From Roseiflexus sp. (GTDB lineage: Bacteria > Chloroflexota > Chloroflexia > Chloroflexales > Roseiflexaceae), in contig JAGHYV010000011.1 of assembly GCA_017743475.1 (NCBI GenBank), forward strand, positions 1-64,000: a DNA stretch of 64,000 nucleotides, in the 5' to 3' direction. Below, one piece after another: positions 1-64,000 of this stretch. A program made the translations under genes and the position numbers. The number at the start of each line of letters is the position of its first letter. Within the stretch, counting starts at the first letter, position 1. Below the pieces are notes generated by a model that had not been told where the DNA came from, did no database searches, and saw nothing but the letters and a program-made list of their open reading frames with translations.

Positions 1-99
1 TAATAATCAGCCTTGTATTGGTTCCAATATGGTTAATGGTTATTTATTACATCGGCAAAGTATACATACCGCAGTGGCTCTAAACAAACATAAACTGCC

Positions 100-500
100 T
101 TAATCCCAGGCAATCTTCTCAGCCTCGTTCTGGAGATTGCAGGCGGCGCCCTCGATGTAGAACATGGTGGTGTCGAGGAAGTCGTGGCCCATAATCTGGG
201 TAAGCCGGTGGAGCGGGGTTCGAGCAGCCATCTGGTAGCCGAAGCGGTGGCGCAGATCGTGGGGGGTCAGGTTCTTCACCCGTGCGAAGGCCGCATATTT
301 CGCCACCAGGTAGCCCAAGCCACGGGTGGCGAGGGCTGTCCCTGTTTTCTTGGAAGGCAAGAGGGGTGCCCCCGCATCACCAGGCTGAGCCAGGAGGGGC
401 ACGAGCACAGCCCGTGCGGTCACGTTGAGCCGTCCTCGCGTCCGACAGCTGAAGGACCACCCCGCATGGCGTCCATCGACCGCACGGCTTACCCCGTTTA
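100..500 (-). pseudogene. Tyrosine recombinase/integrase, C-terminal remnant
   Basis: The last ~100 residues of this frame carry the C-terminal catalytic signature of phage-type tyrosine recombinases: HDLRHRF (the H-x-x-R box), an LTQIMGH stretch (second His) and the nucleophile tyrosine in TTMFYIE, spaced as in the family. The N-terminal half, including the first catalytic Arg and the core-binding domain, is missing: upstream the frame runs antisense through the neighbouring dehydrogenase gene and no longer resembles an integrase. The 5' limit near 500 is approximate. It is probably the scar of an integrated element. Only the family and the truncation are supported; substrate and attachment site cannot be named. 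Confidence 0.75.
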
Positions 501-548
501 CCGCCGTACCCTGTCGCTCGTCGAGCTGGAGCGCCACTACACCCTCAT

Positions 549-1307
549 TTACGGTGCCATCCGCCATCCACCATCGACCACAAGCGTCTGCCCGGTAATG
601 TACGATGCTAGCGACGACGCCAGGAAAACGACCGCTGCTGCCACTTCCTCCGGTCGCCCAACACGCCGTAACGCAATCACCCGCTCTCCCCACGCGCGCA
701 TCTCCTCCGGGATTGTCGCCAGTTGCGGCGTCTCGATCAGACCAGGCGCGACTGCGTTGACGGTAATGTTCCAGGGCGCCGCTTCCCGCGCCAGCGTGCG
801 CGTCAACCCCAGCACTCCTCCAGTTGCCGCAGAAAAGTCTGCCTGGTGTGGACCGCCTGCCAACCCGTGGAGCGCTGCAACATTGACGATCCGCCCATAG
901 CGCTGCCGCATCATGCGACGCAGCGCTGCACGGCACACATGGTATGCGCCGTCGAGATGCAGCATCAGCGTCTCGTTCCACTGCGCGATGCCGAGCGTTT
1001 CGACCGGCATCAGGCGCATCGCGCCAGCGCAGAACACGACAATATCCAGACGCCCGTGCTCCCCGGCGACAGTATCGACCAGCGTATCAACCGACTGTGG
1101 ATCGCGGGCATCGACCTGGCGCGCCACAACGCTGCCACGCATCCCCCGGCATCTAGCAACAACATTCGCTGCCGCAGCAGCATTCCGGCAGTACCCGGCA
1201 ACGACCAGCGCGCCACGTTCGGCGAGCATCGCCGCTACCGCTGCGCCAATCGCTCCCGATCCGCCTACCACAATTGCAACCTGATCGGTGAAATCCATCG
1301 CTGTCAC
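549..1307 (-). CDS. Short-chain dehydrogenase/reductase-fold protein, catalytic residues replaced
   Basis: A 252-residue classical SDR fold. It has a Rossmann glycine motif (VGGSGAIG, residues 14-21, with the usual Thr changed to Val), the NNAG-equivalent FCAGA (92-96), the NAVAPG segment and a C-terminal VDGGW, so FabG-like enzymes are the closest family by pattern. The catalytic tetrad Asn-Ser-Tyr-Lys reads His117, Ala145, Phe158 and Thr162 when aligned by spacing. The protein may therefore be a non-catalytic or binding SDR. The frame is open and full length, so this is not simple decay. It stands alone between the integrase remnant and kptA, and no substrate can be inferred. Confidence 0.85.
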
Positions 1308-1432
1308 TCTATGGGGTCTGGTGGAGACAGGAGTTGTACGGTTATCGATGCTATAGTACCACGTCCGACGTGTGCGCGATCATTCGCTTTCTGGTACAAC
1401 CGGCAGGTGGGGGCGGTTCGCTAACCGCCTCC

Positions 1433-1538
1433 ACCGATGTGGAAGTGCAGAATACGTCGGGCAACACAACACGCTTCAGGTAGAACCGCCCCCGCCGGTG
1501 GAAAGTGCAGCATGCGTCGGGCAGCACAACACGCTCAC
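1433..1538. repeat. Two-copy direct repeat of about 43 bp
   Basis: Two near-identical units lie about 59 bp apart (about 1435-1478 and 1494-1537). Each holds GTGGAA(A)GTGCAG, then CGTCGGGCA(A/G)CACAACACGCT. They are separated by a CCGCC-rich linker that resembles the segment before the first unit. They sit in the 300-bp gap before kptA. Only two units are seen, so this is a local duplication and not a CRISPR array; its role is unknown. Confidence 0.7.
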
Positions 1539-1615
1539 CCCCAGGCGACGGTCCCCAGCGCCGCGGAGTTCTTATGGTAGAATCAAACTACTGACACGCA
1601 TCAAGAGTGTCGATC

Positions 1616-2155
1616 ATGCCTGATCTTGTCAGAACGAGTAAATTCCTCAGTCTTATTCTGCGCCATAAGCCGGAGCGCATCGGATTAACGCTGGACGCGA
1701 ATGGATGGGCAGATGTTGATGATCTGATCCGTCTCGCCAACCAGCACGGCTTTCCGCTAACCCTCCCGCTGCTCGAACGGGTCGTCGCCGAAAACGACAA
1801 GCGACGCTTTACGTTGAGCGATGATGGGCGCAGAATCCGGGCGAATCAGGGTCACTCGCTGAAGGTGGATCTGCAACTTTCTCCGTCCCCGCCTCCAGAC
1901 CTGCTCTACCACGGTACTGCTTCCCGGTTTCTCGAGTCGATCAGAGCCGAAGGACTGCGCGCTGGCAGACGTCAGCATGTCCATCTCTCAGCAGACATAG
2001 CTACGGCACGACAGGTTGGTCAGCGACACGGCAAACCGGTGGTGCTCGTCGTTCATGCTGCCAGGATGGCGGCAGCCGGGCATCAGTTCTATCTGTCTGC
2101 CAATGGAGTCTGGCTGACAGAACGTGTGCCGGTTGAGTTTATCGAGTTTCCGTAA
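1616..2155 (+). CDS. kptA: RNA 2'-phosphotransferase (Tpt1/KptA family)
   Basis: A 179-residue protein colinear with bacterial KptA. It has [13 protein letters not shown] at the N-terminus with the RNA-binding Arg-His-Lys, a winged-helix region (GWADVDDLI...[17 protein letters not shown]) and the NAD+-binding half with [15 protein letters not shown] and NGVWLT. The family moves an internal RNA 2'-phosphate onto NAD+, giving ADP-ribose 1'',2''-cyclic phosphate. Its natural bacterial substrate is not established, because most bacteria lack the tRNA ligase that makes such ends. An in-frame ATG at 1607 gives three more residues; 1616 fits the family better. It stands alone and is not in an obvious operon. 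Confidence 0.93.
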
Positions 2156-2248
2156 TCTCTGGCTTCCGACAACAAAACCGTCGGTCAGCGACCGGGAGAG
2201 CGAGATACGACGATACGTGAGGCGATCTGTACACGGAGGAACCCGATC

Positions 2249-2640
2249 ATGCCTTTACCCCGCATTCGCGTTAGCGCCAACCGACGTTTCCTTATGACTG
2301 AGCAGGGCAAGCCATTTTTCTGGCTCGGCGATACCGCATGGGAACTCTTTCATCGCCTGAGTCTGCCGGAAGCGGAACACTATCTGGACGTGCGGCGCCA
2401 GCAGGGGTTCAATCTCATTCAGGCAGTGCGCTGGCTGAACTCGATGGTCTGCACACACCCAATGCCAATGGGCACATCCCTCTGGCTGGCGACGACCCGA
2501 CTCGCCCCAACGAGTTTTATTTCCGGCACGTGGACGCCATCGTCCGCATGGCTGCCGAAAAGGGACTCTATATCGGTCTCCTACCCACGTGGGGCGATAA
2601 GGTGCACGCACGTCTGTGGGGGAGCAGTAATGCTCAATCT
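2249..2640 (+). pseudogene. DUF4038-type (apiosidase-like) glycoside hydrolase, frameshifted and truncated
   Basis: The first frame gives the N-terminus typical of DUF4038 TIM-barrel hydrolases ([27 protein letters not shown]...QGFNLIQAV). The reading then moves to the next frame near 2428, where it continues as [11 protein letters not shown]...[18 protein letters not shown]...[13 protein letters not shown]. Loss of one base in the GCAGTGCGCTGG stretch explains the shift. After about 2630 similarity stops, so about two thirds of a normal 400+ residue protein is absent. A good upstream ribosome site (ACGGAGGAA) remains, so the start was once functional. It is best read as a dead gene fragment. 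Confidence 0.8.
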
Positions 2641-2893
2641 CCATCATTCATTTCCGGTCGCCGCGTAGGGAGCGCGATGTTCATTGCGGTCGTCCAGGGA
2701 GTGTTCAACCCTGTCTAACAGGTTCAACCTCTGTGAGAACTGCGATCATTCTTGAGTCTCCTGCAAAAAGCCATTTCACCAGCCGCGCAGCAGAGTATAT
2801 ACCTGTGCTATACTTTTCGCACCATCAAACAAATGCCCCACTGTGTCCGTTGCCCTGTGCAACATGCAGACACACCATGTCAGGAGGAGTGGT

Positions 2894-3739
2894 ATGCAGA
2901 AGCAGATGTTAATCATTCTTGCGTTCATTGCCGCTTCACTGGTTATGAGCGCATGCGGTGGAGCACCTGCCGCACAGCCAACCCAACCCACTGCACAGCC
3001 GACCCAACCCGCCGCACAGCCCGAAGGAAAACTGGCGCAGATCCGGGCAGCCGGAAAACTCATCGTCGGCACCTCAGCAGATTATCCTCCTTATGAGTCA
3101 ATCGACGAAAACGGCAACTTTGTCGGTTTCGACATGGACCTCATTCGCGCAATTGGCGAGAAACTCGGTGTCGAGGTCGAGATCCGTGATATGCCGTTCG
3201 ATTCGCTCATTGCGTCGCTCCAGGAAGGGAAGATCGATGCTGTCATCGCCGCAATGCAGGCGACTGCCGAACGTGAGGAGAAGGTCGATTTTACGATTCC
3301 GTATCGCATGACGAAGGATGCATTCATCGGTGCTGGCGATACAACGATTACCCTAAACAAGCCGGAGGACGCCGCCGGTCTGACGATCGGTGCGCAGACT
3401 GGTACGGTGCAGGAAGGTTGGATCCAGAAGAATCTGGTAGCCAAGGGGTTGACCCCAGCTGATAAGGTGTTCAGCTATGAGCGCGCTGACCAGGCAGCGC
3501 TCGACCTCGCCCGCGGGCGCATCCAACTAGTGTTGATGGATGCTGAGCCTGCGCTGGAGCTGGCAAAACAGAATGGCTTGAAAGTTCTGCTTATCACCGA
3601 AGAGACTGCCGAAGGCGGGAAGAGTATTGCCATTCCTGAAGGCGCCAGCGATCTTAAGGCGGAACTTGATCGGATCATCCAGCAGTTGATCGACGATGGT
3701 ACCGTCAAGCAGTTGCAAGACAAGCACGGCTTGCCGTGA
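2894..3739 (+). CDS. Polar amino-acid ABC transporter, substrate-binding lipoprotein
   Basis: The start at 2894 is set by AGGAGG seven bases upstream and by a lipoprotein signal: a hydrophobic stretch ending in the lipobox MSAC (Cys about residue 18) followed by GG. A low-complexity Ala/Gln/Pro/Thr linker (repeated QPTQP units) then tethers the domain. The rest is an SBP family 3 fold: LIVGTSADYPPYES...GFDMDLIRAIGEKLGVEVEI...LQEGKIDAVIAAM. It captures an amino acid outside the membrane for the permeases encoded just downstream. It is 281 residues, normal for the family. Ligand identity (acidic, basic or Gln-like) cannot be decided by eye. Confidence 0.93.
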   Translation: MQKQMLIILAFIAASLVMSACGGAPAAQPTQPTAQPTQPAAQPEGKLAQIRAAGKLIVGTSADYPPYESIDENGNFVGFDMDLIRAIGEKLGVEVEIRDMPFDSLIASLQEGKIDAVIAAMQATAEREEKVDFTIPYRMTKDAFIGAGDTTITLNKPEDAAGLTIGAQTGTVQEGWIQKNLVAKGLTPADKVFSYERADQAALDLARGRIQLVLMDAEPALELAKQNGLKVLLITEETAEGGKSIAIPEGASDLKAELDRIIQQLIDDGTVKQLQDKHGLP

Positions 3740-3745
3740 CAGGCT

Positions 3746-4396
3746 ATGGAATTCGTTCAGGATCTGCTGACGACGTTCAATTTCATCGTTCAGGGATTGT
3801 GGGTGACCATCAGCGTTACAGCGGTTGCGCTGACAACAGGCGTCGTGATTGGCATCGTTTTGGCAATCGTGCGTGTCTACGGTCACCCCTTTCTCCAGAT
3901 CGCCGTCATCATCTATAGTGTGGTCATCCGCGCTGTTCCGGTCATTGTCATCATCTTCATTCTGTTCTTTGTCATCTCTCGTTACGTCAATCTGTCGCCA
4001 TTCTGGGCAGGTGCGCTGGCGTTGGGGTTCGCGTCCGGGGCGTATCAAACGGAAATCTTTCGTGGCGCGCTTCAAGCAGTGCAATCCGGGCAGATGATTG
4101 CCGCGCGCGCGATTGGCATGAGCCGACTCCAGGCGATCCAGAGCATTGTCCTCCCGCAGGCAGTGCGTCTGGCGCTGCCAGCCTGGGGAAATGAGGCAAC
4201 GCTGGTGCTCAAAGACTCGACGCTGGTGTTCGCCGTGGGGGTGCCGGAAATTCTGCGCCGCGCACAACAGGTCAGCGCACGTACTTTCGAACCATTCCTC
4301 GCCTTTGGCGTTGCGTTGCTGCTCTACCTGGCGTTGACGCTAATCACCACCCAGGCGCTGCGATGGCTCGAACGCCGGTATCGGCTACAGATGTGA
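3746..4396 (+). CDS. Amino-acid ABC transporter permease (HisM/GlnP type), first copy
   Basis: A 216-residue inner-membrane permease with the HisM/GlnP layout. Hydrophobic segments are followed by the cytoplasmic EAA loop (EIFRGALQAVQSGQMIAARAIGMSRLQAIQSIVLPQAVRLALPAWGNE), which docks onto the ATPase. It begins 6 bp after the binding-protein stop, so the two are co-transcribed. It probably forms a heterodimer with the second permease at 5211, with which it shares the EAA loop almost word for word. The start has a weak ribosome site, consistent with translational coupling. Confidence 0.92.
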   Translation: MEFVQDLLTTFNFIVQGLWVTISVTAVALTTGVVIGIVLAIVRVYGHPFLQIAVIIYSVVIRAVPVIVIIFILFFVISRYVNLSPFWAGALALGFASGAYQTEIFRGALQAVQSGQMIAARAIGMSRLQAIQSIVLPQAVRLALPAWGNEATLVLKDSTLVFAVGVPEILRRAQQVSARTFEPFLAFGVALLLYLALTLITTQALRWLERRYRLQM

Positions 4397-4427
4397 ATGG
4401 ACGATGAAAGCACATACCAGAGGACCC

Positions 4428-5180
4428 ATGACAGCCCCCATTCTCCGCATCGAAGATGTGCATAAGTCTTACGGCAACCTCCAGGTGCTCAAGGGGGTCT
4501 CGCTCACCGTGCAGCCCCAAGAAGTCGTTGTCCTGGTCGGACCCAGCGGTTCGGGCAAGAGCACGTTGCTGCGCTGTATCAACCTGCTTAGTCCACCAAC
4601 GAAAGGTCGTATCTGGCTCGAGGATCAGGACATTACTGCTCCCGGTGTCAACCAGGATCGGGTACGCCAGCGGATTGGGATGGTGTTCCAGGAATTCAAT
4701 CTGTTCACCCACCTGACCGCGCTCGGCAATGTGATGATCGGGCTGACAAAGGTGCGCAAGATGCGCAAGAATGAAGCGCGAGACCTGGCAATGTTCGAAC
4801 TCGAGCGGGTAGGACTGGCGGATCGCGCTCACTATTACCCGGCACAACTGTCAGGTGGTCAGAAACAGCGGGTTGCAATTGCACGCGCCCTCAGCATGGA
4901 TCCGCATATTATGCTCTTCGACGAGCCAACATCCGCGCTCGACCCGGAGCTGACCGGCGAAGTGCTGGCGGTGATGCAGAAACTTGCCAGCGAAGGCATG
5001 ACGATGATCGTCGTGTCGCACGAAATAGGATTTGCCCGCCAGGTTGCTGATCGGGTCGTGTTTATGGAAGGGGGCGTGGTAGTGGAAGAAGGACCGCCGC
5101 AGTGCATGTTTAAGCAAGCAATTCACGAACGCACCCGCGCGTTTCTACGCACCATCGAATATATGCGGCATGCGCCATAA
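4428..5180 (+). CDS. Amino-acid ABC transporter ATP-binding protein (GlnQ type)
   Basis: A 250-residue ABC ATPase with Walker A GPSGSGKST, Q-loop MVFQEFNLF, signature LSGGQKQR, Walker B IMLFDEPTSALD and the switch His in VVSHE. This is the GlnQ/HisP subfamily that powers polar amino-acid uptake. An ATG at 4404 would add eight residues, but AGAGGA lies just before the 4428 ATG and the protein then starts close to the family's usual N-terminus. It lies between the two permease genes, giving the order binding protein, permease, ATPase, permease. Confidence 0.93.
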   Translation: MTAPILRIEDVHKSYGNLQVLKGVSLTVQPQEVVVLVGPSGSGKSTLLRCINLLSPPTKGRIWLEDQDITAPGVNQDRVRQRIGMVFQEFNLFTHLTALGNVMIGLTKVRKMRKNEARDLAMFELERVGLADRAHYYPAQLSGGQKQRVAIARALSMDPHIMLFDEPTSALDPELTGEVLAVMQKLASEGMTMIVVSHEIGFARQVADRVVFMEGGVVVEEGPPQCMFKQAIHERTRAFLRTIEYMRHAP

Positions 5181-5210
5181 GCGTCCGACGCTCATCTCCC
5201 GTATCACGCG

Positions 5211-5885
5211 ATGAACGATGTTATCGATCTCCTGAGAAAAGTAACGCCCGACCTGTTGCAGGGCACGGTCGTCACGCTCCAGATCACGGCGGTCTCGCTG
5301 ACGCTGGGGATGATCGTCGGGTTGCCGGTCGGCGTTGGGCGAGTATACGGACCGGGATGGGTCCGGCGCATTCTTGGCGCATATGTAACCCTTTTTCAGG
5401 GAACGCCACTGCTGATCCAGTTGTTCATGGCGTACTATGGTCTTCCCGATATCGGGATCACGCTGGGACGTTTGCAGGCAGCTTTTCTCACGCTGGGTCT
5501 CAACAGCGCCGCATATCAGGCAGAGTACCTGCGCAGCGCACTGCAGTCGGTGAGTGAAGGGCAGATGATCGCAGCACGAGCGCTCGGCATGAGCAAATGG
5601 CAGGCAATCTGGAGCATCATTCTGCCGCAGGCGGTGCGTCTGGCGTTGCCCTCCTGGTCGAATGAAGCCATCGCCATGCTGAAGTATACGTCAGTTGTGT
5701 TTCTGATCGCCGTTCCTGACCTCATGGGTCAGGCGAAGATTCTGTCAAGTCGCTACTTCGCTCCTATCCAGATTTACCTGATTGTGGCAGTGTTCTACAT
5801 TGTGCTTGTCGGAATCACCTATCTGATCCTGACATGGATCGAACGTCGGGTGCGCATCCCCGGATTGACCAGCGGAACGGAGTAA
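5211..5885 (+). CDS. Amino-acid ABC transporter permease (HisM/GlnP type), second copy
   Basis: A 224-residue polytopic permease with an EAA loop (YLRSALQSVSEGQMIAARALGMSKWQAIWSIILPQAVRLALPSWSNE) very like that of the permease at 3746, which suggests an ancient duplication inside the operon. It begins 30 bp after the ATPase stop. With the other three genes it completes a full importer. No hairpin with a T-run was seen directly after the stop, so where the operon ends is uncertain. Confidence 0.92.
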   Translation: MNDVIDLLRKVTPDLLQGTVVTLQITAVSLTLGMIVGLPVGVGRVYGPGWVRRILGAYVTLFQGTPLLIQLFMAYYGLPDIGITLGRLQAAFLTLGLNSAAYQAEYLRSALQSVSEGQMIAARALGMSKWQAIWSIILPQAVRLALPSWSNEAIAMLKYTSVVFLIAVPDLMGQAKILSSRYFAPIQIYLIVAVFYIVLVGITYLILTWIERRVRIPGLTSGTE

Positions 5886-6156
5886 CCCCGGAGCCAGGAT
5901 TGCATACCGACGCGCGGTGTGATAGAGTAGAAACCGCAAAGTTCTTCCGCGCCCCATTGCACTAGGACGCTCTGCACGATCACCCCATCATATAACGTAA
6001 CGATAGCGATAGATTGGCGTCGCAGCGCAGGGTACAGTGTTTGTCCATCGCTGACGGTATATCTGTGCCGTGGATCTCCACCCGCTTCTTGCACAAAGAA
6101 CCGCTGGAAACAGACACGTCATTTCTGGTTTCATACCACGAATAAGGAGGATCACT

Positions 6157-7527
6157 ATGCAACACGAGCCGCACATATCTCGCCGTCGGTTTCTGATTGC
6201 CGGGATTGCCGCCGCACACGGATTGTTGATCAGTCACTTACAGCGGACAATCGGATACGCTATACGCCTCTCAGACACTAATCTGGCAGTGACAGCGCGC
6301 ATCTACTGCCCGTTCATTATCGTCGATAAACGCGAAACTTCCCTCACTGCGACGCCATCCCCTACTGCCACGCTATCCCCTATTGCCACGTCATCTCCTC
6401 CTACCACCCCGTTCCCTTCCGCTACGTCATCCTCCGCCGCTACGCCATCCCCCACCACCCCACCATCCCCTACTGCCACGCCATCTCCTACTACGACATC
6501 GATTCCTCTACTGCGCCACCACGTCGTCCACATCTATAGTCCACGAGCAACGTTCTGGAATTATTCAACTGGCTGGTACGGCGACAGTGTTGACGCGCGC
6601 GCAGTTGCCGCAATGGTGGATGAAGGCGTCACCCGCCTGACACGCACTGCAACGCGCGCTGATGCGTGGGCTGCCCTCTTGCCGAATTATCAACCAGGAC
6701 AACGGATTGGCATCAAAGTTAATTTCAACAATGCTTCCCGCAACGACAACGATAACCAGATTGACGCCCTGATGGATCCGATCAACGCAGTTATTGCCGG
6801 ATTGCTGGCGATTGACGTTGCACAGCAGGACATTTGGATTTTCGATGTATCGCACGGCGACCGGCAGGGAGTTATTCCATTGCGTTTCAAACGACGTTGC
6901 ACCTACCCGGATATTCAGTACGCCTCCTATGCCGATGAACACCCCGAACTCGGCTTCAGCACAACTGAAAAGATTCGATTCAATGCCCCGCCAAACGCGC
7001 CCATCCCCGATCTGGCGATATGCAATGCGCTCGTCAATCTTCACTATATGATCAATATGCCGATCATGAAACGTCATGTCGGCGCTGGCATTAGCCTGGG
7101 GTTCAAGAACCATTTTGGTTCGATTGACCGCTGCAATGTGCTGCACAACTATACCGACATTGGAGCGCGCTTTTATTCCTCCAACTACAATCCACTGGTC
7201 GATATCAACAATCATCCGCAGATTCGAGCGAAAACGGTGCTGACAATTGGTGACGGGTTGTTCGGCGACAGAATCAACAACCTGAGTGTGCCGCAACGCT
7301 GGCGCACGTTTGGTAATGCTGCGCCCAACAGTCTGTTCTTCTCCCGCGATCCGGTCGCCATCGATTGTGTGATGGCTGATTTTCTGCGCGCCGAGAGCGG
7401 CGAAATCCCCTTTGCGGATGACTATCTCCGCCTTGCTGCCAAAGCCGGGCTTGGTGTCTATGAGCGGGGCGATCCATGGGGAAGCGGGTATAGCCAGATT
7501 GTCTATGAGCGCGTCAATCTCACGTGA
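6157..7527 (+). CDS. Tat-exported DUF362 domain protein
   Basis: The start at 6157 follows AATAAGGAGG. The N-terminus has a twin-arginine signal (SRRRFLIAG, then a hydrophobic stretch). Residues about 65-120 are a Thr/Pro/Ser-rich spacer of repeated TPSPTAT-like units, probably a flexible tether. The C-terminal ~330 residues match DUF362: GQRIGIKVNFNN, INMPIMKRHVGAGISLGFKNHFGSI and a terminal DPVAIDCVMADFLR. DUF362 proteins are often associated with iron-sulfur or redox functions, but no biochemical role can be assigned here and no Cys cluster is visible. Export by Tat implies folding or cofactor loading in the cytoplasm. It stands alone between the ABC importer and a PadR regulator. Confidence 0.85.
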   Translation: MQHEPHISRRRFLIAGIAAAHGLLISHLQRTIGYAIRLSDTNLAVTARIYCPFIIVDKRETSLTATPSPTATLSPIATSSPPTTPFPSATSSSAATPSPTTPPSPTATPSPTTTSIPLLRHHVVHIYSPRATFWNYSTGWYGDSVDARAVAAMVDEGVTRLTRTATRADAWAALLPNYQPGQRIGIKVNFNNASRNDNDNQIDALMDPINAVIAGLLAIDVAQQDIWIFDVSHGDRQGVIPLRFKRRCTYPDIQYASYADEHPELGFSTTEKIRFNAPPNAPIPDLAICNALVNLHYMINMPIMKRHVGAGISLGFKNHFGSIDRCNVLHNYTDIGARFYSSNYNPLVDINNHPQIRAKTVLTIGDGLFGDRINNLSVPQRWRTFGNAAPNSLFFSRDPVAIDCVMADFLRAESGEIPFADDYLRLAAKAGLGVYERGDPWGSGYSQIVYERVNLT

Positions 7528-7555
7528 CTGCGGCGCGATCAGGCGTACCGACGTG

Positions 7556-7584
7556 TTGACACATGGTGACATGTTGTATATTAT
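7556..7584 (+). promoter_or_regulatory. Sigma70-type promoter with an internal inverted repeat
   Basis: TTGACA (7556-7561) and TATTAT (7579-7584) are separated by 17 bp, close to the sigma70 consensus. The spacer contains the perfect inverted repeat ACATG-N4-CATGT (7561-7574). It lies 32 bp before the PadR-family gene, so this is a plausible autoregulated promoter in which the repressor would block polymerase. PadR operators are commonly ATGT/ACAT dyads, but the spacing here differs from the usual one. Confidence 0.6.
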
Positions 7585-7615
7585 TCCTTCTATTCATTTT
7601 ATAAGTATTCATAGT

Positions 7616-8164
7616 ATGAGCAACGTCAGGCATCCGCTCACAATTGAATTTGCCTTGCTGGGGTTCGTACGTCAGCAACCGATGCATCCTTACGAACTCT
7701 ATCAGCGTCTGCACAGCGATTCGGCGCTGGGAGAAGTCTGGCGTATCAAACAGGCGCACCTCTATGCGCTGATCCGCCGTCTTGAAGATGAAGGATACCT
7801 GGTGAGCTCCACTATGTCACAGGGCAACCGCCCGCCGCGCAGGGTTCTGAGCCTCACCGAGCGTGGACGCGCAGCATTTGCCGAGTGGATGCGCACACCG
7901 GTCACTCGGGGGCGCGACTTCCGACTTGAGTTTCTGGCAAAACTCTATTTTGCGCACCAGGAGGGCGCGGCAACTGTACAATCCCTGATCGCACAGCAAC
8001 GATGGATTTGTCAGCGTATGCTCGATCATCTCGACAAGAAGGCAGCAGCGCTCACATCCGACCAACCGTACCGGCGCTTGGTTGCACAGTTCCGACGCGG
8101 GCAGATCCAGGCAATGCTGACGTGGCTGGAAACGTGCGATGAGGAGTTGACGGTTGAAGGTTGA
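7616..8164 (+). CDS. PadR-family transcriptional regulator
   Basis: A 182-residue protein with the PadR winged helix at the N-terminus (IEFALLGFVRQQPMHPYELYQRL...WRIKQAHLYALIRRLEDEGYLVSS) and the β-wing PPRRVLSLTERGRAAFAEW, followed by a Vir-type helical C-terminal dimerisation domain. The start at 7616 gives the typical PadR N-terminus; longer in-frame extensions run through the promoter and are unlikely. It lies just ahead of modABC, 77 bp upstream and on the same strand. A role in controlling the molybdate genes is possible but unproven, since PadR ligands are usually small aromatic or toxic compounds. Confidence 0.9.
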   Translation: MSNVRHPLTIEFALLGFVRQQPMHPYELYQRLHSDSALGEVWRIKQAHLYALIRRLEDEGYLVSSTMSQGNRPPRRVLSLTERGRAAFAEWMRTPVTRGRDFRLEFLAKLYFAHQEGAATVQSLIAQQRWICQRMLDHLDKKAAALTSDQPYRRLVAQFRRGQIQAMLTWLETCDEELTVEG

Positions 8165-8235
8165 AGGTGAGGGTTGGAAGTTGAACGTTAAAGGTTGAAC
8201 GTGGGACTTCGGACATTGAAAGTTGAACGTTATAG
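8150..8235 (+). repeat. Short tandem-like repeats of GTTGAA(G/C)GTT
   Basis: Between the PadR gene end and modA, 8-12 bp units of the form GTTGAAGGTT, GTTGAACGTT and AAAGGTTGAACGT recur six to seven times with small changes. The complementary phrase (CAACGTTCAACCTTCAAC) is seen at about 14725-14752, so this is a dispersed low-complexity family in this genome. The final codons of the PadR gene run into it. Confidence 0.65.
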
Positions 8236-8241
8236 TGTTGT

Positions 8242-9048
8242 ATGTATCGTCGTCCTGCACTGATCATGATTATCCCACTCCTGGTCACCAGCGCGTGTGG
8301 CGCACTACCCTTCCCTTCGTCGCCGTCAGGCGCTGCGGGTCATAAAGAACTGGTCGTCGCTGCCGCCGCCGATTTGACGCCAGCATTCAACGAGATCGGC
8401 GTGCTCTTTGAGGAGCAGACCGGCATCAGCGTCGTGTTCAACTTTGGTTCGAGCGGTCAACTGGCGCAGCAGATCGAACGTGGCGCGCCGTTCGACCTCT
8501 TCTACGCGGCAAACAAGTCGTTCATTGAAGCATTGAATAACAAAGGATTGGTGATCACCGATACGATGGAGATCTATGCACAGGGGCGCATCACAATCTG
8601 GACACGCTCTGATAGCCCGCTGCAACCGAAGCGCGTGGAGGATCTGCGCGATCCGGTCTACCAGCGGATCGCAATTGCCAACCCTGAGCACGCGCCCTAC
8701 GGTCAGGCAGCAAAAGAGACGCTAGAACGCGCTGGCATCTGGGACACAGTGCAACCGCGTCTCGTCTTTGGAGAGAATGTCGCCCAAACGCTGACCCTGG
8801 CAGATACTGGTAATGTTGATGCAGCCATTGTAGCGCTTTCGCTCAGCATTCAAAGTAATGGCAACTGGACCCTCATTCCCACTGAGTTGCATCCCGACCA
8901 TCCGCTGCTTCAGATGGCAGCGGTCGTTGCTGGAACGCACCATGAAGCGGAGGCGCGTCGGTTTATCGCGTTCGTCAACAGTGCACAGGGGCATGCGATC
9001 ATGAAGAAGTACGGATTCATTCTGCCCGGAGAGATCGTCAGTCAATGA
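8242..9048 (+). CDS. modA: Molybdate ABC transporter substrate-binding lipoprotein
   Basis: A 268-residue ModA. It has a signal peptide with lipobox TSAC (Cys about residue 18), then the mature domain HKELVVAAAADLTPAFNEIG...VFNFGSSGQLAQQIERGAPFDLFYAA, the classic ModA pattern in which Ser and Ala backbone groups hold the oxyanion. It captures molybdate or tungstate outside the membrane. Its stop overlaps the modB start by 4 bp (ATGA), showing tight coupling. Oxyanion choice between molybdate and tungstate cannot be told by eye. Confidence 0.94.
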   Translation: MYRRPALIMIIPLLVTSACGALPFPSSPSGAAGHKELVVAAAADLTPAFNEIGVLFEEQTGISVVFNFGSSGQLAQQIERGAPFDLFYAANKSFIEALNNKGLVITDTMEIYAQGRITIWTRSDSPLQPKRVEDLRDPVYQRIAIANPEHAPYGQAAKETLERAGIWDTVQPRLVFGENVAQTLTLADTGNVDAAIVALSLSIQSNGNWTLIPTELHPDHPLLQMAAVVAGTHHEAEARRFIAFVNSAQGHAIMKKYGFILPGEIVSQ

Positions 9049-9743
9049 ACTGGCCCGCTTTCTGGTTGTCACTCCAGGTCAACGCGATCGCAAGCATCAT
9101 TATCCTTGTCGCAGGGCTGCTTATTGCCCTGTTGCTGGCGCGTGCCCGGTTTCGGGGAAAAATACTGGTTGAAACGGTCATTATGCTGCCACTGGTACTG
9201 CCACCCAGCGTTATTGGCTACTACCTTCTGCTGGCGTTTGGGCGAGGAAGCCCACTGTTTGAGTGGTTCAACATCCGGATTCTGTTCACGTGGCAGGCAG
9301 CAATTGCAGCATCAGTGGTGGTGGGCATCCCGCTCATGGTGCAGAGCAGTCGCGCAGCGCTGGCAAATGTTGATCCGGTGCTTGAGAACGCGGCACGCAC
9401 GCTGGGCGCAAGCGAACTGCGCATCTTCTGGCGTGTGACGCTCCCTTTAGCACGGCGCGGCATCCTGGCGGGCATGATCCTGGGTTCAGCGCGCGCGCTT
9501 GGTGAGTTTGGCGCGACTTTGATGATTACCGGGAATATTCCCGGTCGCACCCAGACACTGCCGGTCGCAATCTATGATGCAGTTCAGGCGCAACGCTACG
9601 CCGACGCCCATCTGATGGTGCTGGTAATGACCGGGCTTGCGTTTGCCGGACTGCTTTTGGCGCGTCAACTGGAACCCACACCACAGTACAGGCGCACTGA
9701 TGATGCCGAAGAAGCCGTCTATGACTCCGCAACTCACCGTTGA
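9045..9743 (+). CDS. modB: Molybdate ABC transporter permease
   Basis: A 232-residue integral membrane permease. The ModB-type motifs are MLPLVLPPSVIGYYLLLAFGRGSP near the middle, and the coupling loop ENAARTLGASELRIFWRVTLPLARRGILAG followed by ARALGEFGATLMITGNIPG, which is highly typical of ModB/CysT-like permeases. The start overlaps the modA stop. The 3' end overlaps the start region of modC, so the three genes form one translationally coupled unit. Confidence 0.94.
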   Translation: MNWPAFWLSLQVNAIASIIILVAGLLIALLLARARFRGKILVETVIMLPLVLPPSVIGYYLLLAFGRGSPLFEWFNIRILFTWQAAIAASVVVGIPLMVQSSRAALANVDPVLENAARTLGASELRIFWRVTLPLARRGILAGMILGSARALGEFGATLMITGNIPGRTQTLPVAIYDAVQAQRYADAHLMVLVMTGLAFAGLLLARQLEPTPQYRRTDDAEEAVYDSATHR

Positions 9744-10902
9744 TTTCATCAAACGCCTGGGACGAACAACCATGGAGATGCGCTTCACGGCGGAAGCAGA
9801 GATCCTGGTGCTCTTCGGTCCTTCCGGCGCCGGTAAAACTCAGACGCTCCACGCGGTCGCCGGTCTCTCGACGCCGGATAGCGGGCAGATTCGCTTCAAT
9901 GACACGATCTTCTTTCAGCGTATGCCGGGAAAACCGGTTGTCAATCTGCCAGCGCAAAAGCGGCGCACTGGCTATGTGTTCCAGCAGTACGCCCTGTTTC
10001 CACATATGAGTGCACTCGAAAATGTGGCGTTTCCTCTGGGAAGACGACGTGACGCCAGAGACTGCGCGATGGATCTGCTGGAACGTATGCACCTGGCGCA
10101 CCTGGCGCACCGTATGCCGCACGAACTGTCGGGGGGACAGCAACAACGCATCGCCATTGCCCGCGCTCTGGCAACCGAGCCGCATATCCTGCTGCTCGAC
10201 GAGTCATTCTCAGCTCTTGATCGCCCTGTCCGGGAGCGCCTGCACGAAGAGATTCGCATGGTGCAGGCGGAACGACGCTTAGTCGTGCTGTACGTGACGC
10301 ACAATCTCGACGATGCCTTTGCCGTCGGGCATCGCCTGGCAGTGGTCCGCGACGGGCGTATCGAGCAGATCGGGCGCATTGATGATGTCTTCACCCGCCC
10401 GGCAAATCGTCACGTTCTCGACATTCTTGGCATTCCAAACGCAATGAGCGCACGGGTGATAGAAACCGGTCCTTCAGGCTCTCTGCTCGATTGGGATGGG
10501 ATCTTCCTGGAAGCGCCGCCGATCAACGCGCCTTCAGGAGCGGAGATCACCGCATATATTCGCCCGGAAGATATTCGCCTCGTGTATCCTGACCGTTCGC
10601 TCAGTCGCATGGTGATACACAATCATCTTGAAGGCATCGTGGTCGAGCGACGATTAGAGCGCCATATGTACCGACTGCGAGTCGCATTGCGCGATGGACG
10701 TTTGATCGAAGTCATGTACCCCTCGTCGTTATATGCAACGATGAACCCGCTGCCTGGTGAGCGTGTACGCCTTGCGCTGCGGAAGGAAAGTATCGTGGTG
10801 ATTGCGCCGCGTGAGCGCGTTTTGCCGCCTGCCGGAACGATCCTTCCAGAGCGTGTGCCTGACGCAGGTGCTATTGATCCGGCATCGTCGTCACTGACCT
10901 GA
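9700..10902 (+). CDS. modC: Molybdate ABC transporter ATP-binding protein
   Basis: A ~400-residue ATPase with Walker A GPSGAGKTQ, Q-loop YVFQQYALF, signature LSGGQQQR, Walker B ILLLDESFSALD and switch His in YVTHNLDDA. The C-terminal ~120 residues look like a MOP/TOBE oxyanion-sensing region (ISAYIRPEDIRL-like stretch). ATG codons at 9700, 9703 and 9721 are all possible starts; all overlap the end of modB. The 3' end overlaps the convergent FmdE-like gene by 32 bp, so the two transcripts have complementary tails. Confidence 0.92.
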   Translation: MMPKKPSMTPQLTVDFIKRLGRTTMEMRFTAEAEILVLFGPSGAGKTQTLHAVAGLSTPDSGQIRFNDTIFFQRMPGKPVVNLPAQKRRTGYVFQQYALFPHMSALENVAFPLGRRRDARDCAMDLLERMHLAHLAHRMPHELSGGQQQRIAIARALATEPHILLLDESFSALDRPVRERLHEEIRMVQAERRLVVLYVTHNLDDAFAVGHRLAVVRDGRIEQIGRIDDVFTRPANRHVLDILGIPNAMSARVIETGPSGSLLDWDGIFLEAPPINAPSGAEITAYIRPEDIRLVYPDRSLSRMVIHNHLEGIVVERRLERHMYRLRVALRDGRLIEVMYPSSLYATMNPLPGERVRLALRKESIVVIAPRERVLPPAGTILPERVPDAGAIDPASSSLT

Positions 10903-11491
10903 CGTAGCGATCCTCCTCGAATGCACATCCCTTGCACAGGATTGTTCCATTCAGCGTTACTTCGCGCTCATTGATGATCTCTTCGCCACACGCATGGCAA
11001 ACCGTTCGTACTCCCGGACGACTGATCAACCGGTCGAGATCCAGGGTCAGTTCGACCCATTGCGCCTCGAACAGCACATCATCGGGCATGATCCGATAGG
11101 CTTCGAGATAAGCGTGCCAGCGACTTTTTGCGTCCGGAGCGTAGTGCCGCGCTTCCGTTCGCGCCTGTGGATGCGGGCGAATTCGCACGGCACGTCGGGT
11201 GTGCGTATCCACAAAAGTCGCCGCTACTTTGCCATGGTCGATCAGGCGCATGGTACGCCGACCCAGCCAGCACCCGGTTGCAGCACCGACTCCGTCGGCG
11301 AAGCATCCATCAGTTTCGACGAATGTGTACAGCCGCTTGTTCTTCTGCGGCAACTCCAGGCTGAGCAGTCGTCCCGCCAGAATGCCCATACGTGCACCCA
11401 ATACCTGTCGCGGACAGAGATGGCGGTGCAATGCTGCAGAGTGTTCAAGGATTTCATCGAGCAGCGAATTGTTGGGAATTGTCTCAATCAT
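10871..11491 (-). CDS. FmdE-like protein with C-terminal zinc ribbon
   Basis: A 206-residue protein of the FmdE (formylmethanofuran dehydrogenase subunit E) domain family. The hallmark HRHLCPRQVLGARM sits near the N-terminus, followed by ETDGCFADGVGAATGCWLGRR. The C-terminus adds a four-Cys zinc ribbon (CHACGEE...CKGC). The start at 11491 is preceded by GGAG with good spacing. FmdE proteins occur outside methanogens near molybdenum enzymes or molybdate transport. Its position tail-to-tail with modC supports a molybdenum-related role, but none is proven. No formylmethanofuran dehydrogenase gene is in view. Confidence 0.85.
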   Translation of the reverse strand: MIETIPNNSLLDEILEHSAALHRHLCPRQVLGARMGILAGRLLSLELPQKNKRLYTFVETDGCFADGVGAATGCWLGRRTMRLIDHGKVAATFVDTHTRRAVRIRPHPQARTEARHYAPDAKSRWHAYLEAYRIMPDDVLFEAQWVELTLDLDRLISRPGVRTVCHACGEEIINEREVTLNGTILCKGCAFEEDRYVRSVTTMPDQ

Positions 11492-11717
11492 CGTCATCTC
11501 CACTACATTTGCGGTGATCGATGAGGAAACCATAGTTTGGCATGTCCGGTCTTCCTTGCTTCAACATCAGCGTTGCCGCCAAAGATCCGTTGGATCTACC
11601 AGGGTTGAATTCGGGAGATTCTGGTATGCGGAGAAATTGTGGTTGATATTGTAATAGAGAGTATACTATGCAACAAGCATGTCTTTTCGATAGCAGCTAT
11701 AACATTCGATCATACCC

Positions 11718-12587
11718 ATGCTGAACCTGCACCTGGTGCGTATCTTTATAGCGGTTGCAACGCAGGGAAGTTTTACCGCAGCCGAAGCGCTCCATATCAG
11801 TCAGTCGGCAGTGTCGCGCGCAGTGCGTGAACTCGAGCGACAGGTCGGCATGGCGCTGGTTGAGCGACACGCACGCGGTGTGATTCTGACAGAAGCCGGA
11901 AAACGGTTGGTTCTGCACGCCCGGCGTATCTTTGCTCTCGAACGCCTGGCGGAACTATCGCTGGAGGAGTTGCAAACCCTGCAGACGGGGCATCTGGCAA
12001 TTGGCGCCAGCACAACCATCGGCATCTATATGCTGCCCGTGCTGCTTGGCATCTATCATCGTCGCTATCCTGGCATCGAACTGTTCCTCGACATTGGCAA
12101 TACACAACAGATCGTCAGGCATGTCTGGATCATCGCCTGGATGTGGCATACGTTGAAGGACCGGTTGAGCAGAGCGATCTCGTACTCACCCCGTGGCGCG
12201 AGGATGAACTGGTCGTGATTGCATCTCCCGACTATCCGCTGGCGCAACGACCTTCACTGACAATGCATGATCTCCACACGGCCCCCTTTATTATTCGCGA
12301 AGCCGGATCGGGAACGCGCGAGACGGTAGAACAGGCGTTTGCACGCTGCGGGATCGCCATGCGGGTCGTTATGGAATTGGGAAGTACGGAAGCGATCAAG
12401 CAAGCGGTCACTGCCCAACTTGGAATCAGTGTCGTTTCACGTTTTACAGTTCAACTCGAACTGGAAACGCGACGACTGGTTATTTTGCCGATTGAGGATC
12501 TGACGATCCGCCGTTCGCTCACCTGCGTGCGCCATGTTGTATCGTCCGATGAGCCATGCGCTCGATGCATGGCTCCGTATGGCATAA
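11718..12587 (+). pseudogene. LysR-family regulator interrupted by two compensating frameshifts
   Basis: The N-terminal winged helix is clear (MLNLHLVRIFIAVATQGSF...SQSAVSRAVRELERQVG), followed by the start of the effector domain. Near 12111-12125 the reading leaves this frame and continues as LDHRLDVAYVEGPVEQSDL...REAGSGTRETVEQAF in the +2 frame. Near 12535 it returns to the first frame and ends as YRPMSHALDAWLRMA with a stop at 12585. The effector domain is therefore present but split over two frames, as one lost and one gained base would do. As drawn, neither product is functional; two base-calling errors are the main alternative explanation. It lies upstream of the glycosidase-fold gene. 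Confidence 0.82.
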
Positions 12588-12617
12588 GCCGTTGTTGATG
12601 GAAAGGATAGAGGTTCT

Positions 12618-14648
12618 GTGACACTTCAGCGTTATTTCATCGATGATGATGTCTGGGAGTCGGAAGCAACGCCGACTACGCCGGTCTTTATCAGCGGGCA
12701 ACGTATCTACGCGATTACAACGATTGGCGGGGTGCGACATCCGTTTGGCGAATGGCATCTGCGCGACAACATGGGGGGTGTCTGGGCGCATCCACTGCGG
12801 ATCCTGGATGGATGGGCGCTGGCACTGGAGATGGATGGCATCGTAACCCCGCTCGATCATGCAGTCCGCTGCGATCTGTTCGGTGCGTACATCACCCGTC
12901 ACTTTACGGTCGGAACTCTGGCGCTTGAATGGACGGAATTCGCAGCCGATGATCAGCCCCATTACTACGCAACGCTGCTGGCGCGCAATGATGGCGCCGC
13001 ACCGGTGAATGCAACGGTGCTGCTGCGCGCCGAAGCCGACCTGCGCTTCTGCTGGTTCGGCGGCGTCGCGCCCGCTGAACCGGAGATGGACGCCATCTCC
13101 GGAGGTGTTGCCTGGCGCGCAACAGGCGCATATGCTGGCGTTACAGTAACGCTGATCAGCGCATCGCCATCTGTGTGGGAAATCAGCGGAAGGATGGCGC
13201 AGGCACGTTTTCCACTGTCACTGAGACCTGGTGAGATGCTTGCGCTACAATGGCGGCTTGCTGTACAACGCGGCGATGATCCGCCGTCGGGGAATGTGCT
13301 GCGCGCAGCAGTGGATACGCTCTCGTCGACCATTGCGCTCCACCGCGCCGTTGCTGGCGACATGCGCCTGGCGACTCCCGACCGGGACATCGACCGATAC
13401 TGGCAGGTGGCGAGGCAGAATATCCACATGCTCAGAGCTGACTATCGTCCGGCGCTTGCGCCGTACCTGCTTGCGGGACTGCCAGAGTATCCGCAACTCT
13501 TCGGTTGTGATACGATGTACAGCATACCCGGCGTCGTCGCCAGCGGGTTTGCTGGCATCGCGCGCAGTGCGCTCGAAGAACTCGGACGGTATGCGTGGCG
13601 CGCATGCAGCCGTGTTCCTCACGAAATCACCACGAACGGGCGTGTCTATCATCCGGGCAACTTTCAGGAAACGCCGCAGTTCGCTATTGCCTGCTGGGAT
13701 TATGTGCGCTGGAGCGGCGACCTGGACTTTCTAGAGCGTATGTACCCGATATGCGTCGAGGGTTTGGAGCATTTCAGCGCAACACTCGAAGGGCGCGGCT
13801 ACCCCATTGGTGACGGCGTTATCGAAGTTCCCGGTATGGGTGCGTGCAAACTCGATGTGGTGTGCTACCTCTACCAGGCATTGACGGCGCTACGCGACAT
13901 GGCGCTGACGCTTAGACGACCGGGTGATGCAGTCCGGTTTGCCGGATATGCCGGTGAACTCGCGGCACGCTTCGAGTCCGACTGGTGGATTGAGCAGGAA
14001 GGGATGTACGCCGACTCGTTGCACCTCAATGGTCAGCCGCAGTTCGATGGACACTGGACGGTGCTGCTTCCCGTGCTGACCGGCATCGCCGCACCAGAAC
14101 GAGCGCAGCGGGTGTTGCACCGGATCGTGCGCGAGTGGGTCAACGAATGGGGCATGGTGCATACCCGCAGCGCCGACATGCGTGTGTGGACGTTACCAAC
14201 TGGTCTGCTGGCACTGGCAGTCTTCCGCCACGGCGACGCGGATACCGGCATCCAGTTGCTGCGCAACATCGGCGTCACGGCGCGTTACGGGACGCTCGGA
14301 ACGCTGAAGGAACTGATCCCGCAGGGGTTGTGCTTTATTCAACTCTGGTCTGCAGCACTGTTCGTGCAGGGCATCACCGAGGGGATCTTTGGACTCACTC
14401 CGCAGGCGCAGCGCCGCGAACTGGTCATCGAACCTCGCCTGCCGTCGGGATGGGGTGAAGCGACGCTGCACGGTCTGCGGGTGGGCGACCACGCCCTCGA
14501 CCTGCATGTGACGCCGGAGTATGCTGAAATCTGCCTTCTGAAGGGCGATGCACCACTGCTCGCGCGCTACCGCGCCGCCGCTGATCAACCATGGCGCGAA
14601 GCTCGTATCACACCAGGTGGTCGGGCGTTACTGAAGCGAGATGAGTGA
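12618..14648 (+). CDS. Glycogen-debranching/α,α-barrel glycosidase-like protein
   Basis: A 676-residue protein. Its N-terminal ~230 residues form a β-rich domain like those preceding amylo-α-1,6-glucosidases. The remainder looks like an (α/α)6 barrel, with PYLLAGLPEYPQLFGCDTMYSIPGVVASG, VPHEITTNGRVYHPGNFQETPQFAIACWDYVRWSGD and GLCFIQLWSAALFVQGITEGIFGLTP. The acidic residues in these segments are candidate catalytic ones. The start is GTG with GGATAGAGG upstream; no earlier in-frame ATG keeps a good ribosome site. GH family and substrate (glycogen-, trehalose- or glucosylglycerate-like) cannot be set by eye. No linked glycan operon is visible. Confidence 0.75.
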   Translation: MTLQRYFIDDDVWESEATPTTPVFISGQRIYAITTIGGVRHPFGEWHLRDNMGGVWAHPLRILDGWALALEMDGIVTPLDHAVRCDLFGAYITRHFTVGTLALEWTEFAADDQPHYYATLLARNDGAAPVNATVLLRAEADLRFCWFGGVAPAEPEMDAISGGVAWRATGAYAGVTVTLISASPSVWEISGRMAQARFPLSLRPGEMLALQWRLAVQRGDDPPSGNVLRAAVDTLSSTIALHRAVAGDMRLATPDRDIDRYWQVARQNIHMLRADYRPALAPYLLAGLPEYPQLFGCDTMYSIPGVVASGFAGIARSALEELGRYAWRACSRVPHEITTNGRVYHPGNFQETPQFAIACWDYVRWSGDLDFLERMYPICVEGLEHFSATLEGRGYPIGDGVIEVPGMGACKLDVVCYLYQALTALRDMALTLRRPGDAVRFAGYAGELAARFESDWWIEQEGMYADSLHLNGQPQFDGHWTVLLPVLTGIAAPERAQRVLHRIVREWVNEWGMVHTRSADMRVWTLPTGLLALAVFRHGDADTGIQLLRNIGVTARYGTLGTLKELIPQGLCFIQLWSAALFVQGITEGIFGLTPQAQRRELVIEPRLPSGWGEATLHGLRVGDHALDLHVTPEYAEICLLKGDAPLLARYRAAADQPWREARITPGGRALLKRDE

Positions 14649-14682
14649 GAGCTGCTCCCGCCACGCTCCCCGCTGCCGGTCT

Positions 14683-14703
14683 GGGCGCAGCAGCGCTGCG
14701 CCC
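14683..14703. terminator. GC-rich hairpin between convergent genes
   Basis: GGGCGCAG-CAGCG-CTGCGCCC forms a perfect 8-bp stem with a 5-base loop in the 129-bp gap between the converging glycosidase and peptidase genes. There is no T-run on either side, so it may act as a transcription barrier or be a repeat-derived palindrome instead of a classical terminator. Confidence 0.4.
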
Positions 14704-14777
14704 CTACACATTGTCGTCCCACGTGCAACGTGCAACGTTCAACCTTCAACCTCTCGCGCCTTATCCCCTCGCGCCTC

Positions 14778-15956
14778 CTATACCTCCCGCAACGTGCGCT
14801 GAAAGCGGGAGAGAAACTCGACGCCGTTATCGGTCACCAGCACATCTTCTTCGATGCCGATGTATCCGGCAGCAGTTGTGACGCCGAGTTCGAGGGTGTA
14901 CACATTGCCCGCCTCGACCTGCATCTCCGGAGTGCGACCATAGCGGGGCCAGCGCGGACCGAGCAACGGACCTCCATCGTGGCAGGCGCGTCCCAAACCG
15001 TGTCCCAGCGCGTGTTTGTACTCATCATACCCGGCATCGACAATAACCCGACGTGCAGCGGCATCGACCTCATAGCCATACACGCCAGGACGCAGTGCCG
15101 CTGCGCCCGCTTCAATCGCCCGAATGACCGTCTCAAATGCGCGCTGCACTTCTTGCGGCGGTGCATCTTCGCCAGCACGACGGACATACCACATGCGCTG
15201 AATATCCGAACAGTAGCCATTGAGCTGCACGCCAAGATCGATATGCACCAGATGACCCGGCTGCACCAGAATATCATCACGCGGACCACCGTGACCGGCT
15301 TCCGATTCGGGACCGCTGTTCACGATTGGGCAGGCATCCCATGACCAGGCGCTTGTCAGATGGCGACGCCGAAACTCATCGTGGATGAAAGCTGCGATCT
15401 GCGCCTCGCTGACGCCGGGACGGATCTGCTGCTCAACCAGATCGACAATCTCCTCAGTAACGGCGACTGCTGCGCGAATACGCTCAATTTCGGCTGGCAC
15501 CTTACGCGAGCGCAGTTTTGCCAGCAGCGGCGCCGCGTTCACGAAACGCGAAGGAAAGGGCGTATCCGCCAGCAGATCGCAGAGATGGAGAAACATTCCG
15601 TATGTCAGTCCATCAGCAGTTGGATCATCGAGGCTATAATTCAGGCCGATCGTGAGCGGATCGAGGCGTCGCAGAGCTTCGATCAGGTGTTCCCTGATGC
15701 TTTCGTCGTAGCCGACAATCGCATCGAACAGACCGGACGCGCGTATACCGGCAACATCGTAGCGCCCAACAATCGCAATCCGCTGCCCGTTGCGACCAAA
15801 CACAAACGCCGAATCCCATGTAACATCGACACCAATCACAAGTTCGATACCGGGATCGGGTCGAATGGCGCTTTCGCGGACAAAAATCAACCAGGCATCG
15901 ATACCGGTTTCAGCGAGCAATGCCTGAGCCTGAGCCGCCTTCTGGTGGTAGAGCAT
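14778..15956 (-). CDS. M24-family metallopeptidase (Xaa-Pro aminopeptidase type)
   Basis: A 392-residue creatinase/aminopeptidase P-type protein. The N-terminal domain (AQALLAETGIDAWLIFVRESAIRPDPGIELVIG) precedes the pita-bread catalytic domain with its five metal ligands: two Asp in VHIDLGVQLNGYCSD, a His in ALGHGLGR, and Glu residues in YTLELGV and IGIEEDVLV. It would remove N-terminal residues from peptides next to proline, using two metal ions. The 15956 start gives the family N-terminus with AGG upstream; a longer start at 15995 adds 13 unlikely residues. Confidence 0.9.
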   Translation of the reverse strand: MLYHQKAAQAQALLAETGIDAWLIFVRESAIRPDPGIELVIGVDVTWDSAFVFGRNGQRIAIVGRYDVAGIRASGLFDAIVGYDESIREHLIEALRRLDPLTIGLNYSLDDPTADGLTYGMFLHLCDLLADTPFPSRFVNAAPLLAKLRSRKVPAEIERIRAAVAVTEEIVDLVEQQIRPGVSEAQIAAFIHDEFRRRHLTSAWSWDACPIVNSGPESEAGHGGPRDDILVQPGHLVHIDLGVQLNGYCSDIQRMWYVRRAGEDAPPQEVQRAFETVIRAIEAGAAALRPGVYGYEVDAAARRVIVDAGYDEYKHALGHGLGRACHDGGPLLGPRWPRYGRTPEMQVEAGNVYTLELGVTTAAGYIGIEEDVLVTDNGVEFLSRFQRTLREV

Positions 15957-16039
15957 AGTTGTAACCTGATGTACAGTTAGAGAATTGCAAAACATACTAT
16001 ACCCTATGTCATTGACAGAGACGTGATCAAAAAAAGCAA

Positions 16040-17429
16040 CTACTCCAGCAACCGCGTCACGCTGCCACCCAGCAATGAGCGCTGTTCGAGGCGCTGCGCC
16101 AGCCAGTTCTGGTGGCGGAGGCGACGCCCAAGCGATACCGCCAGGTTCTGCATGATCCGCAAACCCAGCGCCGGATCATCCTCAGCCAGCGTACGCAGCG
16201 CCTCACGAGTCAGCACCAGCACGACCGTCGGCTGATCACCAGCGCGCAGGTCGGCGCTGCGCTCTGCATCTTCGAGCAACCCCAACTCTCCGGCAACCTG
16301 CCCGGTTTGCATAAAGGCGATCCGCATCGGAGGCTGGTATACCCCGCCGATCTGCACTGGATTGATCCAGACTTCGAGCAATCCGTCCTGAACAATGTAC
16401 ATCTCTTCACTGCGCGAACCGGCGGCGGCAAGACGCTCGCGCGGCGCAAGCACTCGTCGCTGGAGCAGTGATGCGACGCGCATGCGCTGCGCTTCGTTGA
16501 GATGACTGCCAATCTCCGAGTTGTTGAGGAATTGCGCAATCGCCCGCAGTTCATTGATATTACGCGCATCGGCAGGGAGCGCTGCACCCGCAGGCGGCAA
16601 GCCCAGGAAGAGCCCAATATGCCGCAGGGTTGCATCAGGTTGCTCAAATTGGGGCCAGTGACCAGCGTTTGGGATGATCCGCAGGTCGGCAGAGGGCCAC
16701 TCGGCAGCAACTATGCCCGCATCGCGCAACGGCACGATATTATCCTCAGCGCCCCAGATCACCAGCGTGGGAGGTTCGACTGCTGCCAGCTTTCCCCGCA
16801 GATCACTCTGTCGCATGGCCTGAAAGCATGCAGCGCGCATCCGTCCCTGACCGGGACGACGAGCGTCGGCGCGAATACGTTGATAATCCTCGTCTGAAAC
16901 CTGTGCGCGCTCGGCAAAGTTCGATGGCCTGAGCAGATAATTCGGTGTAATCGAGCGGTGTTCTGGCAAGCAGGTGCAACAACCACTCAAGCGGAAGGAA
17001 ACGTTCTGCCAGGACATGCGGACCGATCAGGAGATTCACGCGGGTTGACAGTCGCCCGCTGAGCGCCGGATTGAGCAGCACCATGCGTTCGACGATCAGC
17101 GGATAGCGCAACGCCAGGGTTGCCCCGATCTGCCCGCCCATCGAGTGACCGAGCAACAGGACTGGTTGATTAGGGCTGAAATAGTCGATCAGGCGCGCAA
17201 TAAGGTCCGCATACCACGGAATCGTCGGCGGATGCGACGGCACAGGCGAACGCCCGAAACCAGGCAGATCAATCGCAATACATCGATAGCGGCGACTCAG
17301 GGCAGGCAGGATCGGTTTCCAGGTGTATGACGAACTCGCCCAACCGTGGATGAGAAACGCATACGGCGCATTTTGCGGTCCGGTTTCTTCGAGATAGATA
17401 TCCTGGTCATTGATTGTGTACAGCGCCAT
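16040..17429 (-). pseudogene. α/β-hydrolase fused to a cyclic-nucleotide-binding domain, one frameshift
   Basis: The first frame (start 17429, AAACAGGA upstream) encodes a hydrolase: IHGWASSSYTWKP, nucleophile LLGHSMGGQ, then a cap region. Near 16935-16950 the reading shifts to another frame, which continues YLLRPSNFAERAQVSDEDYQRIRADAR and supplies the acid (VIWGAEDNIVPL) and the His (NAGHWPQFEQPD). That frame goes on into a ~130-residue CRP-like cNMP-binding domain (RSEEMYIVQDGLLEVWI...QTGQVAGELGLLEDAERSADLRA). Joined, the product is about 460 residues and has a complete triad. The split may be a real mutation or one base-calling error. A hydrolase gated by a nucleotide-binding domain is an uncommon arrangement. 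Confidence 0.82.
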
Positions 17430-17735
17430 CGTAGCATCCTGTTTTCTGATGATTGCCGCTAGAACATGCCTCGTCACGTTCCATAGACGATCAGCGCCGC
17501 ACAGCAATGCCGCCTTGCGGAGCATAGGCGTATGTTTGCGACGTCTGTCGTTGATTGTAGGAAATCGCAGGTGCAAGGTACAGGGCATCGGCTTACAGAA
17601 CGATTGCAATCAACCTACGAAATTGTGTTGTCGTTCGATAACGAAGAGAAAAGCGATTACAACTTGAAGGCAGCTGCGCTATCGCGCATACTGAAGCCAC
17701 CGATCCGCAGTATGGCTTAGATCGAGGGGTTGACC

Positions 17736-18728
17736 ATGACTGACCTTCGGACAACATATCTTGGCCTGCCTTTGAAGAACCCGATCGTCGCTTCTTCCTC
17801 TCCAATATCCATGCGCATTGACAATGTGCGTCGCCTGGAAGAGGCTGGCGCAGCCGCAGTTGTGCTCTTCTCACTCTTCGAGGAGCAGATTACCCATGAG
17901 GCGCGCGAACTCGACTACTACCTGGATCGCGGCGCCTACAGTTTCGCCGAATCGCTCACCTACTTCCCCGATCTGGAACAGTACAACCTCGGCGTCGAGC
18001 CATACCTGGAGCACATCCACGCTCTAAAACAGCGGGTCAGTATCCCGATCATCGCCAGCCTCAACGGTCCCTCGGACGGCGAATGGGTCGAGTATGCGCG
18101 CAAGATCGAACAGGCTGGCGCCGACGCGCTGGAATTGAATCTCTACTTTTTGGCAACCGACCCGAATATTACTGGCGCGGCGATTGAAGAACAGTATCTG
18201 CGACTCGTCCGAGATGTATGCAGCCGGGTAACGATCCCGGTAGCAGTAAAGATGAGCCCCTTCTTCAGTAGCATTGCGAATATTGCGAAGCAGTTCAGCG
18301 AGGCTGGCGCAAGAGGATTAGTGCTGTTCAACCGTTTCTACCAGCCCGACTTTGACCTGGAGACGCTGGAGGTGGTGCCGAACCTGAAACTGAGCACATC
18401 CGATGAACTACGCCTGCCGCTGCGCTGGATTGCTATTCTATATGGGCGCATCAAGGCGGATCTGGCGCTGACCAGCGGCGTGCACACTGCGGAAGATGTG
18501 CTGAAAGCGATGATGGCAGGCGCGCGCGTGGCGATGATGACATCTGAACTACTTGCGCACGGCATCAATCGTATCCCTCAGATACTGAGGGACATGTGTG
18601 AGTGGATGGAAGTTCACGAATACGAGTCGATTGAGCAAATGCAGGGGAGCATGAGCCAGCAGGCGGTCGATAATCCGGCAGCGTTCGAACGGGCAAACTA
18701 TATCCGGGCGCTGGGATCCTTCGAGTAA
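17736..18728 (+). CDS. Dihydroorotate dehydrogenase-like FMN protein
   Basis: A 330-residue TIM-barrel protein of the dihydroorotate oxidase family. It has the N-terminus [20 protein letters not shown], the barrel strand [17 protein letters not shown], the Lys/FMN strand [19 protein letters not shown] and [26 protein letters not shown] near the C-terminus. These match the 'DHOD-like' branch rather than PyrD of pyrimidine synthesis, so the substrate is unknown. ATG 17736 follows GAGGGG; a TTG two codons earlier is less likely. It is preceded by 300 bp with no gene, and no pyrimidine gene is adjacent. Confidence 0.88.
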
Positions 18729-19124
18729 ACTCTACTGCTAGAGCGCTACTGAGTTAGCGGCAAAGGCAAAATGGGAATAACTTTAAGGATGGCAGATCAA
18801 GGGGAAGGGTGAGACGCCGTGCATCAACAATCGTCAGTCCGACGCGACAGCGCCTGGTTGGCACTGTTCCTGCGGCAGGCGGACCGTCCGCTAGCGCACG
18901 TTTCGTACCAGTGGCATCAACAAGATGCAGAGCATGCTGCGCTCGTCCGGACCATCGCGCAGTGAACGCTACCAGATGATCAGGTCGACTGTATCTCCCG
19001 GTTTGGGGCACATCGGCAGCAGAGTGTATCCGACCATCGCCACGTTATCGGCAAACCGGACATTAGATATCATCAAGATTTAATGATATACTATTTTTGT
19101 ACAATCTGAAAAAGGAGAAAAGCA
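18729..19124. other. Gap without a recognisable gene
   Basis: About 400 bp between the DHOD-like gene and the dead transposase. One 85-residue frame on the minus strand (18754-19011) has no family features I can recognise and no good ribosome site. The last 80 bp are AT-rich (TTAATGATATACTATTTTTG) and may be the outer end of the insertion sequence that follows. Confidence 0.4.
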
Positions 19125-20077
19125 ATGTGTAAGCATCGATCCATTATTGAAAATCCGGAAAAATGACGCTCTATGACCGGCCTGACCGCTGATGAGTTTC
19201 ACGCGCTGGTTCCGATCTTTCACGCCTCATTTGAAGCATATATGAAACGTCACACGATTGATGGTCATGTCCAGCATTTTCGTCGCTCTGTCTCTTATGC
19301 AAACTCGCCGCTTCTGACAACGGAAGATACATTGCTCTTTATTTTGACCTACCCGAAACAAAATCCGACACAAGTGATGCATGGACACATCTTTCACATG
19401 AGCTAGTCGAACGTGAGCAAATGGGTGCATCTTTTGCACGGAGCGCCTAATTATGCGCTTTCACCGCACAATCTCCTTCCGGCGCGCACTGCCGACGAAC
19501 TGGCACAGCGATTGCGGGAAGAACCTCCGCCTTCGACGGATACATCCCCCTTTTTATCCATGATGGCGTAGAACGTCCCATTTATCGTCCAAGCGACAAA
19601 ACCGACCGAACGTTGCATCATAGCGGCAAGAAGAAACGGCATACCCCGAAGAATGTTCTTATCGTCGATGAGTTCGGCTCTCTTCACTTTTTGAGCGACA
19701 ACTACGAAGGAAGGGTGCATGATACATGTATCGCGGATGAAGCGAGATACACCCTTCCAGCAGCGAGTATTCTAAGACACCAGATTTCAAGGATTTAACC
19801 TGCCTGGCGCGCAGATCATGCAGCCGAAGAAGAATCATGCGGCCGAAGAAGAAGCCGTGCAACGGAACCCTCACACCGCAGGAAAAGGCGATCATCCATC
19901 CGTGTCTATATTGAACATGTTATCGGCAATATCAAGCGGTATCGGATTAATCACGACATCATCCGTTATAGTTGTTCTGAATTTCGGGATATGGTCATGG
20001 AAACATGTTGCGGGTTGTATAACTTCCGAATTCGGTTGAAACGCAAGAAGTATTCCGAAAATCAAGATAAACCTTGA
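19125..20077 (+). pseudogene. IS5-like DDE transposase, multiply frameshifted
   Basis: The remains of one transposase can be read across all frames. It starts at 19125 (AAAGGAG upstream) as CKHRSIIENPEK, then GLTADEFHALVPIFHASFEAYM. Further on come ERPIYRPSDKTDRTLHHSGKKKRHTPKNVLIVDEFGSL, the D/E region VHDTCIADEARYTLPAASIL, and the C-terminal EHVIGNIKRYRINHDIIR plus VMETCCGLYNFRIRLK. The fragments are colinear with IS5-group helix-turn-helix/DDE transposases, but at least four shifts or stops separate them, so the element cannot move by itself. Codon use is more AT-rich than in neighbouring genes, as expected for a foreign element. Ends and target duplications are not resolved. Confidence 0.85.
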
Positions 20078-20127
20078 TGAAGTCTAATGAAGATTGAGAA
20101 TTTAATCCGATATGCGTTTCTTGCCGT

Positions 20128-20275
20128 CGGGCTAAAGCCCCTAGCTATGCAGGGCGAAGCCCGCCCGCGCGGGCTAGAACGGATCATGTGTTCAAAGACC
20201 ATAAGACCTTGGCTATGGAATGCAAAGCCCGACTGCGCGGGCTGGAGCAGATTATGTATTCAAAGACCATCAGCA
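20128..20275. repeat. Tandem pair of GCCCG/CGGGC hairpin repeats
   Basis: Two units of about 63 bp (about 20148-20208 and 20212-20274). Each reads GCTATG, GC(G/A)AAGCCCG, CGCGGGCT and TTCAAAGACCAT. Each has a short GC palindrome (AGCCCG...CGGGCT). A related phrase lies at about 53328-53392, so this is a dispersed extragenic family. It sits in the leader of the hydrolase gene at 20359 and could affect its mRNA. Confidence 0.65.
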
Positions 20276-20358
20276 GTTTTCCCAAAGCATTTTCGGGGTA
20301 CAATTCGTCAGATGCGGTTTCATCTGAACACCGACATACAACCAAAAGGAGGGCACGT

Positions 20359-21303
20359 ATGGAGACAACGGCGTCTGCTACTACACATCAGCGTGTTGAT
20401 CGTTTGCGCCGGATGGCGATCTCTGCCACAGCGACGCTCGTCGTGCCGCTGGTGACGATCTACCTGGGAATTTCGACTTACGCCGCCAGTGTGGTAACGC
20501 TGCCGCAGCGTGATGCGATTGTCAGTACGCCAGCGGATTTCGGCGCTCGCTTCGACGAAGTGCGCTTTCCAGCGCGCGGCGGGGACGTTGAGATTGCGGG
20601 ATGGTATCTGCCGCAACCAGAGACCTCGCGCGCTGTTATCCTCGTCCACGGCAAAGACAGTAGCCGTTCCACAGAGTTCCAGGGACGCTTCAGCGAATTT
20701 GCAGCACAACTGCATAAGCGAGGCTTTGCAGTGATGATGATCGACCTGCGTGGGCACGGGGCAAGCGGCGATGCGCGCTTCAGCTTCGGTCTGGCAGAAC
20801 GGCGCGACATCCTTGGTGCGGTTGACTGGTTGATAACGCAGGGATTTCGTCCTGGAAGTATCGGTGTCCTTGGTGTATCAATGGGCGCAGCATCCGCAAT
20901 CGGTGCGACCGCTGAAGAGCCAGCGATCGGCGCGCTGGTGGCAGATTGTAGTTACGCCGACATTAGACCTCTGATGGAACGCCACTGGACGAAAGCCAGC
21001 GGATTGCCAGACGTCTTTCTGCCATCGACGCTGTTCATGGGACGGTTCGTGCTGGGGATGGATCTGACAACAGCACAACCGGTCAGGGAGATTGATGATA
21101 TTGCGCCGCGACCGGTGCTGATCATCCACGGTGACGCTGATGCCTTTACGCCAGTGGATCATGGTCGTGCGCTTGCTGCTGCCGCGCCAGAAGCAGAGTA
21201 CTGGGAAGTGCCCGGCGCCGGGCATGCCCGTTCCTATGAGGTCGATCCACAACGTTATGTCGAGCGCGTTGCCAGCTTCTTCGCACAGTATCTGGGCAAA
21301 TAG
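20359..21303 (+). CDS. Membrane-anchored α/β-hydrolase
   Basis: A 314-residue protein with one N-terminal membrane helix (about residues 15-40), then an α/β-hydrolase: VILVHGKDSSRS (oxyanion loop), MMIDLRGHGAS, nucleophile elbow GVLGVSMGAAS, acid in IIHGDADAFTPVDHG and His in GAGHARSYEVD. The start is set by AAAGGAGG seven bases upstream; the longer frame to 20188 runs through a repeat and is rejected. It resembles the BAAT/peptidase S9-like esterase group; the real substrate is unknown. It is followed by two FHA genes but is not clearly linked to them. Confidence 0.88.
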   Translation: METTASATTHQRVDRLRRMAISATATLVVPLVTIYLGISTYAASVVTLPQRDAIVSTPADFGARFDEVRFPARGGDVEIAGWYLPQPETSRAVILVHGKDSSRSTEFQGRFSEFAAQLHKRGFAVMMIDLRGHGASGDARFSFGLAERRDILGAVDWLITQGFRPGSIGVLGVSMGAASAIGATAEEPAIGALVADCSYADIRPLMERHWTKASGLPDVFLPSTLFMGRFVLGMDLTTAQPVREIDDIAPRPVLIIHGDADAFTPVDHGRALAAAAPEAEYWEVPGAGHARSYEVDPQRYVERVASFFAQYLGK

Positions 21304-21404
21304 TGCCCGATGCTGCATCCGATGACTCGGTTGCCGCTAACGCACAACTCCTGTACAATATCACAAGTGCGTACATTGGGATACCAGCGCGGTAGATCAA
21401 GCCT

Positions 21405-22130
21405 ATGTCAGCACTCAGCCGTTTTGAAGCCTTTATGGAAAATATTGTCGAAGGTTCGGTTGCGCGGTTATTCCGCAGCCCGGTTCAGCCTGCCGAAATC
21501 GCTAAACGCCTCGAACGCGCCATGGAATCCAATCAGACGGTCAGCGTGCGGCGTATTCTGGTGCCCAACTACTACCGCGCATTCCTGAATCCACAGGATT
21601 TCGAGACCTTCAAGCCGATCCGCGCCGAGGTAGAGCGCGAGATGGCGACCTATCTGGCAGAACTAGCGCAGGAGCGCGGGTTCAGCATGGTCGAGCATCC
21701 GCGCGTCGAACTGGTCGCCGACTCTGGTGTGCCGCGGCGGACGATCCAGGTCGTGGCAGAAACGCAGGCCGCGCCAGCGGTAAGCCAGTCCAGTGATACG
21801 CAGGTCATTCCGGCTCAGCCAGCGGCAGCGCCAGCAGCACGGGCACGTCTCCTGTTGATGACATCTAGCGGTACGCACGTTATCCCGCTCGACAGTACGC
21901 TGATGACGATTGGACGCGGGCTGAACAACGATATTATCCTGGAAGACGCGCGCGTCTCTCGTAACCATGCCCAACTCCGTTATCGATCCCGCCGCTTCTG
22001 GCTGACCGACCTCGGCTCGACTAATGGTACATTTGTCAACGGCGAGCCGGTGACTGAGCGCGCATTGCGTGATGGTGATGTCGTGTCGCTCGGCGGACTG
22101 GAGTTGACATTCCGGCAGACCGACCGTTGA
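21405..22130 (+). CDS. FhaA-like protein: DUF3662 plus FHA domain
   Basis: A 241-residue protein. The N-terminal ~110 residues are DUF3662 (FEAFMENIVEGSVARLFRSPVQPAEIAKRLERAME...VPNYYRAFLNPQDFE). A Gln/Ala/Pro linker follows, then a C-terminal forkhead-associated domain (MTIGRGLNNDIILEDARVSRNHAQLRYR...LTDLGSTNGTFVNGEPV). It should bind a phosphothreonine peptide through the GR, SRNH and N residues, as FhaA proteins do for Ser/Thr kinases that control the cell wall. It lies 26 bp ahead of a second FHA gene, the FhaA-FhaB order known in actinobacteria. No Ser/Thr kinase gene is in view. Confidence 0.92.
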   Translation: MSALSRFEAFMENIVEGSVARLFRSPVQPAEIAKRLERAMESNQTVSVRRILVPNYYRAFLNPQDFETFKPIRAEVEREMATYLAELAQERGFSMVEHPRVELVADSGVPRRTIQVVAETQAAPAVSQSSDTQVIPAQPAAAPAARARLLLMTSSGTHVIPLDSTLMTIGRGLNNDIILEDARVSRNHAQLRYRSRRFWLTDLGSTNGTFVNGEPVTERALRDGDVVSLGGLELTFRQTDR

Positions 22131-22155
22131 CCATGCCGCTCATTCTGCTTCCCGA

Positions 22156-22629
22156 ATGGATGGTATGTTCGACTTCGCTAACGCTTCTATTGACGCTGTA
22201 ATGCTGGTACTGCGCGTTGCCGTGGTGCTGCTGCTCTATTTCTTTCTCTGGCAGGCGGTGCGCGTTATGATCCGCGAACTTGCAGCAATCGGTCAGGCAG
22301 GGCTGACCGCCCCGTCGTACAACCCGTATGGGCATCTTGTCGTGCTACGCAGCGGGCAGAGCGGCGTCGCGGTCGGCAAGATGTTCCCGCTCAGTCCGAG
22401 CACGATCATCGGGCGTAGCATGGAACATTGCGAAATCGCATTGAACGACTCCTTCCTGTCACAACAGCACGCCCGCCTCGAATTGCGCGGCAATCAATGG
22501 GTGCTAGAGGATCTCAACAGCACGAATGGCACATTCGTGAATGATATAGAAGTGCGCGATGCGACTGTGGTTGAAGAGGGCGACATCATTCGTGTCGGGC
22601 GCATCGAGTTGCGCCTAGTGAAAGGGTAG
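22156..22629 (+). CDS. FhaB-like membrane protein with FHA domain
   Basis: A 157-residue protein with one N-terminal transmembrane segment (VMLVLRVAVVLLLYFFLWQAV), a short linker, and an FHA domain (STIIGRSMEHCEIALNDSFLSQQHARLELR...LEDLNSTNGTFVNDIEV) that keeps the GR, S/H and NSTNG residues of phosphothreonine binding. It is the partner of the FhaA-like protein just upstream and would tether phospho-signalling at the membrane. An alternative ATG lies three codons in. Confidence 0.9.
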   Translation: MDGMFDFANASIDAVMLVLRVAVVLLLYFFLWQAVRVMIRELAAIGQAGLTAPSYNPYGHLVVLRSGQSGVAVGKMFPLSPSTIIGRSMEHCEIALNDSFLSQQHARLELRGNQWVLEDLNSTNGTFVNDIEVRDATVVEEGDIIRVGRIELRLVKG

Positions 22630-22820
22630 ACGAAAAGGAAACATCGCCCCCGACAGGTAGCCGCATTCCAGCGAGGTGCAGCATGGATGAATGCCGGGAT
22701 TGGGCGCCTCATACGTGGCAATTGCTCGCGTACCCGGCAAACATGCGGCATAATCCTGCTGTACTTCGCTGTAGGGTATCCCATGAGGGCGTCGCATGCT
22801 TCCGGCTATAGTTCAATCAT

Positions 22821-23288
22821 TCAGATCCGGAAGAGCGGACGGGGATCGGCGCCGCCAAAGGGCCAGGGGATCGCCAACAGCACTGCCAGCATTGTCAGAA
22901 TGGTGAAGATAGCATACTGCCGGTAACGCTTCTCTGGGGGCAGGCGTTTCGCAGTGACATGACCGACATGTGCCAGTACCACCGCTATCACCATCACCAG
23001 AATATGTTCGACTGCCCAGAATCGCAGCCGCGCATCAGCCATAGCGCTGCCAAAATCGTCGAAGGCGCGCTGCACTATAGGACTGAACACCCCGTACAGC
23101 AGCAAGCCCAACAACAACTGAATATCCATCGAAATACTGAAGAACGAGCCGAGTCGTCCCACCGACGCACTCCATGGACGTTTCCCCAGCCAGCCGATCA
23201 GCGCCTGCACCATGAGCATCATGCCGAGAATGATCACTGCCCAGCGTACATATGAGTGTGCATAGAGTGTTATGCTGTACGGATTCAT
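22821..23288 (-). CDS. Small four-helix membrane protein, cytochrome b-like by pattern
   Basis: 155 residues, almost all in four predicted membrane helices. Histidines occur in the pattern LYAHSYVRW near the N-terminus and AVEHILVMVIAVVLAHVGHVTAKR in helix 3, which recalls small uncharacterised cytochrome b/b561-like proteins. Heme binding is only an inference. Start 23288 has AAGGGA upstream and gives a start that fits the helices; the in-frame start at 23330 is less likely. It lies alone between the FHA pair and the MFS gene, with no clear functional partner. Confidence 0.7.
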   Translation of the reverse strand: MNPYSITLYAHSYVRWAVIILGMMLMVQALIGWLGKRPWSASVGRLGSFFSISMDIQLLLGLLLYGVFSPIVQRAFDDFGSAMADARLRFWAVEHILVMVIAVVLAHVGHVTAKRLPPEKRYRQYAIFTILTMLAVLLAIPWPFGGADPRPLFRI

Positions 23289-23399
23289 TGCACGTTCCCT
23301 TATTGAGAAATAGTCTGATTTTGGTCGCACACGAACATCTTACCCGAGAACCTGCACCGGATCAACCGGCAACGATTGCCTTCACCTGTCGTCTACCGT

Positions 23400-24824
23400 T
23401 CAGGCTGCCGAAGCTCCGCTCTGCAACCGCTGCCGGGTCGCCAGTTCCTCGGCGCGACTCTTCAAACCGAACGAAGCGATAAAGAGCGCCAGCATCACGG
23501 CACCGACCACTAGGAATGCCACGGCGTATCCGCCGACATCGCTGCCGCGCGCTGCTGCAACCGCACCAAGCACCACAGCGCCGATCAACTGACCAATGCT
23601 GATGAATACCGTCAGCACTCCTTGCGTCGCGCCACGTTCTGCAGCTGGCGCTTCATTCAACAGGATGTACCGGAGCGACGCGCCGAGCAACACGCCGATT
23701 CCAACGCCAAACAGTACAGAAAAGCCGTAGAACGCAACGAGAGAGGTTGCCAGCATTCCTTCCAGCAGCAAACCTGTCGCAATCAACGCCGTGCCGGTCA
23801 GCACCACAATCTTCGAGCCAATCCGATCAAGCATGCGCCCCGACAGCGGCGAACCAACCGCCATCGCCAGCACCATTGGCACAAGCATAAAACTTGCAGT
23901 CGATGGCGTGACACCAAACGCTGCGACAAGCAACGATGGCACGAACAACGTCACAGCCTCGCTCAAGCCCGCGCCAAAAGAGAGTGCACCAGCCAGCGCA
24001 ATCTGCCGGTTGCGGAACAGATTCAGGTTGAGCATCGGGTCATCCGCACGACGCTCGATCTGCAAGAATAGTGGGACGAGCGCCAGCGCCAGCACCAGCA
24101 GGAACCATGTCGATGACGCACTGATTGCATTAACCAGACTGCTTACACTCACTTCTTCGAGCAGGTAGGCGAGATCGCTCAGCGCCACAGCCAGCGACGC
24201 TAGAATCACCCCCAGCACGACCGTCCCACCCCAATCGAAGGGACGCGGTGTCGCCGCGCGTATGGCAGGCAATAATTTCACACCAAACCCAACCAGCGCC
24301 AGTGCAATCGGCAGATTGATCAGGAAAAGCCACTGCCATCCGAGCATGAGCAGCAATCCGCCGATAATCGGTCCAACTAGGAATGCAATGCCGAACACAG
24401 CGCCGATCAGACCAAGCGCGCCACCGCGCTTCTCTGGAGGAAATGTATCACCAATCACTGCGCTGGCAACCGGGAAAATGCCGCCAGCGCCTAACCCCTG
24501 GATAGCGCGACCCGCCAGTACCAGCGCATACATCGGCGCCGCCACGACGATCAATGATCCCAGACCAAACATGGCAACACAGGCAGCGTAGAGCGTGCGC
24601 CGCCCCAGCCGGTCCGATAGTTTAGCGATGAAAGGTGTTCCAACCAGATTGCAGAGCACATAGACGACAAACATCCACGATGCTGCGCGTGCGTCGATTC
24701 CAAAATGCTCACGCAACGCTGGCAGCGCTGGTCCAATGATGGCAATATCAAGCGCTGCCATAAGAACGCCAATAAACAGCACAAGCAGAATGCGGTTCCG
24801 TGTGCGTTCCTCGTTGCGAGTCAT
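23400..24824 (-). CDS. Major facilitator drug transporter, 14-helix DHA2 type
   Basis: A 474-residue MFS protein. The DHA2 (EmrB/QacA) pattern is present: motif A GTPFIAKLSDRLGRRTLY in loop 2-3, the 'antiporter' motif C region VGPIIGGLLLMLGWQWLFLINLPIAL, and about 14 hydrophobic stretches. It would export drugs or metabolites in exchange for protons. It begins with ATG 24824 preceded by AAGAGGTG. It does not overlap neighbours and has no adjacent TetR-type repressor, so the inducer and substrates are unknown. Confidence 0.9.
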   Translation of the reverse strand: MTRNEERTRNRILLVLFIGVLMAALDIAIIGPALPALREHFGIDARAASWMFVVYVLCNLVGTPFIAKLSDRLGRRTLYAACVAMFGLGSLIVVAAPMYALVLAGRAIQGLGAGGIFPVASAVIGDTFPPEKRGGALGLIGAVFGIAFLVGPIIGGLLLMLGWQWLFLINLPIALALVGFGVKLLPAIRAATPRPFDWGGTVVLGVILASLAVALSDLAYLLEEVSVSSLVNAISASSTWFLLVLALALVPLFLQIERRADDPMLNLNLFRNRQIALAGALSFGAGLSEAVTLFVPSLLVAAFGVTPSTASFMLVPMVLAMAVGSPLSGRMLDRIGSKIVVLTGTALIATGLLLEGMLATSLVAFYGFSVLFGVGIGVLLGASLRYILLNEAPAAERGATQGVLTVFISIGQLIGAVVLGAVAAARGSDVGGYAVAFLVVGAVMLALFIASFGLKSRAEELATRQRLQSGASAA

Positions 24825-24901
24825 AGTACACCTCTTGCCTTACCGGTAGGTAGAATAGTATCCGAGACAACGTAACGTGTCAAGACGCCGGAACCTAAGC
24901 C

Positions 24902-25016
24902 GTAAGTGTTCACATTTCTCCTGGGAGCGAGGGAATCTTGCCCTCGAAGACGCGACGAGCGCATCCCGCTCTCGCTTCCTGATGCGTGTGTTACCCCAGG
25001 TGTGAACAGTTACATT
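24902..25016. repeat. Dispersed ~113-bp repeat, copy 1
   Basis: This segment reads AAGTGTTCACATTTCTCC, GGGAGCGAGG, ATCTTGCCCTCG, then GTGTGTTACCCCAGGTGTGAACAGTTACA. A clear second copy lies at 47098-47210 with the same order and about 80% identity by eye. The ends carry a GTGTTCACA / TGTGAACA inverted pair, so the unit has terminal dyad symmetry. It lies in the leader of the rpe gene. Confidence 0.75.
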
Positions 25017-25091
25017 GAGCCATCGTCCGTCATCCTCTGTCTGTTCGATGCTATAATGTGCCACGACCATACGCTTGTGCGAGGAATATTC

Positions 25092-25784
25092 GTGCCGGTC
25101 ATTGCTGCCAACCAACGTTCAGTACGACTCCTGCCATCCATCCTCGCCGCCGATTTTGCGCGCCTCGGCGAGCAGGCGCGCGAAGTTGCCGCAGCTGGCG
25201 CTGATGGGCTGCACATCGATGTGATGGACGGCATGTTCGTGCCGAATATCAGCATTGGAATACCAGTGGTCGACGCGTTGCGCCGCGCCGTCGATCTGCC
25301 GCTCGACTGTCATCTCATGATCGTCGAACCAGAGCGCTACATTGACGCATTCGTCGCTGCGGGCGCCACCCATATTACGGTGCACGTCGAAGCCTGCCGT
25401 CATCTCCATCGTACAATTCAGCAGATCCATGCGCTGGGCATTACAGCTGGCGTTGCGCTCAATCCGGCTACTCCGCTGACAGCCATCGAGGACATTCTGC
25501 CCGATCTCGATCTTGTCCTGATTATGAGTGTCAATCCCGGTTTTAGTGGTCAGACGTACATTCCGGGCAGTACTGCAAAGATCGTTCGTCTGCGCCGTAT
25601 GCTCGACGAATGCGGACTACACCATATCGAACTGCAGGTCGATGGTGGCATCAGTGCCGCTAACGTCGCCGATGTCGTAGGCGCTGGCGCTACCAGCATT
25701 GTCGCCGGAACCGGCGTGTTCAATACCCGTCCCATATCCGAAACGATCCAGGCGATTCGTCATGCGATCCAGACCAGAAACTGA
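25092..25784 (+). CDS. rpe: Ribulose-phosphate 3-epimerase
   Basis: A 230-residue TIM barrel with the rpe signatures LLPSILAADFARLGEQ, GLHIDVMDGMFVPNISIG, CHLMIVEPERYI, VHVEA, MSVNPGFSGQTYIP and QVDGGISAANVADVVGAGATSIVAGTGVF. It carries the two metal-holding His and the catalytic Asp residues. It converts ribulose-5-phosphate to xylulose-5-phosphate in the pentose phosphate (or a Calvin-type) pathway. The GTG at 25092 has GAGGA upstream and gives the family N-terminus; an ATG at 25056 is a weaker alternative. Confidence 0.95.
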   Translation: MPVIAANQRSVRLLPSILAADFARLGEQAREVAAAGADGLHIDVMDGMFVPNISIGIPVVDALRRAVDLPLDCHLMIVEPERYIDAFVAAGATHITVHVEACRHLHRTIQQIHALGITAGVALNPATPLTAIEDILPDLDLVLIMSVNPGFSGQTYIPGSTAKIVRLRRMLDECGLHHIELQVDGGISAANVADVVGAGATSIVAGTGVFNTRPISETIQAIRHAIQTRN

Positions 25785-25837
25785 TACGATGCACTGGAGA
25801 GCTGACGCTGGCGCCTGAGCGGTGTGAAAGGCGTTGT

Positions 25838-26623
25838 ATGAGCGACAGTGTGACGCTTGCTTGCGTCCACCATGATCCAGACAGCCTGCTCCGTCCCCAG
25901 GCTGAGCGGGTTGTGTCAGCATTGAAACATATCTTTCCGATGATCGTCGTGCGCACAACCGACGAGACGCCTGGTAGTGCCATCGAGCCGCTCCTGGCTG
26001 CTGGCGTCTCGATCCATCGCGCACCTTCGTGCGGTCACCTAAAGCTAGGACGTGCGCGACGCGAAGCCTTACGTCTGGGTATCGAGACAGGCGCGCATCA
26101 TGTGCTCTTCTGCGATTTTGATCGCGCACTGCACTGGGTCGAATATCATCCTGCCGAACTTGCATCGATTGCCCGTTTGATCCTCGCCTATGATTTTACT
26201 GTCCTCGGACGCACACAGCGCGCGTTCGACAGCCATCCCCGCGCTCAGTGCGCTACTGAAGCGATCGTCAACCACGTCTTCGCACAGGTGAGCGGGCAGG
26301 AATGGGATGTCACCGCAGCCGCGCGCGGCGTCTCGCGTCGTGCCGCCATTGCGATCCTCGATGGCTGCCCGGACGAAACAATCGGCACCGATGTTTCCTG
26401 GACTCTCTTTCTGCAACGCACCGGTCGGTATGCTATTGGCGCCATTGAAACTGAAGGTCTCGAATACGAAACTGCTGATCGTTTCCCTGACGCGGTCGCT
26501 GCGGCTGGCGGCATCGACGCCTGGAAGGCGCGGATCGACGCTGACCCGCGCGAGTGGGCACTGCGCCTGGAGATTGCGCGCCTTGAAGTCGAAGCCACTA
26601 TAGCGTATTCTGCTTCCCTATGA
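25838..26623 (+). CDS. Glycosyltransferase-like hypothetical protein
   Basis: 261 residues. The pattern suggests a GT-A-like fold: TLACVHHDPDSLL at the start, then HHVLFCDFDRALHWVEYHP with a DxD-like CDFD, then TVLGRTQRAFDSHPRAQ and DVSWTLFLQRTG. I cannot place it in a named family, and the DxD reading is tentative. Its 3' end overlaps the remnant membrane protein by 4 bp (ATGA), so the two were once coupled. It follows rpe by 53 bp. Confidence 0.6.
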   Translation: MSDSVTLACVHHDPDSLLRPQAERVVSALKHIFPMIVVRTTDETPGSAIEPLLAAGVSIHRAPSCGHLKLGRARREALRLGIETGAHHVLFCDFDRALHWVEYHPAELASIARLILAYDFTVLGRTQRAFDSHPRAQCATEAIVNHVFAQVSGQEWDVTAAARGVSRRAAIAILDGCPDETIGTDVSWTLFLQRTGRYAIGAIETEGLEYETADRFPDAVAAAGGIDAWKARIDADPREWALRLEIARLEVEATIAYSASL

Positions 26624-27608
26624 AGACCACTCGTTTCACTATAATTGCCGCTTCTGCCGTTGCCCTGCTCATTCTTTTGCTTATCGCATCGGAGCTGGCT
26701 CATCCCATCGATCACACCCGCTGGTCTCGCCGAAACGGACGGTTTCTGGTCACTTGAGTTCAACGGAGAGCGATCTTATCGCTGGACAAAAGGGAATGCA
26801 CTTTTCCATTTCCGGGTTTTGAAACCGCCTCGTCACTCTATATGACGCTGAACCTTACCGCTCCCCAGCATCTAGGCGCGCCTCCCGTTGCAGCCCGGCT
26901 CCAGGTTGACGACGCTGCGCCTTTCCATTTCACCATCGCGTCTGAGTAGCGTCGCTACCATATCCTCGCTGCAGTGACCGCACCCCGCTGGCACACGCCA
27001 GCCGTGCGACTTATCACCGATACCTGGACACCCGGCGTCCACGACCGCAGACATCTGGGGATTGCGGTGAGGGAGGTGCAGTGCAGCGCCTCAGTCCTCC
27101 CCGACTCCTTGCCGTTGCCGAGCGCATGTCATTCCTGGCAATACTTGTTGCCCTGTTTTCCTCTGTGGTGCGTCATCCGCAACCCTATGGCAGCATGCTT
27201 GTGGCGATTGTGGTCGTTACGCTGGGGATACTCGGAGCGTGGATGCCTGCTCGTCTCGTGCAGATACTGCCAACGAACTGGTCGCTGGTAAGCGAGATGC
27301 TCGCGGCCGCAACCGCAGTGGAAGCAGTGCGTTTGAGGCGACGGATACCCCGCCATCTCCTGCCGGTCGTTGCCATCATAGGCGCTGGAACCGGCACCCT
27401 GCTTGTCGCTGCGCTGGGATGGATCATTGCTGGCACCATCTTCCTCGTCTGCAGTGCATGGTTATCCGCTGTCGCGCCCAATCATCCATCCGGCGCCCGG
27501 TCGGCAGCGCCGTCGTCCCTACCCTCCACCAATCCCTGGCAACACGTTGCTCTTGGTGGTGTCATTACAATTGTGCTTGCCGGTCTGCTTATCTCTGGAA
27601 CGGAATAG
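26620..27608 (+). pseudogene. Decayed membrane protein with β-sandwich domain
   Basis: An N-terminal helix (TIIAASAVALLILLLIAS) at 26620 is followed, across shifting frames, by FYWSLEF-like and RWTKGNALFHF, then ETASSLYMTLNLTAPQHLGAPPVAARLQVDDAAPFHFTI. At 26947 an in-frame TAG replaces the expected TGG. The text resumes RRYHILAAVTAPRWHTPAVRLITDTWTPGVHDRRHLGIAVREVQ and shifts again near 27075 into several membrane helices. At least three shifts and one stop break it. The intact version would be a Chloroflexota-type membrane protein with a β-sandwich extracytoplasmic domain. Function unknown. Confidence 0.7.
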
Positions 27609-28765
27609 CGGATACAGAGAGCCACTATCACGGCGACGAAAGCTACTGGGTTCCAGTAGGTGTTCGGGCATTCCGAACTGCCTTTATCGAGTGCGATCCG
27701 GATCATTCGTTCTGGTTCGATTCTTCTTTACTCTTCACCTCACGACATCCACAGATCGGCAAATATATCATCGGTACCGGAGCATACCTGGCCAGGTATT
27801 ACGATGTACCGTTGTTTCTGTACGACTTCCGGCAAGACAAAGCCTGGAACAAGGCTCACGGACGGGTCTTACCATCGGGGATCGCTGGTGCGGCACGACT
27901 CCCCGTTGCGCTCACTGGCGCGCTGTGTGGTGCGTTCCTCTACTGGCTCGGCGTCCAGATCGCCGGACCTGTCACCAGTATCCTCGCTGTCATTCTGTTT
28001 ATCGCAACACCGGTCGTGTGGCAGCACGCTCGACTCGCTATGCTGGACATCCCCGCGCTAATGTTCGGACTGCTTGCGCTGAATCTGTGTATCCGCGCAG
28101 TGATTGCTCTGCACGCAGGGGCCACCAATGCTGGCGTGTGGATTGCAGCCTGCGGCGCGACCTGCGGCGCTGCTGCTGGCGCCAAACCGAATGCGTTGCT
28201 TATTCCCGGCATCTGCATCCTTGCGCTTTGCCTAACCGGGGTTACGCTTCCAAACCGATCTGGTCGACATCAATTGATATCAGGCATTGTGTCACTTCTC
28301 CTCTGGATATGGGTGGTTTTCTTCTTATCCAATCCTATGCTTTACCCCTATCCCGTCGCTGGCATACAGCATATGCTCGAACTTAGCAAGATAGTGGCTT
28401 CAGGCAGTCGTGCTCCCCTCCCAACACTTGCATCGCGCATCAGCGCAGTCTGGACGAGTCTTGGCGACAGTGGATATGTCGGCAGCAGCGGCTTACCCGG
28501 CAGTCGGCTATGGCTGATCATCGGCACCATCTCCTTGGCTCGCGGGTTGCTGCAACGACCACAAGGAGCGCCCCTTTCGGCGCTGTCGGTCATAGCTCTC
28601 TGGGGAATTACCAGTTTTACAGGGATTACACTTTGGATTCCTCTGGATGTAAATCGCTACTACTTGCCATTAGTGCCGATCGTCGCACTGCTCCAGGCAT
28701 ATGGTATAATAACAATCTCGCAAAATGCTTTCAGATTATTGCTCAGATTTCGTACTTGCTCGTAG
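27597..28765 (+). pseudogene. GT-C (PMT/GT39-like) glycosyltransferase, N-terminus frameshifted
   Basis: About 385 residues in the third frame encode a polytopic glycosyltransferase of the PMT/GT39 type. It has the luminal acidic motif HYHGDESYW (the DE used by GT-C enzymes), then PQIGKYIIG, AGAARLPVALTGALCGAFLYW, HARLAMLDIPALMFGLLAL, AKPNALLIPG and a string of membrane helices to the end. The first membrane helix that should precede it (ALGGVITIVLAGLLI) lies in the neighbouring frame, so a single-base shift near 27597 separates start and body. Without the shift it would be one large protein with part of the upstream remnant. Confidence 0.7.
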
Positions 28766-28914
28766 AGCCTATCCGAATATTCTGAACACCGACGCCGCAT
28801 CTTTATAATCCTTCAGAGCGAAGTCGCAGGGCAGGCTCTTCTGAGCCCCACATCGGTCACTTTCGGGAACGCTGATCGCAAGACATCACATACACGCAGA
28901 AAGGTGTAACCAAC

Positions 28915-30357
28915 GTGCCGAAAGAAGGAATTACGCCTCGCGCGCAGGATTATTCGCAGTGGTATCTCGACATTGTGCAACAGGCTGACCTGGCGGATTA
29001 CGCTGAGGTAGTCAAAGGGTGCATTGTGTTCAAACCGACCGGCTACGCCATCTGGGAGGCGATCCAGCGCGGTCTGGACGACCGGATCAAAGCCACTGGT
29101 CATGTCAACGCCTACTTTCCGTTACTGATCCCAAAAAGCTTCCTGATGAAAGAGGCCGAGCATGTTGAAGGGTTTGCGCCCGAGGTGGCGGAAGTGACCC
29201 GCGCTGGTGGCGAAGATCTCGCCGAGCCCTACGTCATCCGCCCGACATCGGAAACTATCATTGGCTACTTCTATTCCAAATGGGTGCGTAGTTACCGCGA
29301 CCTGCCACTGCTTATCAATCAGTGGGCGAACGTGATGCGCTGGGAAATGCGCACCCGCCCCTTCCTGCGCACCACCGAGTTCCTCTGGCAGGAAGGGCAC
29401 ACCGTCCACGCTACTGAGGAAGACGCCGAACGCGAAACGCTCCTGATCCTCCACGATGTGTACGCTGACTTCGTGGAGAAGGAAATGGCAATCCCGGTCA
29501 TTAAGGGGCTGAAGTCGGAAAAGGAAAAGTTCCCCGGCGCGCTGCGATCCTACTGCATCGAAGCAATGATGCAGGACGGTCGCGCGCTCCAGGCGGGCAC
29601 GTCGCATAATCTGGGGCAGAACTTCGCTCGTGCGTTCAACATTACCTATACCGACCAGCATAACACCATTCAGTACGCCTGGACGACCAGCTGGGGCGTT
29701 AGCACGCGACTGATCGGCGCACTGATCATGACCCATTCCGACGACGAAGGGCTGATCATTCCGCCGCGCTTGGCGCCAACGCAGGTCGTTGTAGTGCCAA
29801 TCTATCGTAATGACGCCGAACGCAGCGTGGTGATGGAGACAGTGCAGCGTATGACCGCGGAGTGGAAGGGACGCCTGCGCTTCAAGATCGACGACCGCGA
29901 CAATCTGACACCAGGGTTCAAGTTCAACGAATGGGAGCTGAAGGGGGTTCCGATCCGCGTCGAGATCGGACCAAAAGACATTGAAAAAGGGAGCGTAGCG
30001 ATTGCCCGCCGCGACCAGCCTGGACGCGAAGGGAAGTCATTCGTGCCACAGGACGGATTGACCGACCGGTTGACTGCACTCCTGGCAGAGATCCAGCAGG
30101 CGCTCTACCAGCGCGCATTGACCTTCCGCGAAGATCACACAGCCGACGTTGCAACCTACGACGAACTCAAACAACAGGTCGAACGCGGTTTCGCGCGCTG
30201 CTACTGGGCAGGAACAACCGAAGACGAGAAGCGCATCCAGGAAGAAACGCGCGCCACTATTCGCTGTATTCCGCTGGATCAACCGCAGCGAGCTGGGCGT
30301 TGCGTCTACACAGGAAAGGAAACCTCACAGCAGGTCATCTTTGCCCGTGCGTATTGA
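28915..30357 (+). CDS. proS: Prolyl-tRNA synthetase (archaeal/eukaryote-like type)
   Basis: A 480-residue class II synthetase. Motif 1 region PTGYAIWEAIQRGLDD, motif 2 RWEMRTRPFLRTTEFLWQEGHT and motif 3 TTSWGVSTRLIGALIMTH are present. The anticodon-binding domain and the C-terminal zinc-like domain typical of the archaeal-type ProRS follow; the bacterial insertion (editing) domain is absent and the length fits the short type. It loads proline on tRNA-Pro. The start is GTG with AAAGGTG upstream; no ATG nearby keeps the family start. No T-box leader is recognisable upstream. Confidence 0.95.
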   Translation: MPKEGITPRAQDYSQWYLDIVQQADLADYAEVVKGCIVFKPTGYAIWEAIQRGLDDRIKATGHVNAYFPLLIPKSFLMKEAEHVEGFAPEVAEVTRAGGEDLAEPYVIRPTSETIIGYFYSKWVRSYRDLPLLINQWANVMRWEMRTRPFLRTTEFLWQEGHTVHATEEDAERETLLILHDVYADFVEKEMAIPVIKGLKSEKEKFPGALRSYCIEAMMQDGRALQAGTSHNLGQNFARAFNITYTDQHNTIQYAWTTSWGVSTRLIGALIMTHSDDEGLIIPPRLAPTQVVVVPIYRNDAERSVVMETVQRMTAEWKGRLRFKIDDRDNLTPGFKFNEWELKGVPIRVEIGPKDIEKGSVAIARRDQPGREGKSFVPQDGLTDRLTALLAEIQQALYQRALTFREDHTADVATYDELKQQVERGFARCYWAGTTEDEKRIQEETRATIRCIPLDQPQRAGRCVYTGKETSQQVIFARAY

Positions 30358-30487
30358 TCACTGCAACGGATGCTGCCAGACTACAGTGACATCGGCGGCG
30401 CACTCCTCAGTGGAGCGCATCGCCATCGCTATACTATGAATGGGTTGCAGTTCATCGGAAAGCGCCAGGCGGAATCTACCCGCTGAG

Positions 30488-31099
30488 TCACGCCGACCGA
30501 CAGGCATCAAGTGCGGCACGCACGCCAGCGCACATTGTCTCCAGCGCCATCGTCGGACCAGGGCGCGGATCGGCGCTTGACTGCGCTGGAAGTGACGGCA
30601 GGTGGATGAACAGACAACGGGTTGGCAGACGACGAGTCGCACAAACGTGGAGCGCCACATAGTACACCATATTGCACAGATAGGCGCCCGCCGACAGCGA
30701 CAGATTGGCGGGGATTCCAGCCGCGCGGATTGCGTCAACGACAGCACGCACTGGCGCAGTGGAAAAGTACGCAGCCGGACCGTCCTGGACGATCGGTTCA
30801 TCGATGCGCTGAATGCCAGCGTTATCAGGAATACGAAAATCGCAGAGATTGATCGCCACCCGCTCAACCGAAAGCGCAGCGTATCCATCCGCCTGACCAA
30901 GCATCAGGCACAGATCGGGTTGAAGATCGAGCAAAAGATCGGTTATCATACCAGGGACCCGCGCCGCATCGACCGGCAAAACGGCGGTAACGGCGCCAGC
31001 AGGCTTTCCGTTGCTGGATAGACGCTTCACAACCTCTTGTGAAGGATTGACCGCGAAGTTACCGAATGGCTCAAAACCAGTAATGAGCGACGTTGTCAT
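30488..31099 (-). CDS. pcp: Pyroglutamyl-peptidase I
   Basis: A 203-residue cysteine peptidase of family C15. The glutamate box (ALSVERVAINLCDFRIPDNAG), the nucleophile Cys in SAGAYLCNMVYY and the His in CLFIHLPSLP line up with the Glu-Cys-His triad of Pcp. It removes N-terminal pyroglutamate from peptides. Its length is normal. It faces proS tail-to-tail with 130 bp between the stops, and no strong terminator is seen there. It stands alone. Confidence 0.92.
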   Translation of the reverse strand: MTTSLITGFEPFGNFAVNPSQEVVKRLSSNGKPAGAVTAVLPVDAARVPGMITDLLLDLQPDLCLMLGQADGYAALSVERVAINLCDFRIPDNAGIQRIDEPIVQDGPAAYFSTAPVRAVVDAIRAAGIPANLSLSAGAYLCNMVYYVALHVCATRRLPTRCLFIHLPSLPAQSSADPRPGPTMALETMCAGVRAALDACRSA

Positions 31100-31213
31100 A
31101 CAAGGTCCTGAACAGACAGCAATTTCTGGATAATCAAATGCAGTAGTATACCACGATCTGTATTTTTGGTTTATCCTCTGCCTTTACCCGGCAGTCACAG
31201 CCCCGAGTTGCGT

Positions 31214-31813
31214 ATGAACACACCCAAAACCCAATCAGCCATAACTATCAGCGAGACGCTGGCAGCGCAGGAAAGCGGTGCGGAAGATCGCATAGCCGCC
31301 TTTTTCGGGCGTTACGGACGGCACCTGGCGCTTTTGCAGGCGACCATTGCAACGTGCGGCAGTCTGTTTATGAGCGAAGCGCTTGGATGGCCGCCATGCG
31401 TTCTGTGCTGGTACCAGCGCATTTTGATGTATCCGATTGTCGTCCTGATCCTGGTTGGCATTCTGCGCCGCGACCACGGGCTGCACCTGTATGTGCTGCC
31501 GCTCTCGCTGTTCGGTGCCTGCGTTTCGCTCTACCACTATCTCCTTATCAAAACCGACTGGCTGCCGCCGCCGCCATGCGTTGACGGCATCCCATGTACA
31601 GTCGATTATCTCAACATCCTGGGATTTATCAATGTACCGTTCATGGCGCTGACGGCGTTTCTGGTCATCAGTTTTCTCATGGGCGCCACAGCGGTTAGCG
31701 AGCCAGCTGACACTGACGAGTCGCCCTCGATGTGCGACGGGCAGGCGCTTGCAGCCTACGCCATTATTGCGCTTGTTGCGATTACCTTCATCGGCTGGGG
31801 AATAATCATCTGA
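31214..31813 (+). CDS. DsbB/BdbC-like disulfide bond formation protein
   Basis: A 199-residue membrane protein with four predicted helices and the two Cys pairs of this family: CVLCWYQR (after PP, in the first periplasmic loop) and CVDGIPC in the second. It would re-oxidise a DsbA-like partner and pass electrons to quinone. Start 31214 is preferred over an in-frame start at 31166, since the added 16 residues look unlike the family. The C-terminus extends past the usual length by a charged linker and one more helix. No dsbA-like gene is adjacent. Confidence 0.88.
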   Translation: MNTPKTQSAITISETLAAQESGAEDRIAAFFGRYGRHLALLQATIATCGSLFMSEALGWPPCVLCWYQRILMYPIVVLILVGILRRDHGLHLYVLPLSLFGACVSLYHYLLIKTDWLPPPPCVDGIPCTVDYLNILGFINVPFMALTAFLVISFLMGATAVSEPADTDESPSMCDGQALAAYAIIALVAITFIGWGIII

Positions 31814-31843
31814 AAAAAATATCGCCGGTCAAGGGCCGGCGAT
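31813..31843 (-). terminator. Rho-independent terminator of the tRNA transcript
   Basis: On the minus strand, ATCGCCGG-7 bases-CCGGCGAT forms a perfect 8-bp stem (31821-31843) followed directly by ATTTTTTT (31813-31820). It lies 15 bp after the 3' end of tRNA-Pro and is a textbook intrinsic terminator. It overlaps the last codons of the opposing dsbB-like gene. Confidence 0.9.
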
Positions 31844-31858
31844 GTTCCCGATGAATTC

Positions 31859-31935
31859 TGGTCGGGGCGAGTGGATTTGAACCACCGACCTCAGCGACCC
31901 GAACGCTGCGCTCTACCAGGCTGAGCCACGCCCCG
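31859..31935 (-). tRNA. tRNA-Pro (anticodon CGG)
   Basis: A full cloverleaf on the minus strand. Acceptor stem CGGGGCG pairs with CGCCCCG, the D-arm is GCTCAGCCTGGTAGAGC, the anticodon stem-loop is CAGCG-TTCGGGT-CGCTG with CGG at 34-36, the T-arm is GGTGG-TTCAAAT-CCACT, and CCA is encoded. It is transcribed after tRNA-Leu, 21 bp away, and ends at the terminator 31813-31843. It coincides with proS nearby, though nothing links their control. Confidence 0.96.
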
Positions 31936-31956
31936 TCGCCGTCTGCCGCAGCGGAA

Positions 31957-32042
31957 TGGTGCCGAAGGTGGGAGTCGAACCCACACGGAGTCACCTCCAA
32001 CGGTTTTTGAGACCGTCGCGTCTGCCATTCCGCCACTTCGGC
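31957..32042 (-). tRNA. tRNA-Leu (anticodon CAA)
   Basis: A class II tRNA on the minus strand, 86 nt with CCA encoded. Acceptor GCCGAAG pairs with CTTCGGC, the anticodon stem-loop ACGGT-CTCAAAA-ACCGT gives CAA, a long variable arm follows, and the T-arm is GTGGG-TTCGACT-CCCAC. It is the first of the two tRNAs in this transcript. Confidence 0.96.
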
Positions 32043-32209
32043 GCTGCGCATAGAAGTATAGCGCAATCCACTGTGCCTGTCAACCTAGACTCGTGCTTGC
32101 AAAAGTTGAACAAATGTACTATACTATCATGGGTTCGAGTATATGCAATAAGGTACGAGCAACGCCCCACGCCAGTAACGCCAGCGCTGGCAGGGCAGGA
32201 GGAATGAGT

Positions 32210-32905
32210 ATGGCTCCCACCCGCAAATCAGGCGAACCCACTCGCCCCGAAGCGACTGTTTCACGCACCTATCGTGCGGCGATCCGCATTGGCGAAGACT
32301 ATATCACTCTCGAAGAAACAATCGCCCTGCCGCTCGACGCCAGCGACGAAGAGGTGGCAAAAGCCGTTGATCTCGGCTGGCGCATCTATCGCACTCAACG
32401 TGAGGCGATTGAAGCGCAGATCGCCAGCATCCGCGAAGCGCAACCCGTGCCTCCAGCGCCTACGATCCGTGATCCCGACGCTCCTGCGAGCGACCGGCAA
32501 CGGCACTACATCGCCGCCCTCCAGGAAGATCTTGCCTGGACGAACGAGCAACTGGCATCCTACGCCCAGGAACACCATGTTGATCTGGTTACGATGACCA
32601 AAGCACAGGCAAGCGCCTTCATCGACAGTCTGAAAAAGATTGCCGAGGAACGTCAGGCGTACGCAGCCGCTGCACGCAGTGCGCACACTGACAATGGTGC
32701 CGTTCCCGCGCGCCCTGCCGATACGGCACCTGCCCATGAGAAGCAGATTGCCGCGCTCAGGCGGCTGGCGCAGCAAAAGGGGTTCGATCTCGATGCCGAG
32801 ATCCGGCAGCGCTTCGAGATCACTATCGAGGAACTCACCAGCGGACAGGCGTCGGCGCTGCTCCGTGAGTGGCAGCGCCCTGCCCAGCGCACAGTTGGCG
32901 AGTGA
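32210..32905 (+). CDS. Uncharacterised protein with two tandem helical repeats, upstream of ssb
   Basis: A 231-residue protein of unknown function. Residues about 5-80 form one domain (RTYRAAIRIGEDYITLEETIALPLDASDEEVAKAV). Two copies of a ~45-residue helical repeat follow: SDRQRHYIAALQEDL...LVTMTKAQASAFIDSLKKI and EKQIAALRRLAQQ...ITIEELTSGQASALLREWQ, each ending in an (L/M)T..QAS motif. Such motifs occur in proteins near replication or repair genes, and the next gene is ssb. Start 32210 follows AGGAGG at seven bases; the ATG at 32204 is too close to it. The final 40 bp of the gene are copied 74 bp downstream. Confidence 0.7.
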   Translation: MAPTRKSGEPTRPEATVSRTYRAAIRIGEDYITLEETIALPLDASDEEVAKAVDLGWRIYRTQREAIEAQIASIREAQPVPPAPTIRDPDAPASDRQRHYIAALQEDLAWTNEQLASYAQEHHVDLVTMTKAQASAFIDSLKKIAEERQAYAAAARSAHTDNGAVPARPADTAPAHEKQIAALRRLAQQKGFDLDAEIRQRFEITIEELTSGQASALLREWQRPAQRTVGE

Positions 32906-32980
32906 ACTGGCAGCAGTCTGGTCTATTTGCACCACTTCCAGAGTGGCAGCGCCCTGCCCAGCGCACAGTTGGCGAGTGAA
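32867..32980 (+). repeat. Exact 40-bp direct repeat at the gene's 3' end
   Basis: 32867-32906 and 32941-32980 are identical over 40 bp (GAGTGGCAGCGCCCTGC... TTGGCGAGTGAA). The first copy encodes the end of the upstream gene including its stop; the second lies after it in untranslated DNA. The period is 74 bp, so a segment of the gene tail was duplicated in tandem, with 34 bp of linker. Confidence 0.9.
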
Positions 32981-33178
32981 GCTGAGAGTGCGTAACCTTT
33001 TCTTGATCTGTGCGGTCTATCTGGTGTGCGACCGTAGTCGTGGACGGTCACACGGAGTATTCGCAGCACTGCCTATCTGAGTTACCACTCTGGCTGCCCC
33101 GGCAGGCTTTCTTCATGACCTGCGCATCGCCTAAGCAGGCGTTTCGCCACCTCAGGTAGGCGCAACGAGGAGACGAAT

Positions 33179-33595
33179 ATGCGTCAGGTCAGAGGAACCG
33201 TCAACACAGTCGAACTCATCGGTTGGCTCGGCGATGCGCCCGAAATGCGCTCTTTCCCTTCGGGATCGAGCGTGTGCCTCTTCAACGTCGCGACCAAGCA
33301 TCTTGGCGCACGCAGTGAGAACGGCGAACGATCAATCGAAACCGATTGGACGCTGATCGAAGCGTGGAACAAACTGGGAGAACAGTGCATGCGCTACCTG
33401 CATAAGGGAAGTCGTGTGCGCATTGTCGGCAGCCTGCGCACCCATAGCTGGTCAGACCGGGAAACCGGTCTGCACCGCCACCGGACGTTCGTGCGCGCTG
33501 ATGAGGTGCTGTTCCTCGATAGCAGACCTGGGACCGACGATACTGATCAGGATATCGTCGAAGCCGCAGACGAGCCAGAGGACGTGCCATTCTAA
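33179..33595 (+). CDS. ssb: Single-stranded DNA-binding protein
   Basis: A 138-residue OB-fold SSB. VNTVELIGWLGDAPEMR, SVCLFNVATKHLG, TDWTLIEAWNKLGEQCMRYLHKGSRVRIVGSLRTHSW and VRADEVLFLDSR match the ssDNA-binding core. The acidic C-terminal tail ends in DVPF, the conserved partner-binding tip (DDIPF type). The tail is short compared with the usual ~175 residues, so the Gly/Gln-rich linker is nearly absent. GAGGAGACGAAT precedes the ATG. It follows a gene of unknown function and may share its transcript. Confidence 0.94.
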   Translation: MRQVRGTVNTVELIGWLGDAPEMRSFPSGSSVCLFNVATKHLGARSENGERSIETDWTLIEAWNKLGEQCMRYLHKGSRVRIVGSLRTHSWSDRETGLHRHRTFVRADEVLFLDSRPGTDDTDQDIVEAADEPEDVPF

Positions 33596-33881
33596 ACGTT
33601 AGCCGGAAGGGATGGATTGAGAACGGGCGGGTGACGGCGACCTCGTCGCCTGCCCTGCTTCCCTACAAAAGAAGCGTGGTTCAGAGAAGCATCTTTACTT
33701 GCAAACATTGCTTGTACATGCTGGCAAACCAGGTTCATGAAGTCATCTAATGGCAGAGCTTCCATCCGCATCCCTTCACTACAAGATCACCTAAATCTCA
33801 CAACGGTTTTTGCGAATACGCTCGGCGCGAATCAATCACTGCATGTTCCATGCTTAGAACGGCAATCTTGAGTGCTAGAGT

Positions 33882-33960
33882 GTTTCCTGGCGCGTTGGAG
33901 CTGCGCGCGTCCCCGCACCGCTTGGGTGCGCGGGCGCGATGCCCGCACGCAGCAAGATGA
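33882..33960 (+). repeat. GC-rich dispersed repeat, copy 1
   Basis: Begins GTTTCCTGGCGCG and holds CGCGCGTCCCCGCACC and GATGCCCGC. A related copy lies inverted at about 55235-55328 (GTTTCTGGCACGCTGGAA, GCGCGTCTCCGCACCA, ATCCCGCCCGC). The match is over about 75-80 bp with several changes. Confidence 0.6.
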
Positions 33961-34028
33961 GCGCTGTAGCACAGCACACGGGGATCCCGCGTTTCCTGGG
34001 AGCGTTGCTACCCTGTGAGCTTGCCTTA

Positions 34029-34195
34029 CAGGGGTAGATTTTTTAGCAAGCCTCTGCGTGCCATCTCCCGTTTCAGCCATCAGGACGCCCAAACTCCTCC
34101 TTCTCCCCTTGTGGGAGAAGGGGCAGGGGGGATGAGGGGCAAAATCGCACTGGAATGCAGAACATCACACATCTCTTTCAAGAAATCTACCCCTG
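34029..34195 (-). repeat. MITE-like element with terminal inverted repeats, copy A
   Basis: 167 bp bounded by CAGGGGTAGATTT (34029) and its inverse AAATCTACCCCTG (34183-34195). Inside is a strong hairpin (CCTTCTCCCC-TTGT-GGGAGAAGG). Read on the minus strand it matches the elements at 54934-55099 and, more loosely, 50343-50527. No open frame, so non-autonomous if mobile. Confidence 0.75.
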
Positions 34196-34474
34196 CGAGG
34201 TTAGGGGCATGAGGGGCAAACGTGCGCAGGAATGCAGAAAATCGCTGCCAGATTGTGACCCATCACAGGAATGCGAGCATTGTGCCCTCAGCTGCTTCAA
34301 GAGTGGGACGCCTGCAATCCGTGGCAACCAGTGCAGATGGGGAACGAACACTAGTGTACTGTGCATCGTGTTCTACCAGTTTGATATGACTGTTCAGGGA
34401 TGTTGGGGCTTTCGGGGGCGGCGTTTTGCAACAGACGACCAGTTACAGCGACATGTTGGGCTGGAGAGCGCTCC

Positions 34475-36997
34475 TCACCCCTCATATTCGCCAATCGTCG
34501 CCAGCTGCTGCCGGATAAACTGGCGAACCGCTTCTGCTGACTCCAGGGCAAGCGCCTGATCTGCCCATTGCTGCACATCCCTGAGCGTCAGTTGTCGCAC
34601 GAGTTCCTTCGCCTGCGGGATCGAACCCGGCGACATACTGAGTTTCTTTACCCCCAACCCAACCAGTATCGGCAAAGCCTGGCGATCTGCAGCCAGTTCA
34701 CCGCACACGCTCACCCATTTTCCGGCGGCTTCGGCGCTCTGCACCACCTGGCGAATCTGGATCAGGACAGCCGGGTGCAATCCATCCTGGAGATATGCGA
34801 CAGATGCATTGCCCCGCTCGGCGGCAAGGGTATACTGCGTCAGATCGTTGGATCCGATACTGAAAAAATCAACCTCAGGCGCAAAGATATGCGCCAGCAA
34901 AGCTGCGGATGGCACTTCAACCATCATACCGACATCCACGCGATCAGGAACTGGCACATGTTGGCGCCGCAATTCACTGATTGTTTCGTTCACGATTCTG
35001 CGCGCGCGCCGCCACTCGCCAATATCAGCGATCATGGGAATCATGATCTGTATCCGATGACCAGCGGCAGCACGCAGGATAGCACGCAGTTGCGGTTTGA
35101 ACAGATCGGGGCGGTCCAGACACAACCGGATCGCGCGTTGTCCTAAAAACGGATTGTCTTCGCGCGCCATGCGAAGATATGGCAGCGGCTTATCGCCCCC
35201 TACATCAAGCGTGCGGATAACAACTGGTCGCTGATCCATCAGACGAGCTATCGCATGATACACCTCAAACTGCTCATCCTCATCGGGCGCTGTTGTGCGA
35301 TCAAGAAAGAGAAATTCAGTGCGCAGCAATCCAACCCCGTCGGCACCGTTTGCTAGTGCTGCGCGTGCATCTTCGAGATTGCCAATATTCGCCGCAACCT
35401 CGATACCGATCCCGTCTTTCGTCACGGATGGCGCGGTACTCAACTTCTGCGCACGCTCATATGTGGAACGCCATTGCGCAAGTTTCGCTGCATAATCGGC
35501 AGTAGTCGACTCATCAGGATCAATCCAGACCAGACCAGCGAAGCCATCAATAATAAGCGGCGTCTCTGGTCGCACCTGTGCGACTGCCGGACCAACGCCA
35601 ACGACGGCGGGGATGCCAAGCGTGCGCGCCAGAATAGCGCTGTGCGAGGTTGAACTTCCGCGTTCAGTACAGATACCCAACACTTTTGCCGGATCGAGCC
35701 GTGCTGTATCAGACGGCGAGAGATCGTCAACAACGATAATCCCGGACTGATCGACATGAGCTACCGCAGTATGTCCCAGCAACTGCGTCAGCACCTGCAA
35801 CCCGACATCCCGAATATCGACGGCCCGTGCGCGCATGTAATCATTGTCGAGCGACTCGAAGACGTGCACTGTATCCTGCACGACCTGTTGCCATGCCCAC
35901 TCGACATTAACGCGCTCGTGCTCGACGATCTGCTGCACGCGGGACAACACATCGGGATCGCTGAGAAACATCAGGTAAGCATCGAAAATCGCCGCTTCGT
36001 AGGGATGTTGTCGCGCAATCTGATCACGCACCTGGCGTGTCCTGCTACGAATGGCTTCCAGAGCAACAGAAAACCGAACCATCTCGGTTGCAGGATCGTC
36101 GATAGCAAGACGCTCAACCTGTGGTTCAACATTGCGCAGCACGACTGCCCGACCAAGAGCGTACCCTGGCGAAGCGGCAATGCCGCGCAGCGCGCCCGGA
36201 GGCGCATCTGTGGATCGAAGCAGCGATAACGATCGCTGATCGGCTGACACATCATCGGCTTCTCCAAACTTCTCTGCCGCGAGTCGCTGCAATGCTGCCA
36301 GTGCTTCAGCGGCATCCTCACCAGTAGCAGAGACGACGATCTCGTCGTACTGCCGGATGCCAAGCGCTGCCACTGCGTTAAAACTTTTTGCATTGACCTG
36401 CCGGGGGTCATGAGCACGGGCAACACGAATATCGGATTGAAAACGACTCGCAGTCTGGACAAACAGCGCAGCCGGTCGGGCGTGCAGTCCCAGGCGATTC
36501 TCAACAATCAGTCGCACCTGCTGCACATCAGTCATAACTGGAGGCGCAGACGACAGTTGGGGTGCGGCAGCGTCTGTGCCCGCGCGCTGACTCAGACTTT
36601 CGATCTTGCTGGACAGCGCCCCTTCCGCTTCTGCTGCCACGCGATCAAGCGACGCACCCAGACTGGCCTGGATAGCGGCGGCGATGGCGCCTTCGACGAA
36701 CGGAGCGGCGCACAATCGTACACGATTCCGCTTTTCTTCTGCAAGAAAATCGAGCGCCATCTCCGCACTTAGCACCGCGCTGCCCAGATCCATCAGCACC
36801 AGTACGCCGTCGTCGCTATACACAGCTTCGATGGCATCACGGATCTTTGCCGCATCCGTTCCAAGCGTCTGTGATGAGTCGTCGGCGCCTGCTGCCACAG
36901 CAATTGAAACCTGCGACTGCTGCATTACCATGCGCATCATGTCCACGATCCCGGCAGCCAGCAGGGAACTATGCGAAACAAGGACGATATTCACCAT
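34475..36997 (-). CDS. Fused DhaM-HPr-Enzyme I phosphotransferase
   Basis: An 840-residue fusion of three phosphocarriers. Residues 1-128 are DhaM/EIIA-mannose type (VNIVLVSHSSLLAAG, His9 the phospho-site). Residues about 155-255 are HPr (RLGLHARPAALFV, His172). From about 283 comes PTS Enzyme I (GIAASPGYALGRAV; phospho-His in GSSTSHSAILAR; PEP-binding GADGVGLLRTEFLFLDR, IGSNDLTQYTLA and VCGELAAD). Phosphate passes from PEP through EI and HPr to DhaM and on to DhaL-ADP, which phosphorylates dihydroxyacetone bound to DhaK. Start 36997 gives the DhaM N-terminus; it overlaps the upstream methyltransferase. E. coli DhaM has a similar DhaM-HPr-partial-EI layout, whereas here EI looks full length, so no separate ptsI is needed. 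Confidence 0.9.
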   Translation of the reverse strand: MVNIVLVSHSSLLAAGIVDMMRMVMQQSQVSIAVAAGADDSSQTLGTDAAKIRDAIEAVYSDDGVLVLMDLGSAVLSAEMALDFLAEEKRNRVRLCAAPFVEGAIAAAIQASLGASLDRVAAEAEGALSSKIESLSQRAGTDAAAPQLSSAPPVMTDVQQVRLIVENRLGLHARPAALFVQTASRFQSDIRVARAHDPRQVNAKSFNAVAALGIRQYDEIVVSATGEDAAEALAALQRLAAEKFGEADDVSADQRSLSLLRSTDAPPGALRGIAASPGYALGRAVVLRNVEPQVERLAIDDPATEMVRFSVALEAIRSRTRQVRDQIARQHPYEAAIFDAYLMFLSDPDVLSRVQQIVEHERVNVEWAWQQVVQDTVHVFESLDNDYMRARAVDIRDVGLQVLTQLLGHTAVAHVDQSGIIVVDDLSPSDTARLDPAKVLGICTERGSSTSHSAILARTLGIPAVVGVGPAVAQVRPETPLIIDGFAGLVWIDPDESTTADYAAKLAQWRSTYERAQKLSTAPSVTKDGIGIEVAANIGNLEDARAALANGADGVGLLRTEFLFLDRTTAPDEDEQFEVYHAIARLMDQRPVVIRTLDVGGDKPLPYLRMAREDNPFLGQRAIRLCLDRPDLFKPQLRAILRAAAGHRIQIMIPMIADIGEWRRARRIVNETISELRRQHVPVPDRVDVGMMVEVPSAALLAHIFAPEVDFFSIGSNDLTQYTLAAERGNASVAYLQDGLHPAVLIQIRQVVQSAEAAGKWVSVCGELAADRQALPILVGLGVKKLSMSPGSIPQAKELVRQLTLRDVQQWADQALALESAEAVRQFIRQQLATIGEYEG

Positions 36998-37625
36998 AAT
37001 CGATACCAGTCCGCAACGTACAATCAGGACAGAGGACAACATCAACGATATCGTTCACTGAGTGCGCAGTGATCGATGCCAACTCAGGCGCGGTGAACCC
37101 TGTTGCGCCGCAGTGGCAGGCGTACCAGCCAGCCCGATCTGGATCGTACTGCTGGTTATGACCGAGATCGATCACCTCCACGCCCATTTTCCAGCGCGCA
37201 TTTGTCACCAATTTTCGACAACCAGCCTGCTTTAAGCGCTTCACATAAGTCGCAAAATGGTCACGAGTGCAGTGACGCATAAGCAACACTGCCAGGGTCA
37301 GATCATCTGGCAGCTGCCAGACCAGGGCATCGACATTGACCACAACCAGGTTGGGATATGGTTCAATCAATGGCAACACACGCTGAACAAGGTCACAGTT
37401 TCGCTCGACTGCATAAACCCGGCGAACAATCTGCGCCAGCTGCCGTGCCAGTCTCAGATCGCCAGCACCAATATCGACCACAACATCGTCTGCATCCACC
37501 TGCGCCAGGACGTACTGATACGTCTCGTCATCGTATGGCACCCACACGCTTTCCCAATCGATGGCGTCCATCGGCCGCAATTGTTGGCGAAACAAAAGCC
37601 AGCATTCGATGAGTAAAAAGCGCAT
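36969..37625 (-). CDS. Class I SAM-dependent methyltransferase-like protein with zinc-type Cys
   Basis: A 218-residue protein. A Rossmann glycine-rich motif I (VVVDIGAGDLRLARQL) and YAVERN, with NLVVVNVDALVW further on, mark an AdoMet-dependent methyltransferase fold. The C-terminus has CHCGATG and CPDC, a likely metal-binding Cys set not typical of small methyltransferases. The substrate is unknown. It sits between glpK and the phosphotransferase fusion, overlapping the latter by 29 bp, so it belongs to the glycerol transcript but its role there is unclear. A start at 37571 (MDAIDWESVW) is also possible; neither has a clear ribosome site. Confidence 0.65.
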   Translation of the reverse strand: MRFLLIECWLLFRQQLRPMDAIDWESVWVPYDDETYQYVLAQVDADDVVVDIGAGDLRLARQLAQIVRRVYAVERNCDLVQRVLPLIEPYPNLVVVNVDALVWQLPDDLTLAVLLMRHCTRDHFATYVKRLKQAGCRKLVTNARWKMGVEVIDLGHNQQYDPDRAGWYACHCGATGFTAPELASITAHSVNDIVDVVLCPDCTLRTGIDYGEYRPCFA

Positions 37626-37724
37626 GCCATCATCGGTCGCGTGACTCTCACTCGATCGTTCTGTGATCGGAAGTCAACGGCGACGAATCAGGCATGCGCA
37701 GGCGGGATCGTCCTGTGCCAGCGG

Positions 37725-39221
37725 TCAGTCAACCCAATCGAAGGTACGGGTCACTGCTTTTTTCCAACCGCTATAGAGACGTTCACGGGTTGCGCTATCC
37801 ATCTGCGGCAACCACTCGTGATCCTTGCCCCAGTTGGCACGCAGATCCTCGACTTCTTTCCAGAAGCCGACTGCGAGACCAGCGGCGTAGGCAGCGCCCA
37901 GCGCCGTTGTTTCCGACACGGTTGGACGAATAACCGGCACACCCAGAATATCAGCCTGGAACTGCATCAGGGTGTTGTTGAAGACCATGCCGCCATCAAC
38001 TTTGAGCGCCGTCAGCTCGACGCCCGAGTCCTTATTCATCGCATCGAGCACTTCGCGTGTCTGATAGGCGGTCGCCTCGAGCGCAGCGCGACAGATGTGA
38101 TTCTTCGTAATATAGCGGGTCAACCCGACGATAACACCTCGCGCGTTGCTCTTCCAGTATGGCGCGAACAGACCTGAGAACGCTGGCACGATGTAGATGC
38201 CGCCGCTATCTTCAACTGCATTGGCGTACTCCTCGATATGCGAGGAGAAATCGAAGAAGCGCAGATTATCGCGCAGCCACTGCACCAGTGCGCCGGTAAT
38301 GGCTATCGAGCCTTCCAGACAGTACACTGTCGGTTGATCACCGATCTTATACCCTACAGTCGTCAGCAAACCGTTCTGTGATGGTACCGGTTTGAGACCG
38401 GTGTTCAGCAGCATGAAGCATCCGGTTCCATACGTATTCTTCGCCTCACCAACGCTGAAACATGTCTGACCGAAGAGCGCTGCCTGCTGGTCGCCGAGGT
38501 CGCCAGCGACTGGAATGCCCTCAAGCGCGCCGACCGCAGTTCCGTAGACCGTAGCCGACGGCATGATTTTCGGCAGCATTGCGCGTGGCACGCGCATGAT
38601 GTCCAGGATTTCGTCGTCCCAATCAAGTGTCTCCAGATTCATTAGCATGGTGCGCGAGGCGTTCGACACATCGGTGATGTGGACACCGCCATTGACCCCA
38701 CCGGTCATATTCCAGATCAGCCAGGTATCGATGTTGCCGAAGAGTACTTCGCCCTGCTCAGCTTTTTCGCGTACTCCTGGCACATTATCGAGGATCCAGG
38801 TGATCTTTGGACCGGAGAAGTAAGTCGCAAGCGGCAGACCGACTTTGGGGCGGAAGCGATCCTGCCCTCCGTCCTGCGCCAGTTGATTGCAGATCTGGTC
38901 CGTGCGCGTGTCCTGCCAGACAATCGCGTTGTATACCGGCTTACCGGTTGCCTTCTCCCACACCACGGTCGTTTCGCGCTGGTTGGTCACGCCGACAGCT
39001 GCAATCTCACTGCGTTCCACTCCCGACTTGCGCAACGCGCCATCGATCACCTCCTGCGTGCGTGCCCAGATTTCCAGCGGATCATGCTCGACCCAGCCCG
39101 GTTGAGGATAGATCTGGGTATGTTCCTTTTGATCCACCGCGACCACGCGCCCTGCATGATCGAAAATCATGCAGCGCGTACTCGTCGTTCCCTGGTCGAC
39201 TGCTGCCACGTATTTCGCCAT
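37725..39221 (-). CDS. glpK: Glycerol kinase
   Basis: A 498-residue FGGY-family kinase. [19 protein letters not shown] at the start, [78 protein letters not shown] and [21 protein letters not shown] are colinear with GlpK. It makes glycerol-3-phosphate from glycerol and ATP in the cytoplasm. Start 39221 has AAAGGAG upstream. It follows dhaL by 39 bp, so glycerol and dihydroxyacetone use are served by one transcript. Its C-terminus is normal. Confidence 0.97.
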
Positions 39222-39260
39222 AGCCACAACTCCTTTGCACACCAGCAACACTGCTGGCGA

Positions 39261-39896
39261 CTACTCTGTCGTCCAGGCTTCCTGCATCGCCTTGAACATC
39301 AAGTATGAAGAAGTTGCCCCTGGATCTTGATGCCCGGCGCTTCGTTCCGCCAGGTACGAAGCCCGTCCTCGTCGCGCTACCATTGGAATAGTATTCTTCA
39401 TCCCCTGTTCGGCTGCGACGACGCTCTGGCGCAACGCTTCCCGCTCATCAAGGCCATCGGCAACTGCCTGTTTGAGCGCATTCAGCGCTGGTACAAGCGC
39501 ATCGACCATCGTCTTGTCGCCGACATTCGCCTTCCCACGTGCCATCAGGCTGACGATAGCACCGTCGATGGCTGTGACCCAGTCGGCAAGCGATAGTTCC
39601 ATCTTGTTCGCCGTGGCGACACCCGCCTGTAAGAAGAATGTCCCGTACAACGGTCCACTTGCGCCTCCGACGGTCTGAACCAGCGTCATACCGACCGACT
39701 TCAGAATCGTACCAATATCCTTATCGGCAACTGTCGGCAACTTTCCCAGCACCGCCTTGAACCCGCGGTCCATGTTCACGCCGTGGTCGGCATCGCCGAT
39801 GCTCGAGTCGAGTTGCGTGAGATAATCCTTGTTTTCCGCCAGTATCTGACTATAGACCCTGAGCCAGGACAGAACGTCGTCGCGACTGATCGGCAT
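39261..39896 (-). CDS. dhaL: PTS-dependent dihydroxyacetone kinase, ADP-binding subunit DhaL
   Basis: A 211-residue DhaL. SIGDADHGVNMDRGFKAV holds the Asp cluster that binds Mg-ADP, and VGGASGPLYGTFF, LVPALNAL, GMKNTIPMVARRGRASYLAERSAGHQDPGATSSYLMFKAM complete the family pattern. In this system ADP stays bound and is rephosphorylated by DhaM, which fits the phosphotransferase fusion in the same operon. It lies 3 bp after dhaK. Confidence 0.95.
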   Translation of the reverse strand: MPISRDDVLSWLRVYSQILAENKDYLTQLDSSIGDADHGVNMDRGFKAVLGKLPTVADKDIGTILKSVGMTLVQTVGGASGPLYGTFFLQAGVATANKMELSLADWVTAIDGAIVSLMARGKANVGDKTMVDALVPALNALKQAVADGLDEREALRQSVVAAEQGMKNTIPMVARRGRASYLAERSAGHQDPGATSSYLMFKAMQEAWTTE

Positions 39897-39899
39897 AGA

Positions 39900-40901
39900 T
39901 TACACCCCCCACCGCAGTGCAGGAGTCTTAACCGGAGCGTCCCACAACCTGATCAGTTCGTCGTCCATTTTCAGCAGCGTGATCGAGCAACCCGCCATCT
40001 CCAGCGAGGTAATGTACGGTCCGATCAGGTTGCGTACCACCTTAAGACCCGCTTCGACTGCGATCTCATATGCCTTCCGATACACCACATAGAGTTCGAT
40101 CAGCGGGGTACCGCCCATGCTGTTGACAAACAGCAGCACATTGTCACCCGCGCGGAACGGCAAATCGTTCAGGATCGGCTCCATCAGCATCTCAGTGATC
40201 TCGTCGGCAGGTTTGAGCTTCATACGGGTGCGGCCCGGTTCACCGTGGATGCCGATGCCGATCTCCATTTCGTCGTCGGGCAGATCGAAAGTTGGCTTGC
40301 CTGCGTGTGGTACGGTGCAACTAGTCAGCGCCATACCCATGCTGCGCCCCCAACCATTGACCTTGCGGCATATCTCAGCCACTTCTCTGAGCGAGCGCCC
40401 CTCTTCAGCCGCTGCGCCACAGATCTTCTCTGCTAGCACAGTGACGCCTACCCCGCGTCGGCCCGCAGTGTAGAGCGAATCCTGCACTGCCACATCATCA
40501 TTCGTCACAACCGATTCTACCTCAATTCCTTCCGCACGCGCCAGGTCGGCTGCCATATCGAAATTGAGGATGTCGCCGGTGTAGTTCTTGACGATGTACA
40601 GCACGCCAGCGCCGCCGTGGACCGTTTTCGTCGCTTCAAACATCTGGTCGGGAGTGGGGCTGGTAAAGACAGCGCCAGGACAGGCAGCGTCCAGCATGCC
40701 CATACCGACGAAACCTCCGTGCATCGGTTCGTGACCAGATCCACCACCGGAGACGATCGCTACTTTGCCCTGCACTGGTGCATCGGCACGATAGATAAAG
40801 TTCGGATCGTAATGCACCTTAACCAAATCGGGATGCGCATATTCAATGCCCTTCAACTCCTCGACAACCACGTCTTCGGGTTTGTTGATTAGCTTTTTCA
40901 T
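39900..40901 (-). CDS. dhaK: PTS-dependent dihydroxyacetone kinase, substrate-binding subunit DhaK
   Basis: A 333-residue DhaK. The N-terminal [59 protein letters not shown], then [13 protein letters not shown], whose His is the residue that binds dihydroxyacetone covalently as a hemiaminal. Start 40901 has AGGAG in good position. It hands dihydroxyacetone to phospho-DhaL to yield dihydroxyacetone phosphate for glycolysis. It lies 109 bp after glpF. Confidence 0.96.
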
Positions 40902-41009
40902 GACCCCTGCTCTCCTTATGTCAATCCGTAAGCAGTTCTGGTGTTGCGCAAGGCAACGCAATCGTGCTGACAACACCAGAACCTTCCGCATTATGTCCAG
41001 GCGACTCCC

Positions 41010-41732
41010 TCAGAAAGCCCCCAGAGCAACATACAACGCTGCCGCGATGACGCCGCCGATGATCGGACCAACAACCGGTATCCAGGCATATTCCCAGTCG
41101 CTGCTTCCCTTGCCGGGGATGGGCAGCACTGCGTGAGCAATGCGAGGACCGAGATCACGCGCAGGATTGATGGCATAACCGGTCGTACCGCCCAAAGAGA
41201 GACCGATTACCCACACCAGAAACGCCACAGGAATGATTGCCAGCGCACCAAGACTACCTTCCGGAATAACCGGTCCATCAATTGAAAGGATGCCGAAAAC
41301 CAGCACAAAGGTGCCAATGATCTCACTGACTAGGTTCCACGCCGCATTGCGCACCGCAGGAGCAGTACTGAACACGGCGAGTTTCAACCCTGGATCATTA
41401 GTTTCCGCCCAGTGCGGATAGTAATGTAGAAAGACGAGCACAGCGCCGATAAACGCACCGATGAACTGTGCACCAATATACATTGGCGCCATGGCTGCTT
41501 CAAACTTGCCAGCGATAACTAGACCGATGGTCACTGCCGGATTCAGGTGCGCGCCGCTGATTGCTGCAACGGAATACGCGCCGACAAAGACTGCCAAAGC
41601 CCACGCCGTGGTGATCACAATCCACCCGCCACTGTTGCCTTTCGTCTTGCTCAATACCACATTGGCAACAACGCCGTCGCCAAGCAAAATGAGCAACATG
41701 GTCCCGATCACTTCGCCGAGAAACGGTGACAT
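41010..41732 (-). CDS. glpF: Aquaglyceroporin (GlpF type)
   Basis: A 240-residue MIP channel with six hydrophobic segments and both NPA boxes: SGAHLNPAVTIG and AINPARDLGPR. The Asp after the second box (NPARD) and the surrounding GTTGY favour the glycerol-conducting branch over strict water channels. Start 41732 is preceded by GGAGG. It heads the transcript of glpF, dhaK, dhaL, glpK and the phosphotransferase fusion, and would admit glycerol and dihydroxyacetone by diffusion. Confidence 0.94.
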   Translation of the reverse strand: MSPFLGEVIGTMLLILLGDGVVANVVLSKTKGNSGGWIVITTAWALAVFVGAYSVAAISGAHLNPAVTIGLVIAGKFEAAMAPMYIGAQFIGAFIGAVLVFLHYYPHWAETNDPGLKLAVFSTAPAVRNAAWNLVSEIIGTFVLVFGILSIDGPVIPEGSLGALAIIPVAFLVWVIGLSLGGTTGYAINPARDLGPRIAHAVLPIPGKGSSDWEYAWIPVVGPIIGGVIAAALYVALGAF

Positions 41733-41939
41733 TGCATGGTCCTCCGTAGATATGTAGATACAGGTGAACAACCCACGCAGCGGCTTTTTTCGCCCAAAAT
41801 CTGAATGTCCACAGATTGCGGATTACTTCCCCGAAATAAGCGACATTTCATATTCTAGACGAAAAAAAGCTGCTGGCGGAGATAGAAACGGCTATCTCTA
41901 CACTATCGTCTGTTCAGGCGCTACCTTATCTAGAATCGG

Positions 41940-41955
41940 CGAAACGCCTGTTTCG
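41940..41955. promoter_or_regulatory. GAAAC-GCCT-GTTTC palindrome in the glpF leader
   Basis: A perfect inverted repeat CGAAAC-GCCT-GTTTCG lies in the ~390-nt stretch between the predicted promoter and glpF. It uses the same half-site letters (GTTTC/GAAAC) as the two boxes upstream of the promoter, but in the opposite arrangement and with a shorter spacer. It may be an additional binding site or a short mRNA hairpin. Confidence 0.45.
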
Positions 41956-42125
41956 AAGTGCAAAACTCCTAGAAGTGCTGGATAACCGTTTTTCAATGTC
42001 GTAGTTCAACCTTCGAATATGACCGACCGTTGAAAATAGACCACGTCTACCGCATCCTGGCTGGCAAAAACAGGCTTTTCGTCAATCAATCAGAGAATAT
42101 GGCGACATGGAGGAACTGTGGGCTT

Positions 42126-42155
42126 ATTATACACTAACTGTTCAAAAAGTGTCAA
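42126..42155 (-). promoter_or_regulatory. Strong sigma70-type promoter for the glpF-dha operon
   Basis: On the minus strand TTGACA (42155-42150), 18 bp, then TATAAT (42131-42126): both hexamers are perfect consensus. Transcription would begin near 42119 and leave a leader of about 390 nt before glpF. The 18-bp spacer is one above the optimum, which often goes with activator dependence. Confidence 0.8.
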
Positions 42156-42171
42156 TTAGAGACGCGCAAAT

Positions 42172-42217
42172 TGTTTCACACTAAAACAACACAACACTAT
42201 TGTTTCGATATGAAACA
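42172..42217. promoter_or_regulatory. Two TGTTTC-N5-(G/A)AAACA operators
   Basis: TGTTTC-GATAT-GAAACA (42201-42217) is a perfect palindrome and TGTTTC-ACACT-AAAACA (42172-42188) a one-mismatch copy. Their centres are 29 bp apart, lying at about -61 and -90 from the predicted start. They lie between the regulator gene and the promoter, the natural place for activator dimers. The likely protein is the DhaR-type regulator encoded next door, but this is inference from position. Confidence 0.65.
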
Positions 42218-42345
42218 GTCAAACAAAATTATCACGGGACAGGCTTATCAGATGCCGCGCATATGTGAGCTGTTAATGTGTGGACGGTCATTGGCTGTGT
42301 GAACGACAGCATATGCCATAGTGTGGCGCCTGGTTATTTAAGGGG

Positions 42346-44346
42346 TTAGCGGAGGGGATTCTTCTTGAAATCGTCGAGGTTGATATTCGCAGCTTTAAGT
42401 TTGCGCCAGAGGGTCGTGCGGCCAATGCCAAGCGCGTGCGCCATGCGGGTGACATTTCCCCGATAGGCGCGGGCAGCGCGCAGAATGGCGTCATATTCCG
42501 CTTCCTGCAATGCCGGAACGTAGTCTGGCGGCGACGATGATTCTGTCAGGCGCTTCCTGATCGCATCGGGGAGGTGCCTGGCTTCGATCACACCCGTATC
42601 GGTCAGCAACGCTGCCCGCTCCAGCGCACTCTCCATTTCACGAAGATTGCCAGGCCAATGGTAGTTGCGCAAAAGCTGCTGCGCCTCATACGACACTTCA
42701 ACCGACCGGCCAATCTGGCGACAGATGCGTTTCAAGGCATCACGGATGAGGAGTGGCACATCCGCCGGACGATCACGCAAGGGTGGCATACGTATCATGA
42801 TTCGGCTCAGCGCGTAGTACAAATCGGCACGAAAATCACCATGCAGCACAAGATGATCCAGGTTTGCGGCAGTTGTCACGATGAAACGCACATCGACATG
42901 GGTAATGCTCCACCCACCAAGGCGCATCACTTCACCAGTTTCGATCACCCGTAACAATGCCGCCTGCATTTCGAGCGGCAGCGCTTCGATCTCTTCAAGA
43001 TGAAGCGTTCCGCCGTGCGCCAATTCGAATTTGCCAGGTCGTCCGCGCCGCCCGTTACTGAGGAACATATCTGTTTCGTAGCCTAAAAAATCACCCACAA
43101 TCATGTCACGCGGCAGAACACGACAGTTAACGGTGACAAACGGTCCTTCGGCGCGCGCACTCTCGTTGTGGATGGCGCGTGCCAGCACACCCTTGCCGAC
43201 GCCGCTCTCCCCAACAATCAACACCGGCACGTTGCTGCGCGCCGCTGCCTGCGCTTGCCGTCGCACCTGATGGATCGCGCTCGATTCACCAATAATGCTG
43301 GCAAAGGTAAAGGATGACCGATTGCCCACCATATGCTGCACCAATCGACGCACCTGATCAATCTGACGCAGCATTATAATGCACCCCTCAATATGTTTCG
43401 CCTCATCGATCTGCCATTGTATTGGAAACAGGCTCATCAAACACCCGATCTGCAATCCTTTGACCCGAAAACTGACTTCAGCGTCGATCAACGATGCGTG
43501 CCGATGCATTGCTTCCAAAAGGACTGGTGGCATTTCCACCGCAGCGCTCAATGGACGCCCAACGACCGATTCCAGTTTGAGATCGAGGATCTGCGCTGCT
43601 CGTGTATTCATGTACAGCACCAGACCTTCCCGATCGCACATAATCAATCCTTCTGAAATTGCCTCGACAATCGCATTTAACTGAGTTCGCTGCGTATTCA
43701 ATTCACTGAAGAGTTTATCAGCTTGCAATATATGCTCAATCGCACGTGCTGTTGCGTGTACCATGCCAAGCGTAGACATATGGCTGACCGATATATGACA
43801 GGCCATTCCCAAAATGCCAATCGGTTTTCCGTCCCAATTGTACATTGGCGCGGCTGAGGTGCTGAGTGAATGGAATTGTGCAAAAAAGTGTTCTGCACCT
43901 GCAACCTGGATCGGACACCGTTCGTACAAGGCAAGACCAAACGCATTCGTTCCTGCATGCCCTTCGCTCCAATAGCATCCCGGTCTTAATCCCAACGCCG
44001 CTGCCTGCTCTTGCATTGCAGCATCGCCGATCACTTCGAGCACACATGCCGATGCGTCCAGCAGAACAACGACGTACCCCGCGTTTTCCACAAGTTGATG
44101 GATGTCTTCCATAAAAGGTCTCACCAGTGTAATCAGGTGAGCCAGTTTGTTGCGCCGGTCTTCAAGCTCCGCTGCCGATAGAGCCGGAAGATCGGCGTTA
44201 GCGAGGGGATTGTAGCGTAATGCGCAGCGTTGCCACGACATTGCTACAATGGGATCGAGACTTGGATCCAATACACCAGTCGTGACAAACTGGCGCCAGA
44301 CGGCAGAAAGCCAGTTCCAATCAACGGGGTAGCGTGATGGTTGCAT
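42346..44346 (-). CDS. DhaR/AcoR-type regulator: GAF, PAS, AAA+ and Fis HTH
   Basis: A 666-residue regulator. Residues about 70-220 are a GAF-like sensor (AcoR/DhaR N-terminus: SWQRC, GTNAFG), 220-330 a PAS domain, 340-580 an AAA+ ATPase with Walker A GESGVGKG (379-386) and Walker B-like GGTLHLEEI (445-453), and the C-terminus a Fis helix-turn-helix (GNVTRMAHALGIGRTTLWRKLKA). In place of the GAFTGA loop it has DMFLSN (426-431), and the second arginine-finger box reads DLYYALS, so sigma54 remodelling is unlikely. E. coli DhaR, which controls dhaKLM from a sigma70 promoter, is the best model; DhaK and DhaL may be its co-regulators. It faces the same way as the glp-dha operon, 613 bp upstream. 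Confidence 0.88.
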   Translation of the reverse strand: MQPSRYPVDWNWLSAVWRQFVTTGVLDPSLDPIVAMSWQRCALRYNPLANADLPALSAAELEDRRNKLAHLITLVRPFMEDIHQLVENAGYVVVLLDASACVLEVIGDAAMQEQAAALGLRPGCYWSEGHAGTNAFGLALYERCPIQVAGAEHFFAQFHSLSTSAAPMYNWDGKPIGILGMACHISVSHMSTLGMVHATARAIEHILQADKLFSELNTQRTQLNAIVEAISEGLIMCDREGLVLYMNTRAAQILDLKLESVVGRPLSAAVEMPPVLLEAMHRHASLIDAEVSFRVKGLQIGCLMSLFPIQWQIDEAKHIEGCIIMLRQIDQVRRLVQHMVGNRSSFTFASIIGESSAIHQVRRQAQAAARSNVPVLIVGESGVGKGVLARAIHNESARAEGPFVTVNCRVLPRDMIVGDFLGYETDMFLSNGRRGRPGKFELAHGGTLHLEEIEALPLEMQAALLRVIETGEVMRLGGWSITHVDVRFIVTTAANLDHLVLHGDFRADLYYALSRIMIRMPPLRDRPADVPLLIRDALKRICRQIGRSVEVSYEAQQLLRNYHWPGNLREMESALERAALLTDTGVIEARHLPDAIRKRLTESSSPPDYVPALQEAEYDAILRAARAYRGNVTRMAHALGIGRTTLWRKLKAANINLDDFKKNPLR

Positions 44347-44557
44347 ATCTAAGACGACTCCTTTGTCGAACTAATGATATGCGCTAGCAAACGAATATCT
44401 ACGCCTTATCCCGCGCTATGAACGCTCAGTGTCGAATTGAAAGGGATTTACGAATACAGAGAGGAAGATTTTAATTATTGGGAGATCTCTTCGTTCATTT
44501 CGGTTATTTGACAACCGCGTGAATCTATCCATTCAGAGCCCGAGCGTCAAAACGAAC

Positions 44558-44595
44558 CATGTCTCTCGCAGACATTAAAGTCTGCAGGAGACATG
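44558..44595. other. Long perfect-armed palindrome
   Basis: CATGTCTC-TC-GCAGAC-ATTAAA-GTCTGC-AG-GAGACATG: two perfect blocks of 8 and 6 bp on each side, separated by 2-bp bulges. It lies in the 323-bp gap between the zinc-ribbon gene and the dha regulator. There is no T-run, so it is not a standard terminator. It could be an operator, a transcript hairpin or a repeat remnant. Confidence 0.6.
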
Positions 44596-44669
44596 GTGTC
44601 CACCTTACCGCGTTCAAGACTGCGCTGCAAAGACGGCGCAGCGTATCGAACTCGCGCGCACCCTGCCTA

Positions 44670-45035
44670 CTAGCGACCACGCACGCTGCTGCGGCGCTGA
44701 TCCTGGAAGCAGTCGGAGCAGTAGACCGGCTTATCGCCGCGCGGCACAAAGGGCACACGCGCCTCGCGACCACACGATGCGCAGGTTGTGCTGTGCATCT
44801 GGCGCTCGCCACTGTAAACGCCGCGACCCGCGCTGTAACCGTCGTTCCGTCCGTACCCGTTGCGATCGCCGTAACCGCGCCCGCCTCCCAACGTCTTCCG
44901 CTGCTGCCGACACGACGGGCAGCGCGTCGGCTCATTGGTGAACCCTTTCTGGGCGTAAAACTCCTGTTCACCTGAGGTAAAGACGAAATCCACGCCACAA
45001 TCCCGACAGGTGAGTGTCTTGTCTGCAAAGCTCAT
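44670..45035 (-). CDS. Small zinc-ribbon protein with Gly/Arg-rich middle
   Basis: 121 residues with two CxxC-type zinc-binding parts. An N-terminal ribbon (TLTCRDCGVDFVF...RCPSCRQQRK) is joined by a Gly/Arg/Tyr-rich linker (GGGRGYGDRNGYGRNDGYSAGRG) to a C-terminal ribbon (TTCASCGREARVPFVPRGDKPVYCSDCFQ). Proteins of this make-up occur widely in Chloroflexota and may bind nucleic acid, but no function is established. Start 45035 has AAAGGAG-type site upstream. It runs away from the metY riboswitch region. Confidence 0.85.
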   Translation of the reverse strand: MSFADKTLTCRDCGVDFVFTSGEQEFYAQKGFTNEPTRCPSCRQQRKTLGGGRGYGDRNGYGRNDGYSAGRGVYSGERQMHSTTCASCGREARVPFVPRGDKPVYCSDCFQDQRRSSVRGR

Positions 45036-45231
45036 CGCTTGCCAGCTCCTTTTGATAAATAATACTGTACCGTGTCTTTGGTTTGGGGAATGATGAGCCC
45101 GAAGACAGCACACCTGCGAGGATCAGGAGGTGCAGAAGCAGCTCGCTACAACCAAACCTTGTAAAGACACGAGGAAGTATAGCATACCTTGCATCTTTCT
45201 GCCAGATTGCAATATTGCAATGTTATGCCGC

Positions 45232-45259
45232 TTGACAATCTCGCCCAATGTCGTATACT
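45232..45259 (+). promoter_or_regulatory. Sigma70-type promoter of the met operon
   Basis: TTGACA (45232-45237), 16 bp, TATACT (45254-45259). Transcription would begin about 45266, 22 bp before the first riboswitch base pairs. Both hexamers are near consensus, so the gene is probably made constitutively and controlled afterwards by the riboswitch. Confidence 0.75.
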
Positions 45260-45287
45260 ATCTCAACAAACAAGTCAATAAGCGCAG

Positions 45288-45470
<183 letters not shown>

Positions 45471-45525
45471 TGCGCTGCGGGAGTAGATGCCCACCCTGCG
45501 GTATCCCCCAAAGCTCACATAGATA

Positions 45526-45554
45526 GCCCTCATCGTACAGATGAGGGCAATTTT
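45526..45554 (+). terminator. Riboswitch-controlled terminator
   Basis: GCCCTCATC-GTACA-GATGAGGGC is a perfect 9-bp stem followed by AATTTT. Its 5' arm contains CTCATC (45529-45534), which could instead pair with GATGAG (45460-45465), the 3' strand of aptamer P1. The two pairings exclude each other. With SAM bound, P1 forms, the terminator folds and transcription stops. The T-run is short, so termination may be partial. Confidence 0.8.
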
Positions 45555-45666
45555 GTTGCCCTCACGCTGCACGAGAGATTACTCACGAAGATGTCAGCGC
45601 ATCTACTGGATAGGATGCGCTATCCTGGCTATGCTGTTCCTTTGAAACGACCGTGCACTCGCCTAG

Positions 45667-46989
<1,323 letters not shown>

Positions 46990-47097
46990 AGAGGAAATTG
47001 AAGGTGCAACGTGAGGGCTGCAGATGGTTCGCTTTGCGCCTTCGATACTATGGTCTATGGTGCATGCACAGATGCATAGACGAAACGGTTCCAGGCA

Positions 47098-47210
47098 AGT
47101 GTTCATATTTCTCCCGGGAGCGAGGACATCTTGCCCTCGCAGACATGACGAGAGTGGGAGGCCTTCGCTTCCAGGAGTGTGTGTTACCCTAGGTGTGACC
47201 AGTTACAGTT
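47098..47210. repeat. Dispersed ~113-bp repeat, copy 2
   Basis: AAGTGTTCATATTTCTCC, GGGAGCGAGGACATCTTGCCCTCG, GTGTGTTACCCTAGGTGTGACCAGTTACA, parallel to 24902-25016. It sits between metY and metX in the same direction as the transcript, so the repeat is carried in the operon mRNA. Confidence 0.75.
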
Positions 47211-47304
47211 CCAGGTAGCAGGCAGTACCCGGGCGCTCCTGGCAGACGCCCATAAGGATTGAACAAACCAAGGAAACGTGTGTACCGAACCAGGAAGGCA
47301 CCCT

Positions 47305-48450
47305 ATGATTGCACTTGCAACAGAGCGCGCGCCGCTCGGCGTCGGTCTCGTCCAGACCCGTTACGCCACCTGGCTCGAGCCGCTGCCGCTTGATAGCGGC
47401 GCTTCGCTGGCACCAGTGACACTAGCGTATGAGACGTATGGTGAACTCAGTCCGGCGCGTGACAACGCCATTCTGATCCTGCACGCCCTCTCTGGTGATG
47501 CGCACGTTGCTGGTCGTCACAGCCTGACCGATCCCAAGCCAGGATGGTGGGACGCGATGGTAGGACCCGGTCGTCCTTTCGATACTGACCGCTACTTTAT
47601 TATTTGTTCCAACGTCATCGGCGGGTGTAAGGGGAGCACCGGTCCTTCCAGCATCGATCCGGCGACTGGCAAGCCGTATGGCTTGCGTTTCCCAGTGATT
47701 ACAATCAGCGATATGGTTCGGGCGCAGACACGGTTGATCGACCATCTGGGAATCGATCAATTGCTCGCCGTCGCTGGTGGTTCAATGGGTGGCTTTCAAG
47801 CGCTGGAATGGGCTACGGCATACCCGGATCGGGTGCGCGGCGCTCTCCTGCTGGCGACAACGGCACGCTCATCAGCGCAGACAGTAGCGTGGAATGCAAT
47901 CGGACGACGCGCAATTATGTCAGACCCGCGCTGGCGTGGTGGCGACTACTATGGCCACGAGCCGCCGGTTGATGGGCTGGCGACTGCGCGTATGATTGGC
48001 CATATCACCTACCTGAGCGAACTGTCTCTGGAGCGCAAGTTCGGGCGGGCATTCCAGCGCGGCGGTCCTTCCTACACAATGGCGCAGGAATTTGCGATCG
48101 AGAGTTACCTCGAACACCAGGGAGCAAGTTTCAACGCACGCTTCGACGCGAATTCGTACCTCTACATCACGAAAGCTATGGATTACTGGGATTTGCCAGC
48201 GCGCTACGGTTCGCTGGACGCAGCGTTCGCCCAAACGCAGGCGCACTTCCTCGTTATTTCTTACAGTAGCGACTGGCTCTATCCAACAGCGGAGTCGCTA
48301 GCGATTGTCGACGCGCTGTGCCGGAATCAGAAACCGGTCGAGCACATCGAGATCAACTCAATCGCTGGTCACGACGCATTCCTGGTCGATATCGATCAGC
48401 AGGCGCCGATCATTGCAGAGTTTCTGGAACGGCTGTCACGGATTCGCTAG
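47305..48450 (+). CDS. metX: Homoserine O-acetyltransferase
   Basis: A 381-residue α/β-hydrolase-fold acyltransferase. [68 protein letters not shown], the nucleophile in [16 protein letters not shown], Asp in SSDWLYPT and His in [10 protein letters not shown] match MetX. It turns homoserine and acetyl-CoA into O-acetylhomoserine for metY. Start 47305 has AGGAAGG; a 9-residue longer start at 47278 is unlikely. It is separated from metY by 315 bp carrying a repeat, and ends at a strong terminator. Confidence 0.95.
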
Positions 48451-48488
48451 ACGCTTGTCAAGCGTTCGGCACTTCACAGGCGCTATCA

Positions 48489-48538
48489 GGCGCAACCTTT
48501 CTGCTACTATTGGAATAGCGGAGAAGGTTGCGCCTTTT
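48489..48538 (+). terminator. Intrinsic terminator after metX
   Basis: GGCGCAACCTT (48489-48499) pairs perfectly with AAGGTTGCGCC (48524-48534), an inner CTATT/AATAG stem extends it, and TTTT follows. It is 38 bp past the metX stop and ends the met transcript. Confidence 0.88.
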
Positions 48539-48546
48539 GCTATAAT
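48538..48546 (+). promoter_or_regulatory. Extended -10 promoter of the sigma/anti-sigma pair
   Basis: TG-C-TATAAT (48538-48546) is a perfect extended -10 element directly after the metX terminator. No good -35 hexamer is seen at the right distance, which extended -10 promoters do not need. The TSS would fall near 48553, 67 bp before the sigma gene. An ECF-type autoregulated promoter could not be recognised. Confidence 0.5.
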
Positions 48547-48619
48547 GGTGCAGCCATCCGATTGTGAAGATTATCCGTATGACTATCCAGGAAGCAGTTC
48601 AACACTGCGGGGCAGTGCG

Positions 48620-49237
48620 ATGAGTCAGGTCAGGATGCCAGCCGCTGATTCGTCTGCACTGGACGACGAGGCGTTGATCACCCGCGTTGCGAGTCGCGAT
48701 AGCAGTGCACTTGAGCAACTGTACGACCGGTACGCACGCATCGTGTACGCGACAGCACTCCGCATGCTTGGCAATGCTGAACTTGCGGAAGATATCGTTC
48801 AGGAAACGTTCTGGCGTGTCTGGCGACGTAGTGCATCGTTTGCCATCGGGCGCGGGCAGGTGGCAGGGTGGATTTTTGGCATCGCTCATAATCTGTGCAT
48901 CGATGAACTGCGTCGGCAACGCTCCCGTCCGATGATAGTTCAGGGTGAGCAAGAAGAACAGGCAATGATCGATCAACCAGATGCACAGAGCGATGTCGTT
49001 AGTGCTGCCATCGAACGCGAACGCCGACGTATCATTCTGCAAGCGCTGGCACAGATCCCGCCCGAGCAGCGCGAAGTGCTCGAACTAGCATACTTTCGCG
49101 GCCTTTCCCAGAGCGAGATTGCCCAGCGGCTGAACAGCCCAATCGGCACGGTCAAAACCCGTACGCGGCTCGCACTGCAAAAGATGCGCGATCTGTTACA
49201 CAACCAGAAGATAGGGGCAGACGACCTGCACGATTGA
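48620..49237 (+). CDS. ECF-family RNA polymerase sigma factor
   Basis: A 205-residue sigma70-family protein with only regions 2 and 4. Region 2 is DSSALEQLYDRYARIVYATALRMLGNAELAEDIVQETFWRVWR...VAGWIFGIAHNLCIDELRRQRS; region 4 is LAQIPPEQREVLELAYFRGLSQSEIAQRLNSPIGTVKTRTRLALQKMRDLL. It would direct polymerase to stress-type promoters when released by the anti-sigma factor encoded next. ATG 48620 gives the family length; longer in-frame extension runs through the metX terminator. It overlaps the next gene by one base (TGATG). Confidence 0.94.
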   Translation: MSQVRMPAADSSALDDEALITRVASRDSSALEQLYDRYARIVYATALRMLGNAELAEDIVQETFWRVWRRSASFAIGRGQVAGWIFGIAHNLCIDELRRQRSRPMIVQGEQEEQAMIDQPDAQSDVVSAAIERERRRIILQALAQIPPEQREVLELAYFRGLSQSEIAQRLNSPIGTVKTRTRLALQKMRDLLHNQKIGADDLHD

Positions 49238-50193
49238 TGAGCGCGCCAATGACATTGTCGAACTGCGATGAGATCCTGGAACTCATTCCTGCGTTTGTGC
49301 TGGGCGCGCTTGATGCGGATGAAGCCGCACGAGTGGCAGCACATATCACCAACTGCCCCCGATGTCGCGTCGAAGCGGAGTCGTTCCGCGATGTCGTTGG
49401 GTTGTTGCCCTACGCGTCTGGGGCGCTCAACCCCCCGCCGCGAGTCAAACGTCAACTTTTCGCGCGTATTGCTGCCGCAAACGATGATGCTCCCGCCGAA
49501 ATCACACTGTCGTCGCGCCCAACGGCAGCGCTGCGTTTCACCCGTTCAGGTCGCTGGGTTATGCCAGCATTTGCGGTAATGCTGGCACTGATTATCGGTC
49601 TAGGAACAGCAGTGTTCGAGGCGCGTGGACGCGCCGACCGGCTTGCAGCGCAACTTGCATTCAATCAGCAGGCATTGCATTCGATGGAACTACAGATAGC
49701 CGAGGTGCGTCAGACTGCGACGGCAGTGGAGGCACAACTGCTCGTCAGTGTGCGAGAACTTGATGAGGCCCGCCTTCAACTTGCAAAGAGCCAGCAGGAA
49801 ATCCAGGAACTAAGAACATCAGAGCGACAGGACGAACAACTCGTTTCGTTCATCGCTGCGCCGCAGACCGTCTCGCGATCGCTGGGAACGACTGAGCGCG
49901 CTCCTAATGAGGCAAGTGCGCGCATGTTCATGCAACCAGGGCACAACCGCCTGGTGCTGATGATTTATGGGCTGAAATCTGCCGAACCGGGAAAAATGTA
50001 TCGACTGTGGCTGGCGAAAGGAAATCAGCAGATCGCCATCGGCGTCGTTACAGTTGGACCTGATGGCGTTGCCGAGTTTGTGGTTGATGCGCCAGAACCG
50101 ATGGATGCCTACGACCAGGTAATGATTACACTAGACGAAGTTGATACCACTGCTCAACCCAGCGAAGAAGTGATCTTTGAGGCAAACCTGTAG
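49237..50193 (+). CDS. Anti-sigma factor (zinc-finger, RskA-like)
   Basis: 318 residues. The N-terminal anti-sigma zinc finger (ILELIPAFVLGALDADEAARVAAHITNCPRCRVEAESF) has the His-x3-Cys-x2-Cys pattern. One membrane helix follows (residues about 108-130: WVMPAFAVMLALIIGLGTAVF), then a coiled-coil stretch and an outside C-terminal RskA domain (APNEASARMFMQPGHNRLVLMIYGLKS...YRLWLAKGNQQIAIGVV). It would hold the ECF sigma at the membrane and release it on a signal. TGATG overlap with the sigma gene gives fixed ratio synthesis. Confidence 0.92.
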   Translation: MSAPMTLSNCDEILELIPAFVLGALDADEAARVAAHITNCPRCRVEAESFRDVVGLLPYASGALNPPPRVKRQLFARIAAANDDAPAEITLSSRPTAALRFTRSGRWVMPAFAVMLALIIGLGTAVFEARGRADRLAAQLAFNQQALHSMELQIAEVRQTATAVEAQLLVSVRELDEARLQLAKSQQEIQELRTSERQDEQLVSFIAAPQTVSRSLGTTERAPNEASARMFMQPGHNRLVLMIYGLKSAEPGKMYRLWLAKGNQQIAIGVVTVGPDGVAEFVVDAPEPMDAYDQVMITLDEVDTTAQPSEEVIFEANL

Positions 50194-50342
50194 ATCTGTA
50201 GTCCCATCATTTCGGGAAAGCGTTCCTGACACGAAACTCTGATCGCTCTGTCTCACCTCTGCCCAATGCACTGGTTAACTCATCAGTGTAGGGATACTCC
50301 CATAACATCAAAATCATCAGAACCGTGGCCACACTTCCCTCT

Positions 50343-50527
50343 CAAGGGTTGCGTTCTTGGAAAAGGTCGCCAGTTCTTTGCATTCTAGTGCGCTTTTGCC
50401 CCTCATCCCCCTGCCTCCTTCTCCCACAACGGGAGAAGAGGGAGAAAGGAGAAGAGGGAGTCTGGGCATCCCGAAGCCTAAAACGAGAGGAGGGACGCAA
50501 GGGCTTCCCAAAAAAACCTGCCTCATG
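50343..50527 (+). repeat. MITE-like element with terminal inverted repeats, copy B
   Basis: About 185 bp, beginning CAAGGGTTGCGTTCTTGG and ending AACCTGCCTCATG. It shares with copies A and C the phrases TTTGCATTC, GTGCGCTTTTGCCCCTCATCCCCCTGCC and the central CTTCTCCC hairpin, which is longer here through a duplicated GGAGAAGAGG(G/A)AGA block. The ends are less well kept than in the other two copies. Confidence 0.7.
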
Positions 50528-50538
50528 TTCTACCAGTA

Positions 50539-51345
50539 TCACTCCGGTTTTGCCAGGATCGCAGCGTAGAACTGCAATCCGACGCCTTCCTGATCTGCTT
50601 CAGTGATGTAGTCGGAGGGAAGCCCAAGGAACTCGTGGAGCGGCATTAATCCTGTTGGGGGAATCTGCCACGGTCGGCTGAACGCGATGCACTCCTCAAG
50701 CGAATAGAGCCAGAAGGGTGATCCTGCCTGACGGAACATGTCGATGAACTGTTCCATACGTGGGGTCATCAGGCCTGGCATTTTGGTTTCGTAGGTAATG
50801 TAGAGCCGGGAACCCGGCGCTGCCCACTCATAGAGGTCGTGGAAGAGCTGTGAAATCTCCTCAGGGGAGAGAAAGACAGTAATGCCATTCAGCCCGAATG
50901 CCACCCGCCGCTCACCACCCAGGAAGTTCTGCACCTCTGGCGACTCAAGCAGCAGGCGTGCCTCACGTACATCGTGCCTCAAGTAGAGTACATTTGGAAG
51001 GTGTCCAACCAGTTGCTGCGCCAGTTCATACGTGTCGCGATCCAGGTCCGAGTAAACCACACGGGCGTTTGGAAGAACATGATGGATATGATCGTCGGTC
51101 GGGAGTCCAGAGGCGAAGTCGATAAAGTGGGTCAATCCTTCTGCCCAGAGACGACGGGCAGCGTGCTGGAGAAAATTGCGCAGCATGCGCACCCACTTTG
51201 GTGTGGAAGGTACAAGCGAGAACATGTACTCTGCAGCCGCCTTGTCAACCGGTAGATAGTACGAACCGCCCAGGGTATAACTGTAGATGCGGGCAGCATT
51301 TGGTGTTTCCGAGGGGGGAAGTGTGACCGCGCCGGGTTGTTCCAT
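50539..51345 (-). CDS. S-adenosylmethionine-dependent methyltransferase, DUF574 family
   Basis: A 268-residue Methyltransf_19 (DUF574) protein. ARIYSYTLGGSYYLPVDKAAAE at the start, the motif I-like FIDFASGLPTDDHIHHVLPNARVVYSDLDRDTYELA, NVLYLRHDVREARLLL and AFGLNGITVFLSPEEISQLFHDLYEWAAPGSRLYITYE match the family. It uses AdoMet, but its substrate is unknown; in actinobacteria these are often taken as secondary-metabolism enzymes. AGAGGAGG precedes the ATG. It stands alone, and the copy B repeat element ends 12 bp past its stop. Confidence 0.87.
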   Translation of the reverse strand: MEQPGAVTLPPSETPNAARIYSYTLGGSYYLPVDKAAAEYMFSLVPSTPKWVRMLRNFLQHAARRLWAEGLTHFIDFASGLPTDDHIHHVLPNARVVYSDLDRDTYELAQQLVGHLPNVLYLRHDVREARLLLESPEVQNFLGGERRVAFGLNGITVFLSPEEISQLFHDLYEWAAPGSRLYITYETKMPGLMTPRMEQFIDMFRQAGSPFWLYSLEECIAFSRPWQIPPTGLMPLHEFLGLPSDYITEADQEGVGLQFYAAILAKPE

Positions 51346-52404
51346 ATTGAGAGTCCTCCTCTGTCACTCTGATATGCAGAACACGTACCACGATACTCTG
51401 AAAACTGCAATTGAGGCAGTCTAGTGGATTATACATGATCACGCTGAAGACGGGCAATTGTTCATATTGGGAGCGTGGTAGAACATAAGGGTAGCAACGT
51501 CGTCCTTGTATAATCCCACCTGAACGAAATTTCTCCGGCGATAGAGGGACGGTAGTGCATACAGCTTCAGCAGTATGAGTCCACGGACTGTCGCAGAAGG
51601 AATGGATCGCTCAAAAAGTCCTGTCTGGCTACGTGGCATTTCTTTACGCGCAAAAATAACAGATTATTCGTCACGAGAGCATCGATCTGGGGAATTGGTA
51701 GTTTCCACGCGCAAAATAGGTATCTCTATGGCTAATTTTACTTAAGTCCCTTCGGCAATTTTACACCCCAAATCAGTCAATATACCCAGTATTTCGACCA
51801 TGTTATGAGAGCGGCACCTCCGACCAGTGCATAACCGATCCTACGCTTTTGCAGTAAATCAAATAAATCATTCACCGTAATTAATCATTCCTTCTGAACC
51901 GCGCTTTCGGCCATCGCTGCGTATTAAGTACAACAGCGTAACGAATAACTTTTCTGATACGAATACCCGCTAGTTCTGCCACGCTACCCGCCCTACCACA
52001 CGTATCGTTCAAAACCTGACCCTACTGCAAAAAGTACTGACGAGACGCGGGGTGCCCAGCGCCTTCCATCTATCGCTCGCTGCATCTGCTGTGGTGAAAT
52101 GACCTTGTTGCAGGAAGCTCAAACATAGCAATGTTCTCCACCCTAATTGTAGTGCATAATCTGGAGAGCAAACTACGCACCTGACCACTTTTTGAACGGT
52201 AAGCTTTCCGGATCATCCGCGAACTCACTAAACGTCCCTCATCAGAGCGGATGTCTTCGTTTGGCATGCGGTATGAACAGTGCCCGCCCTGCGCAGTCAC
52301 GAAGATCAGGAACATAATTTGTCCTCTTACCGTGGGGCTAATGAAGAGTGAGCATTAAGTCCGGTATGCCGAAACGGTAATAGGGCTAATGGAGATAGAG
52401 AATC
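51346..52404. other. About 1.06-kb gap with no recognisable gene
   Basis: The stretch between the DUF574 gene and the IS630-type element is poorer in GC than its surroundings, especially 51650-51960. Frames of 66-100 residues have no domain pattern and no convincing ribosome sites. No tRNA, repeat array or IS end was recognised. It may be decayed foreign DNA. Confidence 0.45.
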
Positions 52405-53306
52405 TATAGCAGTTCTCAGAAACATTGAACCTGGTTGGTCTCCATTCGAAAGCCGCACGTGCGAAAGAAGCCGTGGGCATCCTGAGCGCTGATCGACGGA
52501 AGCGAACGTCCCAACGCGTCGAGAAGCGCGTCTGGCGTCCGCGCCTCGGCCTGGCGCCACTGGTGTTTGAGCTCGGCAAAGGCGTCCGCAATCGGCGAGG
52601 AATCGGGTGAAGAGCTTGGCAAAAACCACAGTTCGCAGCCGTGCGCTGTGATAATCTGCGCAATGCGCGGGCTGAGATGGATGCGTGCATTATCGAGCAG
52701 CACAATCTGACCAGGACGCAAGGTTGGTGCCAGCACGTCGCGCACATAGGCTTCAAAGGCGGGCGCGTCCGCCGCTCCGGGCAGCGCCATGGTCGGTCCC
52801 ATCCCCTGGAGATGGAGTGACACAATGATGGTGGTGGTCGCCAGCGCCGCGCGGGGGATGCGGCCGTACGCTCGCCGGGTACGTGGGGCGCGCGCATACC
52901 GGGGCGTGAGATTCAGCTTGCTGCTGCACTCGTCCACCACCACGAATGCATCGGCGGGACGGGTGTGCAGACGGGCGCGGAAGGCGGCGCGCACCGCCTC
53001 ATCACGCTCGGCGGCGTGCAACGTTTTTTTGCGCCCAACCAAGGCGGGTGATGGCGCGATCCAGGGTGGAGCGCACCACGGGACGGTCGGGATGCTACTG
53101 GTTCCACCAGGCGACGTGGGCGTCGAGCGTGGCGTCGGGCGCCGCTTCGAGGCGGGCGCGCAGCACGTCCAGGTCGTGCTGATCGAAGCGCGGCAGTCGG
53201 CCCGGCGAACGACCCGGCGCGAGGGTCGCTCCCGTGCGCGCCTTGCCCAGCCAGCGTTTGATGCTAGACAGACTGACGGCGAAGGTCGCATTTGGGAACT
53301 GCTATA
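52405..53306 (-). mobile_element. Decayed IS630-family insertion sequence
   Basis: About 902 bp bounded by an imperfect terminal inverted repeat: TATAGCAGTTCTCAGAAACATT (left, 52405) against TATAGCAGTTCCCAAATGCG (read in from 53306). This family inserts at TA, and both ends begin TA. It holds one transposase reading frame set (see next). The interrupted transposase makes it non-autonomous. Confidence 0.8.
52416..53302 (-). pseudogene. IS630-family transposase, split by a stop and an A7 shift
   Basis: The N-terminal half (VSLSSIKRWLGKARTGATLAPGRSPGRLPRF...LDVLRARLEAAPDATLDAHVAWWNQ, then TAG, then HPDRPVVRSTLDRAITRLGWAQK) lies in one frame. The DDE half (AFVVVDECSSKLN with DE, QIVLLDNARIHLS, FLPSSSPDSSPIADAFAELKHQWRQ) lies in another. 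The change of frame falls at a run of seven A's, where IS630-type elements can use programmed slippage. The in-frame TAG before it and the absence of a start codon show decay. The last acidic residue reads SPIADAF where families usually have Glu, so catalysis is doubtful. Confidence 0.78.
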
Positions 53307-53325
53307 ATCCGGTACTCACTCTTGG

Positions 53326-53395
53326 GAGCTGAAGCCCTTGGCTCTACTGGGCAAAGCCTGCCTGCACAGGTTAGACCGGATTGAATTCTGAACAC
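53326..53395. repeat. Dispersed GCCC/GGGC hairpin repeat, related to 20128-20275
   Basis: Reads GCTGAAGCCC-TTGGCTCTACTGGGC-AAAGCCTGCC, then ACAGGTTAGACCGG and TGAACACTCAT, parallel to the units near 20140. It stands just outside the IS630-type element. Confidence 0.55.
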
Positions 53396-53526
53396 TCATT
53401 ACTGTACTCCTGGCAATTAGACTGATGGACGCCCTGCGCCAGAGCGACGTTGCTCATCCGCACCAGGAGTGTTGGATCAATAAAATAACGCAAGATACAG
53501 TAGTGCGCGCACGCGAAGGATGTTTC

Positions 53527-54561
53527 TCATCCGCGCCACGAACGCCGGATCAACCCCTGATCGGTATTGAAGACTGGATCGACGCCGCGAGCAAAACAGT
53601 CAAGGCTGTTGGCGCCCCACGAGACACAGGCAGGCGACGATGCGATATTGCCGCCCAGGTCTTCCCATCCAATCCAGCGACTGCCGTCCCAGTAGCGGTG
53701 CAGCAGGTTGCCGTTGTCGCCCCGCGTAAACAGACTGATCCGGTTCGGTCCCCACGATGCGACAGTCGGCGCGGAGGTTGCATTCACCCCCATGTCTTCC
53801 CAAATCGTCCACTGGATACCGTTCCACACGCGGCGGTAGAGCCGGTTGTTGCTGCCGCGCACGAAGCATTGCAACTGATTGTCGCCCGGCGAGGTACAGG
53901 CAGGTGCCGAGGTAAGTATACCTTCGTGGTTAATCCAGCTGATCCAGCGCTGGCCATCGTAGTATGCCTGGTACATCTTGTTATCGCTGCCGCGCACGAA
54001 CACTGCCACCCGCTGCGCTCTCCACGAGACTGCAGCTGGCGCTGAGGTAGCAATTCCGCCTAGGTTTTGCCACTCGCTCCAGCGTTCGCCGTTCCACCAG
54101 ATATGCCAAACGGCGCTGCTCCCCTGGCGAAGAGCGAAGCAACTCATCCGATTCTGCCCCCAGGCAGCGCAGGCAGGCGCCGATGCCAGCCCACCGCCGA
54201 TGTTGCGCCATCCCAACCATTTCCCGTCAGCGAATGTCTGCCATAACAGAGCGCCGCCATCGCCGCGGACAAACACTTCCAGCCGATCACGACTCCAGGT
54301 GGTCACAGATGGCGCTGATGTCGCCAGCACCGCGCCGGGAACCGCTTCCCATCTTCCCCAACCGCTCTGGGCAACCGGTGACAACCCAACCGGACCGTCC
54401 ACAGCATCGCCCATTGTTGCTGGCATTAACACGATCGTGGTCAGACCCATATTGGCGGACGACTGCGACCGCGTGACACGTGCGTGGAGGGGAACGAATG
54501 AAGCGGTCGTGAACCAGAGTGCCAGAACCAGCAGCACTCCAGAGACCCGATAGCGGCTCAT
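53527..54561 (-). CDS. Exported PLL/tectonin-like β-propeller lectin-type repeat protein
   Basis: 344 residues with a signal peptide (VSGVLLVLALWFTTASF). Five to six tandem repeats of about 45-50 residues follow. Each reads roughly SAPA..SWG.NR..(C/V)F.RG.(D/S)N.L(Y/L)...W(D/N)G..W..WE(D/N)LGG. This spacing is that of PLL-like/tectonin β-propellers, which bind sugars such as fucose at the blades. The number of blades and the ligand cannot be settled by eye. It is secreted and monocistronic, with AGGAGAAAGAG upstream of the start. Confidence 0.8.
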   Translation of the reverse strand: MSRYRVSGVLLVLALWFTTASFVPLHARVTRSQSSANMGLTTIVLMPATMGDAVDGPVGLSPVAQSGWGRWEAVPGAVLATSAPSVTTWSRDRLEVFVRGDGGALLWQTFADGKWLGWRNIGGGLASAPACAAWGQNRMSCFALRQGSSAVWHIWWNGERWSEWQNLGGIATSAPAAVSWRAQRVAVFVRGSDNKMYQAYYDGQRWISWINHEGILTSAPACTSPGDNQLQCFVRGSNNRLYRRVWNGIQWTIWEDMGVNATSAPTVASWGPNRISLFTRGDNGNLLHRYWDGSRWIGWEDLGGNIASSPACVSWGANSLDCFARGVDPVFNTDQGLIRRSWRG

Positions 54562-54933
54562 TTCTGTTCTCTCTTTCTCCTGGCCGTTATTGAGGCGATG
54601 CGTACTGCTTCTTTGAGGAGTGGCGTAAGATCATATCGAGGTATATGGTTCGCCTATTGTACTATCATACTACGGAGGGAATTAAACTTCAAGAGAGGAA
54701 GAGCGCATTTTCTACAAAAGAGAAGATGGCAGGCAAGTGGGACGCTGCATCACCTCGTATCACATCTGCCAGAACACAATGCGCGGTCCGCGTGATGTTC
54801 ATTCCCGATCTGCGCCGTTCGCTACAGAGTGAGGGCACCCTGCTCTCGACAGGTATAGAGTTTTTCGCGGGCAAGAGGTGTCTGCCACATCCTGACGCCC
54901 TTTTTACCTCACTCCCTGCTCACTCTCCTCTCT

Positions 54934-55099
54934 CAGGGGTAGAGTTCCTGGGAGAGATGTACAGTTTTCTGCATTCCCGTGCGCTTTTGCCCCTTATCCC
55001 CCTGCCCCCCTTCTCCCCTTGTGGGAGAAGGGGGGTCCGGACGTCCTGATGACCAAAACTGAAGAAGAAACGTAGGGGCTTCCAAAAAACCTGCCCCTG
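54934..55099 (+). repeat. MITE-like element with terminal inverted repeats, copy C
   Basis: 166 bp bounded by CAGGGGTAGAG and CCTGCCCCTG, with the hairpin CCCCTTCTCCCC-TTGT-GGGAGAAGGGG in the middle. Its plus strand matches the minus strand of copy A at 34029-34195 along nearly the full length (TTCTGCATTCC, GCGCTTTTGCCCCTTATCC, CGTCCTGATG, AAACTG). Confidence 0.75.
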
Positions 55100-55234
55100 T
55101 AAACTTCCTGATACCTTACTCTGAGAGTGTGAGTCCAGGAGACGCCAGAAAACTCTCTATCTGTGAGGTCTCGACCTTGTGTGATGACCGGGGGCGGGAC
55201 ACCCTGGCACCTATAATGGGTCACAGCGCTGTAT

Positions 55235-55328
55235 GCGGGCGAGACGCCTACGCTCCCAGGCAATGCGGGCGGGATGCTCGTGCTTCCGGGTGGTGCGGAG
55301 ACGCGCACTGTTCCAGCGTGCCAGAAAC
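55235..55328 (-). repeat. GC-rich dispersed repeat, copy 2
   Basis: Read on the minus strand: GTTTCTGGCACGCTGGAA, then GCGCGTCTCCGCACCA and ATCCCGCCCGCATTGCCTGGGAGCG. It parallels 33882-33960 over about 80 bp in the opposite direction. No coding sense is seen. Confidence 0.55.
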
Positions 55329-55381
55329 ATTCCAGAACGACCTTGGGTTGCCCGGCAGGAATAATCGTTCAAAATTTGATA

Positions 55382-56668
55382 TCAGAGTGATCGCAATGCA
55401 TCGGCAGCGGCGGCAATTGTCTCCTGAATGAGCGCGTCGCTATGCGCCAGCGACACGAACGCCGCCTCGAACTGCGCCGGGGCAAGGTAGACGCCACGTT
55501 CGAGCATAGCGTGGAAGAAGCGCGCATACCTGCGGGTATCGGCTTTCTTCGCCGATGCATAATCCACAACTGGGTCGCCAGTAAAGAAGAAGCCCCACAT
55601 ACTGCCAGCATACGCTGTGCGTAGCGGAATATCGGCGTCAGCAGCCGCCTGCTCGAAACCGGCGCACAAGGCGGCTGTCACCTGTTCCAGGCGCTCAAAG
55701 ACGCCGGGCGCTCCGATGATACGCAGTGTAGCAATACCTGCCGCCATCGCCAGTGGATTGCCGGAGAGCGTACCCGCCTGGTAGACAGGACCGGCAGGCG
55801 CGATCAGTTCCATCAACTCACGCCTTCCGCCATACGCGGCGGCAGGCAAACCGCCACCAATTACCTTTCCCAGACAGGTCAGATCAGGAGTGATACCGTA
55901 CCGTCCCTGAGCGCCGCCATACGCAACACGGAAGCCAGTCATCACTTCATCGAAGATCAGCAACGCACCGTGTTCATCGGCCAGACGGCGCAAGCCGGCA
56001 AGAAAGCCGGGTTGTGGCAGCACCAGTCCCATATTTCCTGCAACTGGTTCGACCGCGATCGCGGCAACCTCGCCGGGGTTCGCCTTCAACAATGCTTCAA
56101 CCGCATCCAGATCGTTGTAGGGCGCCGTCAGTGTGCTGGCAGCCGTCGCTGCTGTGACTCCGGGACTGTCGGGCAGACCCAGTGTCGCCACGCCCGATCC
56201 TGCCTGCACGAGAAATCCATCGAAGTGCCCGTGGTAGCACCCAGCGAACTTGATGACCTTGTCGCGGCGGGTTGCAGCACGCGCCAGGCGCAGCGCGCTC
56301 ATTGCCGCCTCTGTGCCCGATGATACGAAACGCACCATTTCGACCGCTGGCATCGCCTGGGTGATCAGGCGCGCCAGTTCGCTTTCCAGTTCGGTTGGTG
56401 CGCCGAATGACGTACCACGTGCTGCCTGTTCCGCAATTGCGGCAACCACATCAGGGTGGGCATGCCCTGCGATCAGCGGTCCCCACGAGAGAACGTAATC
56501 AATGTAGCGGTTTCCATCGACATCAAAGATCAGGGCGCCTTCGCCACGCGCGATAAACCTGGGCGTTCCGCCAACGGCGCGAAAGGCGCGCACCGGGCTG
56601 TTGACGCCGCCAGGAAAGAGCGACTGCGCTTCGGCGAACAGCGATTCGGAACGTGTTGTCTTCATCAT
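55382..56668 (-). CDS. hemL: Glutamate-1-semialdehyde 2,1-aminomutase
   Basis: A 428-residue class III aminotransferase. [26 protein letters not shown] at the start, [73 protein letters not shown] and the PLP Lys in [16 protein letters not shown] mark HemL. It makes 5-aminolevulinate from glutamate-1-semialdehyde delivered by HemA. It is the last gene of the heme operon, 10 bp after hemB. Two ATG codons in a row (56668, 56665) may serve as start. Confidence 0.97.
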
Positions 56669-56678
56669 GATGTCTCAA

Positions 56679-57671
56679 TCAGTACAAATCCGATGTTGTA
56701 AGCCAGCGAGCCGCCTGTTTCGCAAAATAGGTGATAATCATATCCGCACCAGCCCGTCGAATCGCGATCAGGCTTTCGAGCGCAGCGCGACGCTCGTCGA
56801 GCCAGCCGAGTTGCGCTGCTGCTTTGATCATGGCATATTCGCCGCTCACTTGGTACGCTGCCAGCGGCAGGTGGTAGCGCTGGCGCACAGCGCTGATGAT
56901 GTCGAGATAGGCGCCAGCCGGTTTGACCATGATCATGTCGGCGCCTTCGGTCACGTCGAGATCCACCTCGCGCAGCGCTTCACGCCTGTTTGCCGGGTCC
57001 ATCTGGTAAGCGCGTCGGTCGCCGAACGCCGGGGTGGACTCAGCTGCCTCGCGGAAGGGACCGTAGAAGGCGGAGGCGAATTTGGCGGCATACGAAAGGA
57101 TCGCCACCTGAGTGTGACCGGCAGCGTCCAGTGCGGAGCGAATGGCAGCGACCTGACCATCCATCATCGCGCTGGGAGCGACAATGTCGGCGCCAGCGTC
57201 GGCATATGCAACCGCACAGCGCGCCAGGATGTCGAGCGTGGGATCGTTGAGCACATCGCCACTGCCAGGCGCTTCTGCCAGAATGCCGCAGTGACCGTGA
57301 CTAGTGTATTCACAGACACATACATCTGCAATCACGATCAGTTGCGGGGCGCGTTGTTTGATTGCACGGATCGCCTGCGGCACCGGTCCATCCGGATCCC
57401 ATCCGCTGCTGCCGATCGGGTCCTTGTGCGCCGGAATGCCGAAGAGCAGCACCGCCGGTATCTGGAGTTCGGCAATCTCGCTGATCTCGAGATCGAGTAG
57501 ATCGACAGACAAGCGGGCATGACCCGGCATTGAGCGGATCGGGCGCACAATGCCGCTGCCGGCGGTAACGAAGAGTGGCGCAATCAAATGGTCGACACCG
57601 AGCGTCGTTTCGCGCACCATGCGACGCAGCGCCGGTGTGCGGCGTAATCGCCGCGGACGATGGATCAGCAT
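56679..57671 (-). CDS. hemB: Porphobilinogen synthase (5-aminolevulinate dehydratase)
   Basis: A 330-residue TIM barrel. [29 protein letters not shown], the zinc-type site [15 protein letters not shown] with three Cys, the Schiff-base Lys residues in [16 protein letters not shown] and [14 protein letters not shown] are all visible. It joins two 5-aminolevulinates into porphobilinogen. The Cys set indicates a zinc-dependent enzyme rather than the Mg-only form. It lies 18 bp after hemD. Confidence 0.97.
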
Positions 57672-57689
57672 ACGATCCTCCTTCGACCC

Positions 57690-58472
57690 TTAACCCTTTT
57701 CTGCCAGACCATCATACAATGCCTGAAGCACACCCCCGGTATCTGGCGTCGGCGCCTGCGCTGCAACCGGTAACCCTTCATCCCGTAACGCCTGCGCCGT
57801 CGTTGGTCCGATAGCGATCAGCGCAACGCCAGTCAGCAGCACCCGCGCAACTGAACGGTCGATGCCGAACTGTTCCATGCCATCGAGCAGATAGCGCAAC
57901 GTCGATGGGCTGCTAAACACAATTGCATCGAGAGAACAGCCGCAGAGCAGCGTGATCAGGTCACGCGCCCCTGGACCGGGAACCGTTCGATAGGCGGTCA
58001 CCATATCTGCCACAGCTCCGCGCGCACGAAGACCGGCAGCCAGTGCGTCGCGTGCAATGTCGGCAACAGGCAGGAGAAAATGTTTGCCAGCGACATCATG
58101 TAGCGCTGCCAGCAACCCCTCCGCGTTCTGCTCAGCGGGGATCAGATCGACTCGTCCGCCACGCGCTTCGATTGACGCGGCGGTTGCTTTGCCGACCGCT
58201 GCAATGCGCACATGCGCTGGCGGGGGCAGCGCCCCTCGTTCTGCAAGCGCATCAACCGCAGCTGCGCTGGTGAAAACAATCCAGTCGTACCGATCGATCT
58301 GTTGCAATGCTGCTTCGAGCGGCGCCGGATCCTCAGGCGGATCATACGCGATAGTTGGACAGATCCGCACCTCCGCGCCCTCCGCGCGCAACGCCGACGC
58401 CAGACCTTCGGCGCGTTCGGCGGCACGGGTGACTGCAATCCGTTTGCCCTGCAATCGACCGGCGGCTTTCAT
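57690..58472 (-). CDS. hemD: Uroporphyrinogen-III synthase
   Basis: 260 residues in two α/β lobes. GKRIAVTRAAERAEGLASALRAEGAEVRICPTIAYDPPEDPAPLEAAL, DWIVFTSAAAVDALAE, VAAVGKATAASIEARG and DAIVFSSPSTLRYLLDGM, IAIGPTTAQALRDEGLPVAAQAPTPDTGGVLQAL are typical of HemD. The family is poorly conserved, so its place between hemC and hemB is the stronger evidence. It closes the linear tetrapyrrole while turning ring D. It lies 9 bp after hemC. Confidence 0.94.
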   Translation of the reverse strand: MKAAGRLQGKRIAVTRAAERAEGLASALRAEGAEVRICPTIAYDPPEDPAPLEAALQQIDRYDWIVFTSAAAVDALAERGALPPPAHVRIAAVGKATAASIEARGGRVDLIPAEQNAEGLLAALHDVAGKHFLLPVADIARDALAAGLRARGAVADMVTAYRTVPGPGARDLITLLCGCSLDAIVFSSPSTLRYLLDGMEQFGIDRSVARVLLTGVALIAIGPTTAQALRDEGLPVAAQAPTPDTGGVLQALYDGLAEKG

Positions 58473-58481
58473 AGTCCTTTG

Positions 58482-59393
58482 TTATCCTGTAAGCAATGCC
58501 CGTCCGCCCCTGTCGAGCAACTCGTCCGCCAGCGCACAACCCAGACCAACCGGATCGGACGCTGAGCCGCGTCGCATCCCGCGCACCATCCGACCGTCGC
58601 GCGCGCCGATCATCCCGCGCAACAACAACTCGTCGCCTTCGAGATACGCCAGCGCCCCTACCGGCACCTGACACCCACCGCCAATGCGCGCCAGGAATGC
58701 GCGTTCGGCAGTGATGGCGATGCGTGCTGCCCGATCGTCGAGTGGCGCAAGGAGCCGGATCACCTCCTCATCACCAGCGCGTGCTTCGACGCCGATCACC
58801 CCCTGCCCGACCGCCGGAATCAGCACGTCCGGTTCGATCAGCTCCGTGATGACATTCTCGAGACCGAGCCGCTTCAAGCCGGCTGCGGCAAGCACAATTG
58901 CATCGTACTGTCCCTCACGCAACTTGCGCAACCGTGTATCGACATTCCCGCGCAGATTGACCAGCGTGAGATCAGGACGCAGAGCGCGCAATTGACAGGT
59001 GCGCCGCAGGCTGCTGGTGCCGACACGCGCGCCGGAAGGAAGGGCAGCCAGCGTCATGCCGGGTTGCGCCACCAGTGCATCGCGCGGATCGGCGCGTCGC
59101 AGGCATGCCGCAAGCGTCATATCGGGCGGCAACGCAGACGGCAGATCCTTGGCGCTGTGAACCGCCAGATCGATTCTGCCAGCACGCATCGCTTCCTCGA
59201 TCTCGACAACAAACAACCCTTTGTCGCCGATCGCATTGAGTGGACGATCAAGAATAATGTCGCCGCGTGTCGTAATATGTTCAATGGCAATCGTCAATCC
59301 AGGATGCGCCGACTGCAAGGCGTCGCGGACCATATACGTCTGCACCAGTGCAAGTTTACTGGCGCGCGTGCCGATAATCAGAGTCTGTTTCAT
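58482..59393 (-). CDS. hemC: Hydroxymethylbilane synthase
   Basis: 303 residues. IIGTRASKLALVQTYMVRDALQSA, GDIILDRPLNAIGDKGLFVVEIEEAMRAGRIDLAVHSAKDLP, RVGTSSLRRTCQLRALRPDLTLVNLRGNVDTRLRKL and the dipyrromethane cofactor Cys in IGGGCQVPVGALA mark HemC. It joins four porphobilinogens into hydroxymethylbilane. Its ATG overlaps the hemH stop (ATGA), so both are translated in step. Confidence 0.97.
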   Translation of the reverse strand: MKQTLIIGTRASKLALVQTYMVRDALQSAHPGLTIAIEHITTRGDIILDRPLNAIGDKGLFVVEIEEAMRAGRIDLAVHSAKDLPSALPPDMTLAACLRRADPRDALVAQPGMTLAALPSGARVGTSSLRRTCQLRALRPDLTLVNLRGNVDTRLRKLREGQYDAIVLAAAGLKRLGLENVITELIEPDVLIPAVGQGVIGVEARAGDEEVIRLLAPLDDRAARIAITAERAFLARIGGGCQVPVGALAYLEGDELLLRGMIGARDGRMVRGMRRGSASDPVGLGCALADELLDRGGRALLTG

Positions 59394-60331
59394 ACGCGCT
59401 GCCGGAGTGCATCACGAACCAGCGACACCAGCACATCCACGAATTCATCATCGGCATTCGGCATACGTATGCGCCGGAGTTCCATTCCCAACTCCGCTGC
59501 CTTATCCTGCGCTTCACGGTCGATGTCCCACAACACTTCGAGATGGTCGGCAACAAATCCGAACGGTGCGCTGATGACAGCGCGCACCCCCTCGCTATGC
59601 AATTCTTCGAGATAGTCAAGAATATCGGGACCAAGCCACGGTTCGCCGGTCATCCCGGCGCTCTGGTAGCAGAGACGCCAGTCGGTCAGACCAAGCAAAC
59701 TGGCGATGCCTGCCGCGCTCTCACGCAGTTCATCGGGGTACGGGTCATTCCATGACAGAATACGTTCGGGAAGGCTATGGGCGCTGAACAGGATCAGCGC
59801 CTGATCGCGCAGATCGGGGGGCAGTTCGGCGCGCGCTGCAACAATCCGATCCGCGATGAGGCGACGAAATCCTGGATGGTCGTGCCAGCGTTCGATGAAT
59901 GTGATCTGGAGCGGTTGTTCTAGCGTTGCATTCGCCTCATCGACATACCTGCGATAGCCGCCGACACTCATGCGGGAATAGTGTGGTGCCAGCACAAGCG
60001 CAACCACGTCGCGCACCCCATCAGCAGCGATGTGCGGCATCGTTTCGGCAATGAACGGATGCCAGTGCTTCATACCGACATAGACACGGTAGCGTCCCGG
60101 CGCTTCAGCATCCAGCCGCGCCTGCAATTTGTCGGCAGTCGCAAAGGTCAGGTCTTTCAACGGCGTGCGCCCACCGACCAGGCGGTAGCGCTCGCGCAGA
60201 TTCGCTACCGCTTCAGGTGACGGCTTACGTCCTCCACGAATGTGGGTGAAGTACGGCTCGACATCATCGAGGCTCTCCGGCGTGCCATACGCCAGCAGAA
60301 AAATGCCCACAGGCGGTGATATGGGTGTCAT
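59390..60331 (-). CDS. hemH: Ferrochelatase, Firmicute-like (CpfC-type) form
   Basis: 313 residues. GIFLLAYGTPESLDDVEPYFTHIRGGRKPSPEAVANLRERYRLVGGRTPLKDLT, LIFSAHSLPERILSW with the catalytic-side His, and YQSAGMTGEPWLGPDILDYLEEL...FGFVADHLEVLWDIDREAQ are colinear with Bacillus-type HemH. There is no [2Fe-2S] Cys tail and no membrane anchor. The Bacillus enzyme inserts iron into coproporphyrin III; given the hemQ gene nearby, that substrate is plausible here but cannot be proven from sequence. It lies 3 bp after hemE. Confidence 0.93.
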   Translation of the reverse strand: MTPISPPVGIFLLAYGTPESLDDVEPYFTHIRGGRKPSPEAVANLRERYRLVGGRTPLKDLTFATADKLQARLDAEAPGRYRVYVGMKHWHPFIAETMPHIAADGVRDVVALVLAPHYSRMSVGGYRRYVDEANATLEQPLQITFIERWHDHPGFRRLIADRIVAARAELPPDLRDQALILFSAHSLPERILSWNDPYPDELRESAAGIASLLGLTDWRLCYQSAGMTGEPWLGPDILDYLEELHSEGVRAVISAPFGFVADHLEVLWDIDREAQDKAAELGMELRRIRMPNADDEFVDVLVSLVRDALRQRV

Positions 60332-60334
60332 AGA

Positions 60335-61393
60335 TTATTCCGCTGAATACTCATGAACGAACTCAGCCAGACGACGCACTGTATCGACCGGCGTCTCTGG
60401 CACAATTCCGTGACCCAGGTTGAAAATATGCCCCGGACGACCGGCGGCGCGGTCGAGAATATCGGCAGCGCGGCGGCGCACTTCGGGCCATGGCGCTAGC
60501 AGCGTGTGCGGATCGAGGTTGCCCTGAACGGCGACGCCAGGACCTGTTTGCGCCCAGCCATCGTCGAGATGAATACGCCAGTCGAGACCAATCACATCAG
60601 CATCGGTTTGGCGCAGCAACCCCAGCATGCCCGACAGTCCAACGCCAAAGTAGATGATCGGCGGCGGCGGAACGATGCCGCAACCGGCGCGCACTGCAAC
60701 AATACACTTTTGCACAAACGGTAAGACATATTCGGCATAATCGCCGGGCGACAGCGCCCCTGCCCAACTATCGAAGACCTGCACTGCATCCGCGCCCGCC
60801 TCGATCTGTGCAATCAGATAGGTGCTCACCTGCGCTGTCAGGCGCTCCATCAGCTCGTGCCACGCCTGCGGTTCGGCGTACATCAGCGCCTTGGTGAGCC
60901 GGTGATCACGCGATGAACCGCCTTCAATCGCATATGCCGCCAGCGTGAACGGCGCCCCACTGAAACCGATCAGTGGTGCACGTCCTTCCAGGTCACGTTT
61001 CACCAGGCGGATCGCCTGGATCGTGTACGCCACGGTCTCACGCGGATCAGGAGTGCGGAGTGCAGCAACATCGGCAGGCGAACGCACCGGGTTGTGAATG
61101 ACCGGACCTTCTCCCTGTTCATACGTCAGATGCAGCCCCATGCCTTCGAGCAGCGGCAGAATATCGGCGAAAATAATCGCAGCGTCAACCGGAAAAGCGC
61201 GGATCGGCTGCATGGTGATTTCCGCCGCCAGTTCAGGCGTTTTCACCATCTCCAGAAAGCCGTAACGCTCGCGGATCGCGCGATACTCCGGCATATAGCG
61301 CCCAGCCTGACGCATAAACCAGACTGGCGTGGCATCCACAGGCTGACGACGACACGCCGCCAGAAAACGTGAACGTGTCATAGGTTCATCCAA
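60335..61393 (-). CDS. hemE: Uroporphyrinogen decarboxylase
   Basis: 352 residues. [34 protein letters not shown] (signature 1), [35 protein letters not shown] (signature 2), [18 protein letters not shown] and [19 protein letters not shown] match HemE. It removes four carboxyls from uroporphyrinogen III to give coproporphyrinogen III. ATG 61393 overlaps the hemQ stop (ATGA); a second ATG four codons in is an alternative. Confidence 0.96.
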
Positions 61394-62087
61394 TCAGCGC
61401 CAGCGCTTCGCGCAGGGGTCGGTGAATAGCAGTGATGATCGGCGTATCGCGCAGCGTGTAACGGCGAGCCTCAGTCGAGCGCAGGTCAGTGACTAACTGG
61501 CTGAAGCGCGGCAGATCCTCGGTTTCGTAAGCCACCACGAATTCCTGATCATCGAGACCGGTAGCGTAGAGCAGCACCTGCCGGATATCGGCATACTCGT
61601 GACCGACGCGCATATGCTCATTCATCATACCCTGACGCGCGTCGCGGCTCATCAGATACCAGTCTGTCGTTTTGCTGAATGGATAGACAATCAGATAGGT
61701 CTGGCGATCATTCAGATCAATCGCCTGTTCCTGACTGGTTGGACGGCGGGTATACATCGAGGGACGGGTATAGCCGAAGAGCTGGTAGGAAATCTCGCTG
61801 TAACAGCCGATGCCGCTGGTCAACAGACGCGCCGTCATCTCCTGCATCAGTTTTGGGTCAACGCCGCGTCGCCAGAGGAGGAGATCGGCGCCGATCTTCA
61901 AGCCAATGCCACTGTATGCCCAGGTCGTTATCGACGACGCATACTCCTCAACAACAGCGGCGAAGGCGTCATAGCCATCGGCGCGCACACCCTGTGGCAG
62001 ACGACGCCAAGCGGGATCGACCTTGAAGGCGGTAAACTGAACAAACCAGGGAGTTGCGGACGTGGTTGTGTGATCCTGATCGGTCAT
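61386..62087 (-). CDS. hemQ: HemQ/chlorite dismutase-family protein (probable coproheme decarboxylase)
   Basis: 233 residues of the chlorite dismutase superfamily. [16 protein letters not shown], then [62 protein letters not shown]. The Tyr in VYPFSK lines up with the catalytic Tyr of coproheme decarboxylases, and the His in NEHM with the proximal heme ligand. True chlorite dismutases also carry GLDD.EF, so a peroxide or chlorite role is the alternative. Its location next to hemE and hemH favours the heme pathway. GAGAGGA precedes the ATG. Confidence 0.87.
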
Positions 62088-62117
62088 ACGTTCGTGCTTC
62101 CTCTCTAGGCATAGTGC

Positions 62118-63395
62118 TTATGTCGTGTTAGTGGACGTGTAGACTGCAGTATCATCGATATTGAACAACCGGCGCACAGCGGTCAGCAGTTCACTGCCAG
62201 CTTCCGGATCGCGTAGCGCCGCAATTGGCTCGTGCAGCAACTTATTGATAATCGCCGTGCTCAGCGCGATGACGGTTTCGCGCTGCTGCGGCGACAGTTC
62301 CGGGCAACGCGCCAGTGCCCGCCGGATCTCGGCATCGCGGATGTCTTCGGCGCGCTTGCGCAAAGCGCGAATGGTGGGAACCGCCTGTTGCACTGCCCAC
62401 CACTCCATAAACTTCGCAACCTCACCATCGATGATCGTCTCAGCGCGTTCAGCTTCCGCAGCGCGCAGTGCGCGATTCATGCGACAGATTGGCTCAAGCG
62501 CATCGACATCATAGAGATAGACACCGGGAATTTCTGCGACTCCCTGATCAATATCACGCGGGACTGCCAGATCGAAGAGGAGCAGCGGCGTCGAGCGACC
62601 TGCTGTAGCGCGTTCCACCATCTGCTGCGAAAGAACGACACCAGGCGCTGAGGTACAACTGACAACGATGTCGCTTGCCGCCAGCGCATCATTCAGATCG
62701 CCCCATGGACGCCGGGCGACACCATACCGCTGTGCCAGCGCGTCGGCGTGTGCTTCCGTCCGATTGACGATCGTAATGGTGGAGCATCCCCCGGCAAGCA
62801 GATGTTTCAACGCAAGTTCGGCAATATGCCCGGCGCCGATCACCAGCACACGTCCCCGCTCGAGCAGATCGGGATACTGACGCATCGCGTCAATCGCAAC
62901 CGACACCACTGACACGTGACCGGTAGCGATGCCGGTGTGGGTACGTGCACGCTTGCCAGCCGCCAGCGCACCGTGGAGCACCCGATGGAGCACCGGACCG
63001 ACCGCCCCGGCAGCATGCGCAATCGCAAGTGCTTCCTTCATCTGCCCAACAATCTGATCCTCACCCAGCACCATCGAATCAAGACCGGCCGCCAGTCGAT
63101 AGAGATGACGCACGACTGCTTCGTTGTGGTAGACGTACAGCGAGGGGGCAAACACTGCCTGATCAACGCCACGCTGCTCGACCAGAAACATTTTCAGCGC
63201 CTCATCGCCTGCCATGCCGTTGTGCGTCACTGCGCACACCTCGACCCGATTACATGTTGAGAGGATGAACCCTTCATCGACATACCGGCGCAACGCTACG
63301 AGTGCGTCGGGCAACTCATAGAGGTTGAACGCCAGCCGTTCACGCACGGTCACTGGCGTATTGCGCTGATGCACACCGATCAGGGTAATCTGCAT
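62118..63395 (-). CDS. hemA: Glutamyl-tRNA reductase
   Basis: 425 residues. The catalytic domain has FILSTCNRVEVCAV (nucleophile Cys), AAGLDSMVLGEDQIVGQMKEA and GKRARTHTGIATGHVSVVSVAI; the NADPH domain has VLVIGAGHIAELALKHLLAGG and IVVSCTSAPGVVLS, FDLAVPRDID; a long helical dimerisation tail ends the protein. It reduces glutamyl-tRNA to glutamate-1-semialdehyde, the first step of the C5 route. It lies 30 bp before hemQ, and AGGTGG precedes its ATG. Confidence 0.97.
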   Translation of the reverse strand: MQITLIGVHQRNTPVTVRERLAFNLYELPDALVALRRYVDEGFILSTCNRVEVCAVTHNGMAGDEALKMFLVEQRGVDQAVFAPSLYVYHNEAVVRHLYRLAAGLDSMVLGEDQIVGQMKEALAIAHAAGAVGPVLHRVLHGALAAGKRARTHTGIATGHVSVVSVAIDAMRQYPDLLERGRVLVIGAGHIAELALKHLLAGGCSTITIVNRTEAHADALAQRYGVARRPWGDLNDALAASDIVVSCTSAPGVVLSQQMVERATAGRSTPLLLFDLAVPRDIDQGVAEIPGVYLYDVDALEPICRMNRALRAAEAERAETIIDGEVAKFMEWWAVQQAVPTIRALRKRAEDIRDAEIRRALARCPELSPQQRETVIALSTAIINKLLHEPIAALRDPEAGSELLTAVRRLFNIDDTAVYTSTNTT

Positions 63396-63411
63396 ACCTG
63401 ACCACCTCTAT

Positions 63412-64000
63412 CTACTGCTGCTCATACCCGGTGATCGCTCCCAGCAGCACTGCATCCATAAAACGGTCAATCCGCGCATGGAGAGCGACCGCCTGATCAA
63501 GGTCATTCGGTTGGGCAATGCCAGGCACCGGCATCGCCAGACGCGAAAACGAGTTGCGAAAGAACAGGAATGCCTGCACCGTGTCGTGCATGCTAACGCC
63601 TGCCTGGCGGGTCTCACGTCCATACCCGACGCCAATTGCGCGTGCTTCGTTGAGAAACCGCTCGTCTTCTTCCTGACGATTGATGTACTGGATCAGCAAG
63701 CCCAGGAGACGCTGCCCCAGACTACGCATACGTTCAGCATTGGAATGCGTCATCAAACGCGAGTGCCAGTCGGCGCGCGCCATAGCGTGGGTGTCGAGTC
63801 GCAGCAACGATAGCGGCGCCAGCGGTGGAGTCTGCTCTCGCGGCTGCGCTTCTTGCATCACCTTCAGAAGCCCCTTCCGTGAGAAGCGACGGTGACCGCC
63901 GAGGGTTCGCTTCATCGGCACTTTCCCGGCATCCCCCCAGCGACGCAGCGTCGCTGCCGCCACACCGAGGAGCGCACTTGCTTCCGAGAGCGAAAGCCAT
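63412..64000 (-). CDS. HTH regulator ahead of the heme operon, 5' end outside the window
   Basis: The frame enters from beyond 64000 and ends at 63412. The visible N-terminal part is a MerR/excisionase-type winged helix (LSEASALLGVAAATLRRWGDAGKVPMKRTLGGHRRF). The C-terminal ~110 residues are helical (MRSLGQRLLGLLIQYINRQEEDERFLNEARAIGVGYGRETRQAGVSMHDTVQAFLFFRNSF), similar to the N-terminal sensory helices of RsbRD-type proteins. Its stop is 16 bp before the hemA ATG, so it is probably the first gene of the operon and may control it. Partial; start not in view. Confidence 0.82.
   Translation of the reverse strand, partial: WLSLSEASALLGVAAATLRRWGDAGKVPMKRTLGGHRRFSRKGLLKVMQEAQPREQTPPLAPLSLLRLDTHAMARADWHSRLMTHSNAERMRSLGQRLLGLLIQYINRQEEDERFLNEARAIGVGYGRETRQAGVSMHDTVQAFLFFRNSFSRLAMPVPGIAQPNDLDQAVALHARIDRFMDAVLLGAITGYEQQ

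Follow-up and report, generated by a model that had tools for sequence, protein, structure and literature searches.

How is the glpF-dha operon of this Roseiflexus genome controlled, and by which protein? We examined a single window, by which we mean the whole 64,000-nt stretch of DNA that was analysed. Its minus strand carries, in order, dhaR, glpF, dhaK, dhaL, glpK, an rRNA-dimethylase-like gene and a dhaM-HPr-enzyme I fusion. The glycerol facilitator gene glpF (MIP family; 41010–41732) has a start, ATGTCACCG at 41732, that is conserved in congeners. dhaK (39900–40901), dhaL (39261–39896) and the glycerol kinase gene glpK (37725–39251) scored above the cut-offs of TIGR02363, TIGR02365 and TIGR01311, respectively. 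The KsgA/Erm-like methyltransferase (MTase) gene between glpK and dhaM (36969–37625; PF00398) also occurs in genomes G002 and G005, and there was no match to it between glpK and dhaM in G003 (L031). The last gene (34475–37000) fuses dhaM to HPr and to a complete enzyme I, a phosphoryl donor (TIGR02364, TIGR01003, TIGR01417 and Pfam); the E. coli DhaM model spans a shorter part than this fusion, and the genome has a further enzyme I gene on contig C187. With dhaK, dhaL and dhaM, the operon holds the PTS-type dihydroxyacetone kinase genes that mark a DhaR target. Elsewhere in the window, an O-acetylhomoserine sulfhydrylase-like gene is preceded by a SAM riboswitch (RF00162, 84 bits; 45288–45467, plus strand).

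The operon, from glpF through to dhaM, is predicted to be driven by a sigma70-type promoter, TTGACA-N18-TATAAT, at 42126–42155 on the minus strand (−35 at 42155–42150; −10 at 42131–42126). An earlier note on this DNA had described a perfect-hexamer promoter here; its coordinates and spacing hold, and 12 of the 12 consensus positions are matched. This is the sole site with at most one mismatch in the 64-kb window, where shuffled sequence gave an expectation of 0.06. The 18-bp spacer is suboptimal yet conserved, and TTGAC(A/G) with the same spacer is found in ~18 related glpF upstream regions, the window included. Transcription would start ~7 nt past the −10, at ~42119, giving a 5′ leader of ~387 nt (41733–42119, minus strand).

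Upstream of the TTGACA lie two predicted DhaR boxes on the minus strand, a distal one, TGTTTCATATCGAAACA (42217–42201), and a proximal one, TGTTTTAGTGTGAAACA (42188–42172), with their centres 29 bp apart. Palindromes with this spacing had been claimed near −61 and −90 and, with the start taken as ~42119, that is where the proximal and distal centres fall. At that putative start site, the arrangement is the one of sigma70 class I promoters, i.e. −35 and −10 hexamers with an activator site near −61. It is also the one of an E. coli-type operator, in which two TGTTTCA-N3-TGAAACA boxes stand ~30 bp apart upstream of a kinase operon. When the region between dhaR and glpF was shuffled 300 times with its dinucleotides kept, no shuffle reached the box score. 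Across the 4.97-Mb genome the box pattern with at most one mismatch has 11 sites, against 2 for a reversed control pattern, and nowhere but in the window did that scan find two of them together. The nine remaining single sites all fall within or close to long open reading frames; with eight of the nine inside plausible genes, the single boxes are poor candidates for a wider DhaR regulon. At the ninth (L122), the only overlapping open frames are of doubtful coding value. The window dhaR itself had no matching box near its start.

The predicted boxes are conserved in sequence, in spacing and in distance to a sigma70-type promoter, and they are common to E. coli dhaK. When the window is aligned with two other Roseiflexus loci (L031 and L032), both boxes and the promoter are kept in an intergenic region that has otherwise mostly diverged. 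Two boxes of this N3 type (TGTTTCA-N3-TGAAACA), 31–32 bp apart, lie between dhaR and glpF in those two loci, in Anaerolineae (L055 and L056) and in Thermoflexales (L058). The proximal N3 box is centred 46–50 bp upstream of the −10 (49 bp in the window, as in relatives), a range given without L056, whose boxes have no clear promoter beside them. Boxes between dhaR and glpF are also present in most Chloroflexaceae loci, and boxes upstream of glpF in most of the Chloroflexota loci examined. In Chloroflexaceae and related loci an N4 type occurs, with the box centre 61.5–63.5 bp upstream of the −10. In L049 and L114 a different hexamer pair came out on top in the automatic ranking; taking TTGACG-18 there gives the same distance, 63–64 bp. 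Because Chloroflexaceae mostly have one N4 box, with stray half-sites ~13 bp further upstream, the two-dimer geometry is not universal. In L034 and L035, where dhaR is present, the boxes are weak (11/14). In E. coli K-12 (L063), AGTTTCAATATGGAACA and TGTTTCACTATGAAACA lie 31 bp apart upstream of dhaK; a hexamer scan of this locus did not find the dhaK promoter. The literature searched, which did not take in Bachler et al. 2005 (the paper cited for E. coli DhaR and dhaKLM in PMC3162934 and PMC6643234), did not give this E. coli box sequence as a published DhaR site. The equivalent E. coli genes are preceded by the same box pair, and the window would therefore hold an old form of an already known switch, not a new one.

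The adjacent dhaR gene (42346–44346, minus strand) encodes a regulator with GAF/PAS, AAA+ and Fis-type HTH domains, as judged from NCBIfam and Pfam models and alignment. It passes the NCBIfam DhaR model NF008485 with 562.2 bits (curated cut-off 551), and PF00158 places it in the sigma54-activator family. The earlier note had the GAFTGA missing from this protein, correctly: ETDMFLSNGRRG is aligned where NtrC-family proteins have GAFTGA, and the Walker A motif GESGVGK is retained. Overall identity to E. coli DhaR is 32%, and the HTH core, LGIGRTTLWRK, is identical in the two. The N-terminal sensory domain resembles the solved domain of E. coli DhaR (PDB 4lrx, residues 30–340, E 1.1e-33; entries 4lry and 4lrz). 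The E. coli protein, too, has lost GAFTGA and is sigma70-dependent (PMC3162934). The sigma54 gene rpoN (PF04552) is absent from the window genome (100% complete) and from five congeners, with positive controls in E. coli and B. subtilis. Given this absence and the consensus promoter, the window DhaR would likewise use sigma70.

Our reading is that 42126–42217 would be the DhaR operator-promoter of the glpF-dhaK-dhaL-glpK-(MTase)-dhaM operon, working by class I activation; to this explanation as a whole we give a probability of roughly 0.8. DhaR dimers would bind each box through the Fis-type HTH, a step for which the comparisons give good support, and induced DhaR, from ~−61 and ~−90, would contact the housekeeping RNA polymerase at the TTGACA-18-TATAAT promoter. 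The inducing signal may be dihydroxyacetone turnover, sensed via DhaL and DhaK acting on DhaR; in E. coli, the dihydroxyacetone signal reaches DhaR through DhaL and DhaK. The earlier note's interpretation is largely borne out. A DhaR without GAFTGA beside a sigma70-type promoter, boxes that are conserved across Chloroflexota and at E. coli dhaK and that track dhaR, and the lack of rpoN speak for it; its third dyad as an operator and its claim of completeness are not supported (see below).

The boxes could be DhaR sites from which DhaR mainly represses or modulates an intrinsically strong promoter. As both hexamers are consensus (12/12), the promoter might fire without an activator, and there is room for such a role. 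However, the boxes are upstream of the −35, not over it, and at a constant distance; relatives keep the same boxes with weaker −10 elements; and E. coli dhaKLM is reported to be under the control of DhaR, a factor activated by DHA (PMC6643234). We consider a mainly repressing or modulating DhaR unlikely.

Palindromes alone do not name a protein, and another regulator, e.g. one of the GlpR type or a global factor, might occupy the boxes assigned here to DhaR. Against this, the boxes adjoin dhaR, match the pair upstream of E. coli dhaK, form the only pair in the genome and are absent where dhaR is absent. More generally, the predicted boxes track the presence of dhaR. In two Chloroflexus genomes (G045 and G047; loci L113 and L114) dhaR lies ~250–300 kb from the operon (the G047 distance assumes a circular chromosome), and glpF keeps a box of 13–14/14. 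The one informative genome for the joint loss of regulator and box is G051, where glpF-dhaK-dhaL-glpK is present, dhaR is not, and no box was found upstream; the best candidate, at 10/14, was equalled or beaten by 194 of 300 shuffles. We rejected G002 (L112) as a second control of this kind: a transposase-like ORF, probably an IS element, abuts a truncated glpF there, and dhaR, the promoter and the glpF start have been replaced together. In G031 dhaR is present and cut by the contig end. Most of dhaR, glpF, dhaK and dhaL is missing from the G005 locus (L033); with G002, this makes at least two losses of dhaR within the genus. The dhaR reading frame of L039 (G054) has one in-frame TGA, and its glpF keeps a 13/14 box. 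Binding of the boxes by a protein other than DhaR seems to us improbable.

The earlier note also placed a third dyad with the same half-sites at 41940, within the leader, and this might be a further DhaR operator, acting for instance by looping or as a roadblock. The sequence, CGAAACAGGCGTTTCG (41955–41940), does contain GAAAC and GTTTC. Its half-sites, however, are in the opposite order and differently spaced (GAAAC-N4-GTTTC), and in the alignment with L031 and L032 the dyad is not conserved as DNA, whereas an RNA hairpin at the same place is. We rejected it as an operator on these grounds and see little prospect for that role. Instead, 41940–41955 is better read as arms of a predicted RNA hairpin, CAGGCGTTTCGCC-GATTCTAGATAA-GGTAGCGCCTG (41915–41950, minus strand; conserved 12-nt loop at 41937–41926), which folds alike in three congeners. 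Each of them has the 12-nt GAYTCYRGATAA as apical loop and a 2-nt bulge in the hairpin, and the changes in the stem are compensatory; the z values, from three sequences only, are −2.6, −2.1 and −2.8. Among nine genomes searched, the block TCGCYGAYTCYRGATAARG, which overlaps the dyad, is matched exactly nowhere but in this leader of the three congeners.

As a member of the sigma54-activator family (PF00158), DhaR could be taken for a sigma54 enhancer-binding protein, with the sigma70-like hexamers as incidental; such a protein works with rpoN and through GAFTGA, and with no rpoN in the genus and no GAFTGA in DhaR the idea is refuted for this genome, short of an rpoN overlooked by the assembly, which makes it highly improbable. 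A chance origin of palindromes and promoter might be argued from a pattern that is not rare at up to two mismatches (153 genome matches, 73 for the control), but it has a negligible probability against the conservation of sequence, pairing and position in many genomes and a score that the shuffles never reached. On the comparisons made here, the window holds a real, ordinary and well-conserved candidate DhaR operator-promoter in a lineage without sigma54.

To call the control region complete, as the earlier note did, is too strong, because there are hints of structure in the leader of ~390 nt, which may bring in a second level of control. The glpF leader probably carries structured RNA. Searched against Rfam, the window leader and one Chloroflexus leader gave sub-threshold chance matches only. 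In eight Chloroflexus genomes the glpF leader contains one copy of an element of ~134 nt (L113:11338–11466, minus strand; also in L114, L118, L119, L047, L049, L039 and L141). In a model-fitted alignment of this element, which leans towards structure, 97.3% of cells are paired and eight pairs are changed on both sides, six of them in helix 4. It has a strongly covarying hairpin arm, and its covariation score exceeded those of all 500 shuffles, in a test not corrected for relatedness. The Chloroflexus RNA model gave no convincing match on the window leader. Among 41 Chloroflexaceae genomes it was found only in Chloroflexus, apart from weak matches; the weak match in L042, from another genus, is in the right place. 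Tentatively, the glpF leaders of the order may carry an undescribed cis-regulatory RNA, represented by the window hairpin and the ~134-nt Chloroflexus element, that would act after initiation as a layer on top of DhaR control; we hold this as a possibility somewhat short of even odds. Many of the leaders of L034–L050 contain stretches like AAAGGAGG and AAAGGGGG, at some distance upstream of the glpF start. In B. subtilis, the glpFK operon is regulated by GlpP through antitermination in a long leader. The present system differs, since no GlpP (PF04309) scored over the cut-off in 60 genomes, including the window genome and its congeners, and we rejected GlpP antitermination of the glpF leader for this reason.

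The window resembles the E. coli DhaR/dhaKLM system in having a DhaR ortholog by NCBIfam model, with no GAFTGA and the same HTH core, and two 17-bp boxes 29–31 bp apart upstream of dihydroxyacetone kinase genes. In E. coli, however, dhaR is divergent from dhaK, with the boxes between both, and glpF and glpK are outside the operon; in the window, dhaR precedes the operon and has the same orientation, glpF and glpK are among the operon genes, and the leader measures ~390 nt. Activators of the TyrR and HupR type differ from DhaR in their sensory domains, targets and operators. What they have in common with it is the sigma54-activator fold, an altered GAFTGA and the use of sigma70 (PMC3162934).

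With the operon under DhaR, the glycerol facilitator and glycerol kinase would come under DhaR in this lineage as well. The conserved box, common to Chloroflexota and E. coli, could be used to find DhaR targets in other genomes. The locus would also be an example of a sigma54-family activator working in the sigma70 manner in a lineage without rpoN, and there the cases resembling C. aurantiacus, where dhaR is remote and the box is kept, offer a clean test. Through the leader RNA, a second control of glycerol uptake may come to light.
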